A DNA stretch of 64,000 nucleotides from Cytophagales bacterium. Lineage in GTDB: Bacteria; Bacteroidota; Bacteroidia; Cytophagales; Thermoflexibacteraceae. Shown piece after piece: positions 1 through 64,000 of the stretch (positions are counted from its first letter, which is position 1; each line of letters opens with the position of its first letter). The notes below the pieces were generated by a model, which was not told where the DNA came from, did not search any database, and saw only the letters and a list, made by a program, of their open reading frames with translations. The DNA lies in NCBI GenBank assembly GCA_004294445.1, contig REAZ01000006.1, positions 1 through 64,000 on the forward strand, written 5' to 3'. A program made the translations under genes and the position numbers.

Positions 1-106
1 TCATATTTTATCTTGTCTAATAGCGTATCAATTTTACCCTAACAAACCAAATGTGTATTTTGAAAATTATGCCTAAAAATAATCCCAAGTTCACGTTAAT
101 CTATGA

Positions 107-1078
107 TTATGGTACAAAAACTGCTTTGCTGGTTAATGTCCCACCTTTGCCAGTTGCTCGTACTGAATAAGAGCCTCCTTGCCCAACAGGAACAGTATAG
201 GTCTGCTTAGTTGCTCCCAAAACAATAGAACCGTTTTTTAGCCACTGATAAGTTACAGCCAATGTTTGTGTTTGTGTACTTAGTGTACGAGTTTTCAAAG
301 TAACTTGTGGAATCTCTACACGATTATAGAAGGTAACGTCAAAAGACATAGCCCAAACTTTCTTTGTAACCCATATTTTTGTGCTTACCCCTTTTGCAAC
401 GGCACCACCACTGGGAAAAGCCCAAGATGTCAGTCCTACATTATTGCCATTGGGATAAAATTCCCCCGTCAAACTTATTGGAGAACCTTTTGCAAGCGTG
501 TTAGCATTCCAATCAGATGAATAGTAGAAATTGAAACTATGTAGGACAGCACCACGCATCACACTAACATAAATACTATTATACTGCGAACTCCCCCAAC
601 GCCAATTGTCTGTTGGAGAACTGAGGTAGCGGGTAGGTAAATTCGTAGGCGACCAATCTTCTGCCCTTGCTATTGATGAAATGGGCTGGATACCTTCTAT
701 TTTTACACCTAAAGCCGCTTTTGGCAAATTTTGTGCTAAGATTTCAAAACCCAAGTAGGAAGTTGTATCATTCTCATCACTTCTTGAGGCTACTTTCATC
801 TCAGAATTAAGGTCTTCTGCTCCTTCTGCTATGGCAGAAACTGGAATTTCATAAATAGGCGTAATTTTGAATCTCGTTTCATCAAAAGCGTCAAGCATTA
901 CTTCGTTATTTGAGTAAACTTTGACTTTGAGAAAGTCGCTATCAATACCCTTGATAGTTACTACCTTTTCATGCACCTCAGTAGGATTAGAAACCATTTT
1001 GTCTAAGCTACTTTTTTGGCAACTGAGGGCTGTGAGCGCAAGCCCTACTACCCCGATTAACTTTTTTGAAATGTTCAT
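107..1078 (-). CDS. Hypothetical lipoprotein with C-terminal Ig-like domain
   Basis: 323 aa. The N-terminus has a lysine, a hydrophobic stretch and a lipobox ending LTALSC (Cys20), so it is probably an SPII lipoprotein of the cell envelope. The last roughly 65 residues read like an immunoglobulin-like module of the kind found in Bacteroidota surface proteins (VTYQWLKNGSIV, then a GGSYSVRATG strand near the end). The middle (about residues 30-250) is not recognised. The gene stands alone: nothing precedes it on its strand for over 350 bases, and about 100 bases separate its stop from the window edge. Function is unknown; surface adhesion or binding would be a guess from the Ig fold only. Confidence 0.7.
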   Translation of the reverse strand: MNISKKLIGVVGLALTALSCQKSSLDKMVSNPTEVHEKVVTIKGIDSDFLKVKVYSNNEVMLDAFDETRFKITPIYEIPVSAIAEGAEDLNSEMKVASRSDENDTTSYLGFEILAQNLPKAALGVKIEGIQPISSIARAEDWSPTNLPTRYLSSPTDNWRWGSSQYNSIYVSVMRGAVLHSFNFYYSSDWNANTLAKGSPISLTGEFYPNGNNVGLTSWAFPSGGAVAKGVSTKIWVTKKVWAMSFDVTFYNRVEIPQVTLKTRTLSTQTQTLAVTYQWLKNGSIVLGATKQTYTVPVGQGGSYSVRATGKGGTLTSKAVFVP

Positions 1079-1440
1079 CTTTTTTTGATTTAAGAATGTG
1101 AATAAAAAATTGTTTTATGCCCTTCGTATTCCTAAATCTTTGCTTATTTTTGAGATAAGAAAAGACGTAAGAACTTTTCGCAAATCCAATCCAACGGTTT
1201 CTCTTTTGCGAAGTGGCAACCGTTGTTTTTTTATTGCTCTTCCGAAGAACTGATACAAATTAAAGGAGTTAAAATATGATTTGCAAAAGATTGATTAACA
1301 ATATCTTATCATATATTTTTTATATAAACCTTCTATATATCTATTCTAAATTTTATATACAATAGATATAATTGATAGAAAAAATATAGATATTTTATAG
1401 AAAAATGTATTTTTGCTAAAAATGTATTATTATCATAATT
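1079..1440. other. AT-rich intergenic region with one hairpin
   Basis: No convincing gene. It holds an inverted repeat, CAACGGTT (1192-1199) and AACCGTTG (1218-1225), followed on the plus strand by seven T. That has the form of an intrinsic terminator, although no plus-strand gene lies upstream. From about 1280 the DNA is very AT-rich. TATTTTTG at 1408-1415 fits the Bacteroidota -7 element TAnnTTTG and could serve the gene starting at 1441; no clear -33 TTTG is seen at the right distance. Confidence 0.5.
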
Positions 1441-3360
1441 ATGCAGGAATTTACGCCAAATGAAGCTTTGTTGATTAGATTTACCACTATTATAGGGTTG
1501 GATGTAAACTTAATATCATCTAATCAGGGTTTTGTGGATGAGGTTTTAAAAGCCTATCAAAATAATATTACAAATCCTTCTAAAAAAGAAGGAAAACTAT
1601 ACAAAAAAGAGCAAGAGATTAAACAAAAAGAAAAAAACTCAAATTTTAAATTTTTTCCAGAAAAAGACAAAAAGAAAAATGAAGATAAAAGAGGCGATTC
1701 CCTCAAAATCCCCATAAGCAAACTATTAGAAGGTGAAATTATTACAAAGAGGTATAAGAATACAAAAGAAAAAGTTCCTTACGCTCATAAAATAGCAATT
1801 GTGTGTGGCTATGAAGACTATCATGATTTTATCTCAGCCTCAAAAAGAACTAATCCTATTGTACTAACAGACGAAGAAAAAGAGTTAGGCGATAAACTAA
1901 TCGAGGTGTTGTCAAAAAAGGATGATAATGCCCAACAATCTACACCCAATGAGCAAAAAACAGAAGCGACTACCCCAATAGAAAACCAAAGGCAAGACGC
2001 TATCAGTGAGGAAGAACTGGCAAGGCTGCATATTTTTGAAGGTGTGTATGAGTGTTATTCTGCTCCTAATATAACTGGATACTCTCATAGAGCAATTTGT
2101 AAATTCAATAATAAAGGTGAAGGATATTTTAGGCATATTGGATATGAAGACCTAAAAAGACCCAACGCTACAATAAAATATTTACATCATGGTAATGATA
2201 TTAGAATTCTACTTAAAGATAATAGAAGGCAAGATGGAATAGAGTGGGCTGTTGATTATTTACAGGTATTTACCGATGACAAAAGAGATGCGGATAATAA
2301 TTTTCGTAGATATGCTTTTATTATGAAAGGGGTTTATATGTCCAATTATTCAGAAATTGGTCAAAAAGCAATTGGTACTTGCATTTTTATACGAGTAGAT
2401 ACTCCTTTTGAAGAATTACAGCCTCATTATATTCATATTGATACCATAAATGGAATAATTAGCAACAATAAACTCGAAGAAAAAGTAATAGTAGAAAAGT
2501 ATAAACGAGTGCTGAGTTTTTTTAGAGATGAGGAAAAAGCACTTTTTTCGGTTAATTTGTTTAATAATCTTTCAAAACAGACCACTATCTTACCTGAAAA
2601 AGAAAGGCTTTGGTTTCCTTATATTAAAATTGAAGGAACTTATCGTTGTTATTGGATTAACCCACAGTTGAATGCAATTAGCTATATTGTCTATTATTTT
2701 GATAAAAATGGTAAAGGTAAAATAAAAGATATTACAGGTGTTGAGAATGAAGCAAAATTTGAATTTATAAATAATTTTATTGGTGAAATTACAAGTTATG
2801 ATTATGAATTAGATAGAGGCAAGTATTCTTTTGAATTTGTGATTATTGAAAAAGCAATTGATAAAAAGACAAATAGTTACCTTGTAACAACAATGAAATC
2901 AGTATATACTAGCTTTAATATCAAGATGCAATTATATGCTGGAAAGTGTATCTTCATTAGGGCAAATGAAATGTATGAAGTTATAGAGCCTCAAGATTTT
3001 ATTGATTTTAACACAGATAATAAATTTTTGAAAGAGGAATATAACAAAGTTCTTGCCTTTTTTCAAAAAATACAAAATGACGAGGAAATAAGTTTTGGTT
3101 ACAAAATAAGAAACCCTGATGGTATTAAAAAAACTACATTAGATCTCGCCTTCCAGTCTTTCTGCACTGCTTGTTACTTAGTCCAAAATGAGGGAAGCGA
3201 GGCAGAAATCCGTACTCATTTGGCAGAGGCATTTCAGCATGGTTTTGGTCGAGGTCTTCATGCGGAGAAGCACCAAGCCCTCCTCAAAAAAGAAGTGGAG
3301 AACGGTGCGCTACGTGCTTATTCCGCTTGGATAGATTTGGAAGGCTTGGCATTGGTTTGA
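1441..3360 (+). CDS. Unknown protein with tandem internal duplication
   Basis: 639 aa, family not recognised. Residues about 10-190 are lysine-rich and hydrophilic, with a segment reading AHKIAIVCGYEDYHDFI. Then come two similar blocks: about 196-370 begins FEGVYECYSAP and later has GTCIFIRVD; about 393-570 begins IEGTYRCYWIN and later has GKCIFIRAN. Each block ends in a stretch containing a K-V-L-x-F-F segment, so the protein probably arose by domain duplication. There is no signal peptide or membrane segment. The body is strikingly AT-rich, while the last roughly 70 codons (from about 3140) look more GC-rich, like the neighbouring core genes. A toxin-antitoxin pair follows. It is probably an accessory gene; function unknown. 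Confidence 0.7.
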   Translation: MQEFTPNEALLIRFTTIIGLDVNLISSNQGFVDEVLKAYQNNITNPSKKEGKLYKKEQEIKQKEKNSNFKFFPEKDKKKNEDKRGDSLKIPISKLLEGEIITKRYKNTKEKVPYAHKIAIVCGYEDYHDFISASKRTNPIVLTDEEKELGDKLIEVLSKKDDNAQQSTPNEQKTEATTPIENQRQDAISEEELARLHIFEGVYECYSAPNITGYSHRAICKFNNKGEGYFRHIGYEDLKRPNATIKYLHHGNDIRILLKDNRRQDGIEWAVDYLQVFTDDKRDADNNFRRYAFIMKGVYMSNYSEIGQKAIGTCIFIRVDTPFEELQPHYIHIDTINGIISNNKLEEKVIVEKYKRVLSFFRDEEKALFSVNLFNNLSKQTTILPEKERLWFPYIKIEGTYRCYWINPQLNAISYIVYYFDKNGKGKIKDITGVENEAKFEFINNFIGEITSYDYELDRGKYSFEFVIIEKAIDKKTNSYLVTTMKSVYTSFNIKMQLYAGKCIFIRANEMYEVIEPQDFIDFNTDNKFLKEEYNKVLAFFQKIQNDEEISFGYKIRNPDGIKKTTLDLAFQSFCTACYLVQNEGSEAEIRTHLAEAFQHGFGRGLHAEKHQALLKKEVENGALRAYSAWIDLEGLALV

Positions 3361-3390
3361 GAGAAAAATGACAAGCAGGAGAACTTTATA

Positions 3391-3422
3391 TTTGCTTAGA
3401 AAATTCTATTTTAGTAATTTTG
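3391..3422 (+). promoter_or_regulatory. Bacteroidota-type promoter for the toxin-antitoxin pair
   Basis: TTTG at 3391-3394, a 20-nt spacer, then TAATTTTG at 3415-3422 match the -33 TTTG / -7 TAnnTTTG consensus with canonical spacing. It lies 21 bases upstream of the ATG at 3444. Confidence 0.6.
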
Positions 3423-3443
3423 GTAAAATATAAATAAATAGAC

Positions 3444-3668
3444 ATGGAAAATACAAGTTTGATACAATTATACCAAGTCCTGCCTCAAAACCTTAAACAA
3501 GAGGTCTTAGATTTTATTTATTTTCTGCTTGCTAAGTACGATATACAAGTTCCTACTAAGCCCGAAGAACCTACTAAAAGACATTCGTACTTTGGCAATG
3601 CGAAAGGAGAGGTCATCATGCACGATAATTTTGATGAGCCTTTAGAAGAATTTGCAGAATATAGATAA
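3444..3668 (+). CDS. DUF2281-type antitoxin
   Basis: 74 aa. The N-terminal helix pattern (LIQLYQVLPQNLKQEVLDFI) and the C-terminal acidic tail (FDEPLEEFAEY) are typical of DUF2281 antitoxins paired with PIN-domain toxins. In such pairs the N-terminus binds DNA or dimerises and the acidic tail blocks the toxin active site. The stop lies 7 bases before the PIN toxin start, so the two are one operon, and a consensus promoter sits just upstream. It probably autoregulates with its partner, as is usual for type II systems, but no operator was identified. Confidence 0.8.
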   Translation: MENTSLIQLYQVLPQNLKQEVLDFIYFLLAKYDIQVPTKPEEPTKRHSYFGNAKGEVIMHDNFDEPLEEFAEYR

Positions 3669-3675
3669 ACTTTTT

Positions 3676-4059
3676 ATGAAGTATTTAATTGATACACACA
3701 TATTTATTTGGTATGCTACAGGAGATAATCGTCTTAGTCTTGTTGCCAAAGAGATAATAGAAAGCTATAACACTCGTTTTTTTAGCTTGGCAAGTATTTG
3801 GGAAATGTCTATCAAATCAGGCATAGGAAAACTCGATTTCCAAAAACCTTTTGAGCAGTTTGTAAGGCAACAAATAAGTTTAAATGATTTTAAGTTACTG
3901 AATATTAGCGAAGAACACCTTTATTTGGTGGAAAAACTTCCTCAACACCACAAAGACCCGTTTGATAGATTGCTTGCTGCTCAATGTATGGTGGAAAATA
4001 TCCCTCTTGTATCTGCGGATAGTATTTTTGATAGTTATCCAATACAAAGAATTTTTTAG
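3676..4059 (+). CDS. PIN-domain ribonuclease toxin (VapC-like)
   Basis: 127 aa from the ATG at 3676. An earlier in-frame ATG (3652) would overlap the antitoxin and add eight residues unlike a PIN N-terminus; starting at 3676 gives the standard opening MKYLIDTH. The acidic metal-binding residues of PIN nucleases are all visible: Asp6, Glu43 (in SIWEMSIK), Asp94/Asp97 (in KDPFDRLLAAQ) and Asp115 (in LVSADS). The protein is therefore expected to be an active Mg-dependent ribonuclease, neutralised by the DUF2281 protein encoded just upstream. RNA target unknown. Confidence 0.88.
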   Translation: MKYLIDTHIFIWYATGDNRLSLVAKEIIESYNTRFFSLASIWEMSIKSGIGKLDFQKPFEQFVRQQISLNDFKLLNISEEHLYLVEKLPQHHKDPFDRLLAAQCMVENIPLVSADSIFDSYPIQRIF

Positions 4060-4082
4060 AGAATTTTCTTTTGCTTTTTCAT

Positions 4083-4090
4083 TATCTTTG
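4083..4090 (+). promoter_or_regulatory. Candidate -7 element
   Basis: TATCTTTG matches TAnnTTTG, 20 bases before the ATG at 4111. No well-placed -33 TTTG is seen, so this is tentative. It would let the next gene be transcribed independently of the toxin gene. Confidence 0.4.
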
Positions 4091-4110
4091 TACTCAAACA
4101 AGGAAAAGCA

Positions 4111-4728
4111 ATGGCGTACAATAAATTCAAAAAGTTAGAGGACTTACGTAAGCGTTTGGGAATCAAAGATGTGATGGAAGTTTGGCTTCCTGAGTCTTTG
4201 TCTGAAATAAAGGCTACTTCCAGATTGTTAGAAGATTTGGAGGAGGCTCGTTATGAGGCACTTACTACTGAAAAAGCAAAATCTGAATACATAGTAGTCC
4301 CTATTATCAAAGAGTTGCACAGGCATAATGTAGATAAGTTTAGTAGTTTTTCAGGTTTTGAGTTCAATGTAGATAAGTCAAAGGGGCTAACAGGTTTTTG
4401 CGACTTTATTCTGTCTGCCCAAGCGAAGCAATTAGAAATTACTGCCCCTATTTTTTGTTTGGTAGAAGCGAAAAATGCTGAAATAGAAAAAGGCTTGGCT
4501 CAATGTGGTGCTGAAATGCACGCTGCTCAGATTTATAACGAAAGAGAAAATAATCCACAGAAAATAATTTACGGCTGCGTAACCAATGCTTTTTCATGGT
4601 GTTTTTTGAAGTTAGAAGAAAAAAAATTGTACATAGACCCCAATTATGTACCATTAACTTTTGCCAAGCCGCATAATGTATTAAGTGCTTTACAATGGAT
4701 TTTGGATAAAGCCTTAGCAGAAAAGTAA
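4111..4728 (+). CDS. PD-(D/E)XK-like hypothetical protein
   Basis: 205 aa. The residue pattern suggests a restriction-endonuclease-like fold: Glu59 in a helix (SEYIVVPII), Asp98 in GFCDFIL, Glu119-x-Lys121 in FCLVEAKN, and Gln131 in the following helix. This is the order seen in PD-(D/E)XK nucleases, but substrate and activity cannot be inferred, and similar proteins are common unnamed genes in filamentous bacteria. No signal peptide. It follows the toxin gene by about 50 bases and has its own candidate -7 element, and a large inverted repeat separates it from the convergent downstream gene. Confidence 0.65.
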   Translation: MAYNKFKKLEDLRKRLGIKDVMEVWLPESLSEIKATSRLLEDLEEARYEALTTEKAKSEYIVVPIIKELHRHNVDKFSSFSGFEFNVDKSKGLTGFCDFILSAQAKQLEITAPIFCLVEAKNAEIEKGLAQCGAEMHAAQIYNERENNPQKIIYGCVTNAFSWCFLKLEEKKLYIDPNYVPLTFAKPHNVLSALQWILDKALAEK

Positions 4729-4731
4729 AAC

Positions 4732-4764
4732 AGACCTGTTAGGTTTTTAAAACCTAATAGGTCT
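4732..4764. terminator. Bidirectional terminator hairpin
   Basis: Arms of 16 nt (4732-4747 and 4749-4764) pair with one mismatch around a single central base. It lies between two convergent genes and has T/A-rich flanks. The ACCTxTTAGGTTTT unit resembles a dispersed repeat common between Bacteroidota genes. Confidence 0.7.
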
Positions 4765-4770
4765 AAAAAC

Positions 4771-7700
4771 CTAACTCACCTTCCTCAATCCATCCAAATA
4801 CTCCACCAAGTCAATCAATTCTTTTTCAGACATTTGAAACTTCGGCATGAGCGAGCCTTCGTATTCTGTTTTGCTTTCTATCTCATTTGCTTGCACTTTG
4901 GTAACTGTGCCGCCTACTTGCTTTATTTCTACTTCTGTTTCGGTTTTGCTGGCGATAATGCCTACCAAAGTTGTCCCATTTTTGAGTTTGAAAACAAAGC
5001 CTTCATACCCAAAGCTAATGCCTTCGTTGGGCTGCAAGATTGCTTTGTAAAGCCCTTCTTTCGGCAGTTTTGCTCCTATTTCGGATAGTTTGGGACCAAA
5101 ATCTATGCCTTCGCCTTTTACTTGGTGGCATTGGGCGCAATATTGGGTAAAGGCAGTTTTTCCTTTGACCATATCGCCTTTTTGTGCTACCAATTTAGCA
5201 ATGGGGGAAGTAGTTTGCGTAGTTTCTGCACCATAATATTTGAGGGCAGCACTTTTGACATCAGCCCGCCACGCATTGGTAAGTACCTGTTTGGCAGTGG
5301 GTTCTAAATCTTTTTTCAACTTGCTGTCTTGTACTAACTTCCAAAGTTGCTCTTGACCGCCCCAGCCTGCACCGTATTTTTCTAATGCCAAAGAGCGAAT
5401 TGCCATTTCGTATTCTTCGCTATTCATTACGCTGGAAATTAGCGTTCTTGCTTCCTCACTATCCAATTTTCCTAATGCATTCAGTGTACTTCTCACTTTT
5501 TTATTATCCTTGTCTTTGAGGCTTTTGGCTAACAAATCTTTGCCACCTTTTGTTAGCAAGGTTTTAGTAGCTTCCGCACCTTCTACACTGTCGGGCTTGG
5601 TAATGACAAGTGCTAAGAGGGCGGGATATTGGTCTTTTAACTCAAACTGATTTACCAAATCTACGAAGTCTAATGTGCCTTTGGTAGAAACTAAGGCGGC
5701 ATCTAATGCTTTTTTCAGTTTTGGCGTTTTTGGCGTATTTTTATCTAAGTGCCTCAAAACCAAGTTGTCTATTTCGCCTTGCTCGGCGTGTTTGGCATCA
5801 AACAAAGCTAAAAGTGCATTTTGCTTTGAGCCATCTTTCTGAAAATCAAACGCCCTGAAGTAACGCAATTTTTCTTCGCCTTTGCTTTCTTGTATCATTT
5901 TGGCAAGTAGCTGTGGCGTTTTCTTTGCCCTACTTCTCCAAACAATGTCCTTGTTCCAATCTTCGCCTACCCTTTTCAAATACGCCTCTAAAAAGCTATC
6001 CCACTGCTCATCAGCCCCAATGCCAAGAGCCTCCAAATACCAACGGTCGCCACTGTGCTGAATAGCTAACTCTGCCCAAATCTCTGCGGCTTCGAGGGCA
6101 TTGTTATTTCGCAAAGCAAGAGCAACCTCACGCCTCACTTGCGGAGAGGAGTCTTTAGCCAAAGTTTGATAAATGGGTAATAAATTCATTTTCAGTTCCC
6201 TACCCGCACGAATGGCAGTAATTCTCAAATCTACATTTTCATTTTTCAAACCCTCATTTACATAAGTTTCGCCTTTGCCTTTGATTTTGGAAAGTAGCCA
6301 TAATGCCCTTGCTTTCATGCGTGGGTTTGCGTCATTTTTCCAACAATTTGCCAAAGCATTTTCTGCTTTTTCTTGCATTTGATTCAGTTTTGTCCATGCC
6401 AAATAGCGGGTTGCCATGTTTGGGCTTTTCAATGCCTCCACCGCTTTTTCGGGCGTAGAAAGGTCAAAAATTGGCATTTCGTATTTCTTTTTGTCGGGCA
6501 TCGTAACTCTGTAGATTCTGCCCCTATCCAAATCGGCTACCTGATGACCGCCCACCCCAGGGTCGTACCAGTCTGCCACAATGAGCGAGCCATCGGGAGC
6601 TACGCAAACATCAGCAGGGCGAAACCATTGGTCTTTTTTGCCTTCTAAAATATTGATAATGTTTGCTTTGTAACCTGCACCATCATTTTGGGTAGGATAT
6701 GCACGCACAATATTTGGTCCCGCATCAGCGTGAACAACTTGATTTTGAAACTCTTGTGGTAATAAACTTCCTTCGTAAACCAGCAAACCTGTAGGCGAAC
6801 CTGCCCCAGTTTGCAGGAGATTTGGCACTACGCCAGGGTCGTTCAAATGCCAATGACGGAAAGGAATTTCTTTCTCTATGTTTGTTCGGCGTGCCTGCCA
6901 ACTTGCTCCCGTCATTTGATCTTTGTAACCAAAATTGCCATACTCCATTACATAGTTGATTCTCACACCTTTGTTGCCATCGTCATCATTGTCCGACTGC
7001 CAAAGTGTACCGTAAGAATCCATCGCTACCTCATAATTATTGCGGAAGTTGTAGCCTAAAACTTCTACATTTTTTCCATCTAAATCGCAGCGAAATACCA
7101 TGCCTTCTTGGTACATCTTGCCATCAGCTATGATTGGTCTGCCAAATTGGTCATTGACCACTACGCTGTCTTTGTCTAAGAGTGCTTTGCCATCATTGCC
7201 AAAGTTGAAATAGAGCTTGCCATCATGCCCAAAAGTAACCGCATGAACAGAATGGTCGTGCTGGAAACCGCCTTGAGTTTTAAACAAAATTTCTTTAGTA
7301 TCTGCTTTGTCATCTCCGTTTGTATCGGTCAGTACAAAGATATTAGGGCTACAGGAAACAATGACTTTGTTGCCCAAAACACATATTCCGAGTGCAGAAT
7401 TTACATCTGTTCCTTGGTAAAAAACAGTAGTTTCATCGGCAATGCCATCAGCATTTTTATCCGTTAGAATGATGATGCGGTCGCCCTCGTCATGCACAGG
7501 ATTATTAGGGTTGAGGTGCATGCGGTAGTTGTATCCCTCGCATACCCAAACCCTGCCTTTGGCATCTACGTCTATATTGGTTGGGTTAATGAGTTTTGGC
7601 TCTGACGCAAAAAGTTGGGTCAAAAGCCCTTCTTTGGTTTCTAAGCCCGCAAGTGCATAATCAGCGTGCCGTTTGTCGGCATCAGTAAGTTTTTCATAAT

Positions 7701-7773
7701 CAATAGATTCTTTCTTTTTTTCTCCGCAAGCAAAGAAGAAAAGTAAGATAAGCAAAGGGGTAAGATTTTTCAT
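4771..7773 (-). CDS. Lipoprotein with sugar-dehydrogenase-like propeller, HEAT region and cytochrome c domain
   Basis: 1000 aa. The N-terminus is an SPII signal (LLILLFFFAC, then GEKKK). Residues about 45-420 look like a PVC-type/GSDH-like beta-propeller (VDAKGRVWVCEGYNYR, DGSLIVADWYDPG). About 440-830 is helical and repetitive, in the manner of HEAT repeats. The C-terminus is a mono-heme cytochrome c with CAQCH at residues 879-883 and a likely axial Met in GSLMPKF. This domain order is widespread in Bacteroidota and Planctomycetota as putative membrane-anchored, periplasm-facing dehydrogenases. The substrate is unknown; the heme domain implies electron transfer to the respiratory chain. It is monocistronic, convergent with the 205-aa gene. 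Confidence 0.85.
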   Translation of the reverse strand: MKNLTPLLILLFFFACGEKKKESIDYEKLTDADKRHADYALAGLETKEGLLTQLFASEPKLINPTNIDVDAKGRVWVCEGYNYRMHLNPNNPVHDEGDRIIILTDKNADGIADETTVFYQGTDVNSALGICVLGNKVIVSCSPNIFVLTDTNGDDKADTKEILFKTQGGFQHDHSVHAVTFGHDGKLYFNFGNDGKALLDKDSVVVNDQFGRPIIADGKMYQEGMVFRCDLDGKNVEVLGYNFRNNYEVAMDSYGTLWQSDNDDDGNKGVRINYVMEYGNFGYKDQMTGASWQARRTNIEKEIPFRHWHLNDPGVVPNLLQTGAGSPTGLLVYEGSLLPQEFQNQVVHADAGPNIVRAYPTQNDGAGYKANIINILEGKKDQWFRPADVCVAPDGSLIVADWYDPGVGGHQVADLDRGRIYRVTMPDKKKYEMPIFDLSTPEKAVEALKSPNMATRYLAWTKLNQMQEKAENALANCWKNDANPRMKARALWLLSKIKGKGETYVNEGLKNENVDLRITAIRAGRELKMNLLPIYQTLAKDSSPQVRREVALALRNNNALEAAEIWAELAIQHSGDRWYLEALGIGADEQWDSFLEAYLKRVGEDWNKDIVWRSRAKKTPQLLAKMIQESKGEEKLRYFRAFDFQKDGSKQNALLALFDAKHAEQGEIDNLVLRHLDKNTPKTPKLKKALDAALVSTKGTLDFVDLVNQFELKDQYPALLALVITKPDSVEGAEATKTLLTKGGKDLLAKSLKDKDNKKVRSTLNALGKLDSEEARTLISSVMNSEEYEMAIRSLALEKYGAGWGGQEQLWKLVQDSKLKKDLEPTAKQVLTNAWRADVKSAALKYYGAETTQTTSPIAKLVAQKGDMVKGKTAFTQYCAQCHQVKGEGIDFGPKLSEIGAKLPKEGLYKAILQPNEGISFGYEGFVFKLKNGTTLVGIIASKTETEVEIKQVGGTVTKVQANEIESKTEYEGSLMPKFQMSEKELIDLVEYLDGLRKVS

Positions 7774-7903
7774 ATTTATTTGAGAGATAGGGTAATTTTG
7801 TTTTATTTGCTTACAGACTTCTCAAATTTAATGATTTTAAAATAATATTTAGCAAACGATTGCAAGAAATATTCAACACAATATTTATGGCTTAAAAATC
7901 TAA

Positions 7904-8275
7904 CTAAATCAAAGCCTGAATGCTGTTTGTTTCAAGTGGTTTATTGAAAAAGTTTTTGACGTTTTCATATTGTCTTGCTTTCCTGCGGTCTTTGGGCTGA
8001 AGAGAAACGGTGATAATATAAATGGGTATTGACAAACAAGATTTTTTTAATAACTCCAGAAACTGCCAACCGTCAGCTTTGGGCATAAATAGGTCTAAAA
8101 GAATAGCATCGGGATGCTCATTTTTAGGATTAGTAAGGTAGATAAGTGCCTGTTGCGCATCTTCAAATTCAGTAATTCTGACGTTTTTATTAGCATTTAC
8201 TATTTGTCGGCAAACAATCAGATTACTAACTTTGTCGTCATCAATCAAAAACAGATGTCTTTTTTTCTCTCTCAT
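7904..8275 (-). CDS. Stand-alone response regulator receiver
   Basis: 123 aa, CheY-like. An acidic cluster (DDD at 12-14) coordinates Mg, the phosphoacceptor is Asp61 in ILLDLFMP, and the switch lysine lies in FFNKPLE. There is no output domain, so it probably works by protein contact or phosphorelay. It lies close to the TPR histidine kinase gene but is separated by about 300 bases, and the kinase is upstream on the same strand, so pairing is plausible but unproven. Confidence 0.88.
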   Translation of the reverse strand: MREKKRHLFLIDDDKVSNLIVCRQIVNANKNVRITEFEDAQQALIYLTNPKNEHPDAILLDLFMPKADGWQFLELLKKSCLSIPIYIITVSLQPKDRRKARQYENVKNFFNKPLETNSIQALI

Positions 8276-8573
8276 ATTGATTTTATTTTATATCATAACG
8301 AACTACATCATCAAGATAATTATACTCTTATGATTACTATTATGCTCTATTTTGTATATAGTTTTTTAGATTTGCTGTTTTTTTAATAGATATATGCACC
8401 AAATAAAAAAATATGTACGAAGATAGTACCTTTGAAAGTATCAGGGTTAAGAAATTATACGAACAGGTTATTTGCTATGCCGAGAAGGTAAGAGTTTTTA
8501 TAAAATACTTTTATTTATTTTTTATAGACGTATTTTCAAAAAATAATTTATATAATTTTACTGAGTTGTCCCA

Positions 8574-10478
8574 CTAATGCTTTTTAAGAGTAAAATAAAA
8601 GGTAGTTCCTTGATTTTTTGTGCTTTCTACCCATATTTTGCCGCCATTTTTTTCTATAAAATCTTTACAAAGCGAAAGCCCTAAGCCTGTGCCTTTCTCG
8701 CCTGCGGTTCCTAATGTGGTGAAGTTTTCGTTGGTAAAAAGTTGAGATAGGTTTGCCTCGCTGATACCAATACCTGTATCCGCAACTGAAATTTTCACCA
8801 TGTTTCCTTCATTTTGAGCTTTTAGAGTAATCTTGCCATTTCTATAGCTAAATTTGATAGCGTTGGTAATCAAATTTCTAAGTACCGTTTTCAGCATATC
8901 TTCATCAGCAAGTATATATGTGCTTTCAGGAACATCTGCCAGCAGATTAATAGCTTTTAAATTGGCAAGTTCCTCAAAAGTAGCAATTTGTGCATCAAAA
9001 ACACCTTTTAGTTGTACCTTGACGGGATTAATAGTAATTGTATTCATTTGACTTCTTGCCCAATAGAGCAACTCTTCAGTCAAGTCAAAAGCACTATTGA
9101 CCTGTTTGCCTAAGGTAGGTAGCAAATCAGTAAGTTCTTTTACAGATAAACCCTCAGTTTTTAGGAGTAGAAATATACTCTTTAAAGTTGAAAGAGGGCT
9201 TCGGAGGTCGTGGGCAACAATAGAAAAAATTTTGTCTTTGGAATGATTGCTTTCATTGAGGGCATTCCTTTGCAGTTCTAATGCTTCTTTTTGTTGTAAA
9301 ATTTCTGCTTTTTGGCTGGCAAGAATTTTATTAGTCTGTTGTTTTTGCCTGATAATATAACCTAAAATAATAGAAATGATAATAAAAAATAGGATGATAA
9401 TTATAAAAATGTTTTGCTGCTCTTGCTTACTTGCTTTTTCTAATGCTTTCTCCTTCTGTAAGATAGCTACCTGCCCTTGCTTTTTTTCATACTCAAAAAT
9501 TTGCAAGCTACCCTGATTTGCTTCTGAGTATGCACTATCTCGGTAGAGAATAAACAAATTTTTATACTTCAAAGCATTCGCCATGTCTTTTTTTGTTTCT
9601 AATATAGTGGCATACACCCGATAAGCCTGAGCCATCCAATATTTGAAATTACCACTTTGAGCGACTTCTATCGCTTTTTTTGCATAATCCTCTGCAACTG
9701 CTAAGTCTTTTTCTATGAGGTATATCTCAGCTAACAAGCGATAAGATACTGCCAAATCTCTTGTATAGATTGTTTTTGCAATGGCAGACCCCTTGAGTAA
9801 ATATTCTTTTGCTTGTGCGTATTCCTTAGTTCTGAACTTGACATCTCCCCAATTTATCAAGGCGATACTTTGATCTTTAGGATATTTTGTTTGGAACAGG
9901 TGCAAGGATTGCGCTAAAAAGTAGTTTGCAGAATCGTACAACCCCATGTTATTATATGCCCTTCCTATATTACTTAGGGTAATTGGGTAGATGCGGCTTT
10001 GTTGTCCTTGTTTGAGTATGGCGAGGGCTTGGAAGTAATAATACAAGGACTGCCTATGATTTTCTGCACTTCTATAAATTAAGCCAATTTGCAGTAGATT
10101 ATCTACTGTGGCTGTTGCAATGATTGATTTTTCACCTATTTGCTTAGTAATTTTTATATTCTGTTTGGCATACTGTAGGGCTTCCCCCAGATTGCCTTTA
10201 TTCAGATAAGCACCACTTAAGCTGTTCAATGCCAAAATTTCTCCCCTACGACTGCCTACTCGCCTGGCTAAAGTCTGTGCTTTTGAAGCATAGTAAATGG
10301 CACTATCAGGCTTGAAATAGACATGTTTCCTCGCAATCTCATTGAGAATTTCTATTTTATTTGTATCATTTTCTACTTTGGCTAACACACTTTTTAGGCT
10401 ATCTATTTGTGCTTGCTGGGCGCAGATAATAGATAAGCGAAAGAGGATAAAAAATAGTAAAAAAGTAGTTTTTTTCAT
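8574..10478 (-). CDS. TPR-repeat sensor histidine kinase
   Basis: 634 aa. A cleavable signal (LSIICAQQ) is followed by a periplasmic array of TPR-like repeats (about 30-330), one transmembrane helix (about 355-375), a coiled coil, and then a HisKA dimerisation domain with His423 in HDLRSPLSTLKS. The ATPase domain shows the N box (NLITNAIKFS), G1 (DTGIGIS) and G2 (GTGLGLS). No receiver or DNA-binding domain is attached. The family is typical of Bacteroidota. The nearest candidate partner is the receiver-only protein encoded downstream at 7904-8275. The ligand is unknown. Confidence 0.9.
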   Translation of the reverse strand: MKKTTFLLFFILFRLSIICAQQAQIDSLKSVLAKVENDTNKIEILNEIARKHVYFKPDSAIYYASKAQTLARRVGSRRGEILALNSLSGAYLNKGNLGEALQYAKQNIKITKQIGEKSIIATATVDNLLQIGLIYRSAENHRQSLYYYFQALAILKQGQQSRIYPITLSNIGRAYNNMGLYDSANYFLAQSLHLFQTKYPKDQSIALINWGDVKFRTKEYAQAKEYLLKGSAIAKTIYTRDLAVSYRLLAEIYLIEKDLAVAEDYAKKAIEVAQSGNFKYWMAQAYRVYATILETKKDMANALKYKNLFILYRDSAYSEANQGSLQIFEYEKKQGQVAILQKEKALEKASKQEQQNIFIIIILFFIIISIILGYIIRQKQQTNKILASQKAEILQQKEALELQRNALNESNHSKDKIFSIVAHDLRSPLSTLKSIFLLLKTEGLSVKELTDLLPTLGKQVNSAFDLTEELLYWARSQMNTITINPVKVQLKGVFDAQIATFEELANLKAINLLADVPESTYILADEDMLKTVLRNLITNAIKFSYRNGKITLKAQNEGNMVKISVADTGIGISEANLSQLFTNENFTTLGTAGEKGTGLGLSLCKDFIEKNGGKIWVESTKNQGTTFYFTLKKH

Positions 10479-10608
10479 ATCCTGAATGAATTACAATGCA
10501 ATAACGTTTATTTGTGAAATTCGAGGTAGTTAACCTCTCGTTTTCTAAAAAAGAAAAAAACTTTGTGTTTTTTTATGTGTTTTTTTCTTGTAATACAAAT
10601 TTATAAAA

Positions 10609-10645
10609 AAAAGCCTTCACCTTCCTTACAAAGATGAAAGCTTTT
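10609..10645 (-). terminator. Terminator after the RND permease
   Basis: AAAAGC(T/C)TTCA arms (10609-10619 and 10635-10645) pair with one G-T wobble. On the minus strand the stem is followed by a run of T, 20-60 bases past the permease stop. Confidence 0.6.
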
Positions 10646-10667
10646 TGATAAAAACACATAAAATCTT

Positions 10668-13600
10668 TTATCCTACCACTTTATTTTCTTTTTTCTTCAC
10701 TCCATTTGGAGTATGTTCTCCTATTTTTTGAGTATTTTCACTCAAAAAACTCTCATTTCTCACTTCTACTTTGGGTGGCAACAATTTATACAGCACAGGC
10801 GTGACAATACGGCTCAAAAGTGTACTACTTACTAGACCACCTATCAGCACCCACGCAAGCGGAGAGTAAAGCGGTGCGTCTTCCATGACTAAGGGAATTA
10901 AGCCCCCAATAGCCGTGAGTGAGGTCAGCAAAATAGGTAAAAAGCGAGTTTCTGCCCCGTCGCGAATTGCCGTTTCAAGTGGTACGCCTTCCTCGCGGAG
11001 GTGATTGGTATAGTCGACCAAGAGAATGGAGTTTTTGATTTCTATGCCCATCAAGGCGATAAAGCCAATGGTAGCCACAAAGGACATGGTATTTCCTGTG
11101 ATGAGAAGAGCAACTAAGCCGCCAATGATGCCCAAAGGCACAACAGAAAGCACTATCAGCGTACTTTTGAACGTCCTAAATTCCAATACCAAAATAGCCA
11201 ACAGACCAAAAACAGTCAAAATAATGATAGTACCCAAGCCTCCAAATGAGTTTTCGCTACTTTCCTTTTCGCCCGCTACTTGGAAACGGTAGCCTTCGGG
11301 CAGGGCAATTTTATCCAAATTTTTCTCTATCTGACTATTAATCGCAGAGGCATTATAACCTATTTTGAGAAAAGCATTGACAGCTACAAAGCGGTCTTTG
11401 TTATAGTGCCGAATAGTAGGGGCAGAGGTTTGCAGTTCTACCGTTGCGAGCTGGCTCAGAGGTATCAAAGCCCCTGAAAATGAAGTAATGTATATCTTAC
11501 TAAATGTTTCTAAAATCTGGTTTTTGTCTTTTTCCACACCCACGTTTATTTGGTATTCATCGCCATCTTCCGCCCTAAAATTACCTACGTTTAATCCCGC
11601 AATACCCAATCGTACTGTTCGAGCTATTTCGCTACTTGGTACGCCCAACATACCCGCCTTGTCTTTGTTGATAACTACCTTCAAATCGGTTTTTTGAATA
11701 CTCAAAGGATTTTTTACATAAATTGTCCCCTCTGTTTTCTTAATCAAATCTTCTAATTTGAATGCTAAACTCCTCAAAGTGTCTAAATTATCACCAAAAA
11801 TGCGAATAGAAACGGGAGCATCTACAGGCGGTCCCTGCTCAAACTGTTTTACTTCAATATTTGCCCCTGCATAATCTTTAAATTTCAAACGCAAAGCATC
11901 TACTATTTTCTCTATTTCTTTTAGTTTTAGTTCTTCTAACTGCACAAAAAGTTGTGCAAAATTACTTGACTCGTTTTGCGGATTGACGTTGTAATAAATT
12001 CTTGGGTTGCCTTTACCTACGTTGGTTGTAACCGTTTTTACTTCTTTTAGCTTCAAAACCTCTTGTTCGGCATATTTGGCAATTCTATTGGTTTCGTACA
12101 AATTTGTTCCAAGAGGAGCTTCTATATTTACCAAAAACATAGGCTTTTCTGACTTCGGAAAAACACTAAATCCAATCTTTGGTATCAAGGTGAGGCTACC
12201 TAAGAAAAGTCCAAAAGCTAAAAGCAATGCAAGCACGGGATGTGCAAAGCCCCATTCCAAAATATGGCGATAAGGCTCATTGATATATTTTTTGAAAGCA
12301 CGCAAAAACCAATTGCCATCTATTTCTTCATGGTTTTTTAAAATTAGGCTTGAAAGGAATGGAATAATGGTGAGAGCAACAAAGAAAGATGCTAATACTG
12401 TGAAAGTTACTGCCATTGGCAAACTCCTAATAAAATCTCCTGAATTTTCGGGCAGGAAAGAAAGTGGTAAAAATGCCAAGACCAAAACGGCAGTACAGCC
12501 TGTAATTGCCAAGCCTATTTGCTTTGTTGCTTCTATTGCGGCTTGCTTGCGGTTGTAGCCCATGCGCAGGAAACGCTCTATATTTTCCACCACCACTATA
12601 GAGTCATCTACTAATAAACCGAGTGCTACTACCATGCCTACAATACTTAACTGATTGATAGTGAAGCCAAAGAAGTCTAATAATGCCAAGCCAATAGCCA
12701 AAGAAAGAGGAATGGAAATCATCACGACCACAGATGCACGCCAGCCAAGCGGCACTAAGGTAATGAGTACCAGCACAATAGCAATGATAAAATCTCTTCC
12801 CAATCCTGTTAATCGGTGAGAAACGCCTTTTGCTTGGTCGAAACTTTTTACAAATTTGAGGTGTGCAGGCATTTCTTTCTCAAATTTTGCCAAAATGGGG
12901 TCAATAGCATCTCTTGTCTGCAAAATATTCTTTCTGTCTTTAAGACTTGCAGTAATAAAAACGGCTCTTTTTCCATTGAGTCTGCCTATATAGGTTTCGT
13001 CCTCATAGCCCATTTCTATATCTGCAATATCTTTCAAATATACAATTTTCCCCGCAGAAGCAAGCACTACTACTTTCTTGATTTCGTCTAATTTTGCAAA
13101 ATCTTCTCCTGCTTTTACGTTGAATTTTTTGGTTGCAATATCCACACTTCCACTCGGAATATTTACATTTTCTGCTTGGATAGCCCCTAATACTCTGTTC
13201 AGTCCAATTTTGTTTTGAGCCATCTTCTCCAAATCAATTGAGATTTTAACTTGCTGCTTTGGGAAAGCGTGAATATCCACTTTTTTTAAAGGCTTGATTT
13301 TCTCCAAATATTTTTTCAGTTCGTCAGCTTTTTTTTCCATTTCGCTGTAAGGTGCTGTTTCTGAAATAATTGCACATTCCAAAATATTTACATCAGAACT
13401 TTGAAACTGCTGCACTTCCAAGCTAAAAAGGTCGGCGGGGAGTTTGGTACTGCGGAGATTCGTAACTTCGCGCACCACTTCACTTTTCTTTTCGTTGATA
13501 TCGACTCCATGATTAAACTCCACAATAATCACTGCCAGACCGTCAGAAATATTGGTAACAATCTTCCTGATATCGTCTAATTCGTACATTTTATCCTCTA

Positions 13601-13799
13601 TGGGCTTCACCACGAGTTCTTCCATGTCCGCAGGGCTTGCCCCAGGGTACACCGCAATAATTGGGTAGCCAGTTCCATTAAACGGGGGGTCTTCGCCGCG
13701 AGGCATATTGAGCAAGGAATTTACGCCAAGCAACATCACTGCAATAAAAATGATGATGGTAAATTGGTAGTTTTTTACAGAAAATTCAGCAAGTTTCAT
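10668..13799 (-). CDS. RND efflux permease (AcrB/hydrophobe-amphiphile type)
   Basis: 1043 aa, the usual length for an inner-membrane RND drug/proton antiporter. It has the duplicated layout of a first helix, large periplasmic loop and helices 2-6, then the same again. The proton-relay residues are visible: the Asp pair in LLVDDSIVVVEN in helix 4 and the Lys in GIEIKNSILLVDY in helix 10. GEDPPF near the N-terminus and FGxxIN-like loops fit the AcrB/MdtF group. It should work with the adaptor at 15506 and the outer-membrane factor at 16584, but an NAD(P)-binding gene and an opposite-strand Uma2 gene lie between permease and adaptor. Substrate not predictable. Confidence 0.93.
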   Translation of the reverse strand: MKLAEFSVKNYQFTIIIFIAVMLLGVNSLLNMPRGEDPPFNGTGYPIIAVYPGASPADMEELVVKPIEDKMYELDDIRKIVTNISDGLAVIIVEFNHGVDINEKKSEVVREVTNLRSTKLPADLFSLEVQQFQSSDVNILECAIISETAPYSEMEKKADELKKYLEKIKPLKKVDIHAFPKQQVKISIDLEKMAQNKIGLNRVLGAIQAENVNIPSGSVDIATKKFNVKAGEDFAKLDEIKKVVVLASAGKIVYLKDIADIEMGYEDETYIGRLNGKRAVFITASLKDRKNILQTRDAIDPILAKFEKEMPAHLKFVKSFDQAKGVSHRLTGLGRDFIIAIVLVLITLVPLGWRASVVVMISIPLSLAIGLALLDFFGFTINQLSIVGMVVALGLLVDDSIVVVENIERFLRMGYNRKQAAIEATKQIGLAITGCTAVLVLAFLPLSFLPENSGDFIRSLPMAVTFTVLASFFVALTIIPFLSSLILKNHEEIDGNWFLRAFKKYINEPYRHILEWGFAHPVLALLLAFGLFLGSLTLIPKIGFSVFPKSEKPMFLVNIEAPLGTNLYETNRIAKYAEQEVLKLKEVKTVTTNVGKGNPRIYYNVNPQNESSNFAQLFVQLEELKLKEIEKIVDALRLKFKDYAGANIEVKQFEQGPPVDAPVSIRIFGDNLDTLRSLAFKLEDLIKKTEGTIYVKNPLSIQKTDLKVVINKDKAGMLGVPSSEIARTVRLGIAGLNVGNFRAEDGDEYQINVGVEKDKNQILETFSKIYITSFSGALIPLSQLATVELQTSAPTIRHYNKDRFVAVNAFLKIGYNASAINSQIEKNLDKIALPEGYRFQVAGEKESSENSFGGLGTIIILTVFGLLAILVLEFRTFKSTLIVLSVVPLGIIGGLVALLITGNTMSFVATIGFIALMGIEIKNSILLVDYTNHLREEGVPLETAIRDGAETRFLPILLTSLTAIGGLIPLVMEDAPLYSPLAWVLIGGLVSSTLLSRIVTPVLYKLLPPKVEVRNESFLSENTQKIGEHTPNGVKKKENKVVG

Positions 13800-13800
13800 G

Positions 13801-13930
13801 TCTTCTTAATTATAAATTATAAATTATAAATGATGAATTATGAATGAATACAGATTTTTATTTAAAATACTGTTTATGAATTATTTGTATTTAAAAAATT
13901 TATAACTCATAATTGATAATTCATAATTCT
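13801..13930. repeat. AT-rich TTATAAATTATGAATT-type repeat block
   Basis: Iterated short units (TTATAAATTATAAA, GAATTATGAATGAA, ATAATTCATAATTC) fill the gap between the permease and the NAD(P)-binding gene. Related blocks occur at 14858-14926, 15447-15511 and 33357-33429. Confidence 0.6.
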
Positions 13931-14838
13931 AAAGTTTTCCTTACTCCCTCTTGATATGAAGTAGGTTTAAAACCAAAGCGTTTTTCAAACTTTTCGCTAT
14001 TGAAAAAATAATCTCTATCGTATTGATAGAGCATTTCTTTGAGTTCTTTCATAAAAGGTACGAACCAGCCAATGACACCCACTAACCAAATAGGCAGGGT
14101 GAAAGATTTGGGAGCAACATTCATTTCTTTAGCAAAAAGTGCTATCCATTGCTTACCTGTAAGTCGTTGGCTATCAGTAGGTAAATGCCAAACTTGCTTA
14201 TAGGCATCGGGCGTATTGCCCAAGAGAGCTGTTGCCTTCGCCGCATCGGGGGTAAAAGTAAAAGAGTGAACCTTATCCGTATTTGCAAACCAATTTGCCG
14301 AATTGCCTTTTTTGAAGTTTTTTGGAACTACTTCTATCAGAAAACTTTTTTCATTTTTAGGTCCATAGAAATCTGCTGCTCTTGCTATCAGTGCCGTTAG
14401 CTTGCCCGCTTTTACCTCGTCCATGAGCATTTTGGCGATTTCAGTACGCACTTCGCCTTTTTTGCTTGTCGGGCGAATTGGCGTTTCTTCGGTCATATTT
14501 CCCAAAAAATCACGGTCATACATATAGATGTTGTCAAAAAAGACCAACTTAGCCTTGTTTGCCTTGCACGCCTCAATGGTCGTTTTCATTAGTTTTGCCC
14601 ATTCTTTTCGCCAAACTTTGATGGTATATTCGAAACCTACTACCAAATAAACAATTTCAGAGCCTGCTATTGCCTTTCTAACTTGTTCTGAATCAGTCAA
14701 ATCAGCAGGAAAAAGCTGGTCGGTATCATTTACCTTTTTAGGGTTGCGACTCACCAAACGAATGTCGGAAGTGTATTTTTTGAGTTCTTTGGCAAGTTCG
14801 CTACCTATTGTGCCGCCTGCTCCTAATATTGTTTGCAT
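13921..14838 (-). CDS. NAD(P)-binding epimerase/reductase-like protein
   Basis: 305 aa. An N-terminal Rossmann glycine motif (ILGAGGTIGSELAKEL) and the overall length fit the extended or atypical SDR (NAD-dependent epimerase/dehydratase) family. A YxxxK catalytic pair is not clear: the equivalent region has NIYMYDRDFLG, as in several atypical SDRs that act on sugars or quinones. It is cytoplasmic with no signal peptide. It sits between the RND permease and its adaptor, surrounded by AT-rich repeats, and need not be functionally linked to efflux. Confidence 0.8.
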   Translation of the reverse strand: MQTILGAGGTIGSELAKELKKYTSDIRLVSRNPKKVNDTDQLFPADLTDSEQVRKAIAGSEIVYLVVGFEYTIKVWRKEWAKLMKTTIEACKANKAKLVFFDNIYMYDRDFLGNMTEETPIRPTSKKGEVRTEIAKMLMDEVKAGKLTALIARAADFYGPKNEKSFLIEVVPKNFKKGNSANWFANTDKVHSFTFTPDAAKATALLGNTPDAYKQVWHLPTDSQRLTGKQWIALFAKEMNVAPKSFTLPIWLVGVIGWFVPFMKELKEMLYQYDRDYFFNSEKFEKRFGFKPTSYQEGVRKTLEL

Positions 14839-14857
14839 GATTTTTTAATTACGTTTT

Positions 14858-14926
14858 GAGTTATAGATTATTAATGAATTACGGTTGTCAAAAAAAATTA
14901 TAATTTAGCATTCATCATTCATCATT
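14858..14926. repeat. AT-rich repeat, left of the Uma2 gene
   Basis: It contains TTATTAATGAATTA, then TCAAAAAAAATTATAATT, then ATTCATCATT. The same elements recur in the same order at 15447-15511, so the Uma2 gene lies between two direct, imperfect copies. Confidence 0.55.
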
Positions 14927-14934
14927 AAAAAAGT

Positions 14935-14942
14935 TATCTTTG
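14935..14942 (+). promoter_or_regulatory. Candidate -7 element for the Uma2 gene
   Basis: TATCTTTG matches TAnnTTTG, 19 bases before the ATG at 14962. The -33 position is not clear. Confidence 0.4.
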
Positions 14943-14961
14943 TAAAAACTTAGAATTATTT

Positions 14962-15426
14962 ATGGAAACACTACCAATAGATATTTTTGACGAATTTCAA
15001 ACAGAAGATGTTATGTCGTACCATCATGCAATTATTTCTTATCGTTTGACCAAAATGCTGGGGCAATTTGATAAGCAATTTGATATTTTACCTGAATTGG
15101 AATTTGAACTTCCTTTTGGCAGAGTAAAACCAGATATTGCAATCTGCACTCCCAATAAAATAAATTGGTTGAAAGATGTCATTCGCCCTAACACACCCCC
15201 ACTCATCGCTATTGAGATTTTATCCCCTCGTCAAGCACTCTCTGACCTGATAGACAAGTCCTTAGAGATTTATTTTCCTTCAAATGTTCCTACTGTTTGG
15301 GTAATTATTCCACTTCTAAATATTGTGGCGAAACTTACACCAAGCGAACAGACTAATTTCACACAAGGCATTTTAACTGACACAAATACAGGTGTTTCCA
15401 TTGATATAGATAGCCTTTTTGAGTAA
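14962..15426 (+). CDS. Uma2-family (DUF820) putative endonuclease
   Basis: 154 aa. It has the PD-(D/E)XK arrangement of the Uma2/DUF820 family: VKPDIAI supplies the Asp, and AIEILSPRQALSDLIDKSLEIY is the Glu-containing strand followed by the characteristic helix. These genes are numerous in cyanobacteria and filamentous Bacteroidota and are usually solitary; biological role unsettled. This copy is on the strand opposite the efflux genes and is flanked by direct AT-rich repeats, which suggests it was inserted as a small cassette. Confidence 0.82.
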   Translation: METLPIDIFDEFQTEDVMSYHHAIISYRLTKMLGQFDKQFDILPELEFELPFGRVKPDIAICTPNKINWLKDVIRPNTPPLIAIEILSPRQALSDLIDKSLEIYFPSNVPTVWVIIPLLNIVAKLTPSEQTNFTQGILTDTNTGVSIDIDSLFE

Positions 15427-15446
15427 ATTATAAGTTATTAATTATG

Positions 15447-15511
15447 AGTTATTAATGAATTATAGTCAATTATAATTATCAAAAAAAATCATAATTCATA
15501 ATTCATCATTT
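15447..15511. repeat. AT-rich repeat, right of the Uma2 gene
   Basis: Imperfect direct copy of 14858-14926: GAGTTATTAATGAATTA, a run of A after TC, then CATAATTCATAATTCATC. Confidence 0.55.
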
Positions 15512-16558
15512 TACAATGACTTTTTTCCCTTCCACCAAATACGGCGAACCTGCGGTAACTACTTGATTTACATTCTCTAAGCCTGATAGTACGATAACTT
15601 TTCCTTCTGCCAAACGAGAAATCTTGATATTGATTTTTCTGGCAATTTTATTTTCATCTATCGTATAAACAATGCCTGTTTTGCCGTTGCTTTCTACCAA
15701 CGCCTCTATGGGAATAGTCGTTTTTGCTTTTGTATTAGAAGGGGCTATTTCTACCGAAGCCATTAAGCCCGAAGCGAAACGAGTATTTTGCGGATTGACA
15801 GAAATTTCCACTTGGAAAGTACCGCTCATCGGGTCTGCCGCTTGGGAAAGTTGCGTTACTATTCCCTCAAAATTTTCATCGGGATAGGCATCAAAATATA
15901 CGTTTGCCTTGTCGCCAATATTGATTTTTGCCCAATCTCTGTCTGCCAACCCTACTTTAATCACCCAATCTTGGGATGCACTGCCGTTCATCAGAAATAG
16001 GGGCGCGCCTGCCTGTGCCAACTCACCCACGTTCATGAGTTTTTTTAGGATTTTTCCATTAGCAATAGCCCTTATCTCTGCATAGTTTTGATTAAATTTT
16101 GCAATATCAACGTTCTGTTTAGCAACAGTATAGGCGGTATTTACATTCTGATATTGCTCCAAAGTGGCTACGCTATCTTTGTACAAATTTGAGATTCTAC
16201 CCAAATCTCTTTCTGCTTTGCCTAAGCCTTCAGCCGCTTGAGTAACTTGTGCATTGATTTCTGTTTGATTCAGAGTAGCCAACAACTGACCATTTGTAAC
16301 ACTCTGTCCCTCTTTGACATAGATTTTCTCTATGATGCCACCAATTTTGAAGGAAAGGCGCGCCTCTGTGCTTGATGAAAGCAAGCCTGAAGTGATAACT
16401 TTCTCATTAATAGTTTCTTGTGTTACATTAGCTACTTGTACAGACACAATGTCCTCATTGATTTCTGCTTCTTTGGCTTTGTTATCAGCACAAGCTACGG
16501 AAAGAAATCCAATTGCCACAGAACCAATGATTTGAATAATTTTTTTCTTACTGAACAT
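15506..16558 (-). CDS. RND efflux periplasmic adaptor (membrane fusion protein)
   Basis: 350 aa. The lipoprotein signal ends SVAC, then ADNKAKEAE. A lipoyl/barrel-sandwich half motif (FKIGGIIEKIYVKEGQSVTNGQLLATL), a helical hairpin (about 95-150), a second lipoyl half and beta-barrel (GDKANVYFDAYPDENFEGIV) follow the usual order. It bridges the inner-membrane permease (10668-13799) and the TolC-type channel (16584-18062). Only about 25 bases separate it from the TolC gene, so these two are cotranscribed. Confidence 0.92.
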   Translation of the reverse strand: MFSKKKIIQIIGSVAIGFLSVACADNKAKEAEINEDIVSVQVANVTQETINEKVITSGLLSSSTEARLSFKIGGIIEKIYVKEGQSVTNGQLLATLNQTEINAQVTQAAEGLGKAERDLGRISNLYKDSVATLEQYQNVNTAYTVAKQNVDIAKFNQNYAEIRAIANGKILKKLMNVGELAQAGAPLFLMNGSASQDWVIKVGLADRDWAKINIGDKANVYFDAYPDENFEGIVTQLSQAADPMSGTFQVEISVNPQNTRFASGLMASVEIAPSNTKAKTTIPIEALVESNGKTGIVYTIDENKIARKINIKISRLAEGKVIVLSGLENVNQVVTAGSPYLVEGKKVIVK

Positions 16559-16583
16559 ATATTTTTGAGTTATGAGTTGTGAA

Positions 16584-18062
16584 TTAATCTGAAAATGAGT
16601 AACTTGCTTTTACCCGCTCTACCTCTGCTAATCTTATCCATACATTATAGAGTGCGATAGATTGTTGAAGTTGGGCAGAAGTCAAATTATTTCTTGCGTC
16701 AAGATACTCTATCTGAGTAGCTTGTCCTTGCTTGTAGCGTTTGAAAGTGTCATTGAAATACTTTTGTGCTGCATCTACTTGGACTTGTGTGCTTTGGTAA
16801 ATTTCTAAGGCTGACAAATAATTATTTACCGTTGTTCTCACTTGCAAATGTAGCTGACTATCAGCTTGTTCGTATTGCGTATTGAGTGCGTTCAAATCCA
16901 TTTCTGCTTGCTTTATTTTCAGTTTGTTCCGCCCGCTTGCAAACAAGTTCCAATCCAAAGAAACACCAAGCAAGGCATAGCGAGTTTGGTCGTTGAACTG
17001 CCAATGAAAACCCTGCGAGCCTAAATCTACTGAAGTCCCTAATTTGGGTAGCCAAAAAACTTTATTGAGGTTTACGATTTGCTGATTTGCGCTTATACCC
17101 GCTTTTATTTTCTGCAATTCCTCTCTATTTCCCATCTCCGAACCAATGCTTTCAGGGACATTGGTTTTTATGGTATTAAAAGCTGTATCTATTTGAATTT
17201 GATTTTCTAAGGGCTTGTTTAATAGAAAGTTAAGATAGGCAGCCGCATTCTGACTGTTGTTTTTTGCTTCCATAATTTGTGCTTCTATTTTGCCAATTTC
17301 GCTTTGCGAACGTAGCAAAACGGTGCTAATTGCCATGCCATTATTGACCAAAGACTGATTGATTCGCTGACTTTCTTTGAGCAAATTCAAGGCATTTTGG
17401 TAGATTTTGATTGCCTCTGTTGCCTGCATATATTTGAAATAAGCCATTTTGACATCTTTGACTAACTCACGCTTATACACATTAATTTCAGCTTGTTGCA
17501 TCGTGATTTGCTCTTGCTTTATTTTTTTATTATAGTAAATTTCGGCATTGACCAAAGGCACGCTTACTCTGAATTTTGCATCATAGAAATCACGCGGCAT
17601 GAGTTGTTCATTAGTGTTTTCTATCTTTGGAAAACGGTCAGTCTGTGTAAGTTGGTTCAAAGTCTGATACACAGGATTGACCAAATCGCCAATAGGGAAA
17701 CTCAACCTTCTGCCGCCCGTTGCCGAAGTATAAGTAGTATTAAAATTGACTGTTGGCATAAAAAGCGTATTTGCTTCTTTGAGGGCATATAGGCTTTTCT
17801 CCAATAAAAAACGCTGTTGCTTCAATGCCTGATTGTTTTGCAAACCTTCTTTCACATAAGCGTCGAGGACGGCAGTCTGGGCGAATAGGAGATGTGGTTT
17901 TGCAAGTGATAAAACTTGAAAAATTACCATACAAAGCATCAATCGTTTAAAAAATTTGATGCTTTTTAATGAAAATTCCCTCTTTGGGGAAACGCTGTGA
18001 GTGGTCGCAGACCCTGACGATCGTTTGATATTAATTTGACAATGAATTAACTTCGTATTCAT
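16584..18062 (-). CDS. TolC-family outer-membrane efflux protein
   Basis: 492 aa from the outermost ATG. The first 41 residues are basic and unlike a signal peptide, so the ATG at 17939 (MLCMVIFQVL...LLFAQTA, 451 aa) is the better start. The body has two OEP repeats rich in long amphipathic helices (YVKEGLQNNQALKQQRFLLEK; LNALNTQYEQADSQLHLQV), forming the periplasmic tunnel and outer-membrane barrel. It is first of the structural genes, about 50 bases downstream of the TetR gene. A palindrome matching one upstream of tetR lies in that gap. Confidence 0.9.
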   Translation of the reverse strand: MNTKLIHCQINIKRSSGSATTHSVSPKREFSLKSIKFFKRLMLCMVIFQVLSLAKPHLLFAQTAVLDAYVKEGLQNNQALKQQRFLLEKSLYALKEANTLFMPTVNFNTTYTSATGGRRLSFPIGDLVNPVYQTLNQLTQTDRFPKIENTNEQLMPRDFYDAKFRVSVPLVNAEIYYNKKIKQEQITMQQAEINVYKRELVKDVKMAYFKYMQATEAIKIYQNALNLLKESQRINQSLVNNGMAISTVLLRSQSEIGKIEAQIMEAKNNSQNAAAYLNFLLNKPLENQIQIDTAFNTIKTNVPESIGSEMGNREELQKIKAGISANQQIVNLNKVFWLPKLGTSVDLGSQGFHWQFNDQTRYALLGVSLDWNLFASGRNKLKIKQAEMDLNALNTQYEQADSQLHLQVRTTVNNYLSALEIYQSTQVQVDAAQKYFNDTFKRYKQGQATQIEYLDARNNLTSAQLQQSIALYNVWIRLAEVERVKASYSFSD

Positions 18063-18082
18063 TATATTAAGTGTTAAAACAA

Positions 18083-18095
18083 TAAACAGTGTTTA
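18083..18095. promoter_or_regulatory. Putative TetR operator, efflux-operon copy
   Basis: TAAACAGTGTTTA is a perfect 6+1+6 palindrome lying between the TetR and TolC genes. The surrounding 17 bases match, with one internal difference and in opposite orientation, the site at 18863-18875. Two such sites around a TetR gene and its target are a typical autoregulation arrangement. Confidence 0.6.
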
Positions 18096-18112
18096 GTAAA
18101 AGTATAAAAAAA

Positions 18113-18724
18113 TTAGATTTTAAACATTTTCATTAGGTTATCTATGGCATCTTTGAATAAAAATGGTAATAACTCTTTGTCATACATTTTAAAACGCTCG
18201 CGTATTGCCAAAGAAGCCATGCCGTGCATAGTAGAAACTATCATTACAGCCGCTACATCTATGTCTATATTCTTGATTAAGCCTTTTTCAATCGCTTCCC
18301 TAATAGTATTTTTTAATAAATCATACGAGAGAAAACCTCTGTTCCAATCGCATCCTTCCTGTTCTAAGGCAATCATCGGGGCGCGCATGATAAACATAAG
18401 GTCGTAGTATTCAGGATTATCAAAGGCAAATTCTAAGTATAAATCTCCCATTTTTCGCAATCTAAGGAAGGGATTTTCGATGACGGAAGCCGTACTCAAT
18501 TTTTCAAAAAACTTTTCAAATCCTTGGTCGTGTATCGCCTGAAAAATCTCGTTTTTGTCTTTAAAGTGCAAATAAATGGTTGCAGGACTATATTCTATTT
18601 TTTCAGCAATCCCACGCATAGACGTTTTGTCAAAGCCTTCCTTCAAAAAAAGTTCGGTTGCTGCCTCTAATATTTGGCTTCTTATTTCTAACTTTTCTCT
18701 TTCTTTTCTTTCTACGACTCCCAT
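18113..18724 (-). CDS. TetR/AcrR-family transcriptional regulator
   Basis: 203 aa. The N-terminal HTH has the family signature (ILEAATELFLKEGFDKTSMRGIAEKIEYSPATIYLHFKDKNEIF, residues about 18-62). The C-terminal helical ligand domain (about 80-200) is divergent. It directly precedes the TolC, adaptor and permease genes on the same strand, so it is very likely the repressor of this efflux system, released by an efflux substrate. The paired palindromes at 18083-18095 and 18863-18875 are candidate binding sites. Confidence 0.92.
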   Translation of the reverse strand: MGVVERKEREKLEIRSQILEAATELFLKEGFDKTSMRGIAEKIEYSPATIYLHFKDKNEIFQAIHDQGFEKFFEKLSTASVIENPFLRLRKMGDLYLEFAFDNPEYYDLMFIMRAPMIALEQEGCDWNRGFLSYDLLKNTIREAIEKGLIKNIDIDVAAVMIVSTMHGMASLAIRERFKMYDKELLPFLFKDAIDNLMKMFKI

Positions 18725-19063
18725 TTTTTATGGTTTAATATGGTTTAAATGCAAGTTTGATGCAGTTTGAAAGTTTGATACTGTTTTTTCACTATTTCAA
18801 ACTGCCTTCAAACCTTTCTCATTTGTCTAACGCAAATCATTTAATTAACGTTGCAAATTTACTAAACAATGTTTATAAAAATTGCATTATTTTCTATTTT
18901 TTTTCTTTGCCGATAAAAAAATGATGTATAATCCGCTGCTGCCAGAAAAAATAAAAAGGTATCAATGGAAGTTAAATAGTCAAATTTCTTATACGATATA
19001 GTATTTTCTATTTTTTTCTTATATTTAGTCCGATTTGGTCATTCTTAAAACAAAAATGAAAAT
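18725..19063. other. Divergent intergenic region between tetR and acyl-CoA ligase
   Basis: No gene seen. It holds the tetR-side palindrome (18863-18875) and AT-rich DNA. A direct repetition of ATGGTTTAA and several CAGTTTGA/CAAACT-like words occur at 18725-18810, which may be further regulatory or repeat sequence. Confidence 0.45.
18863..18875. promoter_or_regulatory. Putative TetR operator, tetR-upstream copy
   Basis: TAAACAATGTTTA is a 6+1+6 palindrome about 140 bases upstream of the tetR start. Its context (TTACTAAACA, one base, TGTTTAT) is shared with the inverted copy at 18083-18095. Confidence 0.6.
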
Positions 19064-20710
19064 ATGAAAGTGAAAAAAATAGCGAAAGCAAATAATGCTT
19101 TCCAATACCCTTTGTTGCTCAAAAATTTACTGAATTATTCGCTCATGCTTACCCCTGAAAATGAAATTATTTATAGGGATAAGGTCAGATACAACTATTT
19201 TGAGTTCAACAAGCGAGTGCGGCGACTTGCGAACCTTTTTAAGCGTTTTGGCATTGACGGCGGCGAAACTATAGCTGTGATGGACTACGACAGTCATCGC
19301 TATTTGGAGTCTTATTTTGCTATTCCCTGCACGGGAAATGTGCTGCATACGATTAATTGGCGACTTTCTGCCAGTCAAATTCTCTATACAATCAACCATG
19401 CCGAAGATACGGTTATCTTGGTACACGCCGATTTTTTGCCAGTCTTAGAAGGTTTTGCAAGTGAGATGACTACGGTAAAGAAAATAGTAGTGCTAACCGA
19501 AGATGGCATTGTGCCGCCTACTAAGCTAAAAATTGAGGGTGAATATGAGCAACTTTTGGCACAAGAAAGTGAAGAGTATGAATTTCCTGATTTTGATGAG
19601 GATGCAGTGGCTTCTACTTTTTATACTACAGGCACAACGGGCAATCCGAAGGGTGTTTTTTTCTCCCACAGACAAATTATGCTGCATAGCTTAGGCTTGT
19701 GCGGCACTTTTGGTATTATTGATGGGGCGTGCAGGGTGAAGTCTTCGGACACGTATATGCCCCTTACGCCATTTTTCCATGTGCATGGCTGGGGTTTCCC
19801 ATTTTTGGCGACCGCAATGGGCATGAAACAAGTTCTTGTAGGGAAGTTTGAGCCTGAAATGGTGCTAAAACTTTTTATGCTGGAGAAGCCTACTTTTTCG
19901 CATTGCGTTCCTACTATTTTGCAGATGCTGGTGATGCATCCCGCCGCACAGCAGTTAGATTTGACACGCTGGAAGGTTATTATTGGTGGTTCTGCACTGC
20001 CAAAAGCCCTTTGCAGAGTAGCTTTGCAAAGAGGAGTCGACATCATTACGGGCTATGGAATGTCCGAAACTTGCCCAATTCTTACTACTTCTTTCATTTC
20101 TCCTGCCCAGATGAAAAATGATATTGAGTGGCAGATAGAGGCGAGGACGCGGGCAGGCATTCCTGCGATGATGGTAGATTTGAAAATCATAGATGACGAA
20201 GGCAAGGAAGTAAGCAAGGACGACCAAAGCATGGGCGAAATTACGGCGAGAACGCCTTGGCTTACACAGGGCTATTTTAATGAGCCAGAAAAAAGCGAAG
20301 AACTTTGGCGAGGAGGGTATCTGCATACGGGTGATGTAGCGGTAATTAATGAGAAAAATGTAGTAAAAATTGCCGACCGCATCAAAGATGTAATCAAAAC
20401 GGGGGGAGAGTGGATATCTTCTATTGATTTAGAAAACCTAATAGGGCAGCACGCTGCCATAGCCGAAGTAGCTGTAGTAGGCGTTCCCGATGCCAAATGG
20501 GGTGAAAGACCGCACGCAATGGTGGTACTGAAACAGGGACATAGCCTTAGCCATGAGGAGTTGAAAGCGTTTTTGGGGCAGTTTGTCGAAAGTGGAACTA
20601 TCAATAAGTGGGCTGTGCCTGATACTGTAGATTTTACTGCCGCTATTCCAAAAACAAGTGTTGGGAAAATGGACAAGAAAGTGATTAGAGGAAACTTACT
20701 TAAGCTGTAG
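19064..20710 (+). CDS. AMP-dependent acyl-CoA synthetase/ligase
   Basis: 548 aa. The ANL superfamily motifs are in order: P-loop (FYTTGTTGNPKGVFFSH), A5 region (GYGMSETCP), A7 (YLHTGDVAVI), A8 hinge (ADRIKDVIKTGGEWIS) and the catalytic Lys near the C-terminus (PKTSVGKMDKKVIR). Length and the TPFFHVHGWG segment fit medium/long-chain fatty-acyl-CoA synthetases. It activates a carboxylic acid to an acyl-adenylate and then to the CoA thioester in the cytoplasm. It is divergent from tetR and followed by a strong terminator. Confidence 0.9.
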   Translation: MKVKKIAKANNAFQYPLLLKNLLNYSLMLTPENEIIYRDKVRYNYFEFNKRVRRLANLFKRFGIDGGETIAVMDYDSHRYLESYFAIPCTGNVLHTINWRLSASQILYTINHAEDTVILVHADFLPVLEGFASEMTTVKKIVVLTEDGIVPPTKLKIEGEYEQLLAQESEEYEFPDFDEDAVASTFYTTGTTGNPKGVFFSHRQIMLHSLGLCGTFGIIDGACRVKSSDTYMPLTPFFHVHGWGFPFLATAMGMKQVLVGKFEPEMVLKLFMLEKPTFSHCVPTILQMLVMHPAAQQLDLTRWKVIIGGSALPKALCRVALQRGVDIITGYGMSETCPILTTSFISPAQMKNDIEWQIEARTRAGIPAMMVDLKIIDDEGKEVSKDDQSMGEITARTPWLTQGYFNEPEKSEELWRGGYLHTGDVAVINEKNVVKIADRIKDVIKTGGEWISSIDLENLIGQHAAIAEVAVVGVPDAKWGERPHAMVVLKQGHSLSHEELKAFLGQFVESGTINKWAVPDTVDFTAAIPKTSVGKMDKKVIRGNLLKL

Positions 20711-20715
20711 TGGCG

Positions 20716-20758
20716 GCACTTTGCCAAAGCCTAAAAGAAGAAAACTTTGGCAAAGTGC
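20716..20758 (+). terminator. Terminator after the acyl-CoA ligase
   Basis: A perfect 14-bp stem (20716-20729 with 20745-20758) lies just after the ligase stop and is followed by ATTTT. Confidence 0.7.
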
Positions 20759-20780
20759 ATTTTGAAAAAAATTAACTGAT

Positions 20781-21218
20781 ATGGCTCAATTTTATCATTC
20801 AGAAGAAGAAATTACCGCCCTCATAGCAGCATTCAGAAATAAAACGCTGCCGCCAAATGAGTGGACACACCACGCACACCTCACGGTTGGGCTGTGGTTT
20901 AGCAAACATTTCTCGGCATTTGAAGCCCTGTGTTATCTTCGTAGTGGCATCATCACCTACAACCAAAGCGTGGGGACAGAAAACTCTCCGCAAAAAGGTT
21001 ATCACGAAACATTGACCGTTTTTTGGCACAAAGTTATTGATAAGTTTGTTGCGGAAAACACAGATTTGACCTTATTGGAGCTATGCAATACCTTCTTGAA
21101 CAGAGATTTAGTCGCCAAAGATTGGGTTTTTCAATTTTACTCGCGAGAAGTTTTATTTTCTATAGAGGCGAGAGCTACTTGGGTGCAGCCCGACAAGGCA
21201 TCAGATGCCTTTTTTTGA
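20781..21218 (+). CDS. Conserved hypothetical 145-aa protein
   Basis: 145 aa, no signal peptide, helical. It has WTHHAHLTVGLWF near residue 30, GYHETLTVFWHKVI near 73 and EARATWVQPD near the C-terminus, a histidine-rich pattern I recall from small unnamed bacterial proteins without assigned function. The 3' end overlaps the stump of a crtW gene by 18 bases on the other strand. Exactly the same overlap exists between the intact crtW and the stump of a related 145-aa gene at 28483-28530, so the two genes were once convergent neighbours. Confidence 0.75.
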   Translation: MAQFYHSEEEITALIAAFRNKTLPPNEWTHHAHLTVGLWFSKHFSAFEALCYLRSGIITYNQSVGTENSPQKGYHETLTVFWHKVIDKFVAENTDLTLLELCNTFLNRDLVAKDWVFQFYSREVLFSIEARATWVQPDKASDAFF

Positions 21219-21375
21219 CATACTTTTTTCCTTTTCTTGCGGTAGCATCCACCAAGGCGTTCTCGGAGAGTTGTGATGCTCGTAGTGATAGCCAAAAAAA
21301 TAGCAAGTTAAGAAAGCCCAAAGATGATTCTGACGCTGACTATGCGACTTGTGTATATTTTCAGGTGCGTGTTCC
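21171..21375. repeat. Left 205-bp direct repeat bounding the peptide island
   Basis: It aligns without gaps to 28483-28687 (offset 7312), with about 16 mismatches by hand count and a central stretch of over 70 identical bases. It contains the last 15 codons of the 145-aa gene and the last roughly 55 codons of a crtW copy. Confidence 0.85.
21201..21375 (-). pseudogene. 3' remnant of a crtW-type carotenoid ketolase
   Basis: The minus frame reads HAPENIHKSHSQRQNHLWAF and continues through the third histidine motif (GYHYEHHNSP) and TPWWMLPQEKEK to a stop. It is nearly identical to the C-terminus of the intact protein at 28513-29211. Upstream of about 21375 the similarity stops abruptly at the island edge, so the first three quarters of the gene are missing. 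No start or promoter is apparent. Confidence 0.85.
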
Positions 21376-21410
21376 TGATTGCGGCTTTTTCTGGGCATGA
21401 AAACAGCCCC

Positions 21411-22583
21411 CTATGGAGAAGGCTTCAGCCAATTTTCTGCCTTATCATAGAGGAGTGCGAATAGATTACGATTTGTAATTACAAATCTTGCTTTGACGGT
21501 CATACCTTTTTTCAAATAACCTTTATAACTATTTTTCAAAGAAAGAAAAGACTGGTCTAATTTGCACTTTATTAAGAAAAGAGGTTGGTTATTCACTATG
21601 CTTATGTCATTACTTACAGATTGGATTTCGCCGCTCATCATTCCCCATTCATTGTAATTGAACGCATCTATTTGAAAATTTGCTTTCATTCCTTTTTGTA
21701 ATAAGCCAATGTCTTTGGGCGAAACATAGCAGTCTGCGACCAGACTCGAATCAGGGGAAATAGAGGCTATAGATTCACCTACCTGCACTTGGTTTCCAAT
21801 ATATTTGCCTACAAACTGCTGAACTGTACCCGAAATTGGGGCAGTAATGGTATAAAATTCTTTTTCCTTATTGGCTTGCTTTTGCTGTGATTGTAAGCCT
21901 TCTATCTCGATTTGTAAGTTAGAAAGTTCGGATTGCCAAAGGCTAATTTGTTTTTCAAAAGACGTTTGAAATTGACTTTGAAGACGTTGTAACTCAAAAA
22001 GGCGGTCTTCATATTCCCTAAGAGCTATTGCCTTACCCTCATAGAGTTTTTTATCTCTACCAATTTCCCTTTGTATTTTTTCTTGAGCATACTGATTTTC
22101 TTGTAGTTGTGTTTTAAGCTGTAAGTATTGTTGCTTATAGAGCTGCGTTTTTAGTCCCAACTGCTGTCCTTTTCCAAAGGAGAAAATAACATTAGAGTCT
22201 ATTTTTACCAAATATTCCAAATCCTGAATATAGCTTTTCTTTTCAGTTAGCTGAAAATCAATTAGTTTTAGTTTATTATCCAAAATTTCGCTTTCCAAGA
22301 TGATTATTTTTTCACCTTGTTTTACTGTTTGATTTTCTTTGATATAGATTTCTTTGATTTTCCCATTTACTGCTGCTTTGAGTTCTGTTTTTTCCGTAAT
22401 AGGTCTTAAAATGCCGCTCGCCCGCACCGAAACATCTATGTGAATAAAAAATAAAGATACAAAAGCAGCCAACAGAGCAAGCAATAAAAAGGTATAAATC
22501 CATTGACTACGCATAGAAACCTGATAATGATGGCTTTCTACACTATTTTCTATGATTTCAGTAGGAAAAAGTTGAGTTTGCAT
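21411..22583 (-). CDS. HlyD-family secretion adaptor for the peptide exporter
   Basis: 390 aa. A short cytoplasmic N-terminus and one transmembrane helix (about 28-50) precede a lipoyl half motif (LKAAVNGKIKEIYIKENQTVKQGEKIIIL), a long coiled coil (about 105-230), a second lipoyl half (ITAPISGTVQQFVGKYIGNQVQVGE) and a barrel. This is the adaptor type that pairs with C39-peptidase ABC exporters (24652-26835). No outer-membrane channel gene is in the island. The gene has its own copy of the island promoter (22711-22746) and a hairpin in the leader. Confidence 0.9.
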   Translation of the reverse strand: MQTQLFPTEIIENSVESHHYQVSMRSQWIYTFLLLALLAAFVSLFFIHIDVSVRASGILRPITEKTELKAAVNGKIKEIYIKENQTVKQGEKIIILESEILDNKLKLIDFQLTEKKSYIQDLEYLVKIDSNVIFSFGKGQQLGLKTQLYKQQYLQLKTQLQENQYAQEKIQREIGRDKKLYEGKAIALREYEDRLFELQRLQSQFQTSFEKQISLWQSELSNLQIEIEGLQSQQKQANKEKEFYTITAPISGTVQQFVGKYIGNQVQVGESIASISPDSSLVADCYVSPKDIGLLQKGMKANFQIDAFNYNEWGMMSGEIQSVSNDISIVNNQPLFLIKCKLDQSFLSLKNSYKGYLKKGMTVKARFVITNRNLFALLYDKAENWLKPSP

Positions 22584-22647
22584 AGTGTTTTAAATCTGGA
22601 ATTAGGAATGATAATTTGAGAAAATCCATCAAAAGAATAGTTTAAAA

Positions 22648-22680
22648 ACAGATAACACCTTCAGTAAAGATGTTATCTGT
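22648..22680 (-). terminator. Terminator-like hairpin in the HlyD leader
   Basis: A 10-bp perfect stem (ACAGATAACA, 22648-22657, with TGTTATCTGT, 22671-22680) is followed on the minus strand by a T run. It lies between the island-type promoter (22711-22746) and the HlyD start at 22583. It could attenuate HlyD, end a roughly 60-nt RNA, or mark a deleted peptide gene. Confidence 0.65.
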
Positions 22681-22710
22681 CAGTAATTATTATTTTGTTT
22701 AATTAATTCA

Positions 22711-22746
22711 CAAAGTTAAGCGTGGATGTTCCGAGAATTTCGGAAC
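22711..22746 (-). promoter_or_regulatory. Island promoter 1 (HlyD): palindrome plus -7
   Basis: The palindrome GTTCCGA-GAATT-TCGGAAC (22728-22746, plus-strand reading) lies 9 nt from CAAAGTTA (22711-22718), which is TAACTTTG on the minus strand and matches TAnnTTTG. The geometry is the same as at 24600, 27737 and 28197. Confidence 0.8.
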
Positions 22747-22798
22747 AAGAAAAAATATTTTGTCGTACGAGGGTGGGAGATTTGGGCATAGGGTTTAG

Positions 22799-23233
22799 CT
22801 ATTTGATAGATTTTTGCAACAAATTATAAAACAATACATGATAAACAGATAAGGTGGTAAACATCAGCCCTAACATAGTGAGATTGAAATATCCGATATT
22901 CTTTAAATCGCTGATAACTAATGCAAATTCTATTAAAAGTAATAGCAAGTAAAGCCCAAAAGCGGCAAATAAAGCATAAAAAGCCACTTTCTGCCTTAGC
23001 CTATTTACCTGCTCATTTTCAATTTTTTCCTTGCAAAATACCAATAATACCAAAAGTAGATTTATGACGAAAAAACAAACTTCATTTGTTTTCAAATTAC
23101 CAATTTTTATATCATTGATAATCACGTAAATAAACACAGACAAAAATAATATGATGAATAGAAATATTATTTTTTTATAACTATTTGATAGATTAATTGG
23201 AGTCATATTTATTATAAATTGTAGGAAAATCAT
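22799..23233 (-). CDS. Small multi-pass membrane protein of the peptide island
   Basis: 144 aa with four predicted hydrophobic segments (about 22-40, 52-68, 84-104, 115-135). No family recognised. Its start overlaps the end of the CPBP-like gene by 4 bases (ATGA type), so it is translationally coupled in the same operon. An in-frame ATG ten codons later (23206) is also possible. In peptide-bacteriocin loci such small membrane proteins are often immunity factors; that role here is inferred from position only. Confidence 0.7.
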   Translation of the reverse strand: MIFLQFIINMTPINLSNSYKKIIFLFIILFLSVFIYVIINDIKIGNLKTNEVCFFVINLLLVLLVFCKEKIENEQVNRLRQKVAFYALFAAFGLYLLLLLIEFALVISDLKNIGYFNLTMLGLMFTTLSVYHVLFYNLLQKSIK

Positions 23234-23769
23234 TCAGAAGTCAAAATTAGAGTTGCAACTAAATTATGTAAGCTATGAATAATTGCTATAAGCCAGAATA
23301 TAGGGAATTTTTCATGTTGTTTGATTATGTAGGCATACGCATAATAAAATCCAACTAAAAATGAAACTAAAATATATCTCAAACTATAAATATGAGTGGA
23401 AGCAAATAAGCAGGCAGAAATAATGATGATAGCTAATGGTAATTTTTGCAAAATTTTAATTTTTTGTAGAATATTAATAATTAGATACTGGAATAGAAAG
23501 GTTTCTATCAAGGGTGCAATTAGTCCTGTTATTAATAATCGTCTATAAAGCGGTAGTTTGGATAAATAAGACTCTTCAAAGCTATTATCTTCTAATCCAA
23601 TAGCATCTAAAATATGTACTAAAATGTAAGGAACACATAAAGTATAAATCAAAGAAAAGCAGATAAATAAAATTAGTGGGACAGTTTTGATTTTATTATG
23701 TATGTTTTCTAAGTAATAAATGATACTATTCTTTATTTTTATGTTATAGATTTGCATGATTTTAAACAT
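23230..23769 (-). CDS. CPBP-family intramembrane protease-like protein
   Basis: 179 aa, several transmembrane helices. The three CPBP/Abi motifs can be traced: motif 1 is IETFLFQ (Glu89-Thr90, Gln94, where the family has EExxxR), motif 2 is FASTH (Phe122, His126) and motif 3 is HSLHN (His165, Asn169). The second Glu and the Arg of motif 1 are replaced, so catalysis may be altered. CPBP proteins in bacteriocin loci can confer immunity or process peptides. It is in an overlapping operon with the 89-aa-type gene upstream and the 144-aa gene downstream. The start could also be the ATG at 23757. Confidence 0.78.
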   Translation of the reverse strand: MFKIMQIYNIKIKNSIIYYLENIHNKIKTVPLILFICFSLIYTLCVPYILVHILDAIGLEDNSFEESYLSKLPLYRRLLITGLIAPLIETFLFQYLIINILQKIKILQKLPLAIIIISACLFASTHIYSLRYILVSFLVGFYYAYAYIIKQHEKFPIFWLIAIIHSLHNLVATLILTSE

Positions 23770-23995
23770 TTAAGTTTTTGTTTTTTCGCTTTTTAATGAA
23801 GCAAATAATAAATAGAAACGAAAATGGTATAGAGAATAAAAAGCGATACCAAAAGCCTTTGCTTATATGATAAGCAAAACCTTGAAAATTATCACTATAA
23901 ATTAATATGATAATATTACAAAACTCAAATAATATACTTCCTATGAAGGCACCTATGATAGTATATACAAATAAAAGAAGATACTTTTTTTTCAT
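23762..23995 (-). CDS. Small two-helix membrane protein of the peptide island
   Basis: 77 aa from the ATG at 23995 (MKKKYLLLFVYTIIGA). A longer frame from 24031 would begin inside the terminator hairpin 24016-24048 and is less likely. Two hydrophobic segments are separated by a short loop, with a very basic C-terminus (KKRKNKN). It overlaps the CPBP-like gene by 8 bases. Not recognised; a candidate immunity protein for the peptides encoded directly upstream. Confidence 0.6.
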   Translation of the reverse strand: MKKKYLLLFVYTIIGAFIGSILFEFCNIIILIYSDNFQGFAYHISKGFWYRFLFSIPFSFLFIICFIKKRKNKNLNV

Positions 23996-24015
23996 AAATA
24001 ATTTTTTTATTAAAA

Positions 24016-24048
24016 TTTGAAGCCTTACCAATCTAATAAGGCTTCAAA
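24016..24048 (-). terminator. Terminator after the two GG-leader peptides
   Basis: A 12-bp perfect stem (TTTGAAGCCTTA, 24016-24027, with its complement at 24037-24048) has a 9-nt loop and a short T run on the minus strand. It lies between the peptide genes and the downstream membrane-protein genes, so it may set a high peptide-to-immunity expression ratio. Confidence 0.65.
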
Positions 24049-24067
24049 TGAATCTGAATAAGCTATA

Positions 24068-24277
24068 TTAATGATGTACTGTCAGCCATCCTCCTTGACC
24101 TTGAGCTATAGTTTGACCACAATAAGTAATAAAACTATCTATCTTTGCAGCAACAAAACCGCAAAACTCAAATACTGCTTTCGTTGCAGGTGAAGCCTCA
24201 CCTCCATTAATACGCTTCATTTCTTCAAAACTCAACTCTTTCACACTGAATTCCTCAAATTGATTCAAATGTTTCAT
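24068..24277 (-). CDS. Double-glycine leader secreted peptide 1 (bacteriocin-like)
   Basis: 69 aa. The leader FSVKELSFEEMKRINGG ends at Gly25-Gly26 and has the hydrophobic spacing (Leu15, Met20, Ile23) recognised by C39 peptidases. The predicted mature part is 43 residues with two Cys (39 and 53), which could form a disulfide, plus a Gly/Gln-rich segment near the end (GQGQGGW). It lies 45 bases downstream of the second peptide gene, so both share promoter 24600-24635. The exporter and adaptor genes flank them. Antibacterial or signalling activity is inferred, not shown. Confidence 0.8.
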   Translation of the reverse strand: MKHLNQFEEFSVKELSFEEMKRINGGEASPATKAVFEFCGFVAAKIDSFITYCGQTIAQGQGGWLTVHH

Positions 24278-24321
24278 AATTTTAAAAAGTTTTATTTAAG
24301 TTAAAGACTTGTAAAACAGAA

Positions 24322-24531
24322 TTAATAACGCTTTCCTAAATCCCAGCCTTCATTGAAAGCTTTTACACAGTCATTCCAATTATTGACAGCATCCCAAGCA
24401 AAATTTCCAATGATGCCTCCAACTGCAGCAGTAGCTATAAAAATAAGGGCAGGACTTCCCCCCTCTGTTTCTCTCATTTCCCCTTCGTTTAACTCCAAAA
24501 CGTCGTAGGAATCTAAGGTTAAATTTGTCAT
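24322..24531 (-). CDS. Double-glycine leader secreted peptide 2 (class IIb-like)
   Basis: 69 aa. The leader MTNLTLDSYDVLELNEGEM runs to Gly24-Gly25. The mature 44 residues start with a hydrophobic helix containing GGIIG (a GxxxG motif, Gly38 and Gly42) followed by FAWDAVNNW, reminiscent of two-peptide (class IIb) bacteriocins. The leader and upstream DNA are almost the same as those of the 56-aa peptide at 27499-27669, while the mature parts differ. It is first in its operon, 69 bases after the -7 element of promoter 24600-24635. Confidence 0.8.
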   Translation of the reverse strand: MTNLTLDSYDVLELNEGEMRETEGGSPALIFIATAAVGGIIGNFAWDAVNNWNDCVKAFNEGWDLGKRY

Positions 24532-24650
24532 TTTTTGTTACGATTTTAAAGTTTGATAAATAGTTTTGTTTTTGCACTCCTAACGTTATTTGTACCTTAC
24601 AAAGTTACGCCCCAGCCTTCCGAGAATTTCGGAAGAGAAAAAAATATTTT
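24468..24650. repeat. Leader-promoter cassette, copy 1
   Basis: About 185 bases covering the GG leader codons, 5' UTR and palindromic promoter are nearly identical to 27604-27786, with a few substitutions and single-base indels. Similarity fades at the mature-peptide codons. Confidence 0.8.
24600..24635 (-). promoter_or_regulatory. Island promoter 2 (peptides 1 and 2)
   Basis: The palindrome CTTCCGA-GAATT-TCGGAAG (24617-24635) lies 9 nt from CAAAGTTA (24600-24607), which is TAACTTTG on the minus strand. The spacer is identical to that of island promoter 3. Confidence 0.82.
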
Positions 24651-24651
24651 C

Positions 24652-26835
24652 TTAGTTTATCATCAAATCTGCCACAGGTGCAAACTGCTCCTGCCAAAGG
24701 TGATAATACTTTCCTTCCCTACTTAAAAGTTCTTGATGTGTACCTTCTTCTGCTAATTTCCCCTTTTCTAAGACGATAATTTTATCTGCATTTTTGACTG
24801 TACTCAACCTATGAGCAATGAGAATAATTGTTTTTTCTTGTTTTCGTAACTGCTTGATAGTATGCTGAATATATTTTTCTGAAATACTGTCCAAAGAAGA
24901 AGTAGCCTCGTCTAATATCAGTATTTCGGGCTTTCGGTACAATGCCCTTGCTATAGCTATTCGCTGCTGCTGCCCACCTGAAAGGTTTGCGCCTCTTTCG
25001 CCTATCTTGGTTTCAAAACCGTTAGGTAGTTGCTCTATCAGTTCCATAATTCCTGTAAGCTGGCAAATCTGGATAATGCGCTGCATATCAGGCTCAAAGT
25101 CGCCAATCGCTATGTTTTCTATGACCGAGCCGCTAAACAAATCTATTTTTTGGGGAACTACACTTACCGTTTGGCGCAGACTCGTATGGCTGATATGCCT
25201 GATATTATAGTTGCCAATATGAATACTACCACTTTGCAAGGGGTAGATATTTTGTAGTAAAGACATGAGGGTACTTTTGCCAGAGCCACTTTCGCCTACA
25301 ATGGCTGTAATCTTTCCTTTTGGGAAAATAAGGCTCAAATTATCAAATACTTGTACCCTTGACCCATACCGAAAACTTACATTTCTGAACTCAATATCGC
25401 CTATCAGGTCTGTAGTAAGCTGTACTTTATTAGTCGTTTCCTCTCTTTCCAAATCTATGATTTCAAACAAACGGTCTGCCGCAATCAGTGCATCTTGGAT
25501 AGTGCGGTTTATGCCTATCAGACTGCTTGCGGGAGAAGTAAAATAGCCAATAATGGCATAAAAAGAGAGTAACTCACCTGTAGTAATTACGTTATCAAGC
25601 ACAAAGTACGCACCCACCCACAAGATAATAATGGTAAAAATACGAGAAACAAACTCGGAAGCTGTGCCTGCATAGATACCACTTGTGCCAGATTGATAGA
25701 TAGTTCGCAATAGTTTGATGAAGCGGTCTTCTGTTTTGAGGTTAGCGTGGGTTTCTAAGCCAAAGCGTTTTACTGTACTCATGGCATTCAGAGACTCGAC
25801 CAACTGCGCCTCCAAATCTGCGGCATTCTCCATGAGCTTGCGCTGTACTTTTTTATTTACTTGGTTGATAGTGAAATAGATAAGTGCATAAAAAGGAATA
25901 ATAGCCAGCGTAACAAGTGCCAATTTCCAATAATAGGTAAACATCAGCGCAAAGGAAAAAAGCACAATAAACACATTCACCGCCAAGCTAATAGCTACTT
26001 CATTAATAAAAACTCGAATCTTGACCGCATCATTTACCCTTGAAATAATCTCGCCTACCCGCATCGTATCAAAAAACTGCTGTGGGAGTCGCAAAAGGTG
26101 CTTATAATATCCCAAAATCAGTTGTGCATCTATCTGCTGTCCTGTTTTTAAGGTAAAAATGCTTTTCATAGTTCCAATGAGTAGCTGCAAAAGCAATAAG
26201 ACTATCATCACCACACTCATCAGGTTCATCAAGTTGCGGTTCGCATCAGGAATCACATAATCTACCAACTTCTGCACATAAATAGAGGTAGAAAGCCCCA
26301 AAATGGTATAAAAAATAGCTCCCACCAATGCTTGGGTAAGTACGCTGCGGTGTGGGCGCAAGAGAAACCAAAAACGTGCATAGACAGACACTTTTTCATT
26401 GCTTTGCTCAAACTCCTCTTTGGGAAGTAGCAAAAGCAATACCCCTGTCCAAATTTTCGCAAAGTCTTCATGGCTTTCCTTGTGCATCTTGCCATCGGCA
26501 GGATCCATGTAGCGAACTTGCTTTTCGCTCACCTCATAGATGACTACATAGTGCTGTAGCTTCTGCTCCCCTATGATTACATGAGCTATAGTAGGTTTTG
26601 GCACTTTGAAAAGAGATTCCTTTGTTGCTTTTACGCCCTTTGCCTGAAAGCCCATCTTATCCGCTGCCTCTACTAAGCCCAAGACATTAGAGCCTCGCTT
26701 GTCCGTAGAGGCGTACTGCCGAATACGAGCAATAGGCAAGTACCGCTTATAGTGTGCTGATACAGAGGCAAGACAGGCTGCCCCGCAGTCGGTGATGTCG
26801 TGCTGTTTGATGAGGGTGGGGGATGTAAAACTCAT
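24652..26835 (-). CDS. Peptidase-containing ABC transporter (PCAT) for GG-leader peptides
   Basis: 727 aa from the ATG at 26835, one base past the stop of the LspA-like gene. The longer frame from 26925 adds 30 residues that overlap that gene. The N-terminal C39 peptidase is complete: Gln11, Cys17 (DITDCGAAC), His95 (LQHYVVIYEV) and Asp111. Six transmembrane helices (about 160-440) and an ABC domain follow, with Walker A (GESGSGKST), signature (LSGGQQQR) and Walker B (ILILDEATSSLD). It cleaves after the double glycine and exports the core peptide, together with the HlyD adaptor at 21411-22583 and an outer-membrane channel from elsewhere. Confidence 0.95.
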   Translation of the reverse strand: MSFTSPTLIKQHDITDCGAACLASVSAHYKRYLPIARIRQYASTDKRGSNVLGLVEAADKMGFQAKGVKATKESLFKVPKPTIAHVIIGEQKLQHYVVIYEVSEKQVRYMDPADGKMHKESHEDFAKIWTGVLLLLLPKEEFEQSNEKVSVYARFWFLLRPHRSVLTQALVGAIFYTILGLSTSIYVQKLVDYVIPDANRNLMNLMSVVMIVLLLLQLLIGTMKSIFTLKTGQQIDAQLILGYYKHLLRLPQQFFDTMRVGEIISRVNDAVKIRVFINEVAISLAVNVFIVLFSFALMFTYYWKLALVTLAIIPFYALIYFTINQVNKKVQRKLMENAADLEAQLVESLNAMSTVKRFGLETHANLKTEDRFIKLLRTIYQSGTSGIYAGTASEFVSRIFTIIILWVGAYFVLDNVITTGELLSFYAIIGYFTSPASSLIGINRTIQDALIAADRLFEIIDLEREETTNKVQLTTDLIGDIEFRNVSFRYGSRVQVFDNLSLIFPKGKITAIVGESGSGKSTLMSLLQNIYPLQSGSIHIGNYNIRHISHTSLRQTVSVVPQKIDLFSGSVIENIAIGDFEPDMQRIIQICQLTGIMELIEQLPNGFETKIGERGANLSGGQQQRIAIARALYRKPEILILDEATSSLDSISEKYIQHTIKQLRKQEKTIILIAHRLSTVKNADKIIVLEKGKLAEEGTHQELLSREGKYYHLWQEQFAPVADLMIN

Positions 26836-26836
26836 T

Positions 26837-27415
26837 CTATAATTGGCTTTTCTTATAATTTTTGCCAAATTTAACGCTGTAATATACAACGAAAGCAACC
26901 CCAATAAACATTGCCAAATCAGCAATATTAAAAATTGGGAAGATAGTAAAATAGCGACCTCCTAATTGGGCAACTTCTCCCTGCCAAATATTAATATGCA
27001 ACATATCAACTACTTGCCCATGTAAAAATAACATAGGCGCATTGGGAGAGGTAAGTCCAAACCAAAGCCCATAGAAAAAATTGTCTATTAAGTTCCCTAT
27101 TGCACCAGAAAAAGCAATAATGCAGGGCAATATAAATTCACTTCTATATTTTGTACGCACTTCATACCAATAATATGAGAATGCACCAATAACTAATAAT
27201 ACACGCATCAAATTTGATAAGAGTTTCCCATATTCCCCTTCTATAAGTGTAGTATTCATGGCAAAACCGTCATTTAGAATAAAGGTTATCTTAAATATTT
27301 CTCCCATTACTCTAAATTCTTCATTTATCTTAAAAAAGTGAACTATTAATATTTTGGAAATTTGGTCTATCAATACAATACTAATTATAATGAATAGGTT
27401 TTTTTTTTTGAGCAT
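26837..27415 (-). CDS. Signal peptidase II (LspA) homologue inside the peptide island
   Basis: 192 aa, four transmembrane helices. LspA landmarks are intact: Asp17-Gln18 and Lys21, GNLID (Asp111), the catalytic Asp137 in QVVDML and catalytic Asp166 in FNIAD. The insertion between GNLID and VVD is typical of Bacteroidota LspA. The gene is sandwiched between the 56-aa GG-leader peptide (with a lipobox) and the PCAT exporter, one base upstream of the latter. Either it matures that peptide or it is a self-protection copy of the LspA target. It could also be the only lspA of the genome; the window cannot tell. Confidence 0.87.
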   Translation of the reverse strand: MLKKKNLFIIISIVLIDQISKILIVHFFKINEEFRVMGEIFKITFILNDGFAMNTTLIEGEYGKLLSNLMRVLLVIGAFSYYWYEVRTKYRSEFILPCIIAFSGAIGNLIDNFFYGLWFGLTSPNAPMLFLHGQVVDMLHINIWQGEVAQLGGRYFTIFPIFNIADLAMFIGVAFVVYYSVKFGKNYKKSQL

Positions 27416-27436
27416 ATTGAAAATTGTAAGAATTGA

Positions 27437-27468
27437 AACATAACCTCTTTTTTTGAAGAGGTTATGTT
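27437..27468 (-). terminator. Terminator or attenuator between peptide 3 and lspA
   Basis: A perfect 13-bp stem (AACATAACCTCTT, 27437-27449, with its complement at 27456-27468) has a 6-nt loop. No other promoter was seen before lspA, so partial read-through would set the level of LspA and exporter relative to the peptide. Confidence 0.7.
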
Positions 27469-27498
27469 AATTTAGAATCTACTTACTCGCATAATTGC

Positions 27499-27669
27499 TT
27501 ATGGTGCTGGAGGAACTTCCTCTTTTTTCTGACCGCCAGAACATGAAACAAGTGCAGCCAAACAGATAAGTCCAATAATAATCAGAGGTGCGATTCCTCC
27601 CTCTACATTCACCATTTCCCCTTCGTTCATCTCCTGAACGCCGTAGGAATCTAAGGTTAAATTTTTCAT
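27499..27669 (-). CDS. Double-glycine leader peptide 3 with lipobox
   Basis: 56 aa, short enough to be missed by routine calling. The leader (MKNLTLDSYGVQEMNEGEM, ending Gly24-Gly25) is almost the same as that of peptide 2, and the upstream 120 bases are duplicated too. The core differs sharply: a hydrophobic stretch (residues 26-42) leads into L-V-S-Cys43, a consensus lipobox, followed by a hydrophilic 13-residue tail (SGGQKKEEVPPAP). The core therefore looks like a lipoprotein signal plus minimal lipoprotein placed behind a PCAT leader. The next gene downstream is an lspA homologue. It is driven by island promoter 3. Confidence 0.78.
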   Translation of the reverse strand: MKNLTLDSYGVQEMNEGEMVNVEGGIAPLIIIGLICLAALVSCSGGQKKEEVPPAP

Positions 27670-27786
27670 TTTTTGTTACGATTTTAAAGTTTGATAAATA
27701 ATTTTGTTTTGCACTCCTAACGTTATTTGTACCCTACAAAGGTACGCCCCAGCCTTCCGTGAATTTCGGAAGAGAAAAAATATTTT
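27604..27786. repeat. Leader-promoter cassette, copy 2
   Basis: Counterpart of 24468-24650: the same leader codons, 5' UTR, 9-nt spacer and palindrome. Confidence 0.8.
27737..27772 (-). promoter_or_regulatory. Island promoter 3 (peptide 3, lspA, PCAT)
   Basis: The palindrome CTTCCGT-GAATT-TCGGAAG (27754-27772, one arm mismatch) lies 9 nt from CAAAGGTA (27737-27744), which is TACCTTTG on the minus strand. Confidence 0.82.
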
Positions 27787-27847
27787 TGAAATACTGCCTC
27801 CCCCTACCCCCCTCCAAAAGAGAGGGAAAAACATAAATAATTGTTAA

Positions 27848-28111
27848 TCAATGCTTTGCTGGGGGGGGGGCAGATTTATTCGCTTTCTTAAAGCCTATTT
27901 CTATCCTTCCCTCTTCGGTATAGATATAACTTTGGCGGATTGGGCAGTACGCTACGGGTGCGCCCATGTCCTTCATTCTTTCTATAAGTTCGTACAGCGT
28001 ACTTTTAGAAATTTCTAAGCGGTCTGCGGTTTTTTGATAGTTTCCTGTGCGCCCCTGCCTGATGAGTTGGTCAAATCGGGACACTCTATCTACAAATTCT
28101 GAAAAAGACAT
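27848..28111 (-). CDS. Small HTH DNA-binding protein, candidate island regulator
   Basis: 87 aa. Residues about 22-46 form a helix-turn-helix (GNYQKTADRLEISKSTLYELI), followed by a wing-like segment (VAYCPIRQSYIYT). No ligand or receiver domain is present. It is first in the island's transcription direction, and its own upstream region (28197-28232) has a weaker version of the island promoter, so it is the natural candidate for the protein that binds the palindrome. The codons for Ala81-Pro84 contain a run of ten C, a possible slippage site that would change only the C-terminal tail. Confidence 0.7.
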   Translation of the reverse strand: MSFSEFVDRVSRFDQLIRQGRTGNYQKTADRLEISKSTLYELIERMKDMGAPVAYCPIRQSYIYTEEGRIEIGFKKANKSAPPPAKH

Positions 28112-28196
28112 AGCAATAGGTGATAATGTTTTCGTATAAAAAAGACAGTATAGTAAAGTTGCTGGCTATAGTCAGAATAGAAAACTTATTTTTGAG

Positions 28197-28232
28197 CAAA
28201 AATACTCAAAAGATTTCCGAAAAAACAGGAAA
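28197..28232 (-). promoter_or_regulatory. Island promoter 4 (HTH gene), degenerate palindrome
   Basis: TTTCCGA-AAAAA-CAGGAAA (28214-28232) has five paired bases per arm. It is again exactly 9 nt from CAAAAATA (28197-28204), which is TATTTTTG on the minus strand and matches TAnnTTTG. Confidence 0.6.
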
Positions 28233-28239
28233 ACGAAAT

Positions 28240-28473
28240 TTATTTTGCTGAATAATATCCCCCGTTCTGCATAGAACGAATGATTTGAGAGGCAGTAAAT
28301 TTTTTGAAATCTCTTAAAATATCACTTAAATTGAAGCCTTCTTTTGCCCTGATAATCAAATGAATGTGGTTGGTCTGGGCGGCACTCCGCATCAAGCAAA
28401 TAATTCCAAGTCTTTCGTTGCTTTTTAATTGGCAAAATAAATAGACTGCATAGAGTCGCTTCGCTAAAATCAA
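28240..28473 (-). pseudogene. Remnant of an IS200/REP-associated tyrosine transposase
   Basis: The 77-codon frame carries the HUH motif (TNHIHLII) and the downstream segment RAKEGFNLSDILRDFKKFTA seen in REP-associated (Y1) transposases. The N-terminal third, the catalytic Tyr region and the C-terminus are missing, and an extra RSAAQ stretch interrupts the segment before the HUH motif. It ends about 10 bases from the right 205-bp repeat, marking the island border. Confidence 0.72.
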
Positions 28474-28482
28474 CGCAGCACA

Positions 28483-28530
28483 AGAGCTACTTGGGTGCAG
28501 CCCAACAGAGCCTCAGATGATATTTTTTAA
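28483..28530 (+). pseudogene. 3' remnant of a second 145-aa-type gene
   Basis: In frame it reads RATWVQPNRASDDIF and a stop, against RATWVQPDKASDAFF and a stop in the intact gene at 20781-21218. The differences are conservative amino-acid changes, which suggests it comes from a homologue that evolved under selection. It overlaps the crtW stop by 18 bases, as in the left copy. Confidence 0.75.
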
Positions 28531-28687
28531 AATACCTTTTTCCTTTTCTTGCGGCAGCATCCACCAAGGCGTTCTCGGTGAGTTGTGATGCTCGTAGTGA
28601 TAGCCAAAAAAATAGCAAGTTAAGAAAGCCCAAAGATGATTCTGACGCTGACTATTTGACTTATGTATATTTTCGGGTGCGTGTTCC
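28483..28687. repeat. Right 205-bp direct repeat bounding the peptide island
   Basis: Ungapped match to 21171-21375. Here it is continuous with the complete crtW gene. Confidence 0.85.
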
Positions 28688-29211
28688 CCTTTATGAGGGA
28701 GATACGTGCCAAAATAAAATAGCTGAAAAGTTGAAATGATAGAAGGTAGCATCCAAAAGAGTATCACATTTTCTGTTGGAAATAATAGCTTTAAGGCATT
28801 ATAAGTAATAGCCATAAGAAGTATTTGCCACAGATTAATATATTGCTTGGCAAAACTTAAGTACCAAATCCAAAAGCCTCCCCCGTGATAGTCGGGGTCT
28901 TTGTCCGTACCTACAAAGCGGTGATGCTCGTAGTGCTTTTTCAGTAAGTTATCATAAAAATTGAAAGCAAAAATAGTAGCACAGATTCTCCCTATCCACG
29001 TATTTACTTTTTTGTTAGAAGAAACTACGCTGTGCATGGCATCGTGGGCGGTGATAAAAATGCCTGTATAAAGGTGCGACTGTAGCAAAATGAAAAAATA
29101 GGTAAGTGGCGAAAGAAAGCTAACAGAATAGCTCATTAGCAGAAAAGCCAAAGAAATTGACCACAAAGACATGATAAGTAGTGCTATATAGACTCCTCTA
29201 TTCCCTTTCAT
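28513..29211 (-). CDS. crtW: Beta-carotene ketolase (CrtW type)
   Basis: 232 aa membrane protein of the fatty-acid desaturase/hydroxylase superfamily. The three di-iron histidine boxes are HDAMH (56-60), HYEHH (93-97) and HYEHH (205-209). GTDKDPDYH after the second box, FGTYLPH, and the terminal FGYHYEHHNSPxTPWWxLP are characteristic of CrtW ketolases, which add 4-keto groups to carotenoid rings. Other desaturase-like enzymes are less likely given those signatures. It is followed closely upstream by a 136-aa gene on the same strand. Its 3' end is shared with the direct repeat of the peptide island. Confidence 0.82.
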   Translation of the reverse strand: MKGNRGVYIALLIMSLWSISLAFLLMSYSVSFLSPLTYFFILLQSHLYTGIFITAHDAMHSVVSSNKKVNTWIGRICATIFAFNFYDNLLKKHYEHHRFVGTDKDPDYHGGGFWIWYLSFAKQYINLWQILLMAITYNALKLLFPTENVILFWMLPSIISTFQLFYFGTYLPHKGEHAPENIHKSNSQRQNHLWAFLTCYFFGYHYEHHNSPRTPWWMLPQEKEKGILKNII

Positions 29212-29217
29212 TGTATT

Positions 29218-29628
29218 TTAGATTGCTGCATTCTTACTTTTTACGGCGGCTATTGCATCGTTAATATTACCAAAGTGGCTAATTTCTATCAGAGAAGTTG
29301 CTTTTGCCTGCTCGTGCATATCTTCAGCTGAAAACTTAGCAAAGGTTTCTTCCGAAAGAACTACGAATATATTTTTTACGCCCGCTTTTTCTTGTTCGGG
29401 AATCCAAGTAGATGAAATGTAGGAAACAACATCATCACTGAACAGTTCCATCTCTGTATGGTCAGCAACTACATTCACTAAACCTAACTCTTTCATGAGT
29501 GGATTTGTTGTTTCGGCAACGTGTTTTACTTCTTCCAAAAGCAAAAAGCCTTTCCAATAATGAAACATTGCTTTTAGTTCTGTGTCATAACCAAATTTTC
29601 CATAACCTTCATTGATAACAACTTCCAT
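29218..29628 (-). CDS. Hypothetical STAS/SEC14-like protein
   Basis: 136 aa, soluble. The alternation of strands and helices (MFHYWKGFLLLEEV, VVADHTEM, KNIFVVLSEETFA, ISHFGNINDAIAAV) resembles SpoIIAA/STAS-like small proteins common in Bacteroidota. No catalytic motif is seen. It ends six bases upstream of the crtW start on the same strand, so it is probably cotranscribed with crtW; a functional link is not evident. Confidence 0.6.
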   Translation of the reverse strand: MEVVINEGYGKFGYDTELKAMFHYWKGFLLLEEVKHVAETTNPLMKELGLVNVVADHTEMELFSDDVVSYISSTWIPEQEKAGVKNIFVVLSEETFAKFSAEDMHEQAKATSLIEISHFGNINDAIAAVKSKNAAI

Positions 29629-29775
29629 AAATTTAATAAGATATTAAGATGTAAAAGACTTTTACTGAAAAATGTATTCACAAATATAGTTATCTTTATT
29701 CAAATAAAAGATTTTTTTAAATCTTTAATCTATGCAAAATTTAATAATTTAGCGGCATCACTAAATCAAATATCT

Positions 29776-30996
29776 ATGAAAAAGCAATACTTATTTCTTG
29801 CCCTTCTCTTAGCTTGTATGGCGGCTTGCTCCCCCGAAGAAAAGCCCAAAACAGAAGAGGAATTTAAAAAAATGGCTGACGAATTGGCTCACAAATACAT
29901 CATTACTGATGGTCATGTAGATTTACCTTATAGGCTCATTACCAAAGGTTTCCGCTTTGAAAAAGAATTTTTAGGGATTCCTATTAGCTCTCCGATAGGT
30001 GATTTTGACTACGAACGAGCCAAAAAAGGCGGATTGGATGCCCCTTTTATGTCTATTTATATACCCTCTTATTTGCAAAAAACGGGCGGTGCAAAGGCGT
30101 ATGCAGATACATTGATTAACATGATAGAGGGAATCACAAAAATGCACCCCGATAAGTTTGCTTTTGCTGGTACGCCCGCCGAAGTAGAGGCGAATTTCAA
30201 AAAAGGCATTATTTCTCTGCCTATGGGCATGGAAAATGGCGCACCTGTGGAAAATGACCTCAAAAACATAGCCTATTTTTACCAAAGAGGAATCCGATAT
30301 ATCACACTTACACACGCCTTAGACAACCAAATTTGCGACTCCTCTTATGATACCACACGCACTTGGAATGGCTTGAGTCCTTTTGGCGTAGAGGTCGTCA
30401 AGGAAATGAATAGGGTAGGGGTAATGGTCGATATTTCTCACGTTTCCGATAGCACTTTTTATCAGGTAATGCGTTTGAGCAAAGTCCCTTGTATTGCTTC
30501 TCATTCGTCCTGCCGCAGTTTTACCCCCGATTTTGTCCGCAATATGTCTGATGATATGATAAAACTATTGGCTAAAAATGGAGGTGTAATTCAAATAAAT
30601 TTTGGTTCGGATTTCTTAGATGCGGAAATCAACAAACAGAACAAAAAATTAGGGGCAAAATTGGATAGTTTGCTCAAAAGCAAAGGGCTGAAACCTGCTG
30701 ATGAGGCTGCTAAACCCATCATAGAGCAGTTTGCCAAAGATAACCCTTCGCTTTTTACCACCGTAGAAAAAGTAGCTGACCACATAGACCACGTAGTAGA
30801 GGTTGCTGGCATCGACTATGTAGGCTTAGGCTCTGACTATGACGGAGTTGGCGACACACTCCCTACAGGACTTAAAGATGTAACGGGCTATCCTAACCTG
30901 ATTTATGTATTGCTCAAACGCGGCTATTCGGAGGAAGACATAGCCAAAATTTGCTACAAAAATGTATTTAGGGTATGGAATGCCGCAAAAATCTAA
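29776..30996 (+). CDS. Membrane dipeptidase (peptidase M19) lipoprotein
   Basis: 406 aa. The lipoprotein signal ends MAAC, then SPEEKPK. The M19 zinc ligands are visible: His-x-Asp in DGHVDL, a Glu in MGMENGAPV, a His in VDISHVSD and a His in IASHSSCR, followed by GLGSDYDGV. The family hydrolyses dipeptides, often with a D-residue at the C-terminal position, at the envelope. The LD-carboxypeptidase gene begins 13 bases downstream, so the two probably act together in trimming cell-wall peptides. Confidence 0.92.
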   Translation: MKKQYLFLALLLACMAACSPEEKPKTEEEFKKMADELAHKYIITDGHVDLPYRLITKGFRFEKEFLGIPISSPIGDFDYERAKKGGLDAPFMSIYIPSYLQKTGGAKAYADTLINMIEGITKMHPDKFAFAGTPAEVEANFKKGIISLPMGMENGAPVENDLKNIAYFYQRGIRYITLTHALDNQICDSSYDTTRTWNGLSPFGVEVVKEMNRVGVMVDISHVSDSTFYQVMRLSKVPCIASHSSCRSFTPDFVRNMSDDMIKLLAKNGGVIQINFGSDFLDAEINKQNKKLGAKLDSLLKSKGLKPADEAAKPIIEQFAKDNPSLFTTVEKVADHIDHVVEVAGIDYVGLGSDYDGVGDTLPTGLKDVTGYPNLIYVLLKRGYSEEDIAKICYKNVFRVWNAAKI

Positions 30997-31009
30997 ACTT
31001 TTACCATTT

Positions 31010-32068
31010 ATGAATATCGACAGGAGAGATTTTATAAAATTGTCGGGCATTTCTGCCTTATCACTCTCATTATCATCATTTTCTATGATTTCTTATCCCA
31101 TGAATACCAATACAAAAAAAGACACAATTCGTCCCAAAGCCTTACAAGCAGGCGATACAGTCGGGCTGATAAGTCCTGCAGGAGCTATCTATGAGGAGTT
31201 GCCTTACCAACTTGCTACTGAAGCACTGGAGGCGATGGGGCTGAAAGTAAAACACAGCCCTTTTCTGAAAGCGCGCTACGGGCATTTGGCAGGTACGGAC
31301 GAGGAACGTGCCTCTGAAATCAATCAGTTTTTTGCTGATAAATCTATCTCTGCCATCATCACTACGCGCGGCGGCTCAGGTTGCGCCCGCATCATAGATA
31401 AGTTGGACTACGACCTCATCAAAAAAAATCCGAAAATCATAACAGGCTATAGCGATATAACGGCTTTGCTATTAGCTATTTATACAAAAACGGGCTTGGT
31501 AACTTTCCATGCACCTGTAGCAGTTTCTACTTGGAATAGCTTTTCTTTTGGCTATTTCAGAAAACTTTTATTTGAAAAAGAAGCATCTTTTTTGCAAAAC
31601 CCCACGCACAAAGGAGATAACTTAGTACAAACAGAAGACCGCATACAAACTATCAGAGGAGGGAAAGCAAAAGGGATATTGGCAGGCGGCAATCTTTCAG
31701 TGCTTACAGGTATCGTAGGTACTGATTATTTGCCAGAGTGGAAAGGGAAAATACTATTCATAGAAGAGGTAAATGAAGAACCCTACAGAGTAGATAGAAT
31801 GTTCTCCCAACTCAAACTATCGGGGATATTAAGCCAAGTAAGCGGCATAATTATCGGGAAATGCACCAACTGCAAGCCAAACGGCGGCTACGGAGCATTG
31901 ACAATAGACGAAATCTACAGAGATTTTATTTATCCTTTGGGTATTCCTGCTTTTTACGGAGCTATGATTGGGCATATTCCTAACCAATTTACCATTCCTG
32001 TAGGCATAGAGGCTGAAATAGATGCCGACAAAGGAACAATTCAGTTACTTAGCTCGGCTGTAGTCTGA
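31010..32068 (+). CDS. LD-carboxypeptidase (peptidase S66)
   Basis: 352 aa from the ATG at 31010. The frame opens earlier (30962), but that start would overlap the dipeptidase gene, and the 31010 start gives a twin-arginine signal (DRRDFIKLSG). S66 signatures are present: TRGGSGCARI, the nucleophile Ser in TGYSDITALL, FIEEVNEEPYRVDRM, and His in GHIPNQFTIPVG. It removes the terminal D-Ala from tetrapeptides of peptidoglycan. The Tat-type signal suggests periplasmic location after folding. Confidence 0.9.
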   Translation: MNIDRRDFIKLSGISALSLSLSSFSMISYPMNTNTKKDTIRPKALQAGDTVGLISPAGAIYEELPYQLATEALEAMGLKVKHSPFLKARYGHLAGTDEERASEINQFFADKSISAIITTRGGSGCARIIDKLDYDLIKKNPKIITGYSDITALLLAIYTKTGLVTFHAPVAVSTWNSFSFGYFRKLLFEKEASFLQNPTHKGDNLVQTEDRIQTIRGGKAKGILAGGNLSVLTGIVGTDYLPEWKGKILFIEEVNEEPYRVDRMFSQLKLSGILSQVSGIIIGKCTNCKPNGGYGALTIDEIYRDFIYPLGIPAFYGAMIGHIPNQFTIPVGIEAEIDADKGTIQLLSSAVV

Positions 32069-32075
32069 AAAATCT

Positions 32076-32108
32076 AACTTTGACAAAGTTTTAGGCTTTG
32101 TCAAAGTT
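32076..32108. terminator. Bidirectional terminator hairpin
   Basis: A perfect 13-bp stem (AACTTTGACAAAG, 32076-32088, with 32096-32108) lies between the convergent S66 and ferritin genes. Confidence 0.7.
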
Positions 32109-32123
32109 GAAATTTATAACAGC

Positions 32124-32657
32124 TTACCCTTTTTTCAGTTGATCTGCCATTTTGCCTATTTGCTTGTCTATTTCCCACATTCCCTGACCTGATTCGGTGA
32201 TAATGTCAAAGAATTCTAAAATACGTCTTGCGACACTTTCTTCTTCTCTTTGCTCCGATACGTACCATTGCATAAAGGTGAAAGTAGCAAAATCTTTCAC
32301 GCTAAAGCAATAATCTGCCAAATTGTTAATAGCTCGGCTTACAGCAATTTCATGCTCTAAAACGTGTTCGAAAAGGTCTCTCAAAGAAGTATATTCGTAT
32401 TTGAGGTTTGTAATTTCAGGGGCAAGGGCATGACCGCCAGCCTCATTGATGTAGCGAATGAGCTTCATCATGTGCTTTTGCTCCTCCTCAAAATGGTCGT
32501 AAAGGAACTTAGCTGCCCCAAGGTAGCCTTTGGTTTCGCACCATGAAGCCATCGAGAGGTAATAAAAAGCAGAAAGTCCTTCCATGCGGACTTGCTTGTT
32601 CAACTTGCTTTCTGTTTCACTCAAAAGCGAAGTTTTTTTCGTTATCATTGTTTCCAT
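32124..32657 (-). CDS. Ferritin
   Basis: 177 aa four-helix ferritin. Ferroxidase-site residues are visible: Glu in MEGLSAFYYLSM, Glu and His in FEEEQKHMMKL, and Glu in LEHEIAVSRAI. It stores iron in a 24-subunit shell in the cytoplasm. It lies in a cluster of minus-strand single genes and has no visible operon partner. Confidence 0.93.
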   Translation of the reverse strand: METMITKKTSLLSETESKLNKQVRMEGLSAFYYLSMASWCETKGYLGAAKFLYDHFEEEQKHMMKLIRYINEAGGHALAPEITNLKYEYTSLRDLFEHVLEHEIAVSRAINNLADYCFSVKDFATFTFMQWYVSEQREEESVARRILEFFDIITESGQGMWEIDKQIGKMADQLKKG

Positions 32658-32758
32658 GCTTATTTTAATTTATTTTAGTATCAAAATCGTATAGACTATT
32701 TCTCTCCCAAACATACAATAAAAGGCTTGAAATTGTTCATAAATCCAAGTAAATTTGC

Positions 32759-33313
32759 TTATTTATTTACTCGTGGTATCCATTTTACTTCTTCGGCGTT
32801 GAGTTCTTGTGCCATTTTTCGCGATAAGACAAACAGATAATCGGAAAGGCGATTGAGGTATTTGATAACCAAAGCATCGACCTCTTCCTCCTTGCTAAGG
32901 GTAACGCAAAGCCGCTCTGCCCTGCGGCAAACGGTGCGTGCCAGATGGCAAAACGAAACAGACTCATGCCCCCCAGGAAGTACAAAATGCCGTAATTGCG
33001 GCAGTGCTGCGTCCATTTTATCCATTTCCTGCTCCAAAAAAATTACATCTGTTTCGTACAAATCAGGAATTTTTTTGCGGTCTTTGTCAGGTTCAGTCGC
33101 AAGGGAAGCCCCAACAGTAAATAGCCTATCTTGGATTTCTTTCAAAATTTCTTTGCGAGATTCGTTGATAGCTTGGTCGCGCACCAAACCTATGTAAGAG
33201 TTTAGCTCATCTACGGTACCGTATGCGTCTATCCTCAAATCATCTTTGAGTACCCTTGTGCCATACACGAGCGATGTTTGTCCTTGGTCGCCTGTTTTGG
33301 TATAAATTTTCAT
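32759..33313 (-). CDS. Cob(I)yrinic acid a,c-diamide adenosyltransferase (PduO type)
   Basis: 184 aa. The N-terminal signature TKTGDQGQTSLVYGTRVLKDD, DAYGTVDELNSYIG, the helix RRAERLCVTL and YLNRLSDYLFVLSR are diagnostic of PduO-type ATP:cob(I)alamin adenosyltransferases. It makes adenosylcobalamin for B12-dependent mutases. It stands alone; no other cobalamin gene is in the window. Confidence 0.93.
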   Translation of the reverse strand: MKIYTKTGDQGQTSLVYGTRVLKDDLRIDAYGTVDELNSYIGLVRDQAINESRKEILKEIQDRLFTVGASLATEPDKDRKKIPDLYETDVIFLEQEMDKMDAALPQLRHFVLPGGHESVSFCHLARTVCRRAERLCVTLSKEEEVDALVIKYLNRLSDYLFVLSRKMAQELNAEEVKWIPRVNK

Positions 33314-33356
33314 TTTATAAAGTATGTGATATTAATTTTTTATGCTTGCTTTTTTA

Positions 33357-33429
33357 TATTATAAATACTTTATTATGAATAACTTAAAATAAAAATAATT
33401 CATAATTTATAATTCATAACTCATAACTC
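33357..33429. repeat. AT-rich TTCATAATTTATAATTC-type repeat
   Basis: A run of ATAATTCATAATTTATAATTC- and CATAACTC-type units, related to the blocks at 13801-13930 and around the Uma2 gene. It lies between two minus-strand genes. Confidence 0.5.
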
Positions 33430-33430
33430 C

Positions 33431-34195
33431 TCATGCTCCCCTTCGCCAATTATCACAGATGATAGCCGTTGCTATACCCGCATTGAGCGATTCGGCTTCG
33501 CCAAAGCGAGGAATCGTGATTTTGTTTGGAATATAGCCTACCAAGTCATCGGGAATACCGTTTGACTCGTTGCCAATGACGATAATGCCACGCTGCTCAA
33601 ACTTCTGCTCATAAATATTTTTCCCTTTGAGGAACGCTCCATAAATACCCATATCTGTTTGCATAGCAAGGTATTGAGCCAAATCGCAATAAAAAGGCTT
33701 GACCCTAAGAAAAGAACCCATAGAAGCGGCTATTACTTTTGGGCTATAGAAATCTGTGGTTGTTTCCGAACAAATTAACTTCCTGATGCCGTACCAATCA
33801 GCTATTCTGATGATAGTTCCTAAGTTGCCAGGGTCTCTGATGTCGGCTAAGGCAAGCACCATTTCGTTCTCTACTTTCAAAGGAAAGTTAGCAGGCATTT
33901 TGGCAACGGCAATTGCATTTTCGTTAGTTTGAAGTGTGCCAACGGAATGTAATATAGTTTGCGTAACCAATTCACTATGAGCAACCTGTTTTTGGAAAAG
34001 TGGCAATAATTCTTGGTTTTCTTGAGCAAAATGCTCTGTATAAAAAAGAGCCTGAATACTTATTTTATTGAAATTGTTTTCAGCACTAAATAGTTCTAAA
34101 ATACTTTTTCCACCCTCCACCAAAAAAAGATTTTCCGAACTCCGAAATTTCTTTTGATGCAAAGATTTGATAAGTTTTTGATATTTATTTATCAT
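33431..34195 (-). CDS. SpoU/TrmH-family RNA 2'-O-methyltransferase
   Basis: 254 aa. The N-terminus is a substrate-binding domain (KIKSLHQKKFR-type opening, here LIKSLHQKKFRSSENLFLVEG). The C-terminal SPOUT domain carries the three motifs: ALADIRDPGNLGTIIRIAD, VIGNESNGIPDDLV and IPRFGEAESLNAGIATAII. It forms a knotted dimer that uses SAM to methylate ribose in rRNA or tRNA; the exact target nucleotide cannot be told. It is divergent from sufC. Confidence 0.9.
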   Translation of the reverse strand: MINKYQKLIKSLHQKKFRSSENLFLVEGGKSILELFSAENNFNKISIQALFYTEHFAQENQELLPLFQKQVAHSELVTQTILHSVGTLQTNENAIAVAKMPANFPLKVENEMVLALADIRDPGNLGTIIRIADWYGIRKLICSETTTDFYSPKVIAASMGSFLRVKPFYCDLAQYLAMQTDMGIYGAFLKGKNIYEQKFEQRGIIVIGNESNGIPDDLVGYIPNKITIPRFGEAESLNAGIATAIICDNWRRGA

Positions 34196-34384
34196 GTAAA
34201 TTATTTATAAATTAATCCTATAAAGGTAGAATTTCGTTTGTTGTGAAACAAATTTTAATTTTTTATAGCTTTCATTAAACAATAAATTCATAGATTATGT
34301 TAATAAAAAAAAGAATATTTAGAATAATTCTAAATTATTTATGAAATTTGCATACTTTTTTAAATCATTACAAAAACGGAACTC

Positions 34385-35143
34385 ATGTTAAGTATTAGAA
34401 ACTTGGAGGTCGCTATTGGCGATAAGAAAATATTAAACGGTATCAATTTAGAAGTAAAAGCGGGAGAAGTCCATGCGATTATGGGTCCTAACGGCTCAGG
34501 AAAAAGCACATTGGCTTCCGTATTAGCGGGGCGCGAAGACTACGAAGTGCTTGGCGGAGAAGTGGAATTTTTCGGGAAAGACCTCCTCGAACTTGCCCCA
34601 GAAGAAAGAGCAGGCGAGGGCTTATTTTTGGCATTCCAATACCCTGTAGAGATTCCGGGCGTGAGCAATACAAACTTTCTAAAAGCGGCTGTAAACTCCA
34701 TTCGCAAGTACCGAGGACTCAATCCGCTTGATGCAGTGAATTTTTTGAAACAGATGAAGGAAAAAATGAAACTCGTCAGCATCGACCAGTCTTTGCTAAG
34801 CCGTTCGCTAAACGAAGGCTTTTCGGGCGGAGAGAAGAAGCGGAATGAAATTTTCCAAATGGCAATGTTAGAACCCAAATTGGCTATTTTGGATGAAACT
34901 GATTCAGGCTTAGATATTGACGCACTTCGTATCGTTTCGCATGGCGTTAATACCCTCAAAAACAAAGACAATGCAGTTATCTTAGTAACTCACTATCAGC
35001 GACTTCTCGATTATATTGTCCCTGATTATGTTCATGTTCTCTATAAGGGCAGAATCGTAAAATCTGGCACAAAGGAACTCGCTTTGGAGTTAGAGGAAAA
35101 GGGATATGACTGGATAAAAGAAGAAAACTCAGTTTTAGCCTAA
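34385..35143 (+). CDS. sufC: Fe-S cluster assembly ATPase SufC
   Basis: 252 aa ABC-type ATPase. It has Walker A (GPNGSGKST), the SufC-type signature (FSGGEKKRNEIFQM), Walker B (LAILDETDSGLD, with the D-E-T-D typical of SufC) and the H-loop (ILVTHYQRLLDYI). It powers the SufBCD scaffold. SufD follows after about 90 bases. SufB, usually just upstream in Bacteroidota, is absent here; the upstream neighbour is a divergent methyltransferase gene. Confidence 0.96.
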   Translation: MLSIRNLEVAIGDKKILNGINLEVKAGEVHAIMGPNGSGKSTLASVLAGREDYEVLGGEVEFFGKDLLELAPEERAGEGLFLAFQYPVEIPGVSNTNFLKAAVNSIRKYRGLNPLDAVNFLKQMKEKMKLVSIDQSLLSRSLNEGFSGGEKKRNEIFQMAMLEPKLAILDETDSGLDIDALRIVSHGVNTLKNKDNAVILVTHYQRLLDYIVPDYVHVLYKGRIVKSGTKELALELEEKGYDWIKEENSVLA

Positions 35144-35235
35144 ATTTCAAGCATTATTTCGCCTACAGGCGAAAAATAATATGCTAAATACTGTTATTTC
35201 AAGGAACGATACATTTTAGCCAACAAAAAATTAAA

Positions 35236-36555
35236 ATGGATTTCAAAGAAAATATCATTACTCATTTTGAAACATTCAAAAAGGAAGTAAATAGCCCTGC
35301 TCACATTGACGAAATTAGGGAGTCGGCTCTTAATAAATTTTCTAAGTTAGATGTGCCTACGCCAAAGCATGAGGAGTGGAAATATACCAATCTGAAAAAT
35401 TTGGTAAATAAAACTTATCAATTAGGCAATAAAAATATAGCAACTTCTTCATATACACATAAATATACTCAATTCATCAATCAATATGATGAAAAAGATG
35501 TGAATATCTTGGTATTTGTAAATGGAGAGTATATTTCTGCACTTTCTCATATTGTATCACCAAGTAATGAGTTGATTATTAGTAATTTATCTCAGGCTTA
35601 CAGGGAACATAGCGAGCTAATTGAGCAGCATTTCTCTAAATATGCTACTTACGAAAAAGAGGCTTTTGTGGCTTTGAATACAGCTTTTGCTCAAGAAGGT
35701 GTTTTTATTCATGTGCCTAACAAAACAGAGGTAAAACTGCCTGTTATTCTGCATTTTATAGCAGATGCAAGTGCTACTGACGTAATTTGCCACCCACGAA
35801 ATTTGATTATTGTAGGTAAAAATAGTAGCCTAACTGTGATAGAGCATTTTAATAGTACAAATACACCTTTTTCGACCTTAACAAATACTGTAACAGAAGT
35901 TTATGTGGCAGAGAATGCCTACTGCGAACACTATAAAATACAAACAGAGGAAAGCAATGCTTCGCAAATAAGCACTATCCAAGCAGTAGTGCAGCGAGAT
36001 GGCAGGTTCAATAATACTACAGTATCTTTGAGTGGGAAATTGATACGCAATAATCTGAATATCAAGCTGAACGGAGAAAACTGCGATGTGTATATGAATG
36101 GATTATGTGCCATTACGGGAAGTACCCATGTGGACAACCATACTGCCGTCGACCATGCTATGCCAAACTCACAAAGTAACGAACTGTATAAGAGCTTGTT
36201 AGATGAAAAATCTTCTGGCATTTTCAATGGAAAAATCTTTGTAAGGCAGGATGCACAGAAAACAAATGCGTACCAATCTAACCGAAATATTTTGCTTTCT
36301 CCCACAGCCAAAGCCAATACAAAACCTCAGTTGGAGATATGGGCAGATGACGTAAAGTGTTCGCATGGTTGCACGATTGGGGCGTTGGACGAAGAACCAC
36401 TTTTTTACTTGCGTTCGCGCGGTATTAGCGAGGGAGAGGCAAGGGCGATGCTTGTTTTTGCCTTCGCTGACGATATTCTGGAGAGAATCAAATATGAACC
36501 CGTCAGGCTGTATGCTGAAAAGATAATTGCACAAAGATTAGGAATGGAAGAATAA
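35236..36555 (+). CDS. sufD: Fe-S cluster assembly protein SufD
   Basis: 439 aa. The N-terminal helical part contains PTPKHEEWKYTNLKNL, and the central beta-helix ends in the conserved SufBD region (KSLLDEKSSGIFNGKIFVRQDAQKTNAYQSNRNILLS, CSHGCTIGALDEEPLFYLRSRGIS). The Cys and His in KCSHG match the scaffold interface residues. It partners SufC and SufB in building Fe-S clusters. The downstream gene is a ChaN-like protein rather than the expected SufS desulfurase. Confidence 0.95.
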   Translation: MDFKENIITHFETFKKEVNSPAHIDEIRESALNKFSKLDVPTPKHEEWKYTNLKNLVNKTYQLGNKNIATSSYTHKYTQFINQYDEKDVNILVFVNGEYISALSHIVSPSNELIISNLSQAYREHSELIEQHFSKYATYEKEAFVALNTAFAQEGVFIHVPNKTEVKLPVILHFIADASATDVICHPRNLIIVGKNSSLTVIEHFNSTNTPFSTLTNTVTEVYVAENAYCEHYKIQTEESNASQISTIQAVVQRDGRFNNTTVSLSGKLIRNNLNIKLNGENCDVYMNGLCAITGSTHVDNHTAVDHAMPNSQSNELYKSLLDEKSSGIFNGKIFVRQDAQKTNAYQSNRNILLSPTAKANTKPQLEIWADDVKCSHGCTIGALDEEPLFYLRSRGISEGEARAMLVFAFADDILERIKYEPVRLYAEKIIAQRLGMEE

Positions 36556-36565
36556 AAAAATAAAA

Positions 36566-37441
36566 ATGCGTAACTTCAAAAAATACTTTTTTCTACTCTC
36601 TTTTTTTAGCTTATTTGCTATGCAAAATGACAAACCTGCGTATCTTTTGTATGAGAAAGAGGGCAAACAAACAAGCTATGCCGAACTGCTAAAAGCAGCA
36701 CAGAATGCAGATATTGTTCTTTTTGGAGAACTGCACAATAACCCTATTTGCCATTGGCTACAGCTCAAGCTGACCAAAGATTTGTTTAAGCAAAAAGGAG
36801 CAAATCTGGTCTTAGCTGCCGAAATGTTTGAAACGGACAATCAATTAGTGCTGAATGAATACCTTAGCGGATTCATCAAAGAAGCTAATTTTGAGAAAGA
36901 GTCAAAACTTTGGAATAATTACAAGACGGACTACAGACCTTTGGTGGAGTTTGCAAAGCAAAACAAAATTCCTTTCGTAGCTTCCAATATTCCAAGACGC
37001 TATGCAAGCATGGTAGCGGGCGGCGGCTTTGAGGCACTTACTAAGTTAGATGGGAAAGCAACAAGTTTGATAGCTCCTATGCCTATCAAGATGGATACTA
37101 CGCTGGCTACTTACCAAAGTATGTATAAGATGATGGGCGGCGGGCATGGCGGCACAAATGGCTGGAATATCGTCTATGCACAGGCAAGCAAGGATGCGAC
37201 AATGGCATATAAGATAGTAGAGAATTGGAAAAAAGATAAAACATTATTACATTTTCATGGGGCTTTTCACTCCGATAAATTTGAGGGAATTGTTTGGTAT
37301 CTAAATAGTTATAAACCAAACTTAAAAATAGTAACGATTTCCTCGGTAGAGCAGGAAGACGTGAGCGTGCTGAAAAGTGAATCTTTCAACTTAGCCAATT
37401 TTGTGATTTGCATAGATGCCGAAATGACAAAAACGTATTAA
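36566..37441 (+). CDS. ChaN-family (heme/iron-regulated) protein
   Basis: 291 aa. There is an N-terminal hydrophobic segment (YFFLLSFFSLFA) but no convincing lipobox Cys. The ChaN fold is indicated by VLFGELHNNPICHWLQ (a Glu-x-His-Asn core), AAEMFETDNQ and the C-terminal LLHFHGAFHSDKFEGI. Family members bind heme or participate in iron uptake at the envelope. It starts 10 bases after sufD, so it shares that operon, which fits an iron-related role. A strong bidirectional terminator follows. Confidence 0.85.
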   Translation: MRNFKKYFFLLSFFSLFAMQNDKPAYLLYEKEGKQTSYAELLKAAQNADIVLFGELHNNPICHWLQLKLTKDLFKQKGANLVLAAEMFETDNQLVLNEYLSGFIKEANFEKESKLWNNYKTDYRPLVEFAKQNKIPFVASNIPRRYASMVAGGGFEALTKLDGKATSLIAPMPIKMDTTLATYQSMYKMMGGGHGGTNGWNIVYAQASKDATMAYKIVENWKKDKTLLHFHGAFHSDKFEGIVWYLNSYKPNLKIVTISSVEQEDVSVLKSESFNLANFVICIDAEMTKTY

Positions 37442-37471
37442 ATCTAAGAATTAGAGCAAGGCATACCTAAT

Positions 37472-37514
37472 AAAATCAAAAAAGCACCTATTTTTTAGGT
37501 GCTTTTTTGATTTT
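37472..37514. terminator. Strong bidirectional terminator
   Basis: A perfect 19-bp stem (37472-37490 with 37496-37514) has a loop of five T and T/A runs on either side. It lies between the convergent ChaN and yidC genes. Confidence 0.85.
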
Positions 37515-37549
37515 GCTCAAAGAATCAGACAAGATTTTTTATACATATC

Positions 37550-39418
37550 TTAGCCTTTGTCGTCATCTTTTTTGTTTTTGTCTTTCAGTCTATCTTTCAC
37601 GCTTTTTTTCTCCTCTGTCTTGTTTTTCGCACTTTCTTGCTGCGTTTTCATCGCATCCTGAAGACGTTGTTGGAAAGAAGAAGGCTTTTTGTTTTCGTTT
37701 TGCTTTTGCTTTTCGGCAATAGCAGCGAGCAGTTTGTCGTCATCTACAAAACGCTTAATTAGATTTTGCTGTGCTATGGTGATCATGTTGGAAACGAAGT
37801 AGTAATAAGTAAGCCCAGATGCAAATGAGTTCAGGAAAAAGATGAACATCACAGGCATTACGTAGGATATTACCTTCATTTGCGGCTGCATAGATACAGT
37901 TATCTGATTGTTATAGTAGGTATAAGCCAACTGCGACAGGGTAAAAAGCAAGGTAAACATACTCAGGTGGTCGCCATAAAACGGGATACTGAAACCAAAA
38001 TCCCAAACAGAATCGTAAGAGGAAAGGTCGTCTGCCCAAAGGAACGTTTTCTGACGCAACTGAATAGCATTAGGGAAGAAGTTGAACAGAGATAAAAAGA
38101 CAGGCATCTGCAAAACCAATGGAATACAGCCACTTAGCGGACTTACGCCAGCTTTGCCGTAGAACTTCATGATTTCCTGCTGTGCGTTCATGTCTTGTGG
38201 GTCTGTATATTTCGCCCTGATGTCGTTTACTTGGGGTTGCAAAACTTTCATTTTTGCCATGCCCACATAAGACTTGTACTGTAGGGGCAAAAGTACCAAT
38301 TTTACTACCAACACAAGGAGCAAAATAACGATACCATAGTTTACTGTAACTTTCTCTAAGACAGAGAATAAGGGCATGATGAGGTACTTGTTTACCTGCG
38401 TAAAAAATCCCCAGCCCAGATATACGTTTCTTTGGAAATTTGGTGTTACTGCTTCGCAAATCTTGTATTCATTCGGTCCAAAATAAAAGCGAATATTTTT
38501 GCCCTTGTCGCCCAAATCTGCTATTGGAATTTCTAAAGAGGTAGATAACTGTTTTACTACGTCAGCTGCTACCATAGGGTTGCTTATTACTTTTGTGCTT
38601 GCAAAAGTGCCATCTGTGATGATAGAAGTATTAAAAAATTTGTGTTTTAAACTTACAAAACGGACAGGAGTTTCTGCCGTAGCTTCTTCTAACTCTGTAG
38701 CAGTTTCTGAAAGTGTTTCAAACTGCTCATCTTGGGGCATATAATAGTTGATGGTCGTAGATTGGCGGGAAACAGCCATGTCTTTTTCCAATTTCTTTAC
38801 TTCATCAGTCCAATCAAATGCCAATTTGTCAGACTTCAGCAGTGCCTGTGGCGCACCTACCATATTTAGCTTATAGCCTACTACAAACCCCGTTTCCCCT
38901 AAGCTAAAACGCTGCTCAACAGTGTTTTGTGCATCTGTGCTAATGATAAATGCAACCTCTGTGTCGCTTATTTTCTTTACGCTGTAATGTAGCTTATTCA
39001 GTGCTATTTCGCCTACTGATGTCTGGATTTTCGCACTTATCTTACTGCTTTTTTCATCTATGAGTACGAGGGGTTTTTTCTGGAATGTTACATAGTTTTT
39101 GAGTAATACTTCTTTTATTTTTGCTCCGTAACTCCCAAAGGTAATTTTAATATCCTGATTTTCAATGCTTACACTTTCGTCTGTGCCTTTCATGCCTAAG
39201 GCAAAAAAGCCCATTTTTTCTTTCAAGAGTGAATCATTCTGCACAGAAGCAAGCGCACTTGTATCTGTTTTTGACTGACTTTGCGAAACGCTGTCTGTTT
39301 TTTCCGTAGTAATTTGTTTTGCGGTATCGGGTGGTGGAGGTTCTGGACTGAAAAATGTCAAATAGACAAATAACATTACAAAAATCATCACCATGCCAAT
39401 GGTTTGGTTCTTATCCAT
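37550..39418 (-). CDS. yidC: Membrane protein insertase YidC
   Basis: 622 aa. The first helix (TIGMVMIFVMLFVYL) is followed by a large periplasmic beta-domain (about 90-340) and the C-terminal five-helix insertase core with KMKVLQPQVNDIRAKY, GCIPLVLQMPVF and a final helix. The C-terminus is lysine-rich and hydrophilic (KNKTEEKKSVKDRLKDK), which can help ribosome binding. It inserts inner-membrane proteins alone or with SecYEG. Confidence 0.95.
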   Translation of the reverse strand: MDKNQTIGMVMIFVMLFVYLTFFSPEPPPPDTAKQITTEKTDSVSQSQSKTDTSALASVQNDSLLKEKMGFFALGMKGTDESVSIENQDIKITFGSYGAKIKEVLLKNYVTFQKKPLVLIDEKSSKISAKIQTSVGEIALNKLHYSVKKISDTEVAFIISTDAQNTVEQRFSLGETGFVVGYKLNMVGAPQALLKSDKLAFDWTDEVKKLEKDMAVSRQSTTINYYMPQDEQFETLSETATELEEATAETPVRFVSLKHKFFNTSIITDGTFASTKVISNPMVAADVVKQLSTSLEIPIADLGDKGKNIRFYFGPNEYKICEAVTPNFQRNVYLGWGFFTQVNKYLIMPLFSVLEKVTVNYGIVILLLVLVVKLVLLPLQYKSYVGMAKMKVLQPQVNDIRAKYTDPQDMNAQQEIMKFYGKAGVSPLSGCIPLVLQMPVFLSLFNFFPNAIQLRQKTFLWADDLSSYDSVWDFGFSIPFYGDHLSMFTLLFTLSQLAYTYYNNQITVSMQPQMKVISYVMPVMFIFFLNSFASGLTYYYFVSNMITIAQQNLIKRFVDDDKLLAAIAEKQKQNENKKPSSFQQRLQDAMKTQQESAKNKTEEKKSVKDRLKDKNKKDDDKG

Positions 39419-39610
39419 TTTTTTCTTTGAGTTATGAGGAATAAATTGAAAGTGATTTTACTGATAATTTATTCAAATTTTTTTAATGTAACTTCTTGTT
39501 TATTAATTTAATACGATAAAAAAACTAAGAACAAAAAGCCTATAATTTGGTTTCTACGTTGCGAATTTAGCACCAAATTTTGGAAATATGGCAATTTGAC
39601 AGGATATAAA

Positions 39611-40264
39611 TTATTTTTCTGGTTTGAATACATATCTATATTTTTTCCCTTCGATGTTTCTGTACCCCTCAAAAACGACATTGTTACTCACTTCTTTTTG
39701 AGGGCTTTCTTCCTCATCTTCTTTGATATTCTTATAGGCAAAAGCACAAATACTTCCTGAGATGGCTCCAAAAAGGTGCGATTCGAAAGATACATCGGAC
39801 TCAGTAGGGAAAATGCCTACTACCAAGCCGCCATACAAAAAGGCGACTGCCAAAGCTATAGAGATAGATTTCATATCTCGCCTAAAAACACCGCTAAAAA
39901 ATAGAAAACCAGCAAAACCATACACCAAACCGCTTGAGCCTATATGGAACGAAGGGCGCGCAAATAGCCATACACTCATGCCCGTAAGCAAATAGATATA
40001 AAAAATGACTTTTTTAGCCAATAGTGGGTAAAAAAATAAAATACTTCCGCCTAAAATGGTAAACGGAACAGCATTAGAGAGTAAATGAAACCAATTTCCA
40101 TGCACAAAAGGCGAACTAAGAATACCAAGTAAGCCAAAAAGTGTACGCGGATACAAACCAAATAGGTAAGTAAACTGAATATTTGTGTGTATTTCTGCCA
40201 AACGGATAGCCCAAAAAACGAATACTATCAGCAAGGGTAATGTAAAACTTTTTGTTAGTTTCAT
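39611..40264 (-). CDS. Rhomboid-family intramembrane serine protease
   Basis: 217 aa, six transmembrane helices. The catalytic Ser is in HIGSSGLVYGFAGF (GxSG) and the catalytic His in ESHLFGAISG; HGNWFHLLSNAVPF supplies the conserved HxxxN region in helix 2. Both members of the dyad are present, so it is probably active. The C-terminal soluble tail is short. The downstream end of porU is nearby on the same strand, but 25 bases and different functions leave an operon uncertain. Confidence 0.9.
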   Translation of the reverse strand: MKLTKSFTLPLLIVFVFWAIRLAEIHTNIQFTYLFGLYPRTLFGLLGILSSPFVHGNWFHLLSNAVPFTILGGSILFFYPLLAKKVIFYIYLLTGMSVWLFARPSFHIGSSGLVYGFAGFLFFSGVFRRDMKSISIALAVAFLYGGLVVGIFPTESDVSFESHLFGAISGSICAFAYKNIKEDEEESPQKEVSNNVVFEGYRNIEGKKYRYVFKPEK

Positions 40265-40289
40265 GTTCGCAAAACAAATGACAAGTGTG

Positions 40290-43200
40290 TTACCATGCTA
40301 AAATTTTCCCCCTGTATTCTTGGGAAGCTCCTGAAATAGTGGCATTTACTATCATTCTATAGACATAGATGCCCGAAGCTACCCTACTTCTATTTTCGCC
40401 AAGCCCATCCCAAATAATAGATTCCACCTCGCTGCGGGCGTTGTAGTCGTACCTTTCTATGGTTTTTACGAGTGCGCCCACAGTATTATAAATTTCTATC
40501 CTAATATCCAAGTCTTCACCTATGCGATTGTGCGTAAAGGAAAAACTGATTTCATCTGTAAATGGATTTGGAAAATTTTTAACATTACTCAAGGTAAAAG
40601 ATTCTTTTTCTACGATAAATTCAATCGTTTGGATAGTTGAGTTGTTGTGAGTATCCCATGCTTTTACCACCAACGAATACTTGCCGTCGGGAAGGTTTTG
40701 GAAGTCAAAACGCACTTCTCCCTTTCTGAAATCATCTTTTTCAGATTTATAAAAGCGGTTCAGTACAAAAATTTGCTTGCCATTTAGCGTAGCGGTAATG
40801 TCATGCCCGATGCCCGCTCCCGAAATATTGATGCCATTTTCATCTGAAAGTTTAACAATGAGTGTGGTATTAGGTTTCACCGTTCCCCCCGAAATGAAAG
40901 ACTCATTATCCATAAATACACCCATTTGCGGGGCTTGATTGTCTGCTACAATATTTGTGGTAGTTGCTCCTATGGAAATATCAGATTTATAGCCACTTGC
41001 ATCTAAATTTCTTTGATTATCTTGGGCATAAAAGCTAATTTTTCCGCTACCTACGGCATAGTCTATATCTTTTGGTACTACAAAGCTAAACTCAAATTTG
41101 CCATTTTTGACAGATGCCGTTCCTTTGAAAAGCGAGTGAACTTTCTGATTGAACGTCATTTGCGGTGCTTCATCACCAAAAGTTTTGAAAGTGCTTGGCT
41201 TATCAAAAATATTGATGAATAGCGTGCCATTAAAATTGGTATCTGTAGAGCGATTTGCAACTACTTCGCCGCTAATTGTTACTTTTTCTAATGCCCTCAG
41301 TATCTCAATAGACTGACTTTGTGTGTTTTTGATGTTAGTAATCACAATGTCCTCTTGTGGGTAGGCGAGCCGCATAGACGGGTCGCCCAAAAGTGAGAAA
41401 TTGCGATTATTTACATCTCTTAGGCTATTGTTTTTTGTAATACGCTGAATATCACCAAGTCTTGGCATTTCGCCGTTAAGCGTTGTAAAAGCGATATCAT
41501 AAAAAGCATCATTAATGATATAGTTTGCATCAGAAAATACAGGTCTTGTGGTAGTTACCAAAGCTATAGCACCGCCGTTTGGGTTTATCATCGCATATTC
41601 TGCCCCTGCTGTTTGTCGGGGTCTGTCGAAACGTCCAAACTCGCAAGTTGCCGTTACGAGTAGGGGTAATCTGTCTAAGTTTTGCCAGCTACTTACCTGC
41701 GTAATGTCCAAAATAGATTCGGAAGCCCAGCCCGTAATAGCCCCATGTCCTATATAATTCATGAGCAGTGTTCCATCTTGGATAGTTTGGTTTATCTCCT
41801 GCCTTAATGCGGGTGATTTCTTGCCGTTGGCGGTCAGTTCTTTGGGATAGGCATCGATATAGAGTTTTTCTATGTTATAGACACCATCATTTTTTTCTAA
41901 CTTCTCGGCGTGTTTTTCTGCTTGGAGTTGGTAGTCATTGCCATCTCCATCATCAGCCACAAAAACGACCTGCTTTCTCCAATCTCCTAATGATGAAACA
42001 CTTGCATAATGTATTAGCTTATCTACCATGATTTTTGCTTCTCTGTCAGATTTGGCGGGAAGCCTACCTACGCCAATATCTAAGGAATGATTGCCCGCCT
42101 CGGTTTCTTGCCATTCGCCTTCTCTGTCTTCGAGAAATCCAAAAAAATCGTCAGAAGCATAACTAAAAAGAGGGTGCAATGACTCTCTTGATTGGTAAGT
42201 AGGGACAAAATTTGTATTGTCGGGCAGGTAGTCTTTGTAGTCGTAAGAGGCATCGCCAAAGAGTAATACATATTTTAAATCTTTGGAATTTGCTTGCTTG
42301 TTATACAATGCTCTTATGAAATCTCGGATAGCACTAATATCTTGTTTACCAGAAGAATATTCATTATAAATCTGTGGTATAGTAGCTACTTGCACTTTCA
42401 ATTTGTCATTTTTTCTGCGAAAATCTGCTAATCTATTTGCCTCTGTCAAAAATACTTCAGGAGTGATAATGAGCAAGTTTGGTGTTTCCAAGGCTTGCAA
42501 ATTTTGGTTTTTTATCTTTTCTATAAAAATAGGTTTGTCAAAATCGCTTCCTTGGAAAAGTACAAATTCTTTGAGTAAATTATTGGTATTTACTTTGAAA
42601 TTGGCATTGTTTCCATTCTGGGCAAATTCTTGTTTGATGGGGTTCAAAGGGTTAGAAATATCCCAAATAGTTAAATCGTTATTGTTGCTTTCTATCTGAA
42701 ATTCAACGTTTTGTAGCCTTGCACTTTGGAAAGAGCGAAAGCGAGTTTGCTTGCCATAGAGTTGCAATTTACGATTGGCATGGATGCCAAGCCCAAGCAA
42801 ATGACCGTAGCTTGAGGTTTCTCCGTTCTTATTGTATTTTATTTTTATGTTGAGTGCATTTGTAGAAATATTAGCAGCCGAGAAAAGATTTTCGGCGATT
42901 GTTCCGCGTACTGCATAGATGCCCTGAGGTACGGAAGTCATATTTTGAACGCCTATTTCAGTGTTATTCAAAGAGATAGAAAAATTAGTTCTGACTGGCG
43001 AATTTGCCATTAAGGAAGAACTAATGCGTAGGCTGCTGCTTGGGGAAATGCCTGCCATGTCAAAGTTAAAACTTTGTTCGGTATTGAAATCAAATTTTTC
43101 CCCAAACCAAACTCGCCCCGATTCTATGATGCTAAAACGGTCTCTTTTTGCTGTTTGGTGAAAAGCATAATCATCAAAACTATTGATAGTAGTCGTACTT

Positions 43201-43676
43201 TGCGTTCCGTTGGCTCTGCTGGCTATTCTTTTGCCTTTTTTCTGCCCAAAAGTCAGGAAGTAGTAATTGTTTTCGTCATAAAAATTTTCTTCACGCCGAA
43301 AGATTTGCTGCGCAAAGTCTGGAATAAAGCGGTCTGCTCCTTCGGCATAGAACAAAATGTAGTCGTTTTCATCAAATTTTCCATCATTTTCACCACTTAT
43401 AAAAATAGCGTTTTCCACCAAGTCAGTATTTCTGAAAGCACTATTTGCCTGTGGCAATATTCCACCGCCGTTGCCAAAAATTTGGATTGTTTGGGGGTCT
43501 AAGCCACTCGCAGGAATGCCCATAGCTACAAGTGTGCTTAGGTCTATTTTATAGATGCCATGCTTAGGAACTGCTACTTTATAGAAATTTCCTTGCGAGA
43601 GAACAGACTGCGAACGGGCAGCAAAAGGCAAGCAAAACAAGGCAATAAAAGCTACCCATCTGGAAATATTTTTCAT
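40290..43676 (-). CDS. porU: Type IX secretion system sortase PorU
   Basis: 1128 aa, close to the length of known PorU. A signal peptide (LPFAARSQ) and a long beta-rich N-terminal region come first, then a gingipain-like C25 peptidase domain with catalytic His644 (YIGHGAITGW) and Cys678 (TATCEFGRFDRP). The end is Ig-like with a CTD-like terminus (NFPNPFTDEISFSF; SGIYVYRM). PorU removes the C-terminal signal of T9SS cargo and attaches lipopolysaccharide at the cell surface. PorV, its usual neighbour, is not in the window. Confidence 0.93.
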   Translation of the reverse strand: MKNISRWVAFIALFCLPFAARSQSVLSQGNFYKVAVPKHGIYKIDLSTLVAMGIPASGLDPQTIQIFGNGGGILPQANSAFRNTDLVENAIFISGENDGKFDENDYILFYAEGADRFIPDFAQQIFRREENFYDENNYYFLTFGQKKGKRIASRANGTQSTTTINSFDDYAFHQTAKRDRFSIIESGRVWFGEKFDFNTEQSFNFDMAGISPSSSLRISSSLMANSPVRTNFSISLNNTEIGVQNMTSVPQGIYAVRGTIAENLFSAANISTNALNIKIKYNKNGETSSYGHLLGLGIHANRKLQLYGKQTRFRSFQSARLQNVEFQIESNNNDLTIWDISNPLNPIKQEFAQNGNNANFKVNTNNLLKEFVLFQGSDFDKPIFIEKIKNQNLQALETPNLLIITPEVFLTEANRLADFRRKNDKLKVQVATIPQIYNEYSSGKQDISAIRDFIRALYNKQANSKDLKYVLLFGDASYDYKDYLPDNTNFVPTYQSRESLHPLFSYASDDFFGFLEDREGEWQETEAGNHSLDIGVGRLPAKSDREAKIMVDKLIHYASVSSLGDWRKQVVFVADDGDGNDYQLQAEKHAEKLEKNDGVYNIEKLYIDAYPKELTANGKKSPALRQEINQTIQDGTLLMNYIGHGAITGWASESILDITQVSSWQNLDRLPLLVTATCEFGRFDRPRQTAGAEYAMINPNGGAIALVTTTRPVFSDANYIINDAFYDIAFTTLNGEMPRLGDIQRITKNNSLRDVNNRNFSLLGDPSMRLAYPQEDIVITNIKNTQSQSIEILRALEKVTISGEVVANRSTDTNFNGTLFINIFDKPSTFKTFGDEAPQMTFNQKVHSLFKGTASVKNGKFEFSFVVPKDIDYAVGSGKISFYAQDNQRNLDASGYKSDISIGATTTNIVADNQAPQMGVFMDNESFISGGTVKPNTTLIVKLSDENGINISGAGIGHDITATLNGKQIFVLNRFYKSEKDDFRKGEVRFDFQNLPDGKYSLVVKAWDTHNNSTIQTIEFIVEKESFTLSNVKNFPNPFTDEISFSFTHNRIGEDLDIRIEIYNTVGALVKTIERYDYNARSEVESIIWDGLGENRSRVASGIYVYRMIVNATISGASQEYRGKILAW

Positions 43677-43750
43677 AGAAGTATTGATTATATTACTTTC
43701 TTGCGTAAGTAATTGAACAAATTAAAAAGCACTTTTGCCCCTATCTAAAT

Positions 43751-43782
43751 CTTTCCCCTCTGGGGAAGGGTTGGGGTTGGGG
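43751..43782. repeat. CCCC/GGGG low-complexity intergenic hairpin
   Basis: TTCCCC and GGGGAA flank TCT, followed by GGGTTGGGGTTGGGG. Similar strings are dispersed between genes in many Bacteroidota. A comparable C-rich stretch occurs at 27790-27820. Confidence 0.5.
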
Positions 43783-43883
43783 CGGTTATTTTTGTTTTAT
43801 TACTTAAAGCAAAATTTGAACGAATAAGTTACAAAAATAGCAAAGAATCATATCTTTTCATTAGGTTTTATTATTTTTGCCAA

Positions 43884-44747
43884 ATGATGAAGCATATTTA
43901 TATTTTATTAATTGTTTTTCAGGCTTTTATCTTGATTTCTTGTGGACTGTTTGCTGATGGTGAAGAGGTGAAAACAAAGCCTGTAGCCCGTGTACACGAT
44001 ATTTATCTGTATCACAAAGATTTGCAGAGCATTACCAACGGAGCCAGCCCAAAAGATAGCGTAGATGTTGCACAACGGTATATAGATTCGTGGGTAAAAG
44101 AACAACTTTTGGTGCATGAGGCTCAAAACAATACTACGATAGACATGAACGAGATAGATAAGCGGGTGCAAGAATATAAGTACCAACTGCTTATTTATGC
44201 CTATCAGAAAAGTTTTATAGAGAAAAATTTGGATACAGTTGTTACCCAAGCCCAAATAGAAACGTACTACAAAGAGAACCAACGCAATTTTGAATTAAAG
44301 CAGAATATCGTCAAAGGAGTGCTGCTCAAAGTACCCAAAAATGCAAGTAAATTAGATAAATTGCGAGGTTGGTTGCGTTCTGATAACGGCAATGCCTTAG
44401 AAGAAGTGAAATCTTATGCTTACAGTTTTGCAGAGGTGCGCGTGATAAGTGATACTACTTGGATTGATTTTGAGGAGATGATAGTGGGGACACCTTTCGT
44501 AAACACGCCAAACAGAGTACAGTTATTAAGTAAAAGTAAAAACTTGGAAATAGCAGAGGAGGATTTTTTTTATTTCCTCAAAATAGTTGAGTACAAAATA
44601 GCTGACCAAATTTCGCCTTTGACGTACCTGCGTGGTAAAATTATAGATATTATCCTCAATAAGCGGAAAATAGAATTGCAAGACAAATACGAGGATGCAG
44701 TACTGGACAAAGCCGAAAAAGAGAAAACCGTAGAAATTTTTAATTAG
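43884..44747 (+). CDS. SurA/PpiC-like periplasmic lipoprotein
   Basis: 287 aa. The lipobox is LISCG. The N-terminal helices (YIDSWVKEQLLVHEA; YKYQLLIYAYQKSFIEKNLDTVVTQAQIETYYKENQRNF) resemble the chaperone part of SurA and PpiC-type isomerases, but no clear parvulin domain follows. It immediately precedes a complete SurA-like gene on the same strand, so the pair probably assists outer-membrane protein folding. TATTTTTG at 43872-43879 could be its -7 element but lies very near the start. Confidence 0.75.
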   Translation: MMKHIYILLIVFQAFILISCGLFADGEEVKTKPVARVHDIYLYHKDLQSITNGASPKDSVDVAQRYIDSWVKEQLLVHEAQNNTTIDMNEIDKRVQEYKYQLLIYAYQKSFIEKNLDTVVTQAQIETYYKENQRNFELKQNIVKGVLLKVPKNASKLDKLRGWLRSDNGNALEEVKSYAYSFAEVRVISDTTWIDFEEMIVGTPFVNTPNRVQLLSKSKNLEIAEEDFFYFLKIVEYKIADQISPLTYLRGKIIDIILNKRKIELQDKYEDAVLDKAEKEKTVEIFN

Positions 44748-44806
44748 CATTGGCTTATGCCGAAATAAACGTGAATTAACTTTTAGCGTAATAATAAATC
44801 GTAAGA

Positions 44807-46156
44807 ATGAAAAAAATATTTTTGGTGTCTTTATCCCTATTTTTAGGAATATTTACACAATGTTTGTATGCACAGCAACCTGCCGTGGTCGAGAAAATTA
44901 TTGTAAGGATTAATAATGAGATTATTCTTAAGTCTGACTTGGAAAAAGCCTATCTTAATTTGCTGGAGCAAGAAAAAAACCTTCCAGAGAATATTCACTG
45001 CTATCTATTACAGCAACTGATAGTAAATAAAGTAATGGTTGCCAAAGCTGAGATAGACTCCGTAACGGTGGATAAGCCGCGAATAGATTTGGAGTTAGAT
45101 AGGCGTATGGATTATTTTGTTGGGCAGTATGGCTCGGCGGAAAAATTGGAAAAAACGCTCGGCAAAACTGTTTCGCAACTCAAAGAAGAGCTTCGCCCAC
45201 AGATAGCAGAACAGCTAACAGTACAGACGATGCGTAAAAAAATCACAGATGAGGTGAAAATTACCCCTCGTCAAGTGAAAAATTTTTTTGCCAATATTCC
45301 CAAAGATAGCTTGCCGTTTTTGCCCGCCGAAGTAGAGGTGGCTCAGATAGTTCGTTTCCCAAAAGTGAGCAAATCGGAGAAAGACAAGGCAAAAGCACAA
45401 CTGCTGGAGTACAAGAAAGAGATATTGGCAGGAGGAAGTTTTGAGGAATTGGCGGGCAAGCACTCCCAAGATTTGGGTTCGGCAGCTCGTGGCGGTGAGT
45501 TGGGCTGGCATGGCAGAGGCGAGTTAGTTCCGCCGTTTGAAGCGGCCGTATTTTCCTTAGAACCTATGCAAATTTCAGAACCCATAGAGTCTGATTTTGG
45601 TGTGCATCTCATTCAGTTGCTTGAAAGACAAGGAAATAGGCATCGCTCTCGGCACATTTTGCTAAGACCGTTACCTACGGCGCAAGACATGGAAGATGCC
45701 AAAGTGTTTTTGGATAGTATTCACAATCTTATTTCCAAAGACAGCATCAAGTTCGAAGATGCCGCACGCGAATTTTCAGACGATAAAGCGACAAGGTCAA
45801 AAGGTGGAAAACTAAGCAATCCCGAAAGCGGCGAAACCAAAATAGCCGTAGATAATACTGAAATATTAGGTTATGGCGTTTTTATGACTTTGGAAAGCAT
45901 GAAAGTAGGACAAGTTTCTAAGCCTATGGAGTTCAGAACGCCCGATGAAAAACAAGCTATGCGTATCTTGTATTACGTTTCTCGTATGCCGCCGCACTAC
46001 TTAAACTTAAAAGATGATTGGCAAAAAATCAATAGCTTGGCAGAGGAAGAAAATAAATCTAACCTGCTCATGAAATGGTTTGAAAAAGCTAAAAAAGAAG
46101 TTTATATAGACATAGACGAAGAGTATAATTTGTGCGACCTACTCAAAAGTTTATAA
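44807..46156 (+). CDS. Peptidyl-prolyl isomerase SurA-like chaperone
   Basis: 449 aa. A signal peptide ends CLYAQQ. The N-terminal chaperone domain (KIIVRINNEIILKSDLEKAYLNLL) is followed by two parvulin domains: the first (about 175-270) has AQIVRFPKVS, SQDLGSAARGGELGW and FGVHLIQ, and the second (about 280-390) has RSRHILLRP and FSDDKATRSKGGKL. It acts on unfolded outer-membrane proteins in the periplasm. It is in tandem with the SurA-like lipoprotein upstream. Confidence 0.92.
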   Translation: MKKIFLVSLSLFLGIFTQCLYAQQPAVVEKIIVRINNEIILKSDLEKAYLNLLEQEKNLPENIHCYLLQQLIVNKVMVAKAEIDSVTVDKPRIDLELDRRMDYFVGQYGSAEKLEKTLGKTVSQLKEELRPQIAEQLTVQTMRKKITDEVKITPRQVKNFFANIPKDSLPFLPAEVEVAQIVRFPKVSKSEKDKAKAQLLEYKKEILAGGSFEELAGKHSQDLGSAARGGELGWHGRGELVPPFEAAVFSLEPMQISEPIESDFGVHLIQLLERQGNRHRSRHILLRPLPTAQDMEDAKVFLDSIHNLISKDSIKFEDAAREFSDDKATRSKGGKLSNPESGETKIAVDNTEILGYGVFMTLESMKVGQVSKPMEFRTPDEKQAMRILYYVSRMPPHYLNLKDDWQKINSLAEEENKSNLLMKWFEKAKKEVYIDIDEEYNLCDLLKSL

Positions 46157-46157
46157 A

Positions 46158-46203
46158 AACAAAACAAACCGCAAAATCAGCAGAGTTTGCGGTTTGTTTT
46201 GTT
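46158..46203. terminator. Strong bidirectional terminator
   Basis: A perfect 18-bp stem (46158-46175 with 46186-46203) lies between the convergent surA-like and response-regulator genes. Confidence 0.85.
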
Positions 46204-46215
46204 AAGAAAGTGATA

Positions 46216-46626
46216 CTATTTGAATAAAATGCTTTTCAAATCTTTCAATACCTCATCAGTGAGCGGTTTTGTAATAAATTTGATTACATAGCTGTTGTTC
46301 ACAATCCTATCAATATCTCTCTTGTTATCAGAACTTGACAAAATGATTACCTTGCTTTTTTGCTTTATGTTGTCGGGAAATTTCTCGAACTCGTACAAAA
46401 ACACAAAGCCATCTACGATGGGCATATTAATGTCCAAAAATATCAAATCAGGCAAGTTCACATCATTGTCTTTCTCTGACTCTAAGTACTGCAACGCACT
46501 TTTTCCTGAGTTTTTAATCTCAATACGTTTAGCAAACTTTGTAAGCTCAATGATGCGCTTGCTGATAAAATTATCAGTATCGTTGTCATCGACTAACATT
46601 ACCAAATCAACGGCAGGTGAAGTCAT
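46216..46626 (-). CDS. Stand-alone response regulator receiver
   Basis: 136 aa, CheY-like. It has Asp13-Asp14 in LVDDND, phosphoacceptor Asp65 in LIFLDINMP and the switch Lys in FITKPLT. No output domain. It has no kinase gene beside it. The family of single-domain receivers with this spacing is abundant in Cytophagales and often acts in phosphorelays or gliding/taxis pathways. Confidence 0.9.
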   Translation of the reverse strand: MTSPAVDLVMLVDDNDTDNFISKRIIELTKFAKRIEIKNSGKSALQYLESEKDNDVNLPDLIFLDINMPIVDGFVFLYEFEKFPDNIKQKSKVIILSSSDNKRDIDRIVNNSYVIKFITKPLTDEVLKDLKSILFK

Positions 46627-46721
46627 ATTTTTTGAGTGTCTTAATTCTATTAGATTTTAAAAGGCAAATGTATTACATCTGCTATTTATTCTCAAAAATA
46701 AAACGATTTTTATTTATGTAG

Positions 46722-47654
46722 CTAATTTTTTTGATTTTTTTCTAATTTATTTTTTACGTACTCTATTATGTCTTCAAATTGGTGGGGGGCGAACCATGCT
46801 ATTTCCGAATCTTTGCCAAACCAAGTAAGCTGACGTTTGGCATAGTGTCGGGTATTTCGCTTGAGCAACCGCAGGGTTTCTTGCCAATCTTGTGTGCCGT
46901 CTAAGAAGTCAAATATTTCTTTATAACCAACTGTTTGTAAAGCATTTAGGTTCTTAAATGGTGTCAGATTTCTTACTTCATCAAGCAAACCTTCTGCTAT
47001 CATTTTGTCCACGCGGCTGTCTATGCGTGCATAAAGTTCTTCTCTTGGGCGTGCCAAGCCTATCTTTATCGTGCAAAAATTTCTTGGATTTGGGTTAAGT
47101 GCCTGTTCGCCTTTGCGGAAAGAGGAATAGGGCTGTTGCGTAGAACGTATCACTTCCAACGCCCTCAGAATACGTTGAGGATTTGCCCTGTCGACAGTCT
47201 GATAATAATCGGGGTCTTTGCTTTCTAACTCTGCAAGTAAATGGGTTAAGCCATATTCATCAAATTCTTGCTGTAATATGTTTCTTGTTTCGGGCAGCAC
47301 CGTAGGCATCGTATCCAATCCTTCGCAAACTGCTTTTACGTACATTCCAGAACCACCTACCAGAACCACCATTTTTTTTTCTCTGAAAAGTGTTTCTAAT
47401 AAACCCAGTACTTCTTTTTCGAAAAGCCCTGCGTTATATTGGTCTTCTATGCTATGGGAGTCGATAAAATGATGCTTTACCAAGCCAAGTTCCTCTGCTG
47501 TTGGTTTGGCTGTGCCTATACTCATTTCTTTATAAAACTGCCGAGCATCTGCCGAAATAATATCAGTACCGATGTGCTGGGCGAGGCGAATGGCTAAGTC
47601 TGTTTTCCCAACTGCCGTTGCTCCTACTACTACAAGTAAAAAATTCATTCGCAA
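46722..47654 (-). CDS. miaA: tRNA dimethylallyltransferase MiaA
   Basis: 310 aa. It has a P-loop (GATAVGKTDLAIRLA), DARQFYKEMSIGTAKP, HFIDSHSIEDQYNAGLFE, GGSGMYVKAV and the C-terminal RNTRHYAKRQLTWF. It transfers a dimethylallyl group to A37 of tRNAs reading codons beginning with U. The TPR gene lies just upstream on the same strand with a 16-base gap. Confidence 0.95.
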   Translation of the reverse strand: MRMNFLLVVVGATAVGKTDLAIRLAQHIGTDIISADARQFYKEMSIGTAKPTAEELGLVKHHFIDSHSIEDQYNAGLFEKEVLGLLETLFREKKMVVLVGGSGMYVKAVCEGLDTMPTVLPETRNILQQEFDEYGLTHLLAELESKDPDYYQTVDRANPQRILRALEVIRSTQQPYSSFRKGEQALNPNPRNFCTIKIGLARPREELYARIDSRVDKMIAEGLLDEVRNLTPFKNLNALQTVGYKEIFDFLDGTQDWQETLRLLKRNTRHYAKRQLTWFGKDSEIAWFAPHQFEDIIEYVKNKLEKNQKN

Positions 47655-47670
47655 AAGTAATAATTTTTTA

Positions 47671-48888
47671 TCATTGTAGCTGCGAAATTAGCTCTTGCTG
47701 CTGCTGTAGTTCTATTTCCTGAAGCTGGAGGAGTTGCTTGATTTTTTGTGTTTTGCGATAGCTCAAAAAGAGTAGGCAGCCGACAATGCCTAATAGCACC
47801 AAGCTAAAAATAAGAGCTATTTGCTGGGCATGATACCTTTCTACAGATATATTTAAGAGTTGAATTTCTATTTCCTTTTTTTCTGCGTCAAACTTGTGCT
47901 GCATTTCCAAGATAGCTGTGTTTTTTGAAGCCAAACTGATAGCATCAGTGATTTTTTTGTGCAAATTTTGAAAATAATATGCCCTTCTAAAATCGCCTTT
48001 GTTGGCATTTATTTGGGCGAGTCCGTGATAGGCTTGCGACAAACCAAAGTGTATTTGGGCTTTTTCCGCCGTTTTTTGGGCTATGAGGTAGTATTTTTCT
48101 GCCTTGTTTGGCTCATTCAGTCTAAGGTAACATTCTGCTATGGCGTTCTGCATATTCACGATGTTTTCGGTTTCTCCGCCGTAAGCAATATTTATCTTTA
48201 ATCCTTTCTCAAAATACGGTAAAGCCTCTGAGTACGATTTTTCTTCGGCATAGGTGTTCCCAAGGCTGTTATATACCATACCTATCCAAATGCTGTCTTG
48301 CTTGCTTTGAGCTATTTTTAAGGCTTTATCAAAATATTTATTGGCAAGTGTATAATTTTTTGCGTCTTTATAGCATAAGGCAATGGCATTATAAGCATTG
48401 ATGACCTGTCTGCCCTCCAAAGAGTCTTGTGCAGTTTTGAGTGCTTTATGCAAGTAGCTGTCGGCTCTTGCATAGTGTTTTGCCGCAAAGTGCATAAACC
48501 CAATGCGATAATAGGTGTGCGCTAAGGCTTGCGCAAACTGTTCTTTCTCATACGTTTCTATGCTGTTCAGATAGTATTCCAATGCCAAATCGGGGCGGTT
48601 GTGCTGTTGACATTGCCTTGCAAGCATATCATAGACTTGCGGAAGGGCGAAGCGGCGATGCGCCAATTTGGTGCAAGTTTCTATTGTTTTCTTTAGTTCT
48701 TCTTGGGCGGTAAGAAAATCAAGCGAGTCTATCAAAGGCTGCATTTGCATAAGTACGGCATCAAAACTGCGTTTATTGGAAAACAACAAGGCATCTTGCA
48801 AGTCGGCAAGGCGAGCAGACTGCCCTTTGAGTAACTGGAAATTTGAAGCAAGTATAACAACAAGTATGATAAATAGTCCCCTTTTCAT
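47671..48888 (-). CDS. TPR membrane protein without output domain
   Basis: 405 aa. A signal peptide (FQLLKGQS) precedes TPR repeats over about 70-310 (for example YYRIGFMHFAAKHYARADSYLHKALKTA). One transmembrane helix (about 352-372) follows, then a short glutamine-rich coiled coil that stops where related sensors continue into a kinase or DNA-binding domain. It may be a truncated sensor or a signalling adaptor. No partner kinase lies nearby. Confidence 0.75.
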   Translation of the reverse strand: MKRGLFIILVVILASNFQLLKGQSARLADLQDALLFSNKRSFDAVLMQMQPLIDSLDFLTAQEELKKTIETCTKLAHRRFALPQVYDMLARQCQQHNRPDLALEYYLNSIETYEKEQFAQALAHTYYRIGFMHFAAKHYARADSYLHKALKTAQDSLEGRQVINAYNAIALCYKDAKNYTLANKYFDKALKIAQSKQDSIWIGMVYNSLGNTYAEEKSYSEALPYFEKGLKINIAYGGETENIVNMQNAIAECYLRLNEPNKAEKYYLIAQKTAEKAQIHFGLSQAYHGLAQINANKGDFRRAYYFQNLHKKITDAISLASKNTAILEMQHKFDAEKKEIEIQLLNISVERYHAQQIALIFSLVLLGIVGCLLFLSYRKTQKIKQLLQLQEIELQQQQELISQLQ

Positions 48889-48999
48889 TTGCTTAGGATT
48901 GTGATAAATGAGTGCATGAAATAAGGGGAAAATACGCGTGGTAAAAAGAAATTATCTAAAATCATTCCAAAATCCAAATATGGCATAATTAAAATTTAA

Positions 49000-49030
49000 T
49001 TTGAGAAATTAATTATAGTTGTTACTTTTG
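49000..49030 (+). promoter_or_regulatory. Bacteroidota-type promoter for the barrel gene
   Basis: TTTG at 49000-49003, a 19-nt spacer and TACTTTTG at 49023-49030 match the -33/-7 consensus. It argues for the ATG at 49098 and against the in-frame ATG at 49032. Confidence 0.65.
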
Positions 49031-49097
49031 TATGCTTAAAAACTCAGAAAAAAATGTCATCTTTCAACGTAATTTCATAACCAAACATATAAATCAA

Positions 49098-49733
49098 ATG
49101 AATATCCTAAAAGGACTTATTTTTACAATACTTACCTTACTTGCTTCCCAAGCATATAGCCAAGAGTCTGGAACAGTATCGATAGGCTTGCGTGGTGGTT
49201 TTAATTTGTCAAATTGGGGTGGCAATGTAGCTGCGGGAGGTTCGGGGTCTAATAACTATAAAGCAGGGCTAAATTTCGGTGCGGTAGGCTTATACAGCAT
49301 AGACGAGCATTGGGCGATGGCTGCCGAGATTAACTATTCGCAAAAAGGAACATCTCCTGCGCTTAACTCTTTTGTAAAGCTAAATTACTTAGATATACCT
49401 ATTTATATCAATTACTTTTTTGGACAAGGCGGCGATAGATTTCGTACCAAAGTAATTTTAGGACCTTATGCGGCAGTGCTGATGACAGCCAAAAACAAAG
49501 TAGGAAGCATAGAAACAGATGTTAAAGGAGTATATAATACAACTGATTTTGGCGTACTTGCGGGTGGTGGATTTCACTATAAATTTAACGAAGCAGGCGG
49601 TAATTGGCTCATCTTTGATGTTCGCTATGCAGTTGGTTTATCTGATATTACAAAGCCTGCATTAGGCGTAAGTAACCTCACTAACAGGGCTTTGAGCATT
49701 AATGTAGGCGTTACTTTTCCATTAGGCAACTAA
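49098..49733 (+). CDS. Outer-membrane beta-barrel (PorT/OmpW-like) protein
   Basis: 211 aa from the ATG at 49098, which gives a normal signal peptide (GLIFTILTLLASQAYSQES). The rest has amphipathic strands typical of the small Bacteroidota barrels (VSIGLRGGFNLSNW; LNYLDIPIYINYFF; YAVGLSDITKPA; LSINVGVTFPLG). Role unknown; such proteins are often annotated as porin family. The purU gene starts 7 bases downstream on the same strand. Confidence 0.8.
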   Translation: MNILKGLIFTILTLLASQAYSQESGTVSIGLRGGFNLSNWGGNVAAGGSGSNNYKAGLNFGAVGLYSIDEHWAMAAEINYSQKGTSPALNSFVKLNYLDIPIYINYFFGQGGDRFRTKVILGPYAAVLMTAKNKVGSIETDVKGVYNTTDFGVLAGGGFHYKFNEAGGNWLIFDVRYAVGLSDITKPALGVSNLTNRALSINVGVTFPLGN

Positions 49734-49740
49734 ATATTTC

Positions 49741-50577
49741 ATGCAAGAGCAATATACACTTCGAATCGACTGCCCTGACGAAAAGGGATTGGTACACAAA
49801 ATTACAGGCGTACTTTATCATAACGACCTTAGCGTTATCCGCAACGATGAGTTTGTGGATAGGGAAAATGCACACTTTTTCATGCGTACCGAATTTGCAG
49901 GAAACACAGACGAAAATAAGATTATTTCGGGGCTCATAGGCATTTTGCCAAATAATGCAAACGTTTTATTAAACAAAGTTCGCAAGAAAAATATTGTTAT
50001 TTTGGCTACCAAAGAACATCATTGCCTTGGAGATTTGCTCATTAGGCATCACTTTGGCGAGCTAAGTGCTAATATTTTGGCGATTGTTAGTAACCATAAA
50101 ACGCTAATGTCATTGACCGAAAAATTCGAGATTCCGTTTCACTATTTGCCACATGAAAATAAGAGCAGAGAGGAACACGAAGCAGAGGTATTAACTCAAA
50201 TTAATGCGTATAATCCTGAATTTTTGGTACTTGCCAAATATATGCGCGTGCTTACACCGCAGTTTGCCGCCCAATATTCTAATAAAATTATCAATATTCA
50301 TCACTCCTTTTTGCCCGCCTTCATAGGGGCAAGCCCGTATAGACAGGCGTACGAGCGTGGCGTAAAAATCATAGGGGCAACGGCACATTTTGTCAATGAA
50401 AACTTAGATGAAGGACCTATTATCGCCCAAAATGTAATTCCGATAGACCATACGGAGGATGCCGCAAACATGGCAAGATTGGGGAAAGATGTGGAAAAAA
50501 TAGTATTGGCAAAAGCCCTCAAATTAGTTTTTGAAGATAGGGTGTTTGTCAAAGATAATAAGACAGTGATTTTTTAG
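49741..50577 (+). CDS. purU: Formyltetrahydrofolate deformylase PurU
   Basis: 278 aa. The N-terminal ACT domain (RIDCPDEKGLVHKITGVLY) is followed by a formyltransferase fold with NIHHSFLPAFIGASPYRQAYERG and GATAHFVNENLDEGPIIAQ, which include the catalytic His and Asp. It hydrolyses 10-formyl-THF to THF and formate, balancing one-carbon pools and feeding formate to purine synthesis. Confidence 0.95.
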   Translation: MQEQYTLRIDCPDEKGLVHKITGVLYHNDLSVIRNDEFVDRENAHFFMRTEFAGNTDENKIISGLIGILPNNANVLLNKVRKKNIVILATKEHHCLGDLLIRHHFGELSANILAIVSNHKTLMSLTEKFEIPFHYLPHENKSREEHEAEVLTQINAYNPEFLVLAKYMRVLTPQFAAQYSNKIINIHHSFLPAFIGASPYRQAYERGVKIIGATAHFVNENLDEGPIIAQNVIPIDHTEDAANMARLGKDVEKIVLAKALKLVFEDRVFVKDNKTVIF

Positions 50578-50617
50578 TAGGAAAATGTTATTTTTGTAGA
50601 AAAGCAAGGCTAAATCA

Positions 50618-51916
50618 ATGAAAATCAGTGTAAAAAATTTAGGTGTTTTAGAACACTCCGAAATAGACTTAAGCAAAAAACTCAATATTCTGTGTGGCAC
50701 AAACAACACAGGAAAGACGTATATGGCGTATTTGGTGTATGGGTGGAATTATTTAAGTAATTATAGCTTTAATCTTTTTAATAGAGACTTACAAGTAAAT
50801 TATATTGCCAGTAGTAACGAATTTACTATTAATCTATTAGACTCTATCAATTTTAATAAAATATCGGGCTTCTTAAAAACTAAATTAAATGAAATTTTTA
50901 ATCAAAAAGGTGAAATTTTCCACAAGACCATAATAGAAATAGATAATTTTCAGGAAACATTGAACAATAGTAAACTTTTGTTTGATAGTATATACTTTAT
51001 GGGCAATTCTTTTAGTGTTTTTAAAGTAAATGACATACTGTATATAAAAATCCCCGAAAATTTAAGTATCGATAATGGCGTAATGCAACATTTAGCAATA
51101 CAATCTATTGTAAATATTTTATCTGACAATCCTCTTATTTTCCCTGCCGAACGAGCCGCAGTAAACATTTTTAGCAAGGAATTGTCTATAAAAAGAAATG
51201 ATTTAGTAGATGAATTACTGAGTGTTAAAAATGTAAAAAATCGTGACAAATTATTAGAAGAAAGAGCAACACGCTATCCTTTACCTATCCGCAAGAGTTT
51301 GGAAATTGCTGAGGACTTAGCACGCTTGAGCCAGAAAAAAAGCAAATATGAGTATTTGGCAGAGGAAATTGAGAAGAAAATACTCAAAGGAAAAATCAAA
51401 GTTAATAAATACGGGGAAATCCAATATTCGCCCTCTGGAACAAAAAATGTAAATTTACCTATGCACGTTTCTGCCTCTATGGTCAAGTCATTATCGAGTA
51501 TCGTATTTTATTTCAGGCACTTAGCGCAAGCAGGAGATTTGATTATCATAGATGAGCCAGAGCTAAATCTGCACCCCGATATGCAGAGAGCAGTAGCTCG
51601 TTTGCTTGCTCGCTTTGTCAATGAAGGTTTTAAGGTTTTGATAAGTACACATAGCGACTACATTATCAAGGAGTTAAACCTACTTATCATGCTCAATAAT
51701 CCTGATAAGCCCGAAGCGAAAGAATTGCAAAAAAAATATGACTACCAAGACAATGAACTCTTAAAGCCCGAAGAAATAGGCGTTTATCTTTTCAAAGATA
51801 GACATTCTGAAGTTGTGCCTGTAAGTCAAGAAGGTTTTGAAATAGAAACGATTGACAAGGAAATCAATGAATTAAACCATGCTTTTAAAAACATTTACTT
51901 TTCTCTTTACGACTGA
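50618..51916 (+). CDS. OLD-like AAA/ABC ATPase of a candidate defence pair
   Basis: 432 aa. It begins MKISVKNLGVLEHSEIDL, as in AAA_15/OLD-type ATPases. It has Walker A GTNNTGKT (27-34), a central insertion with charged coiled coil, a signature-like SASMVKSLS, Walker B DEPELNLHP (Asp312-Glu313) and the H-loop STHSDY (His345). No Toprim nuclease is attached. The downstream gene overlaps by one base (TGATG), implying translational coupling and a two-protein complex. AT-rich DNA set between purU and glucuronate isomerase suggests an insertion. Such ATPase plus small effector pairs are frequent anti-phage systems; function here is inferred. Confidence 0.82.
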   Translation: MKISVKNLGVLEHSEIDLSKKLNILCGTNNTGKTYMAYLVYGWNYLSNYSFNLFNRDLQVNYIASSNEFTINLLDSINFNKISGFLKTKLNEIFNQKGEIFHKTIIEIDNFQETLNNSKLLFDSIYFMGNSFSVFKVNDILYIKIPENLSIDNGVMQHLAIQSIVNILSDNPLIFPAERAAVNIFSKELSIKRNDLVDELLSVKNVKNRDKLLEERATRYPLPIRKSLEIAEDLARLSQKKSKYEYLAEEIEKKILKGKIKVNKYGEIQYSPSGTKNVNLPMHVSASMVKSLSSIVFYFRHLAQAGDLIIIDEPELNLHPDMQRAVARLLARFVNEGFKVLISTHSDYIIKELNLLIMLNNPDKPEAKELQKKYDYQDNELLKPEEIGVYLFKDRHSEVVPVSQEGFEIETIDKEINELNHAFKNIYFSLYD

Positions 51917-52416
51917 TGGCATTGATAAATGAGGTAGAAAAAACGCTGCACGAGGCTTTTCAATGCAAGCCCAATAGTAGCAATATTCATTACTTAGATG
52001 AACCACAAGCACCTAATTATCCTGTTACTAAAATTAAGAAACAAGGTAAGTTGCTCATTTACAAACTTGATGATAAAAATCCTTTTCCATTTTTCAAAGA
52101 TGGTCAGCCCAAATTAATGTGCGATTATTTGATTTTTTACGAGAAAAAAGAAAAGACTTTTGTTATTCTGTGTAACTTGAAATCGAAAAACAAGTCAAAT
52201 ACGCATGAACAGATACACGCAGGGCATATTTTTTCAAAATTTGTCATAGAAACAGCAAAAAGGTGCAATCCGATGAACCAGCATCCTACTTTTGTTGCCT
52301 TGCACATTATGAAAAAGGTATTTAATGAAACCAAAGAAGAAGAATATGACAATGGTGTTCGTTATAAATATCATAAAAGCGGAGAAGACTGTGATTTAGA
52401 TGAAATATGTTACTGA
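51916..52416 (+). CDS. Possible PD-(D/E)XK-like partner of the ATPase
   Basis: 166 aa, soluble. A core of strand-strand-helix reads MCDYLIFY, then TFVILCNLKSKN, then HEQIHAGHIFSKFVIETAKR. Asp70, Asn87-x-Lys89 and Gln99 occupy the positions of a D, (D/E)xK, Q nuclease signature, with Asn in place of the acidic residue. It may therefore be an altered nuclease or only share the fold. It is translationally coupled to the ATPase upstream. It is the likely effector of the pair. Confidence 0.6.
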   Translation: MALINEVEKTLHEAFQCKPNSSNIHYLDEPQAPNYPVTKIKKQGKLLIYKLDDKNPFPFFKDGQPKLMCDYLIFYEKKEKTFVILCNLKSKNKSNTHEQIHAGHIFSKFVIETAKRCNPMNQHPTFVALHIMKKVFNETKEEEYDNGVRYKYHKSGEDCDLDEICY

Positions 52417-52442
52417 AAACCAATATTATAGCCAATAGACCA

Positions 52443-53843
52443 ATGAAAAAATTTCTCTCTGATGACTTTTTATTACAGACCAAGACGGCAAAGACGCTTT
52501 ACCATGACTTTGCTACCCAAATGCCTATCATAGATTATCACTGCCACCTATCGCCCAAAGACATTGCAGAGAATAGGCAGTTTGAAAATATTACCAAAAT
52601 ATGGCTCGATGGCGACCACTATAAATGGCGGGCTATGCGTACCAACGGTGTAAGCGAATATTACTGTACTGGATTGGCGAGTGATTATGAGAAATTTATG
52701 AAATGGGCTGAAACAGTGCCTAACACTATGCGAAACCCTCTTTATCATTGGACTCACTTGGAGTTAAAAAACTTCTTTGGAATACAAAAAATATTAAGCC
52801 CGACAACGGCAAGGGAAATTTTTGAGGAATGTAACGAAAAACTAAGCAAACCTGAGTTTGGCACTCAAGGCATTTTGCAGCGCATGAAAGTAGAGGTACT
52901 TTGCACTACAGACGACCCTACGGATAGTTTGGAATACCACCAAAAGATAGCAGATGAGCCTTTTGGCACAAAAGTATTTCCAACCTTCCGCCCCGATAAG
53001 GTTTTTGGTATCGAAAATACAGAAAAATTCAATGCTTACTTAGATAAATTATCGCAGGTTTCGGGCATCGAAATTCGCAAGTTCAGGCACTTACAGGAAG
53101 CATTAAAAGATAGAATAGACTTTTTTCATGGCTTAGGGTGTCGCCTTTCTGACTACGGTTTGGAGGCAGTTTATGCCGAAGATTTCAAAGAAAGTGAAAT
53201 CAAAGATATTTTTAGGACAGTGCGTGAAGGAAAGCAGACAAAAGGAAAAGATGTACTCAAATTTAGGTCTGCCCTTTTGGTGTTTTTGGGAGAAGAGTAC
53301 GCCCGAAAAGGCTGGGTGCAGCAGTTTCACTTAGGGGCTATGCGTAACAACAATTCCCGAATGATGGAATTATTAGGGGCAGATGCAGGATTTGACTCCA
53401 TAGGCGACTTCTCGATTGCTCATTCCTTGTCGAAATTTTTAGACAATCTGGATAGCAACGACAGATTGGCAAAAACCATTATTTATAACCTTCACCCCAA
53501 AGACAATGAAGTAATTGCTACCATGCTTGGTAACTTTAATGACGGCTCTGTGCGTGGGAAGATACAGTTTGGCTCAGGTTGGTGGTTTTTAGACCAAAAA
53601 GATGGCATGGAAAAGCAAATGAATGTACTTTCAAATATGGGTTTGTTAAGTTGTTTTGTCGGGATGCTCACAGATTCGAGGAGCTTTCTATCCTACCCGC
53701 GCCACGAATATTTCCGCCGAATTTTATGCAATCTTTTGGGAAATGATATAGAAAATGGCGAACTTCCAAACGATATGGAATGGATAGGCAAAATGGTACA
53801 AAATATTTGCTACGGTAATGCAAAAGAATATTTTAATTTCTAA
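52443..53843 (+). CDS. uxaC: Glucuronate isomerase (uronate isomerase)
   Basis: 466 aa from the ATG at 52443 (MKKFLSDDFLL). The frame opens at 52407 inside the previous gene, but that start is less likely. Amidohydrolase metal residues in PIIDYHCHLSPKDIAE, then the UxaC-specific WLDGDHYKWRAMRTNGV, TTDDPTD and the C-terminal PRHEYFRRILCNLLG are all present. It interconverts D-glucuronate and D-fructuronate (or galacturonate and tagaturonate). Other uronate-catabolic genes are not in the window. Confidence 0.95.
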   Translation: MKKFLSDDFLLQTKTAKTLYHDFATQMPIIDYHCHLSPKDIAENRQFENITKIWLDGDHYKWRAMRTNGVSEYYCTGLASDYEKFMKWAETVPNTMRNPLYHWTHLELKNFFGIQKILSPTTAREIFEECNEKLSKPEFGTQGILQRMKVEVLCTTDDPTDSLEYHQKIADEPFGTKVFPTFRPDKVFGIENTEKFNAYLDKLSQVSGIEIRKFRHLQEALKDRIDFFHGLGCRLSDYGLEAVYAEDFKESEIKDIFRTVREGKQTKGKDVLKFRSALLVFLGEEYARKGWVQQFHLGAMRNNNSRMMELLGADAGFDSIGDFSIAHSLSKFLDNLDSNDRLAKTIIYNLHPKDNEVIATMLGNFNDGSVRGKIQFGSGWWFLDQKDGMEKQMNVLSNMGLLSCFVGMLTDSRSFLSYPRHEYFRRILCNLLGNDIENGELPNDMEWIGKMVQNICYGNAKEYFNF

Positions 53844-53909
53844 AGGTAAAAACTTTGTTAAGTTTGATTTGTTATCAAATTATCTCAATCATATAAAAAT
53901 ATAGTAAAT

Positions 53910-55718
53910 ATGGCAAAACAATATGCAAGTCTTCGCAACATCAAGTTTATGTTGCATGAGATGTTCGCAGTAAGCGAACTTACCAAATACCCTCATTTTA
54001 GTCATTTGGACAAAGAGTCATTAGGAATGATATTGGATGCGGCTGTGCAGCTTGCCGACACGCTTCTGAAGCCGTATTATGAGGAAATGGATAGAAATGA
54101 GCCACAATTTCAAAACGGAGAAATTAAAGTACACCCTCACGTCAAAACTATTATTAGGGCAATGGGAGAGGCAGGCTTTACTGGCTCAGGGCTTTCCTTA
54201 GAGGCGGGCGGTCAGCAACTTCCCGAAACTATAGGAAGTGCTATTGGTTTCTGGTTTGCCGCCGCTAATAACGGGGTAACTACTTTTTCCGCACTTACCC
54301 CTGGGGCTGCTAATCTGATTGCTTCTTTCGGTACGCAAGAAATGAAAGATTTGTACATAGCAAAAATGTTGAGCGGAGAATGGCAAGGCACAATGGCACT
54401 CACTGAACCGCATGCAGGCAGTTCTTTGCACTATATTACTTCTTCTGCCGAGCCTACAGAGCATGGATATTACAAGATAAAAGGACAAAAAGTATATATT
54501 TCAGCAGGAAATCACGACCAAGTAGAAAATAGTATTCACTTGATGTTAGCCAAAATAAAGGGCGCACCCGCAGGAACAAAAGGAATATCCCTATTTGTAG
54601 TTCCACAGAAACGCATCGAAGATGGAAAACTTATAGATAATGACGTAAGAAGTATTGGTATTTATCATAAAATGGGACAGAAAGCAACTCCTGCAACGCA
54701 TTTGGCTACTGGGGAGAGAGATGATTGTAGAGGTTGGTTAGTTGGTGAGCCACACAAAGGACTTACCTATATGTTCCAAATGATGAATGAAGCCCGCATT
54801 GGTACAGGCATTGCAGGGGCATCAATAGCTTCAGCAGCTTACTATGCAGCTCTCGAATATGCAAACGAGCGCACACAAGGGCAACCTTTGGGGCAGAAAG
54901 GGCAAGACCCAAATCAGCCGCAAACGCTCATCATCAATCACCCTGACGTAAAGAGAATGTTGCTTTTCCAAAAGGCAGTGGTTGAAGGTTCATTAGGACT
55001 TCTGATGCAATGCTCTAACTATGCTGATTTAGTTCACGTTACAGAGGGAGAGGAGAAAGAAAAATACGAATTACTTTTAGACTTCCTAACTCCTGTAGCC
55101 AAGACATACCCAACTGAGTTTGGGCAGCAAGCCGTAAGTGCGGGCGTACAGTGCTTTGGCGGCGGTGGCTACTGCAACGACTTCCCCGTAGCTCAAATGT
55201 ACAGAGATATTCGCATTACTACCATTTATGAAGGCACTACAGGTATCCAATCTTTGGCTTTGTTAGGGCGCAATATCATGCTGAAAAATGGAAAAGCGGC
55301 TATCTTGTATTTCCAAGAAGTAGGCAAAACCATAAACGAGGCTGAAAAATATGACGCATTAAAGCCGTACGCAAAAATATTGCAAGCCGAAATGGGTAGA
55401 TTGCAGAAAGTTACCCAGTATTTGGTAGGCTTTGCCATGAAAGGCGAAACAGAACTTTTCTTAGCAGATGCCACACTTTATATGGAAATGTTTGGCATTA
55501 TTGCGATTGCTTGGCAGTGGTTAGCACAAGGAATTGTAGCGAAGCAAGCCCTTCTGATAGGTAATTTGCAGGGAGAAGACGAAAATTTCTATGAAAGCAA
55601 ACTCCATACAATGAAATTCTTTTTTCATTATGAAATTCCAAAAACACAAGGATTAGCCACAAGATTGCTTGATACAGAGGTACTTACAGTAGCTTTAGAA
55701 AAAGAAATTTTTGTGTAA
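53910..55718 (+). CDS. Acyl-CoA dehydrogenase (600-aa type)
   Basis: 602 aa, longer than the typical 380. N-terminal and middle domains contain ALTEPHAGSSLHYI and the FAD-binding region MNEARIGTGIAGAS. GGGGYCNDFPVAQMYRDIRITTIYEGTTGIQSLALLGR includes the catalytic Glu. The extra C-terminal domain (about 470-600) is typical of the AcdB/FadE-like long group. It oxidises acyl-CoA at C2-C3, passing electrons to ETF. It may work with the acyl-CoA ligase at 19064, though the genes are far apart. Confidence 0.92.
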   Translation: MAKQYASLRNIKFMLHEMFAVSELTKYPHFSHLDKESLGMILDAAVQLADTLLKPYYEEMDRNEPQFQNGEIKVHPHVKTIIRAMGEAGFTGSGLSLEAGGQQLPETIGSAIGFWFAAANNGVTTFSALTPGAANLIASFGTQEMKDLYIAKMLSGEWQGTMALTEPHAGSSLHYITSSAEPTEHGYYKIKGQKVYISAGNHDQVENSIHLMLAKIKGAPAGTKGISLFVVPQKRIEDGKLIDNDVRSIGIYHKMGQKATPATHLATGERDDCRGWLVGEPHKGLTYMFQMMNEARIGTGIAGASIASAAYYAALEYANERTQGQPLGQKGQDPNQPQTLIINHPDVKRMLLFQKAVVEGSLGLLMQCSNYADLVHVTEGEEKEKYELLLDFLTPVAKTYPTEFGQQAVSAGVQCFGGGGYCNDFPVAQMYRDIRITTIYEGTTGIQSLALLGRNIMLKNGKAAILYFQEVGKTINEAEKYDALKPYAKILQAEMGRLQKVTQYLVGFAMKGETELFLADATLYMEMFGIIAIAWQWLAQGIVAKQALLIGNLQGEDENFYESKLHTMKFFFHYEIPKTQGLATRLLDTEVLTVALEKEIFV

Positions 55719-55753
55719 ATAGCCTTTTCGCTGCAAATTTTGCATTAATAACC

Positions 55754-55791
55754 CTGTTAGCGGTCGAACCCCACAGTGGAACTGCTAACAG
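55754..55791 (+). terminator. Terminator hairpin after the acyl-CoA dehydrogenase
   Basis: Arms CTGTTAGCGGT (55754-55764) and ACTGCTAACAG (55781-55791) pair with one wobble. A nested CCAC/GTGG lies within, and TGGTTTT follows. Confidence 0.6.
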
Positions 55792-55809
55792 TGGTTTTCA
55801 AATAGAACC

Positions 55810-58638
55810 ATGATAAATATTCAAACACTACTCCAGTCAATTCTTCCCAAAGAACGTATCAAAACTCGACTGATTGACTTATATGCTTATGCAAGCGATG
55901 CGAGTTTCTATTATTTACTGCCAAAAGCTGTAGTGCAGCCTATTTCTGTCGAGGAAATACAAGCCTTATTTCACTTTTCTAAGAAATATAAAATAAATCT
56001 TACTTTCCGAACAGGAGGTACAAGTCTTTCAGGGCAGGCAGTTACTGATGGCATATTAGTAGATTTGAGTCAGCATTGGCGAAAAGTGCAAGTCGAAGAC
56101 GGGGGTAATTTGGTGCGTGTGCAGATAGGTGCAGTTGGTGGTGCTGTAAATACTATCTTGAAAAAGTACAAAAAAAAAATAGGTCCTGACCCTTCGTCTA
56201 TTAATGCCGCAATGATGGGCGGTATTCTTTCTAATAACTCAAGCGGAATGTGCTGCGGGGTTGCCCAAAACTCTTATCATACCCTAAAATACATCAAATT
56301 TGTATTGCCTAACGGCTTAATTTTCAATACAGAAAATAAAGAAGACTACACAAGATTTGAAAAAGAAGCAAATGCAATTTCAGAGGGCATCAAAAAATTA
56401 AGAAATGACATCATAAATAATGCCTTACTGACTGAAAAAATCCGTAAAAAGTACAAAATAAAAAATACTGTAGGCTACGGATTAAATGCTTTCATAGACT
56501 ACGAACACCCTTTGGATATTTTTGCGCACTTGCTTATTGGCGGAGAAGGCACGCTTGGTTTTATTGCCGAAGCAGTCCTCAATACTGTCCCCGATTATCC
56601 TTTTAAGGTAACGGGAATGTTGTACTTTTCCAATATACAAGAAGCCTGTGATGCTATTCCTGCTTTGAAAGAATCAGGCGTTGAGGCTTTGGAACTTATG
56701 GATTTTTCCGCCCTCAAGTCCATCGAGCATCTGAAGGGCGCACCCGAAATACTCAAATCTCTTACTAACGACCAAACTGCATTACTTGCTGAATATCAAG
56801 CAAATACATTAGAAGAATTACAGCAAAAATTTAACCTCGCAAAGGCGAATTGTATCTCGAAATTACCATTAATTTTCAATACTGAATTTACCGCAGACGC
56901 TTACGAACAAGCAAACTTGTGGAAATTGAGAAAAGGGCTTTACCCGTCTGTAGCGGCTGTTCGAGAAAAAGGAACGGCAGTGCTGCTCGAAGATGTAGCT
57001 TTCCCTATAGAAAACTTAGGGGCGGGAATAGCCGACCTCCGCAAACTCTTTGAAAAGTACAAATACGAATCAGCCAATATCATAGGTCATGCCAAAGATG
57101 GAAACTTACATTTTATCCTTACGCAACTCATCAATGACGAAAAAGAAGTACAGCGTTATGGAAATTTCATGCAAGACATGGCAGAAATAGTAGTAAAAAA
57201 ATACAATGGCGCACTCAAAGGAGAGCATGGGACAGGGAGAAATATGGCACCGTTTATCGAAGTAGAGTGGGGGAGGGATGCCTATCAAATCATGAAAGAA
57301 CTCAAGGAACTTATTGACCCTGAATATCTTCTGAATACAGGGGTGATTATTAATACGGATAAAAATGCGCATTTAAAAAACTTAAAAACGCTGCCTATCA
57401 TAGAGGAGGAAGTCGATAAATGTGTAGAATGTGGCTATTGTGAAAACCGTTGCCCAAGCAGAGATTTTACCATGACACCCCGTCAGCGTATCGGAATCCG
57501 CCGTGCTTTGCAGAGACTAAAGCATGAGGGAAAACAAAAAGAATATCAGGAAATAGTACAAGATTACAAATTTGCTGGCTTGGCTACTTGCGCTACAGAC
57601 GGAATGTGCGCTACAGATTGTCCCGTAGATATAAACACAGGCGACTTAGTAAAACGCTTGCGAAAAGAAAATCACTCAGATTTTGCCCAAAAAAACGCCC
57701 TAAAAATTGCCAAAAACTTCAAATTTGTGGAAAAAACTATGCGTTTTAGCCTTACGGCAGGCGGCTTTGTTAATGAAGTGTTTGGGAGAAAAGCAATGCA
57801 GAAAATCACAAGTTCGCTAAGAAGTATCTACGGAGATTTTCCCCTTTGGAATGAGCAGTTGCAAGCAAGCAAATATTTGTATAACAGTCAGTTAGATAGA
57901 AAAAGTATAGAAAACACCTTTGTATATTTCCCAACTTGTATTTCTCGGACTATGGGCGAAAGTAAAAGCAAAAACCTTAGCGAAACCTTATTAAGTGTAG
58001 CAAAAAAAGCGAACCTAAATATCGTTACTCCCGATGCAAAAGGTCATTGTTGCGGTCAGGCTTTCTCCTCAAAAGGCTTTTCAGATGCTTATCAGTTTAC
58101 TGCTAATCAGTCTATTGAAAGTATTTGGCAGTGGACAAAGCAAGGACAAATACCTGTAATTGTAGATGTTACCTCATGCACCTACACCTTTCAACACTCA
58201 CGCAATTATCTGACCCCTGAAAATCAACAGAAGTTTGATAAAATTACTTTCTTGGATAGCATTGATTTTCTTGCAGATTACGCCTTACCAAATCTACTTA
58301 TTCAAAAGCCAAAAGATAAAATTGTTTTTCACCCCGTTTGCTCTGTGCATAAAATGGGACTATTGAAAAAGTTAGAAAAAATAGGCAATGCTTGTGCGAA
58401 ACAGGCAGATATTCCGCAGTTTGCGGGCTGCTGCGGCATGGCAGGAGATAGAGGCTTTTTTATCCCCGAATTTGTCAAATCTGCTACTAAAACCGAAGCA
58501 AATGAAGTAAAACCACAACAATATGAGGGCTATTACTCCTCTGCAAAAACCTGCGAAATGGCTATGAGTGAGGCAGTTGGGCAAAATTATGTATCTATCT
58601 TGTTTTTGGTAGATGAAGTGTCTTCATCTCTACATTGA
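55810..58638 (+). CDS. FAD-linked oxidase fused to Fe-S/CCG domains (D-lactate or 2-hydroxyacid dehydrogenase-like)
   Basis: 942 aa. Residues about 30-520 are a PCMH-type FAD-binding and oxidase domain (TFRTGGTSLSGQAV; GGEGTLGFIAEA; GHAKDGNLHF; KGEHGTGRNMAP). Two 4Fe-4S motifs follow (CVECGYCENRCPS; CATDGMCATDCPV), then CCG repeats (GHCCGQAFSSKG; CCGMAGDRG). This fusion is the Dld-II/GlcD+GlcF type that oxidises D-2-hydroxyacids such as D-lactate or glycolate, feeding electrons to the respiratory chain. The substrate cannot be fixed from sequence. Confidence 0.92.
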   Translation: MINIQTLLQSILPKERIKTRLIDLYAYASDASFYYLLPKAVVQPISVEEIQALFHFSKKYKINLTFRTGGTSLSGQAVTDGILVDLSQHWRKVQVEDGGNLVRVQIGAVGGAVNTILKKYKKKIGPDPSSINAAMMGGILSNNSSGMCCGVAQNSYHTLKYIKFVLPNGLIFNTENKEDYTRFEKEANAISEGIKKLRNDIINNALLTEKIRKKYKIKNTVGYGLNAFIDYEHPLDIFAHLLIGGEGTLGFIAEAVLNTVPDYPFKVTGMLYFSNIQEACDAIPALKESGVEALELMDFSALKSIEHLKGAPEILKSLTNDQTALLAEYQANTLEELQQKFNLAKANCISKLPLIFNTEFTADAYEQANLWKLRKGLYPSVAAVREKGTAVLLEDVAFPIENLGAGIADLRKLFEKYKYESANIIGHAKDGNLHFILTQLINDEKEVQRYGNFMQDMAEIVVKKYNGALKGEHGTGRNMAPFIEVEWGRDAYQIMKELKELIDPEYLLNTGVIINTDKNAHLKNLKTLPIIEEEVDKCVECGYCENRCPSRDFTMTPRQRIGIRRALQRLKHEGKQKEYQEIVQDYKFAGLATCATDGMCATDCPVDINTGDLVKRLRKENHSDFAQKNALKIAKNFKFVEKTMRFSLTAGGFVNEVFGRKAMQKITSSLRSIYGDFPLWNEQLQASKYLYNSQLDRKSIENTFVYFPTCISRTMGESKSKNLSETLLSVAKKANLNIVTPDAKGHCCGQAFSSKGFSDAYQFTANQSIESIWQWTKQGQIPVIVDVTSCTYTFQHSRNYLTPENQQKFDKITFLDSIDFLADYALPNLLIQKPKDKIVFHPVCSVHKMGLLKKLEKIGNACAKQADIPQFAGCCGMAGDRGFFIPEFVKSATKTEANEVKPQQYEGYYSSAKTCEMAMSEAVGQNYVSILFLVDEVSSSLH

Positions 58639-58772
58639 CTATCAGTGAATAAAATTTCCACTTTTTTGTGGTTTTTGAGTAGAGAAAGTTTTATTTTTGG
58701 TTTTTTTAAAGAGGAATAAACGCAGGGCTTGCGTTTTTATGTAATAATTATGCAGAAACTTTGACTAAAACT

Positions 58773-60089
58773 ATGACGGATTACTACAAACTATTAGGAG
58801 TTTTGCCTAATGCTACAACCGAAGAAATCAAGAAGGCATATAGACAACTTGCCTTAAAGTATCACCCTGACCGAAATTCTGGCGACAAAAAATCTGAGGA
58901 ATTTTTCAAAAAAATTACTGAAGTATATACTATTCTCTCAGACCCCGAAGCAAGGGAGAACTATAACTATGAATATAAAAAGAGCCAGCAAGCATCAAAT
59001 AGCGAAAACCAACAAGAAAAAAGCGAACCGAAAAATGAACAACAGATAACACCGCAAGTAATTCTTACTGTATTTCAAGACATTAGGAAAAAAATAAGTG
59101 GAATGGACAAGATTCATATAAACCAATCTGCACTTTATAATTCTTTAAACGACTTACTATCTTTCAATAACATAAATTTTCTTCTTGCTTGGGGTGACAC
59201 TAAAGCCAATAATCAAATTATTAGCGAGGTGATGACTTGTTGTAAATCTCTTGTTTATCCGTATGTAGAAAAACTTGCCCCTAAACTTGTAAAACTTGCA
59301 GGCTCAGATAATGATACCATTCAGAGAATTTTCTCTTTCAACAAGCAGCAGAAATATTGGAGCTATTGGACACGGTATAAAAGTGTTGCAATTATTGCAG
59401 CAATCATTTTGCTCTTTTTTGTTATTTCAAACATAAATAGTGTTACACCCTCTTCCTATTCATCAGAGAAGGATAATAGACCTTCTGATGGAGATTTAAA
59501 CAGTACATTCGCTAATGACCAAGAAGCATCCACACCTTCCTCAGATAATTCTCAACCGACTTCAATCTATGTTCCTAAATTGACTCCTGAACAAAAACTT
59601 CAGCAAGAAAAAGAAAAATTGATTACTGAAGGTTGGGAAGAAACTGAAGTGCATAACGGACAGCTACCATCTTGTTACAACTTCATTCCAAAGAAAAGCA
59701 GTATTGACAATTATCTTGAGGTACATGTTGGCGGTGGAACTGATGTTGCCATTAAGGTTATGAACTTGCAAACTGAGAAGTGTATTCGCTATGTTTTCAT
59801 TAACAACGGTTCAACATATAAGATACGGAATATTCCAGAGGGAGTTTACTATTTAAAAATTGCTTATGGCAAGGACTGGTTTTCAAAAGTTGAGAATGAA
59901 CAATGTGTTGGCAAATTTATTCGTAACCCAATGTATGAGAAAGGTAGCGACTTAATGGACTTCAGTTTGCAACACACTTCTGATGGATATAGGATTCCGA
60001 GTTTCCAACTCAAACTTGATGTGATTGCAACAAACACAGTGAACACTTTTAGTTCACAAGATATTTCAGAAAGCGAATTCAACCAATAA
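58773..60089 (+). CDS. Membrane-anchored J-domain protein
   Basis: 438 aa from the ATG at 58773 (a TTG four codons earlier is unlikely). The J domain is residues 1-65 with His31-Pro32-Asp33 in KYHPDRN. A linker and helical part precede one transmembrane helix (about 208-227), then a Ser/Pro-rich stretch and a C-terminal domain (about 285-430) of unknown type with [14 protein letters not shown]. The J domain would face the cytoplasm and recruit DnaK. The C-terminal domain is presumably periplasmic. Confidence 0.82.
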
Positions 60090-60113
60090 TTGAAGTTGTA
60101 CTGTTGCAGATGT

Positions 60114-60156
60114 TAGCGTAGCGCACCTGCAACAATTTTGTTGGTGCGCTACGCTA
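60114..60156. terminator. Bidirectional hairpin with GC-rich stem
   Basis: A perfect 14-bp stem (TAGCGTAGCGCACC, 60114-60127, with 60143-60156) has a 15-nt loop. It lies between the convergent J-domain and beta-helix lipoprotein genes. The TAGCGTAGCGCA unit looks like a dispersed REP-type sequence. Confidence 0.65.
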
Positions 60157-60201
60157 CACTAACAAAGACGAAAATGAGGCGTAGGGAAGGAACACAGTCT
60201 C

Positions 60202-61596
60202 TTATTTTTTTCTTTCGTATGCCCCTATGTCGGGCTGTTTCCCGCGTGCTATGCCTACTATATCGGTGCTGATGTCTATGTCAAGCCCCTTGTCGATAGC
60301 AGGACTTAGCGAATCTAAGCTAAAATCTAACCGCAAAGCACTTTTGAAGCGAGGGCGTTGGTTGAGAATGTTGTTGTTGTTCTCAAACTGTTTATCGTTA
60401 GTTTTGAGTAGGCAGTTGCGAACCAACCACTTTGCGGGCGTATCTGCCAGATTTGTTACTTGAAAATCATTAATCCTATCACCCCAACTGATGCAGTTGG
60501 TCATGTAGAAGGCAAGTGGGGATTTTAAAATGCTTGCATCAGGGAGTTTATAAAAATTGGACAAGAATACCGTTGGGTCTTCGGTAAAAAAACGGGTTTC
60601 TGTGTTGGCAAAGGTGCAATGCAAAAAAGTATAAGTACCTCCCGCTACACAAGAAACGGCATTTTGGGTGCAGTTATTGATTTGGGTATTCACCATATAA
60701 ACGTCCGAACTGAAAGCAATAAGCCCACGCAGTCGCATATTTTCTATGATTGTGTTTTCCACTACTAATTCTGGAATCGTATCTTGGTCGGGGGGCGCAC
60801 CTATCCGCAAACCGACATTTCCGTTTTGCAGGCGTGCATACTTAATTCTATTGTTTTTGCTGCCTGCATCAAAGTAAATAGCGTCCCATTGCCCTGGCAC
60901 TTCCTTATATTTTTCATCTAAGCGAGCACCTCTGAAGTTTACCCTATTTTCAAGCGTACCATTGATGAGCAGGCTTCCTTTGACCAATATTGCCGCACCA
61001 AGTTCCAGATAGACCGTTACACCCTCCTCGATGCTAAGGCTTGCCAAAGAATCTACGGTGAGTATGCCATTGATGATGTAAGGTTTTTTCCCTGCCCAAA
61101 CTGTATGTTGGCTAATGCGTTGGTTTTTGAGCATGAAAGCGTCCTGCCCCCATCCCCATATTTTTACTTCTTGCCTATTGCCGTTTATGCTGAATATGAG
61201 CGAATCTCTGACTGTAAAAGGGAGGTCTTGTTGTTTGGGATTTATCTTGGCAGTGAGCAGTATAAGCAAGCTATCCCTGCCTAATAGCCTGATATTTTGT
61301 ATTTTGTTGTTTGTTTCCCCATTAATCGTCATCAGATAGGGGGAATTTTGCCCGCTTGCTATAGCGATTTCATCAATATTAACGGCTTGCTTGGCATCAT
61401 TGAAAACTACTAACCTACGGGTAAAAGTAGGCTGAGAAGAAAATAGGGTGTCGAAAAAGATAGTATCTTTTGAGAAAGAGAGTTTCGCACTGCTTTCTGC
61501 TGTTAGTATTTCGGCAGCAGGCGTACAAGCGTACAGGAGCAGGAAAAGATAAGAGCAACAAAGAACAAGCCCAGTAGAATAGCTTTTCAACGTCAT
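60202..61596 (-). CDS. Beta-helix repeat lipoprotein
   Basis: 464 aa. The lipobox ends LLYAC. An N-terminal beta-sandwich (about 35-150) is followed by a right-handed parallel beta-helix region (about 170-400: GILTVDSLASLSIEEGVTVYL; NRIKYARLQNGNVGLRIG; VENTIIENMRLRGLIAF; NTQINNCTQNAVSC). It ends LSPAIDKGLDIDI...GIARGKQPDIGAYE, the characteristic end of choice-of-anchor/beta-helix surface proteins. It probably sits on the outer membrane and may bind or cleave polysaccharide, but no catalytic residues are evident. Confidence 0.82.
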   Translation of the reverse strand: MTLKSYSTGLVLCCSYLFLLLYACTPAAEILTAESSAKLSFSKDTIFFDTLFSSQPTFTRRLVVFNDAKQAVNIDEIAIASGQNSPYLMTINGETNNKIQNIRLLGRDSLLILLTAKINPKQQDLPFTVRDSLIFSINGNRQEVKIWGWGQDAFMLKNQRISQHTVWAGKKPYIINGILTVDSLASLSIEEGVTVYLELGAAILVKGSLLINGTLENRVNFRGARLDEKYKEVPGQWDAIYFDAGSKNNRIKYARLQNGNVGLRIGAPPDQDTIPELVVENTIIENMRLRGLIAFSSDVYMVNTQINNCTQNAVSCVAGGTYTFLHCTFANTETRFFTEDPTVFLSNFYKLPDASILKSPLAFYMTNCISWGDRINDFQVTNLADTPAKWLVRNCLLKTNDKQFENNNNILNQRPRFKSALRLDFSLDSLSPAIDKGLDIDISTDIVGIARGKQPDIGAYERKK

Positions 61597-61641
61597 TGGG
61601 GAAGGAGTTATGATGTGTGTTTGGGCTTTAGTTTTTATCTA

Positions 61642-61684
61642 AAATTTGTCGGACACCTTTTTTCTGTTGGTGTCTGACAAATTT
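61642..61684 (-). terminator. Terminator after the Asp-rich gene
   Basis: A 16-bp stem with one wobble (61642-61657 with 61669-61684) lies 23 bases past the stop of the Asp-rich gene on the minus strand. Confidence 0.65.
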
Positions 61685-61706
61685 GTTTTTACCACTTGTT
61701 GAGGGC

Positions 61707-62126
61707 TTAGAAAGAATCGTCCCAACCGTCAGCGTCTTCTTCGACATCATCGTCAAAGTCATCATCGAGGTCGTCATCGTCAAAGTCATCTTCATAGAAG
61801 TCGCTGTCGTCAAAGTCTTCGTCATCGAAGTCTTCATCGTCAAAGTCTTCATCATCGAAGTCTTCGTCGTCGAAGTCATCATCAAAGTCATCATCAAAGC
61901 TATCGTCATCTCCTAAGCCTTCATCTGCATCATCATCTTTTATATTTGAGATGGTCAGATTACGAGAGAGAATAGGAGATGCCATAAGCGAGTTGTCTAA
62001 GAAAGCTATCGGAAACCTATCAGTGAGCAAGTTAGAAAGAGAATTGTCCACTGATTGGGGGGTATCAAGTGCCATCACTTGACTTTCGCTAATAGCAAGT
62101 ATAGATTCCAAGTAATTGATGCTCAT
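61707..62126 (-). CDS. Asp-rich repeat protein
   Basis: 139 aa. Residues 1-63 are ordinary (MSINYLESILAISES; SLMASPILSRNLTISN) with no signal peptide. Residues 64-139 are almost entirely Asp, Glu and Phe, built on five-residue units such as DFDDE and ending DGWDDSF. At DNA level this is a tandem array of GAC/GAT/TTC codons (61731-61905). The complementary strand gives only a Val/Ile-rich shadow frame. The extreme acidity suggests cation (Ca) binding or a disordered polyanion. No family recognised. Confidence 0.75.
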   Translation of the reverse strand: MSINYLESILAISESQVMALDTPQSVDNSLSNLLTDRFPIAFLDNSLMASPILSRNLTISNIKDDDADEGLGDDDSFDDDFDDDFDDEDFDDEDFDDEDFDDEDFDDSDFYEDDFDDDDLDDDFDDDVEEDADGWDDSF

Positions 62127-62352
62127 TGCTTTAGATAATTTTTTTTAATAGAATAGTTCAAATAGTTCCTTATATTGAATACCCAAAATTAATAAAGTTT
62201 TTATTTAAAAGAATAAAAGGGTTTTTTTTTTTGAAAATTTATCTTAATTTGAAGAAAAAACGAGAATAAATATTGTGTTTTGTATCGGAAAACCTATTAG
62301 GAACTTCATACGATTGAAAATAGTTACATCAAAACATAGACACAAAAGCCAA

Positions 62353-62994
62353 ATGAAAAAATTACCTATTTTAATATTGCTTGTCTTGATTTTTTGCTCG
62401 TCAGAAGCTACTGCACAGCAACTCTCTCGTGATTTTTGGCATGATGGGGAAATCACCTTATTTTCGGGTGAAACCCTGCGAGGTAGGCTAAAGTATGACT
62501 TAGATAATGATAATATACAGCTTCAGTATGCGGGGGCGCTGAAGTCTTTTAGTGCCTTTCAGGTTGAGTCTTTTGATTTTTTTGATGAAATAATGAAACA
62601 GCCTCGCTCTTTTTATGCCCTGCCCTACAGCAAAATAGGTAACTATACTACGCCTGTTTTTTTCGAACTTTTTGCAGAGGGCTATCTTAGTTTATTAAAC
62701 AGAGAGGTCATTACCTATCGCACCACTGCCCCTATGGGTTTTTGGGGTTGGGGCTACCGACCTATCATGGGAGCTACAATTCCTATAATGGACGATGCTT
62801 ATTATGTTTTGTTAGTCAAAGAGGAACGGGTAGTAAAAATCACAGATGTTCGCAAAGAGGTGCTTGCGCTCATGGAAGACAAAGCGACTGAGGTAGAAGG
62901 TTTTATCAATGCAAACCGCATTCGCTTAGACAGGCGCGGCGACCTGATTCGTTTGTTTGACTTTTACAATTCGTTCAAGCCAAAAAACAATTAG
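62353..62994 (+). CDS. Secreted hypothetical protein
   Basis: 213 aa from the ATG at 62353, chosen because it gives a signal peptide (ILILLVLIFCSSEATAQQ). The upstream in-frame ATG at 62275 would bury it. The mature part begins DGEITLFSGETLRGRLKYDLDNDNIQL, a beta-rich module seen in many Bacteroidota secreted proteins that report on envelope stress or carry metal tails; role unknown. It is monocistronic, divergent from the Asp-rich gene. Confidence 0.72.
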   Translation: MKKLPILILLVLIFCSSEATAQQLSRDFWHDGEITLFSGETLRGRLKYDLDNDNIQLQYAGALKSFSAFQVESFDFFDEIMKQPRSFYALPYSKIGNYTTPVFFELFAEGYLSLLNREVITYRTTAPMGFWGWGYRPIMGATIPIMDDAYYVLLVKEERVVKITDVRKEVLALMEDKATEVEGFINANRIRLDRRGDLIRLFDFYNSFKPKNN

Positions 62995-63137
62995 AAAAAT
63001 AAAATTATTCCCGTCTGACCTCTTTTTTCCGTTGTTGGTGTCGCTTTGCCAATCAGCGTGTTGTTGAGCGGGTGCAGTTGATTTTAAAGCTTACAGGGAA
63101 AGCAGAAATATAAAAAATATCTAAAATGTGATACACT

Positions 63138-64000
63138 ATGAAAAAAATAATTGGACTACTTTGTGTTTGCTTACTTGTTGCTTTGAGTGGCAAGGCACAA
63201 GATAAAAAAGCAAAAACAGCCATAGATAAAGATAAGCAATTCGTTATCAGGGCAATAGAGCAGAAAAACCTTCATTATTGCCAAATGGCACGTAAAATTT
63301 GGGGATTTGCCGAGTTAGGATACTTAGAGCATCAAAGCACTACTTTATTGCAAGAAACTCTACAGAAAGAAGGCTTTAGTATAGAAACGGGTGTAGCTGA
63401 TTTGCCTACTGCTTTTGTAGCAACTTATGGGAGTGGTACTCCTGTAGTTGGTATTTTAGCAGAATTTGATGCCCTTCCTGGACTTTCCCAAGATTCTGTG
63501 CCTGTGAAACAAGCATTAATAAGCGGAGGAAGCGGGCATGGTTGTGGGCATAATTTATTTGCCGCAGGCTCAGTAGGGGCGGCTATCGCCCTGAAAGATT
63601 GGTTATTACAATCTAAGAAGGCTGGGACTATCAAATTGTTTGGTACACCTGCCGAAGAAGGTGGTGGTGGCGGTAAAGTATATATGGTGCGTGCTGGGCT
63701 TTTCGACAAAGTAGATATGGTGCTTCACTGGCACCCTGCCGATGCAAACAATGCAAGCCCTGAAAGCTGTTTGGCATATATCACGGGTAACTTCAGATTT
63801 TACGGAGTGAGTTCGCACGCTGCTATGTCGCCTGATAAAGGTCGCTCCGCCTTAGATGGTGTAGAGGCAATGAATTACATGGTAAACCTGATGCGAGAAC
63901 ACGTACCTCAGGAAACACGTATGCACTATGTAATTACTAAAGGCGGGCTTGCATCTAATGTTGTCCCCGATTTTGCAGAGGTAGAATATACCGTCAGACA
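63138..64000 (+). CDS. M20-family amidohydrolase (AbgB-like), truncated by window end
   Basis: 287 codons are visible and the frame is open at the window edge. A signal peptide (LLVALSGKAQ) is followed by the M20/AbgB pattern: GILAEFDALPGL, GSGHGCGHNLFAAG with the metal His/Cys, FGTPAEEGGGGKVYM with the catalytic Glu pair, DMVLHWHPAD, SSHAAMSPDKGRSALDGVE and GGLASNVVPDFAEVEY. Such enzymes hydrolyse aminoacyl or p-aminobenzoyl-glutamate-type amides. The signal peptide suggests periplasmic or exported action. Confidence 0.88.
   Translation, partial: MKKIIGLLCVCLLVALSGKAQDKKAKTAIDKDKQFVIRAIEQKNLHYCQMARKIWGFAELGYLEHQSTTLLQETLQKEGFSIETGVADLPTAFVATYGSGTPVVGILAEFDALPGLSQDSVPVKQALISGGSGHGCGHNLFAAGSVGAAIALKDWLLQSKKAGTIKLFGTPAEEGGGGGKVYMVRAGLFDKVDMVLHWHPADANNASPESCLAYITGNFRFYGVSSHAAMSPDKGRSALDGVEAMNYMVNLMREHVPQETRMHYVITKGGLASNVVPDFAEVEYTVR

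Follow-up and report, generated by a model that had tools for sequence, protein, structure and literature searches.

What becomes of a small ribosomal peptide in which a double-glycine (GG) leader, of the kind recognised by peptidase-containing ABC exporters (PCATs), is followed by the lipobox of a lipoprotein? Such a peptide was proposed in a preliminary description of the 64,000-nt stretch of Cytophagales DNA analysed here, referred to as a whole as the window. Its two suggested outcomes, lipidation following PCAT cleavage or a decoy role in the lipoprotein pathway, find partial support in the present analysis, and either may hold. At 27669..27499, the minus strand encodes a 56-aa precursor, the ORF translation of which reads MKNLTLDSYGVQEMNEGEMVNVEGG for the leader and IAPLIIIGLICLAALVSCSGGQKKEEVPPAP for the core, followed by a stop codon; the plus strand over 27499..27669 is closed, the preliminary description having named no strand. 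The gene belongs to a cluster lying entirely on the minus strand, in the order HTH-like regulator, GG-lipobox peptide, lspA, PCAT, two GG peptides, small membrane protein, CPBP protein, membrane protein, and HlyD. The features are the following:

27848..28111, minus strand: small HTH-like regulator, with homologues in 23 of the 45 related loci searched; candidate binder of the palindrome
27754..27772, no strand assigned: operator-like palindrome CTTCCG-N7-CGGAAG, just upstream of the -7 box (motif match)
27737..27744, minus strand: TAnnTTTG box TACCTTTG upstream of the GG-lipobox gene (sequence match)
27499..27669, minus strand: GG-lipobox precursor peptide gene, 56 aa; leader, residues 1-25, at 27669..27595; core, residues 26-56
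27543..27541, minus strand: codon of Cys43 in the lipobox ALVS-C, within the core
27437..27468, minus strand: hairpin with a perfect 13-bp stem between the peptide gene and lspA (z-score -3.83)
26837..27415, minus strand: accessory lspA, signal peptidase II, 192 aa, with catalytic Asp residues D137 and D166; long-branch paralogue
24652..26835, minus strand: PCAT, C39 peptidase and ABC exporter (PF03412, PF00664, and PF00005; TIGR01193 above cut-off)
24617..24635, no strand assigned: second copy of the palindrome, before the second GG gene; its TAACTTTG box is at 24607..24600
24322..24531, minus strand: second GG-leader peptide, with the 5' region and leader of the GG-lipobox gene and an unrelated core
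24068..24277, minus strand: third GG-leader peptide, with a different leader
23762..24031, minus strand: small membrane protein, candidate immunity protein (no Pfam match)
23230..23769, minus strand: CPBP/Rce1-like membrane protein, candidate immunity protein (Pfam, PF02517)
22799..23233, minus strand: membrane protein, 144 aa (no Pfam match)
21411..22583, minus strand: membrane fusion protein of the HlyD type, partnering the PCAT in the periplasm

The short ORF is credible because its DNA, over a stretch that starts about 117 bp before the ATG and takes in the leader, is almost the same as in the operon's second GG peptide gene (24531..24322). This similarity, with a local score of 157.5 versus a shuffled maximum of 26, ends at the cores, and a DNA search of the 62%-complete genome yielded no third strong copy. 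The duplication rules out a spurious or chance ORF, and the frame is, judging from its sequence, a real precursor of a presumably secreted peptide. Its leader, with six D/E and one K, displays the double glycine and the hydrophobic positions that place it in the GG/PCAT peptide family, and the cognate C39-ABC exporter is present in the cluster. The NCBIfam model for cerein 7B-type bacteriocins (TIGR03949), a class IIb bacteriocin family whose model takes in the leader, matches residues 12-46 at 30.9 bits (cut-off 21.5), while Pfam contains no family for the precursor.

The residues preceding Cys43 match the PROSITE prolipoprotein pattern, with LVSC fitting [LVI][ASTVI][GAS]C. With 47 predicted lipoproteins from the Bacteroidota DNA analysed, a small and rule-selected set, as training data for a position model, Cys43 scores 17.5, which, as a ranking and not a probability, puts it above all 47 training lipoproteins (median 7.7); it also exceeds all 2431 internal cysteines of long ORFs. 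The runner-up among 49 core cysteines from 32 GG peptides reaches 7.9. Mean hydropathy is +3.0 before Cys43 and -1.7 after it, i.e., the hydrophobic segment stops at the lipobox and gives way to a hydrophilic tail. The strict lipobox pattern is found in three of the 95 catalogued GG peptides, and this is the only one of the three with both a strongly hydrophobic stretch before the Cys and an extended hydrophilic tail. The occurrence of a GG leader and a lipobox in one 56-aa peptide, as first claimed, is thus real, given the TIGR03949 match, the PROSITE pattern, and the score of 17.5.

The full classical rule for lipoproteins, a Sec/SPII signal with a positively charged n-region and the Cys at about residues 15-35, accommodates neither form of the peptide, which falls outside the family by its n-region: in the full precursor, the Cys is at 43 (the limit being about 35) and the N-terminus is acidic, while the GG-cleaved core has its Cys at 18 but not a single Lys or Arg among its first seven residues. 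Searches with the peptide returned no match in plasmids and one in genome contigs, a Planctomycetota lipoprotein signal sharing LAALVSCSGG; it was rejected as a homologue, as only the lipobox is similar and the GG leader is absent. Across 59 relatives and 395 genomes of the phylum, no matching GG leader with a lipobox was found, the matches being GG leaders or unrelated, and nothing specific to this combination was found in the literature. As a separate observation, the GG-leader peptide of locus L229 (genome G1163; the same peptide as L199 1692-1856) has a lipobox-like end, GLAGCSD, whose cysteine scores 7.9, about the median of predicted lipoproteins; lspA is absent nearby.

The preliminary description had overlooked an accessory, catalytically complete lspA directly downstream, which adjoins the PCAT gene and strengthens the combination of GG leader and lipobox. 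This lspA is separated from the peptide gene by 83 bp and from the PCAT gene by 1 bp (lspA stop to PCAT start). Its product matches PF01252 (Peptidase_A8) at 95.6 bits (cut-off 25), as well as the solved LspA structures 6ryo, 9emz, and 5dir, and is an LspA by its catalytic Asp pair and its DQxxK, N-G, GNxxD, VVD, and FNxAD motifs. It keeps 13 of 14 strictly conserved LspA residues (list in PMC6952399); at the remaining position, an Arg, 71 of 74 other copies from Bacteroidota have Ser. A second, typical lspA on contig C34 of the same genome rules out that the cluster gene is the sole copy of the cell. The cluster LspA is divergent, with a long branch that joins only the orphan second LspA of genome G069, although both are listed as long branches of unsure placement and the join may be false; the two share G-F-A-M-N where G-M-A-F-G is usual. 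The G069 gene (L146, contig C109, 6049-6636, minus strand), itself a divergent second LspA with GFAMN, sits on a contig of 9.8 kb that gave no match to PCAT or HlyD. No close orthologue of the cluster lspA was found in 390 genomes of the order (best identity 39-41%), and a search of 153 phylum genomes at E 1e-33 recovered only the gene itself. For the second lspA genes of 22 other genomes, none of 15 regions from 8 genomes contained a full C39-type PCAT or HlyD match, and the four plasmid lspA contexts viewed were either housekeeping-like (ileS-dksA-lspA) or unrelated.

How far, then, does the arrangement recur? The PCAT marks a family of clusters in Bacteroidota, and the window was compared with 44 neighbourhoods of this phylum with PCAT and HlyD, some of them shortened by contig ends; CPBP proteins are found in 12 of the loci searched. 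The co-occurrence with lspA that had been suggested as a check holds for one case, this window, and for 0 of the 44 other clusters. Cysteine-less homologues, which the preliminary description would have counted against it, do exist: the closest core homologues, from genomes G1061 and G1240, read FWPLIIAGIIALAALVASKDVWVD and end LAALVASKDVWVD, with the helix kept and no Cys. The core alignment to them scores 51 versus a shuffled maximum of 37 in 2000, and PLIIxGxIxLAALV is retained. Since these homologues share the helix without the Cys, the helix is inherited, and the lipobox was either gained here or lost in G1061 and G1240. Their clusters are also devoid of lspA; this weighs against a conserved family, whereas a specialised variant at this locus would be compatible with it. 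Because the closest homologues, from two genomes, have neither Cys nor lspA, the lipobox is not conserved; what is observed is one co-occurrence with lspA and not a family, as the Cys and lspA do not recur. Lipobox and lspA are nonetheless jointly present in one cluster and jointly absent in its relatives, which is suggestive for a sample of one. By our own rough estimate, based on the three GG peptides that this cluster contributes to the 95 catalogued, the probability that lipobox peptide and lspA share a cluster by chance is about 3%. Separately, 16 GG-leader profile matches are scattered among many contigs of the 2.3-Mb genome G1159, in which GG peptides seem to have expanded.

The cluster also carries putative regulatory elements. 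The TAnnTTTG sequence is presumably a -7 type Bacteroidota promoter box. CTTCCG-N7-CGGAAG has two matches in the window versus 0.02 expected, and both precede GG-peptide genes; together with their -7 boxes (27737-27772 and 24600-24635), these palindromes are possibly the site of the HTH regulator of the cluster. The hairpin is a possible attenuator or RNA-stability element. Beside the cluster, a short frame at 28240-28473 (minus strand) resembles the end of an IS200/REP-associated transposase and is perhaps a mobile-element remnant, and 28513-29211 (minus strand) encodes a probable beta-carotene ketolase-like protein (NCBIfam CrtW, 238 bits, below the 350-bit cut-off).

Several known systems share part of these traits. 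The leader, C39-ABC exporter, HlyD, CPBP protein, and several short hydrophobic peptides are those of GG-leader class II bacteriocins and bacteroidetocin-like peptides, from which the locus departs by a core with a lipobox and a hydrophilic tail and by the lspA inserted beside the PCAT gene. With ordinary Bacteroidota lipoproteins, the peptide has in common the lipobox and a hydrophilic tail starting CSGG but, unlike them, it has a GG leader, no Lys/Arg n-region, and a mature part of only 14 residues; its acidic residues begin at +8, which is not where PMC5080379 places surface-export signals. DAG-RiPPs such as DybA are likewise small ribosomal peptides with a lipobox, matured by Lgt and LspA to a lipid-anchored peptide (PMC12636315). 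DybA differs in having an MNIO and a Sec/SPII signal of the classical, positively charged type, with no GG leader or PCAT mentioned (PMC12636315), while the lipobox here is preceded by a GG leader and the operon includes lspA. As no MNIO or other RiPP modifying enzyme was found among the cluster genes scanned, the peptide would at most work like a DAG-RiPP. Of note, the authors of the DAG-RiPP study expect lipidation mainly in RiPP pathways that are independent of a leader peptide (PMC12636315).

From the leader, the lipobox, the gene order, the intact catalytic residues, and an lspA unique to this cluster among those compared, all of which are observed, we infer the processing steps, lipidation, destination, and biological role of the peptide as follows. 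Our leading reading, held tentatively and at somewhat less than even confidence, is that the precursor is routed by its GG leader to the PCAT, and that its core would then acquire a lipid at Cys43 and be cleaved by the LspA of the cluster itself. The C39 domain of the PCAT would recognise the GG leader and cut after Gly25 while exporting or inserting the 31-residue core, which would be retained in the inner membrane by its hydrophobicity, with the lipobox at the outer face. Lgt would put diacylglycerol on Cys43, and the cluster LspA would cut before it, giving a short lipid-anchored CSGGQKKEEVPPAP and setting a hydrophobic fragment free. What the positively charged n-region and the Sec route do for an ordinary lipoprotein would thereby fall to the GG leader and PCAT, and the duplicated lspA could be a dedicated maturase. 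Direct Sec targeting of the full precursor is unlikely because of the acidic leader. Counting for this scheme are the position of lspA along with the separate typical copy in the genome, the conserved residues of its product, the top rank of Cys43, the change in hydropathy at the lipobox, the fact that the only cluster with lspA is the one with the lipobox peptide, and, by analogy, the existence of RiPP-lipoprotein hybrids in Bacteroidota (PMC12636315). Against it stand its single occurrence and the nearest homologues, which keep the helix without Cys or lspA, so that the hydrophobic segment may have evolved in some capacity other than that of a lipoprotein signal, as well as the lack of a Lys/Arg n-region in the GG-cleaved core. 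HlyD is also encoded in the cluster, and in PCAT-HlyD-TolC systems of the colicin V type the cargo bypasses the periplasm (PMC10352776), which would put the core beyond the reach of Lgt and LspA; the scheme must hence assume lateral release at the inner membrane, and topology is its weak point.

Could the peptide instead be aimed at LspA? In this alternative, which we regard as rather unlikely, a bacteriocin-like inhibitor would fill the active site of competitors' LspA with its Leu-Val-Ser-Cys lipobox, the adjoining lspA conferring self-resistance or immunity. An immunity gene usually lies directly downstream of the peptide gene, as lspA does here, and the clusters of the sister peptides are of the bacteriocin-like GG type and contain CPBP proteins. 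A peptide blocking LspA would, to our knowledge, have no ribosomal precedent, and its immunity gene would be its direct neighbour. The authors of PMC9943842 knew of just two natural LspA inhibitors, and both have lspA copies in their clusters, globF for globomycin and lspA3/lspA4 for myxovirescin, with self-resistance as the proposed role; a second lspA within a biosynthetic cluster is thus shared with the present locus, and the Leu-Val-Ser-Cys ending the core recalls the Leu-Ile-Ser of globomycin, thought to mimic the lipobox (PMC6952399). Globomycin and myxovirescin are, however, enzymatically assembled macrocycles and not ribosomal peptides with their own lipobox, and LspA inhibition by a linear, unlipidated lipobox peptide is not known. 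Such a peptide would also have to pass the outer membrane of the competitor, the Cys-less homologues of sister clusters would not act in this way, and the conserved active-site residues of the cluster LspA are unchanged, although this is also true of GlobF. Maturation is modestly preferred over inhibition in view of the intact catalytic residues of the cluster LspA and of a peptide that resembles a near-perfect substrate rather than a modified inhibitor.

Just as doubtful, in our judgment, is a more ordinary origin, in which a bacteriocin-like hydrophobic GG peptide would be exported intact by PCAT-HlyD, the lipobox being a by-product of a Cys-ended helix and lspA a passenger or a gene with another role. 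This would fit the Cys-less helix of the G1061 and G1240 homologues and a cluster type that is common, with 44 PCAT/HlyD loci without lspA; the L229 peptide, ending LAGCSD without lspA nearby, indicates that lipobox-like ends do arise, and the related accessory LspA of L146 lies on an unrelated contig without PCAT. It requires, however, two coincidences in one operon, namely the best lipobox among the catalogued GG peptides and the only lspA of these clusters, in genes that are adjacent, with lspA 1 bp from the PCAT gene. Enterococcal sex pheromones are made from lipoprotein signal peptides, and, with this precedent, the actual product might be the hydrophobic piece that LspA cuts off (IAPLIIIGLICLAALVS, whole or shortened), acting as a pheromone and perhaps trimmed by the CPBP membrane protein. 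Homologues do conserve the hydrophobic segment and not the tail, and the cluster has an HTH regulator and a shared palindrome, but no receptor or site-2 protease was identified, the CPBP proteins may be immunity proteins, and such a cut would be impossible in the homologues that have no lipobox, making this proposal very improbable.

Returning to lipidation of a PCAT-routed core, its broader form, a Sec-independent second entry to the lipoprotein pathway in which the PCAT removes the GG leader and hands a lipobox core to Lgt and a dedicated LspA to give a diacylated mini-lipopeptide, is possible, with about one chance in three in our estimation. The cell may thus make a fat-anchored peptide by an undescribed route, of which this locus is the one known example. 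A GG-leader, DAG-RiPP-like peptide with its own LspA would, if true, be a new variant beside the Sec-type DAG-RiPPs. Lipidation of the core after PCAT cleavage would mean that lipoproteins can do without a Sec-type signal peptide and that GG-leader peptides include a membrane-anchored class, one that is probably missed by current pipelines because lipoprotein predictors and bacteriocin finders expect something else.
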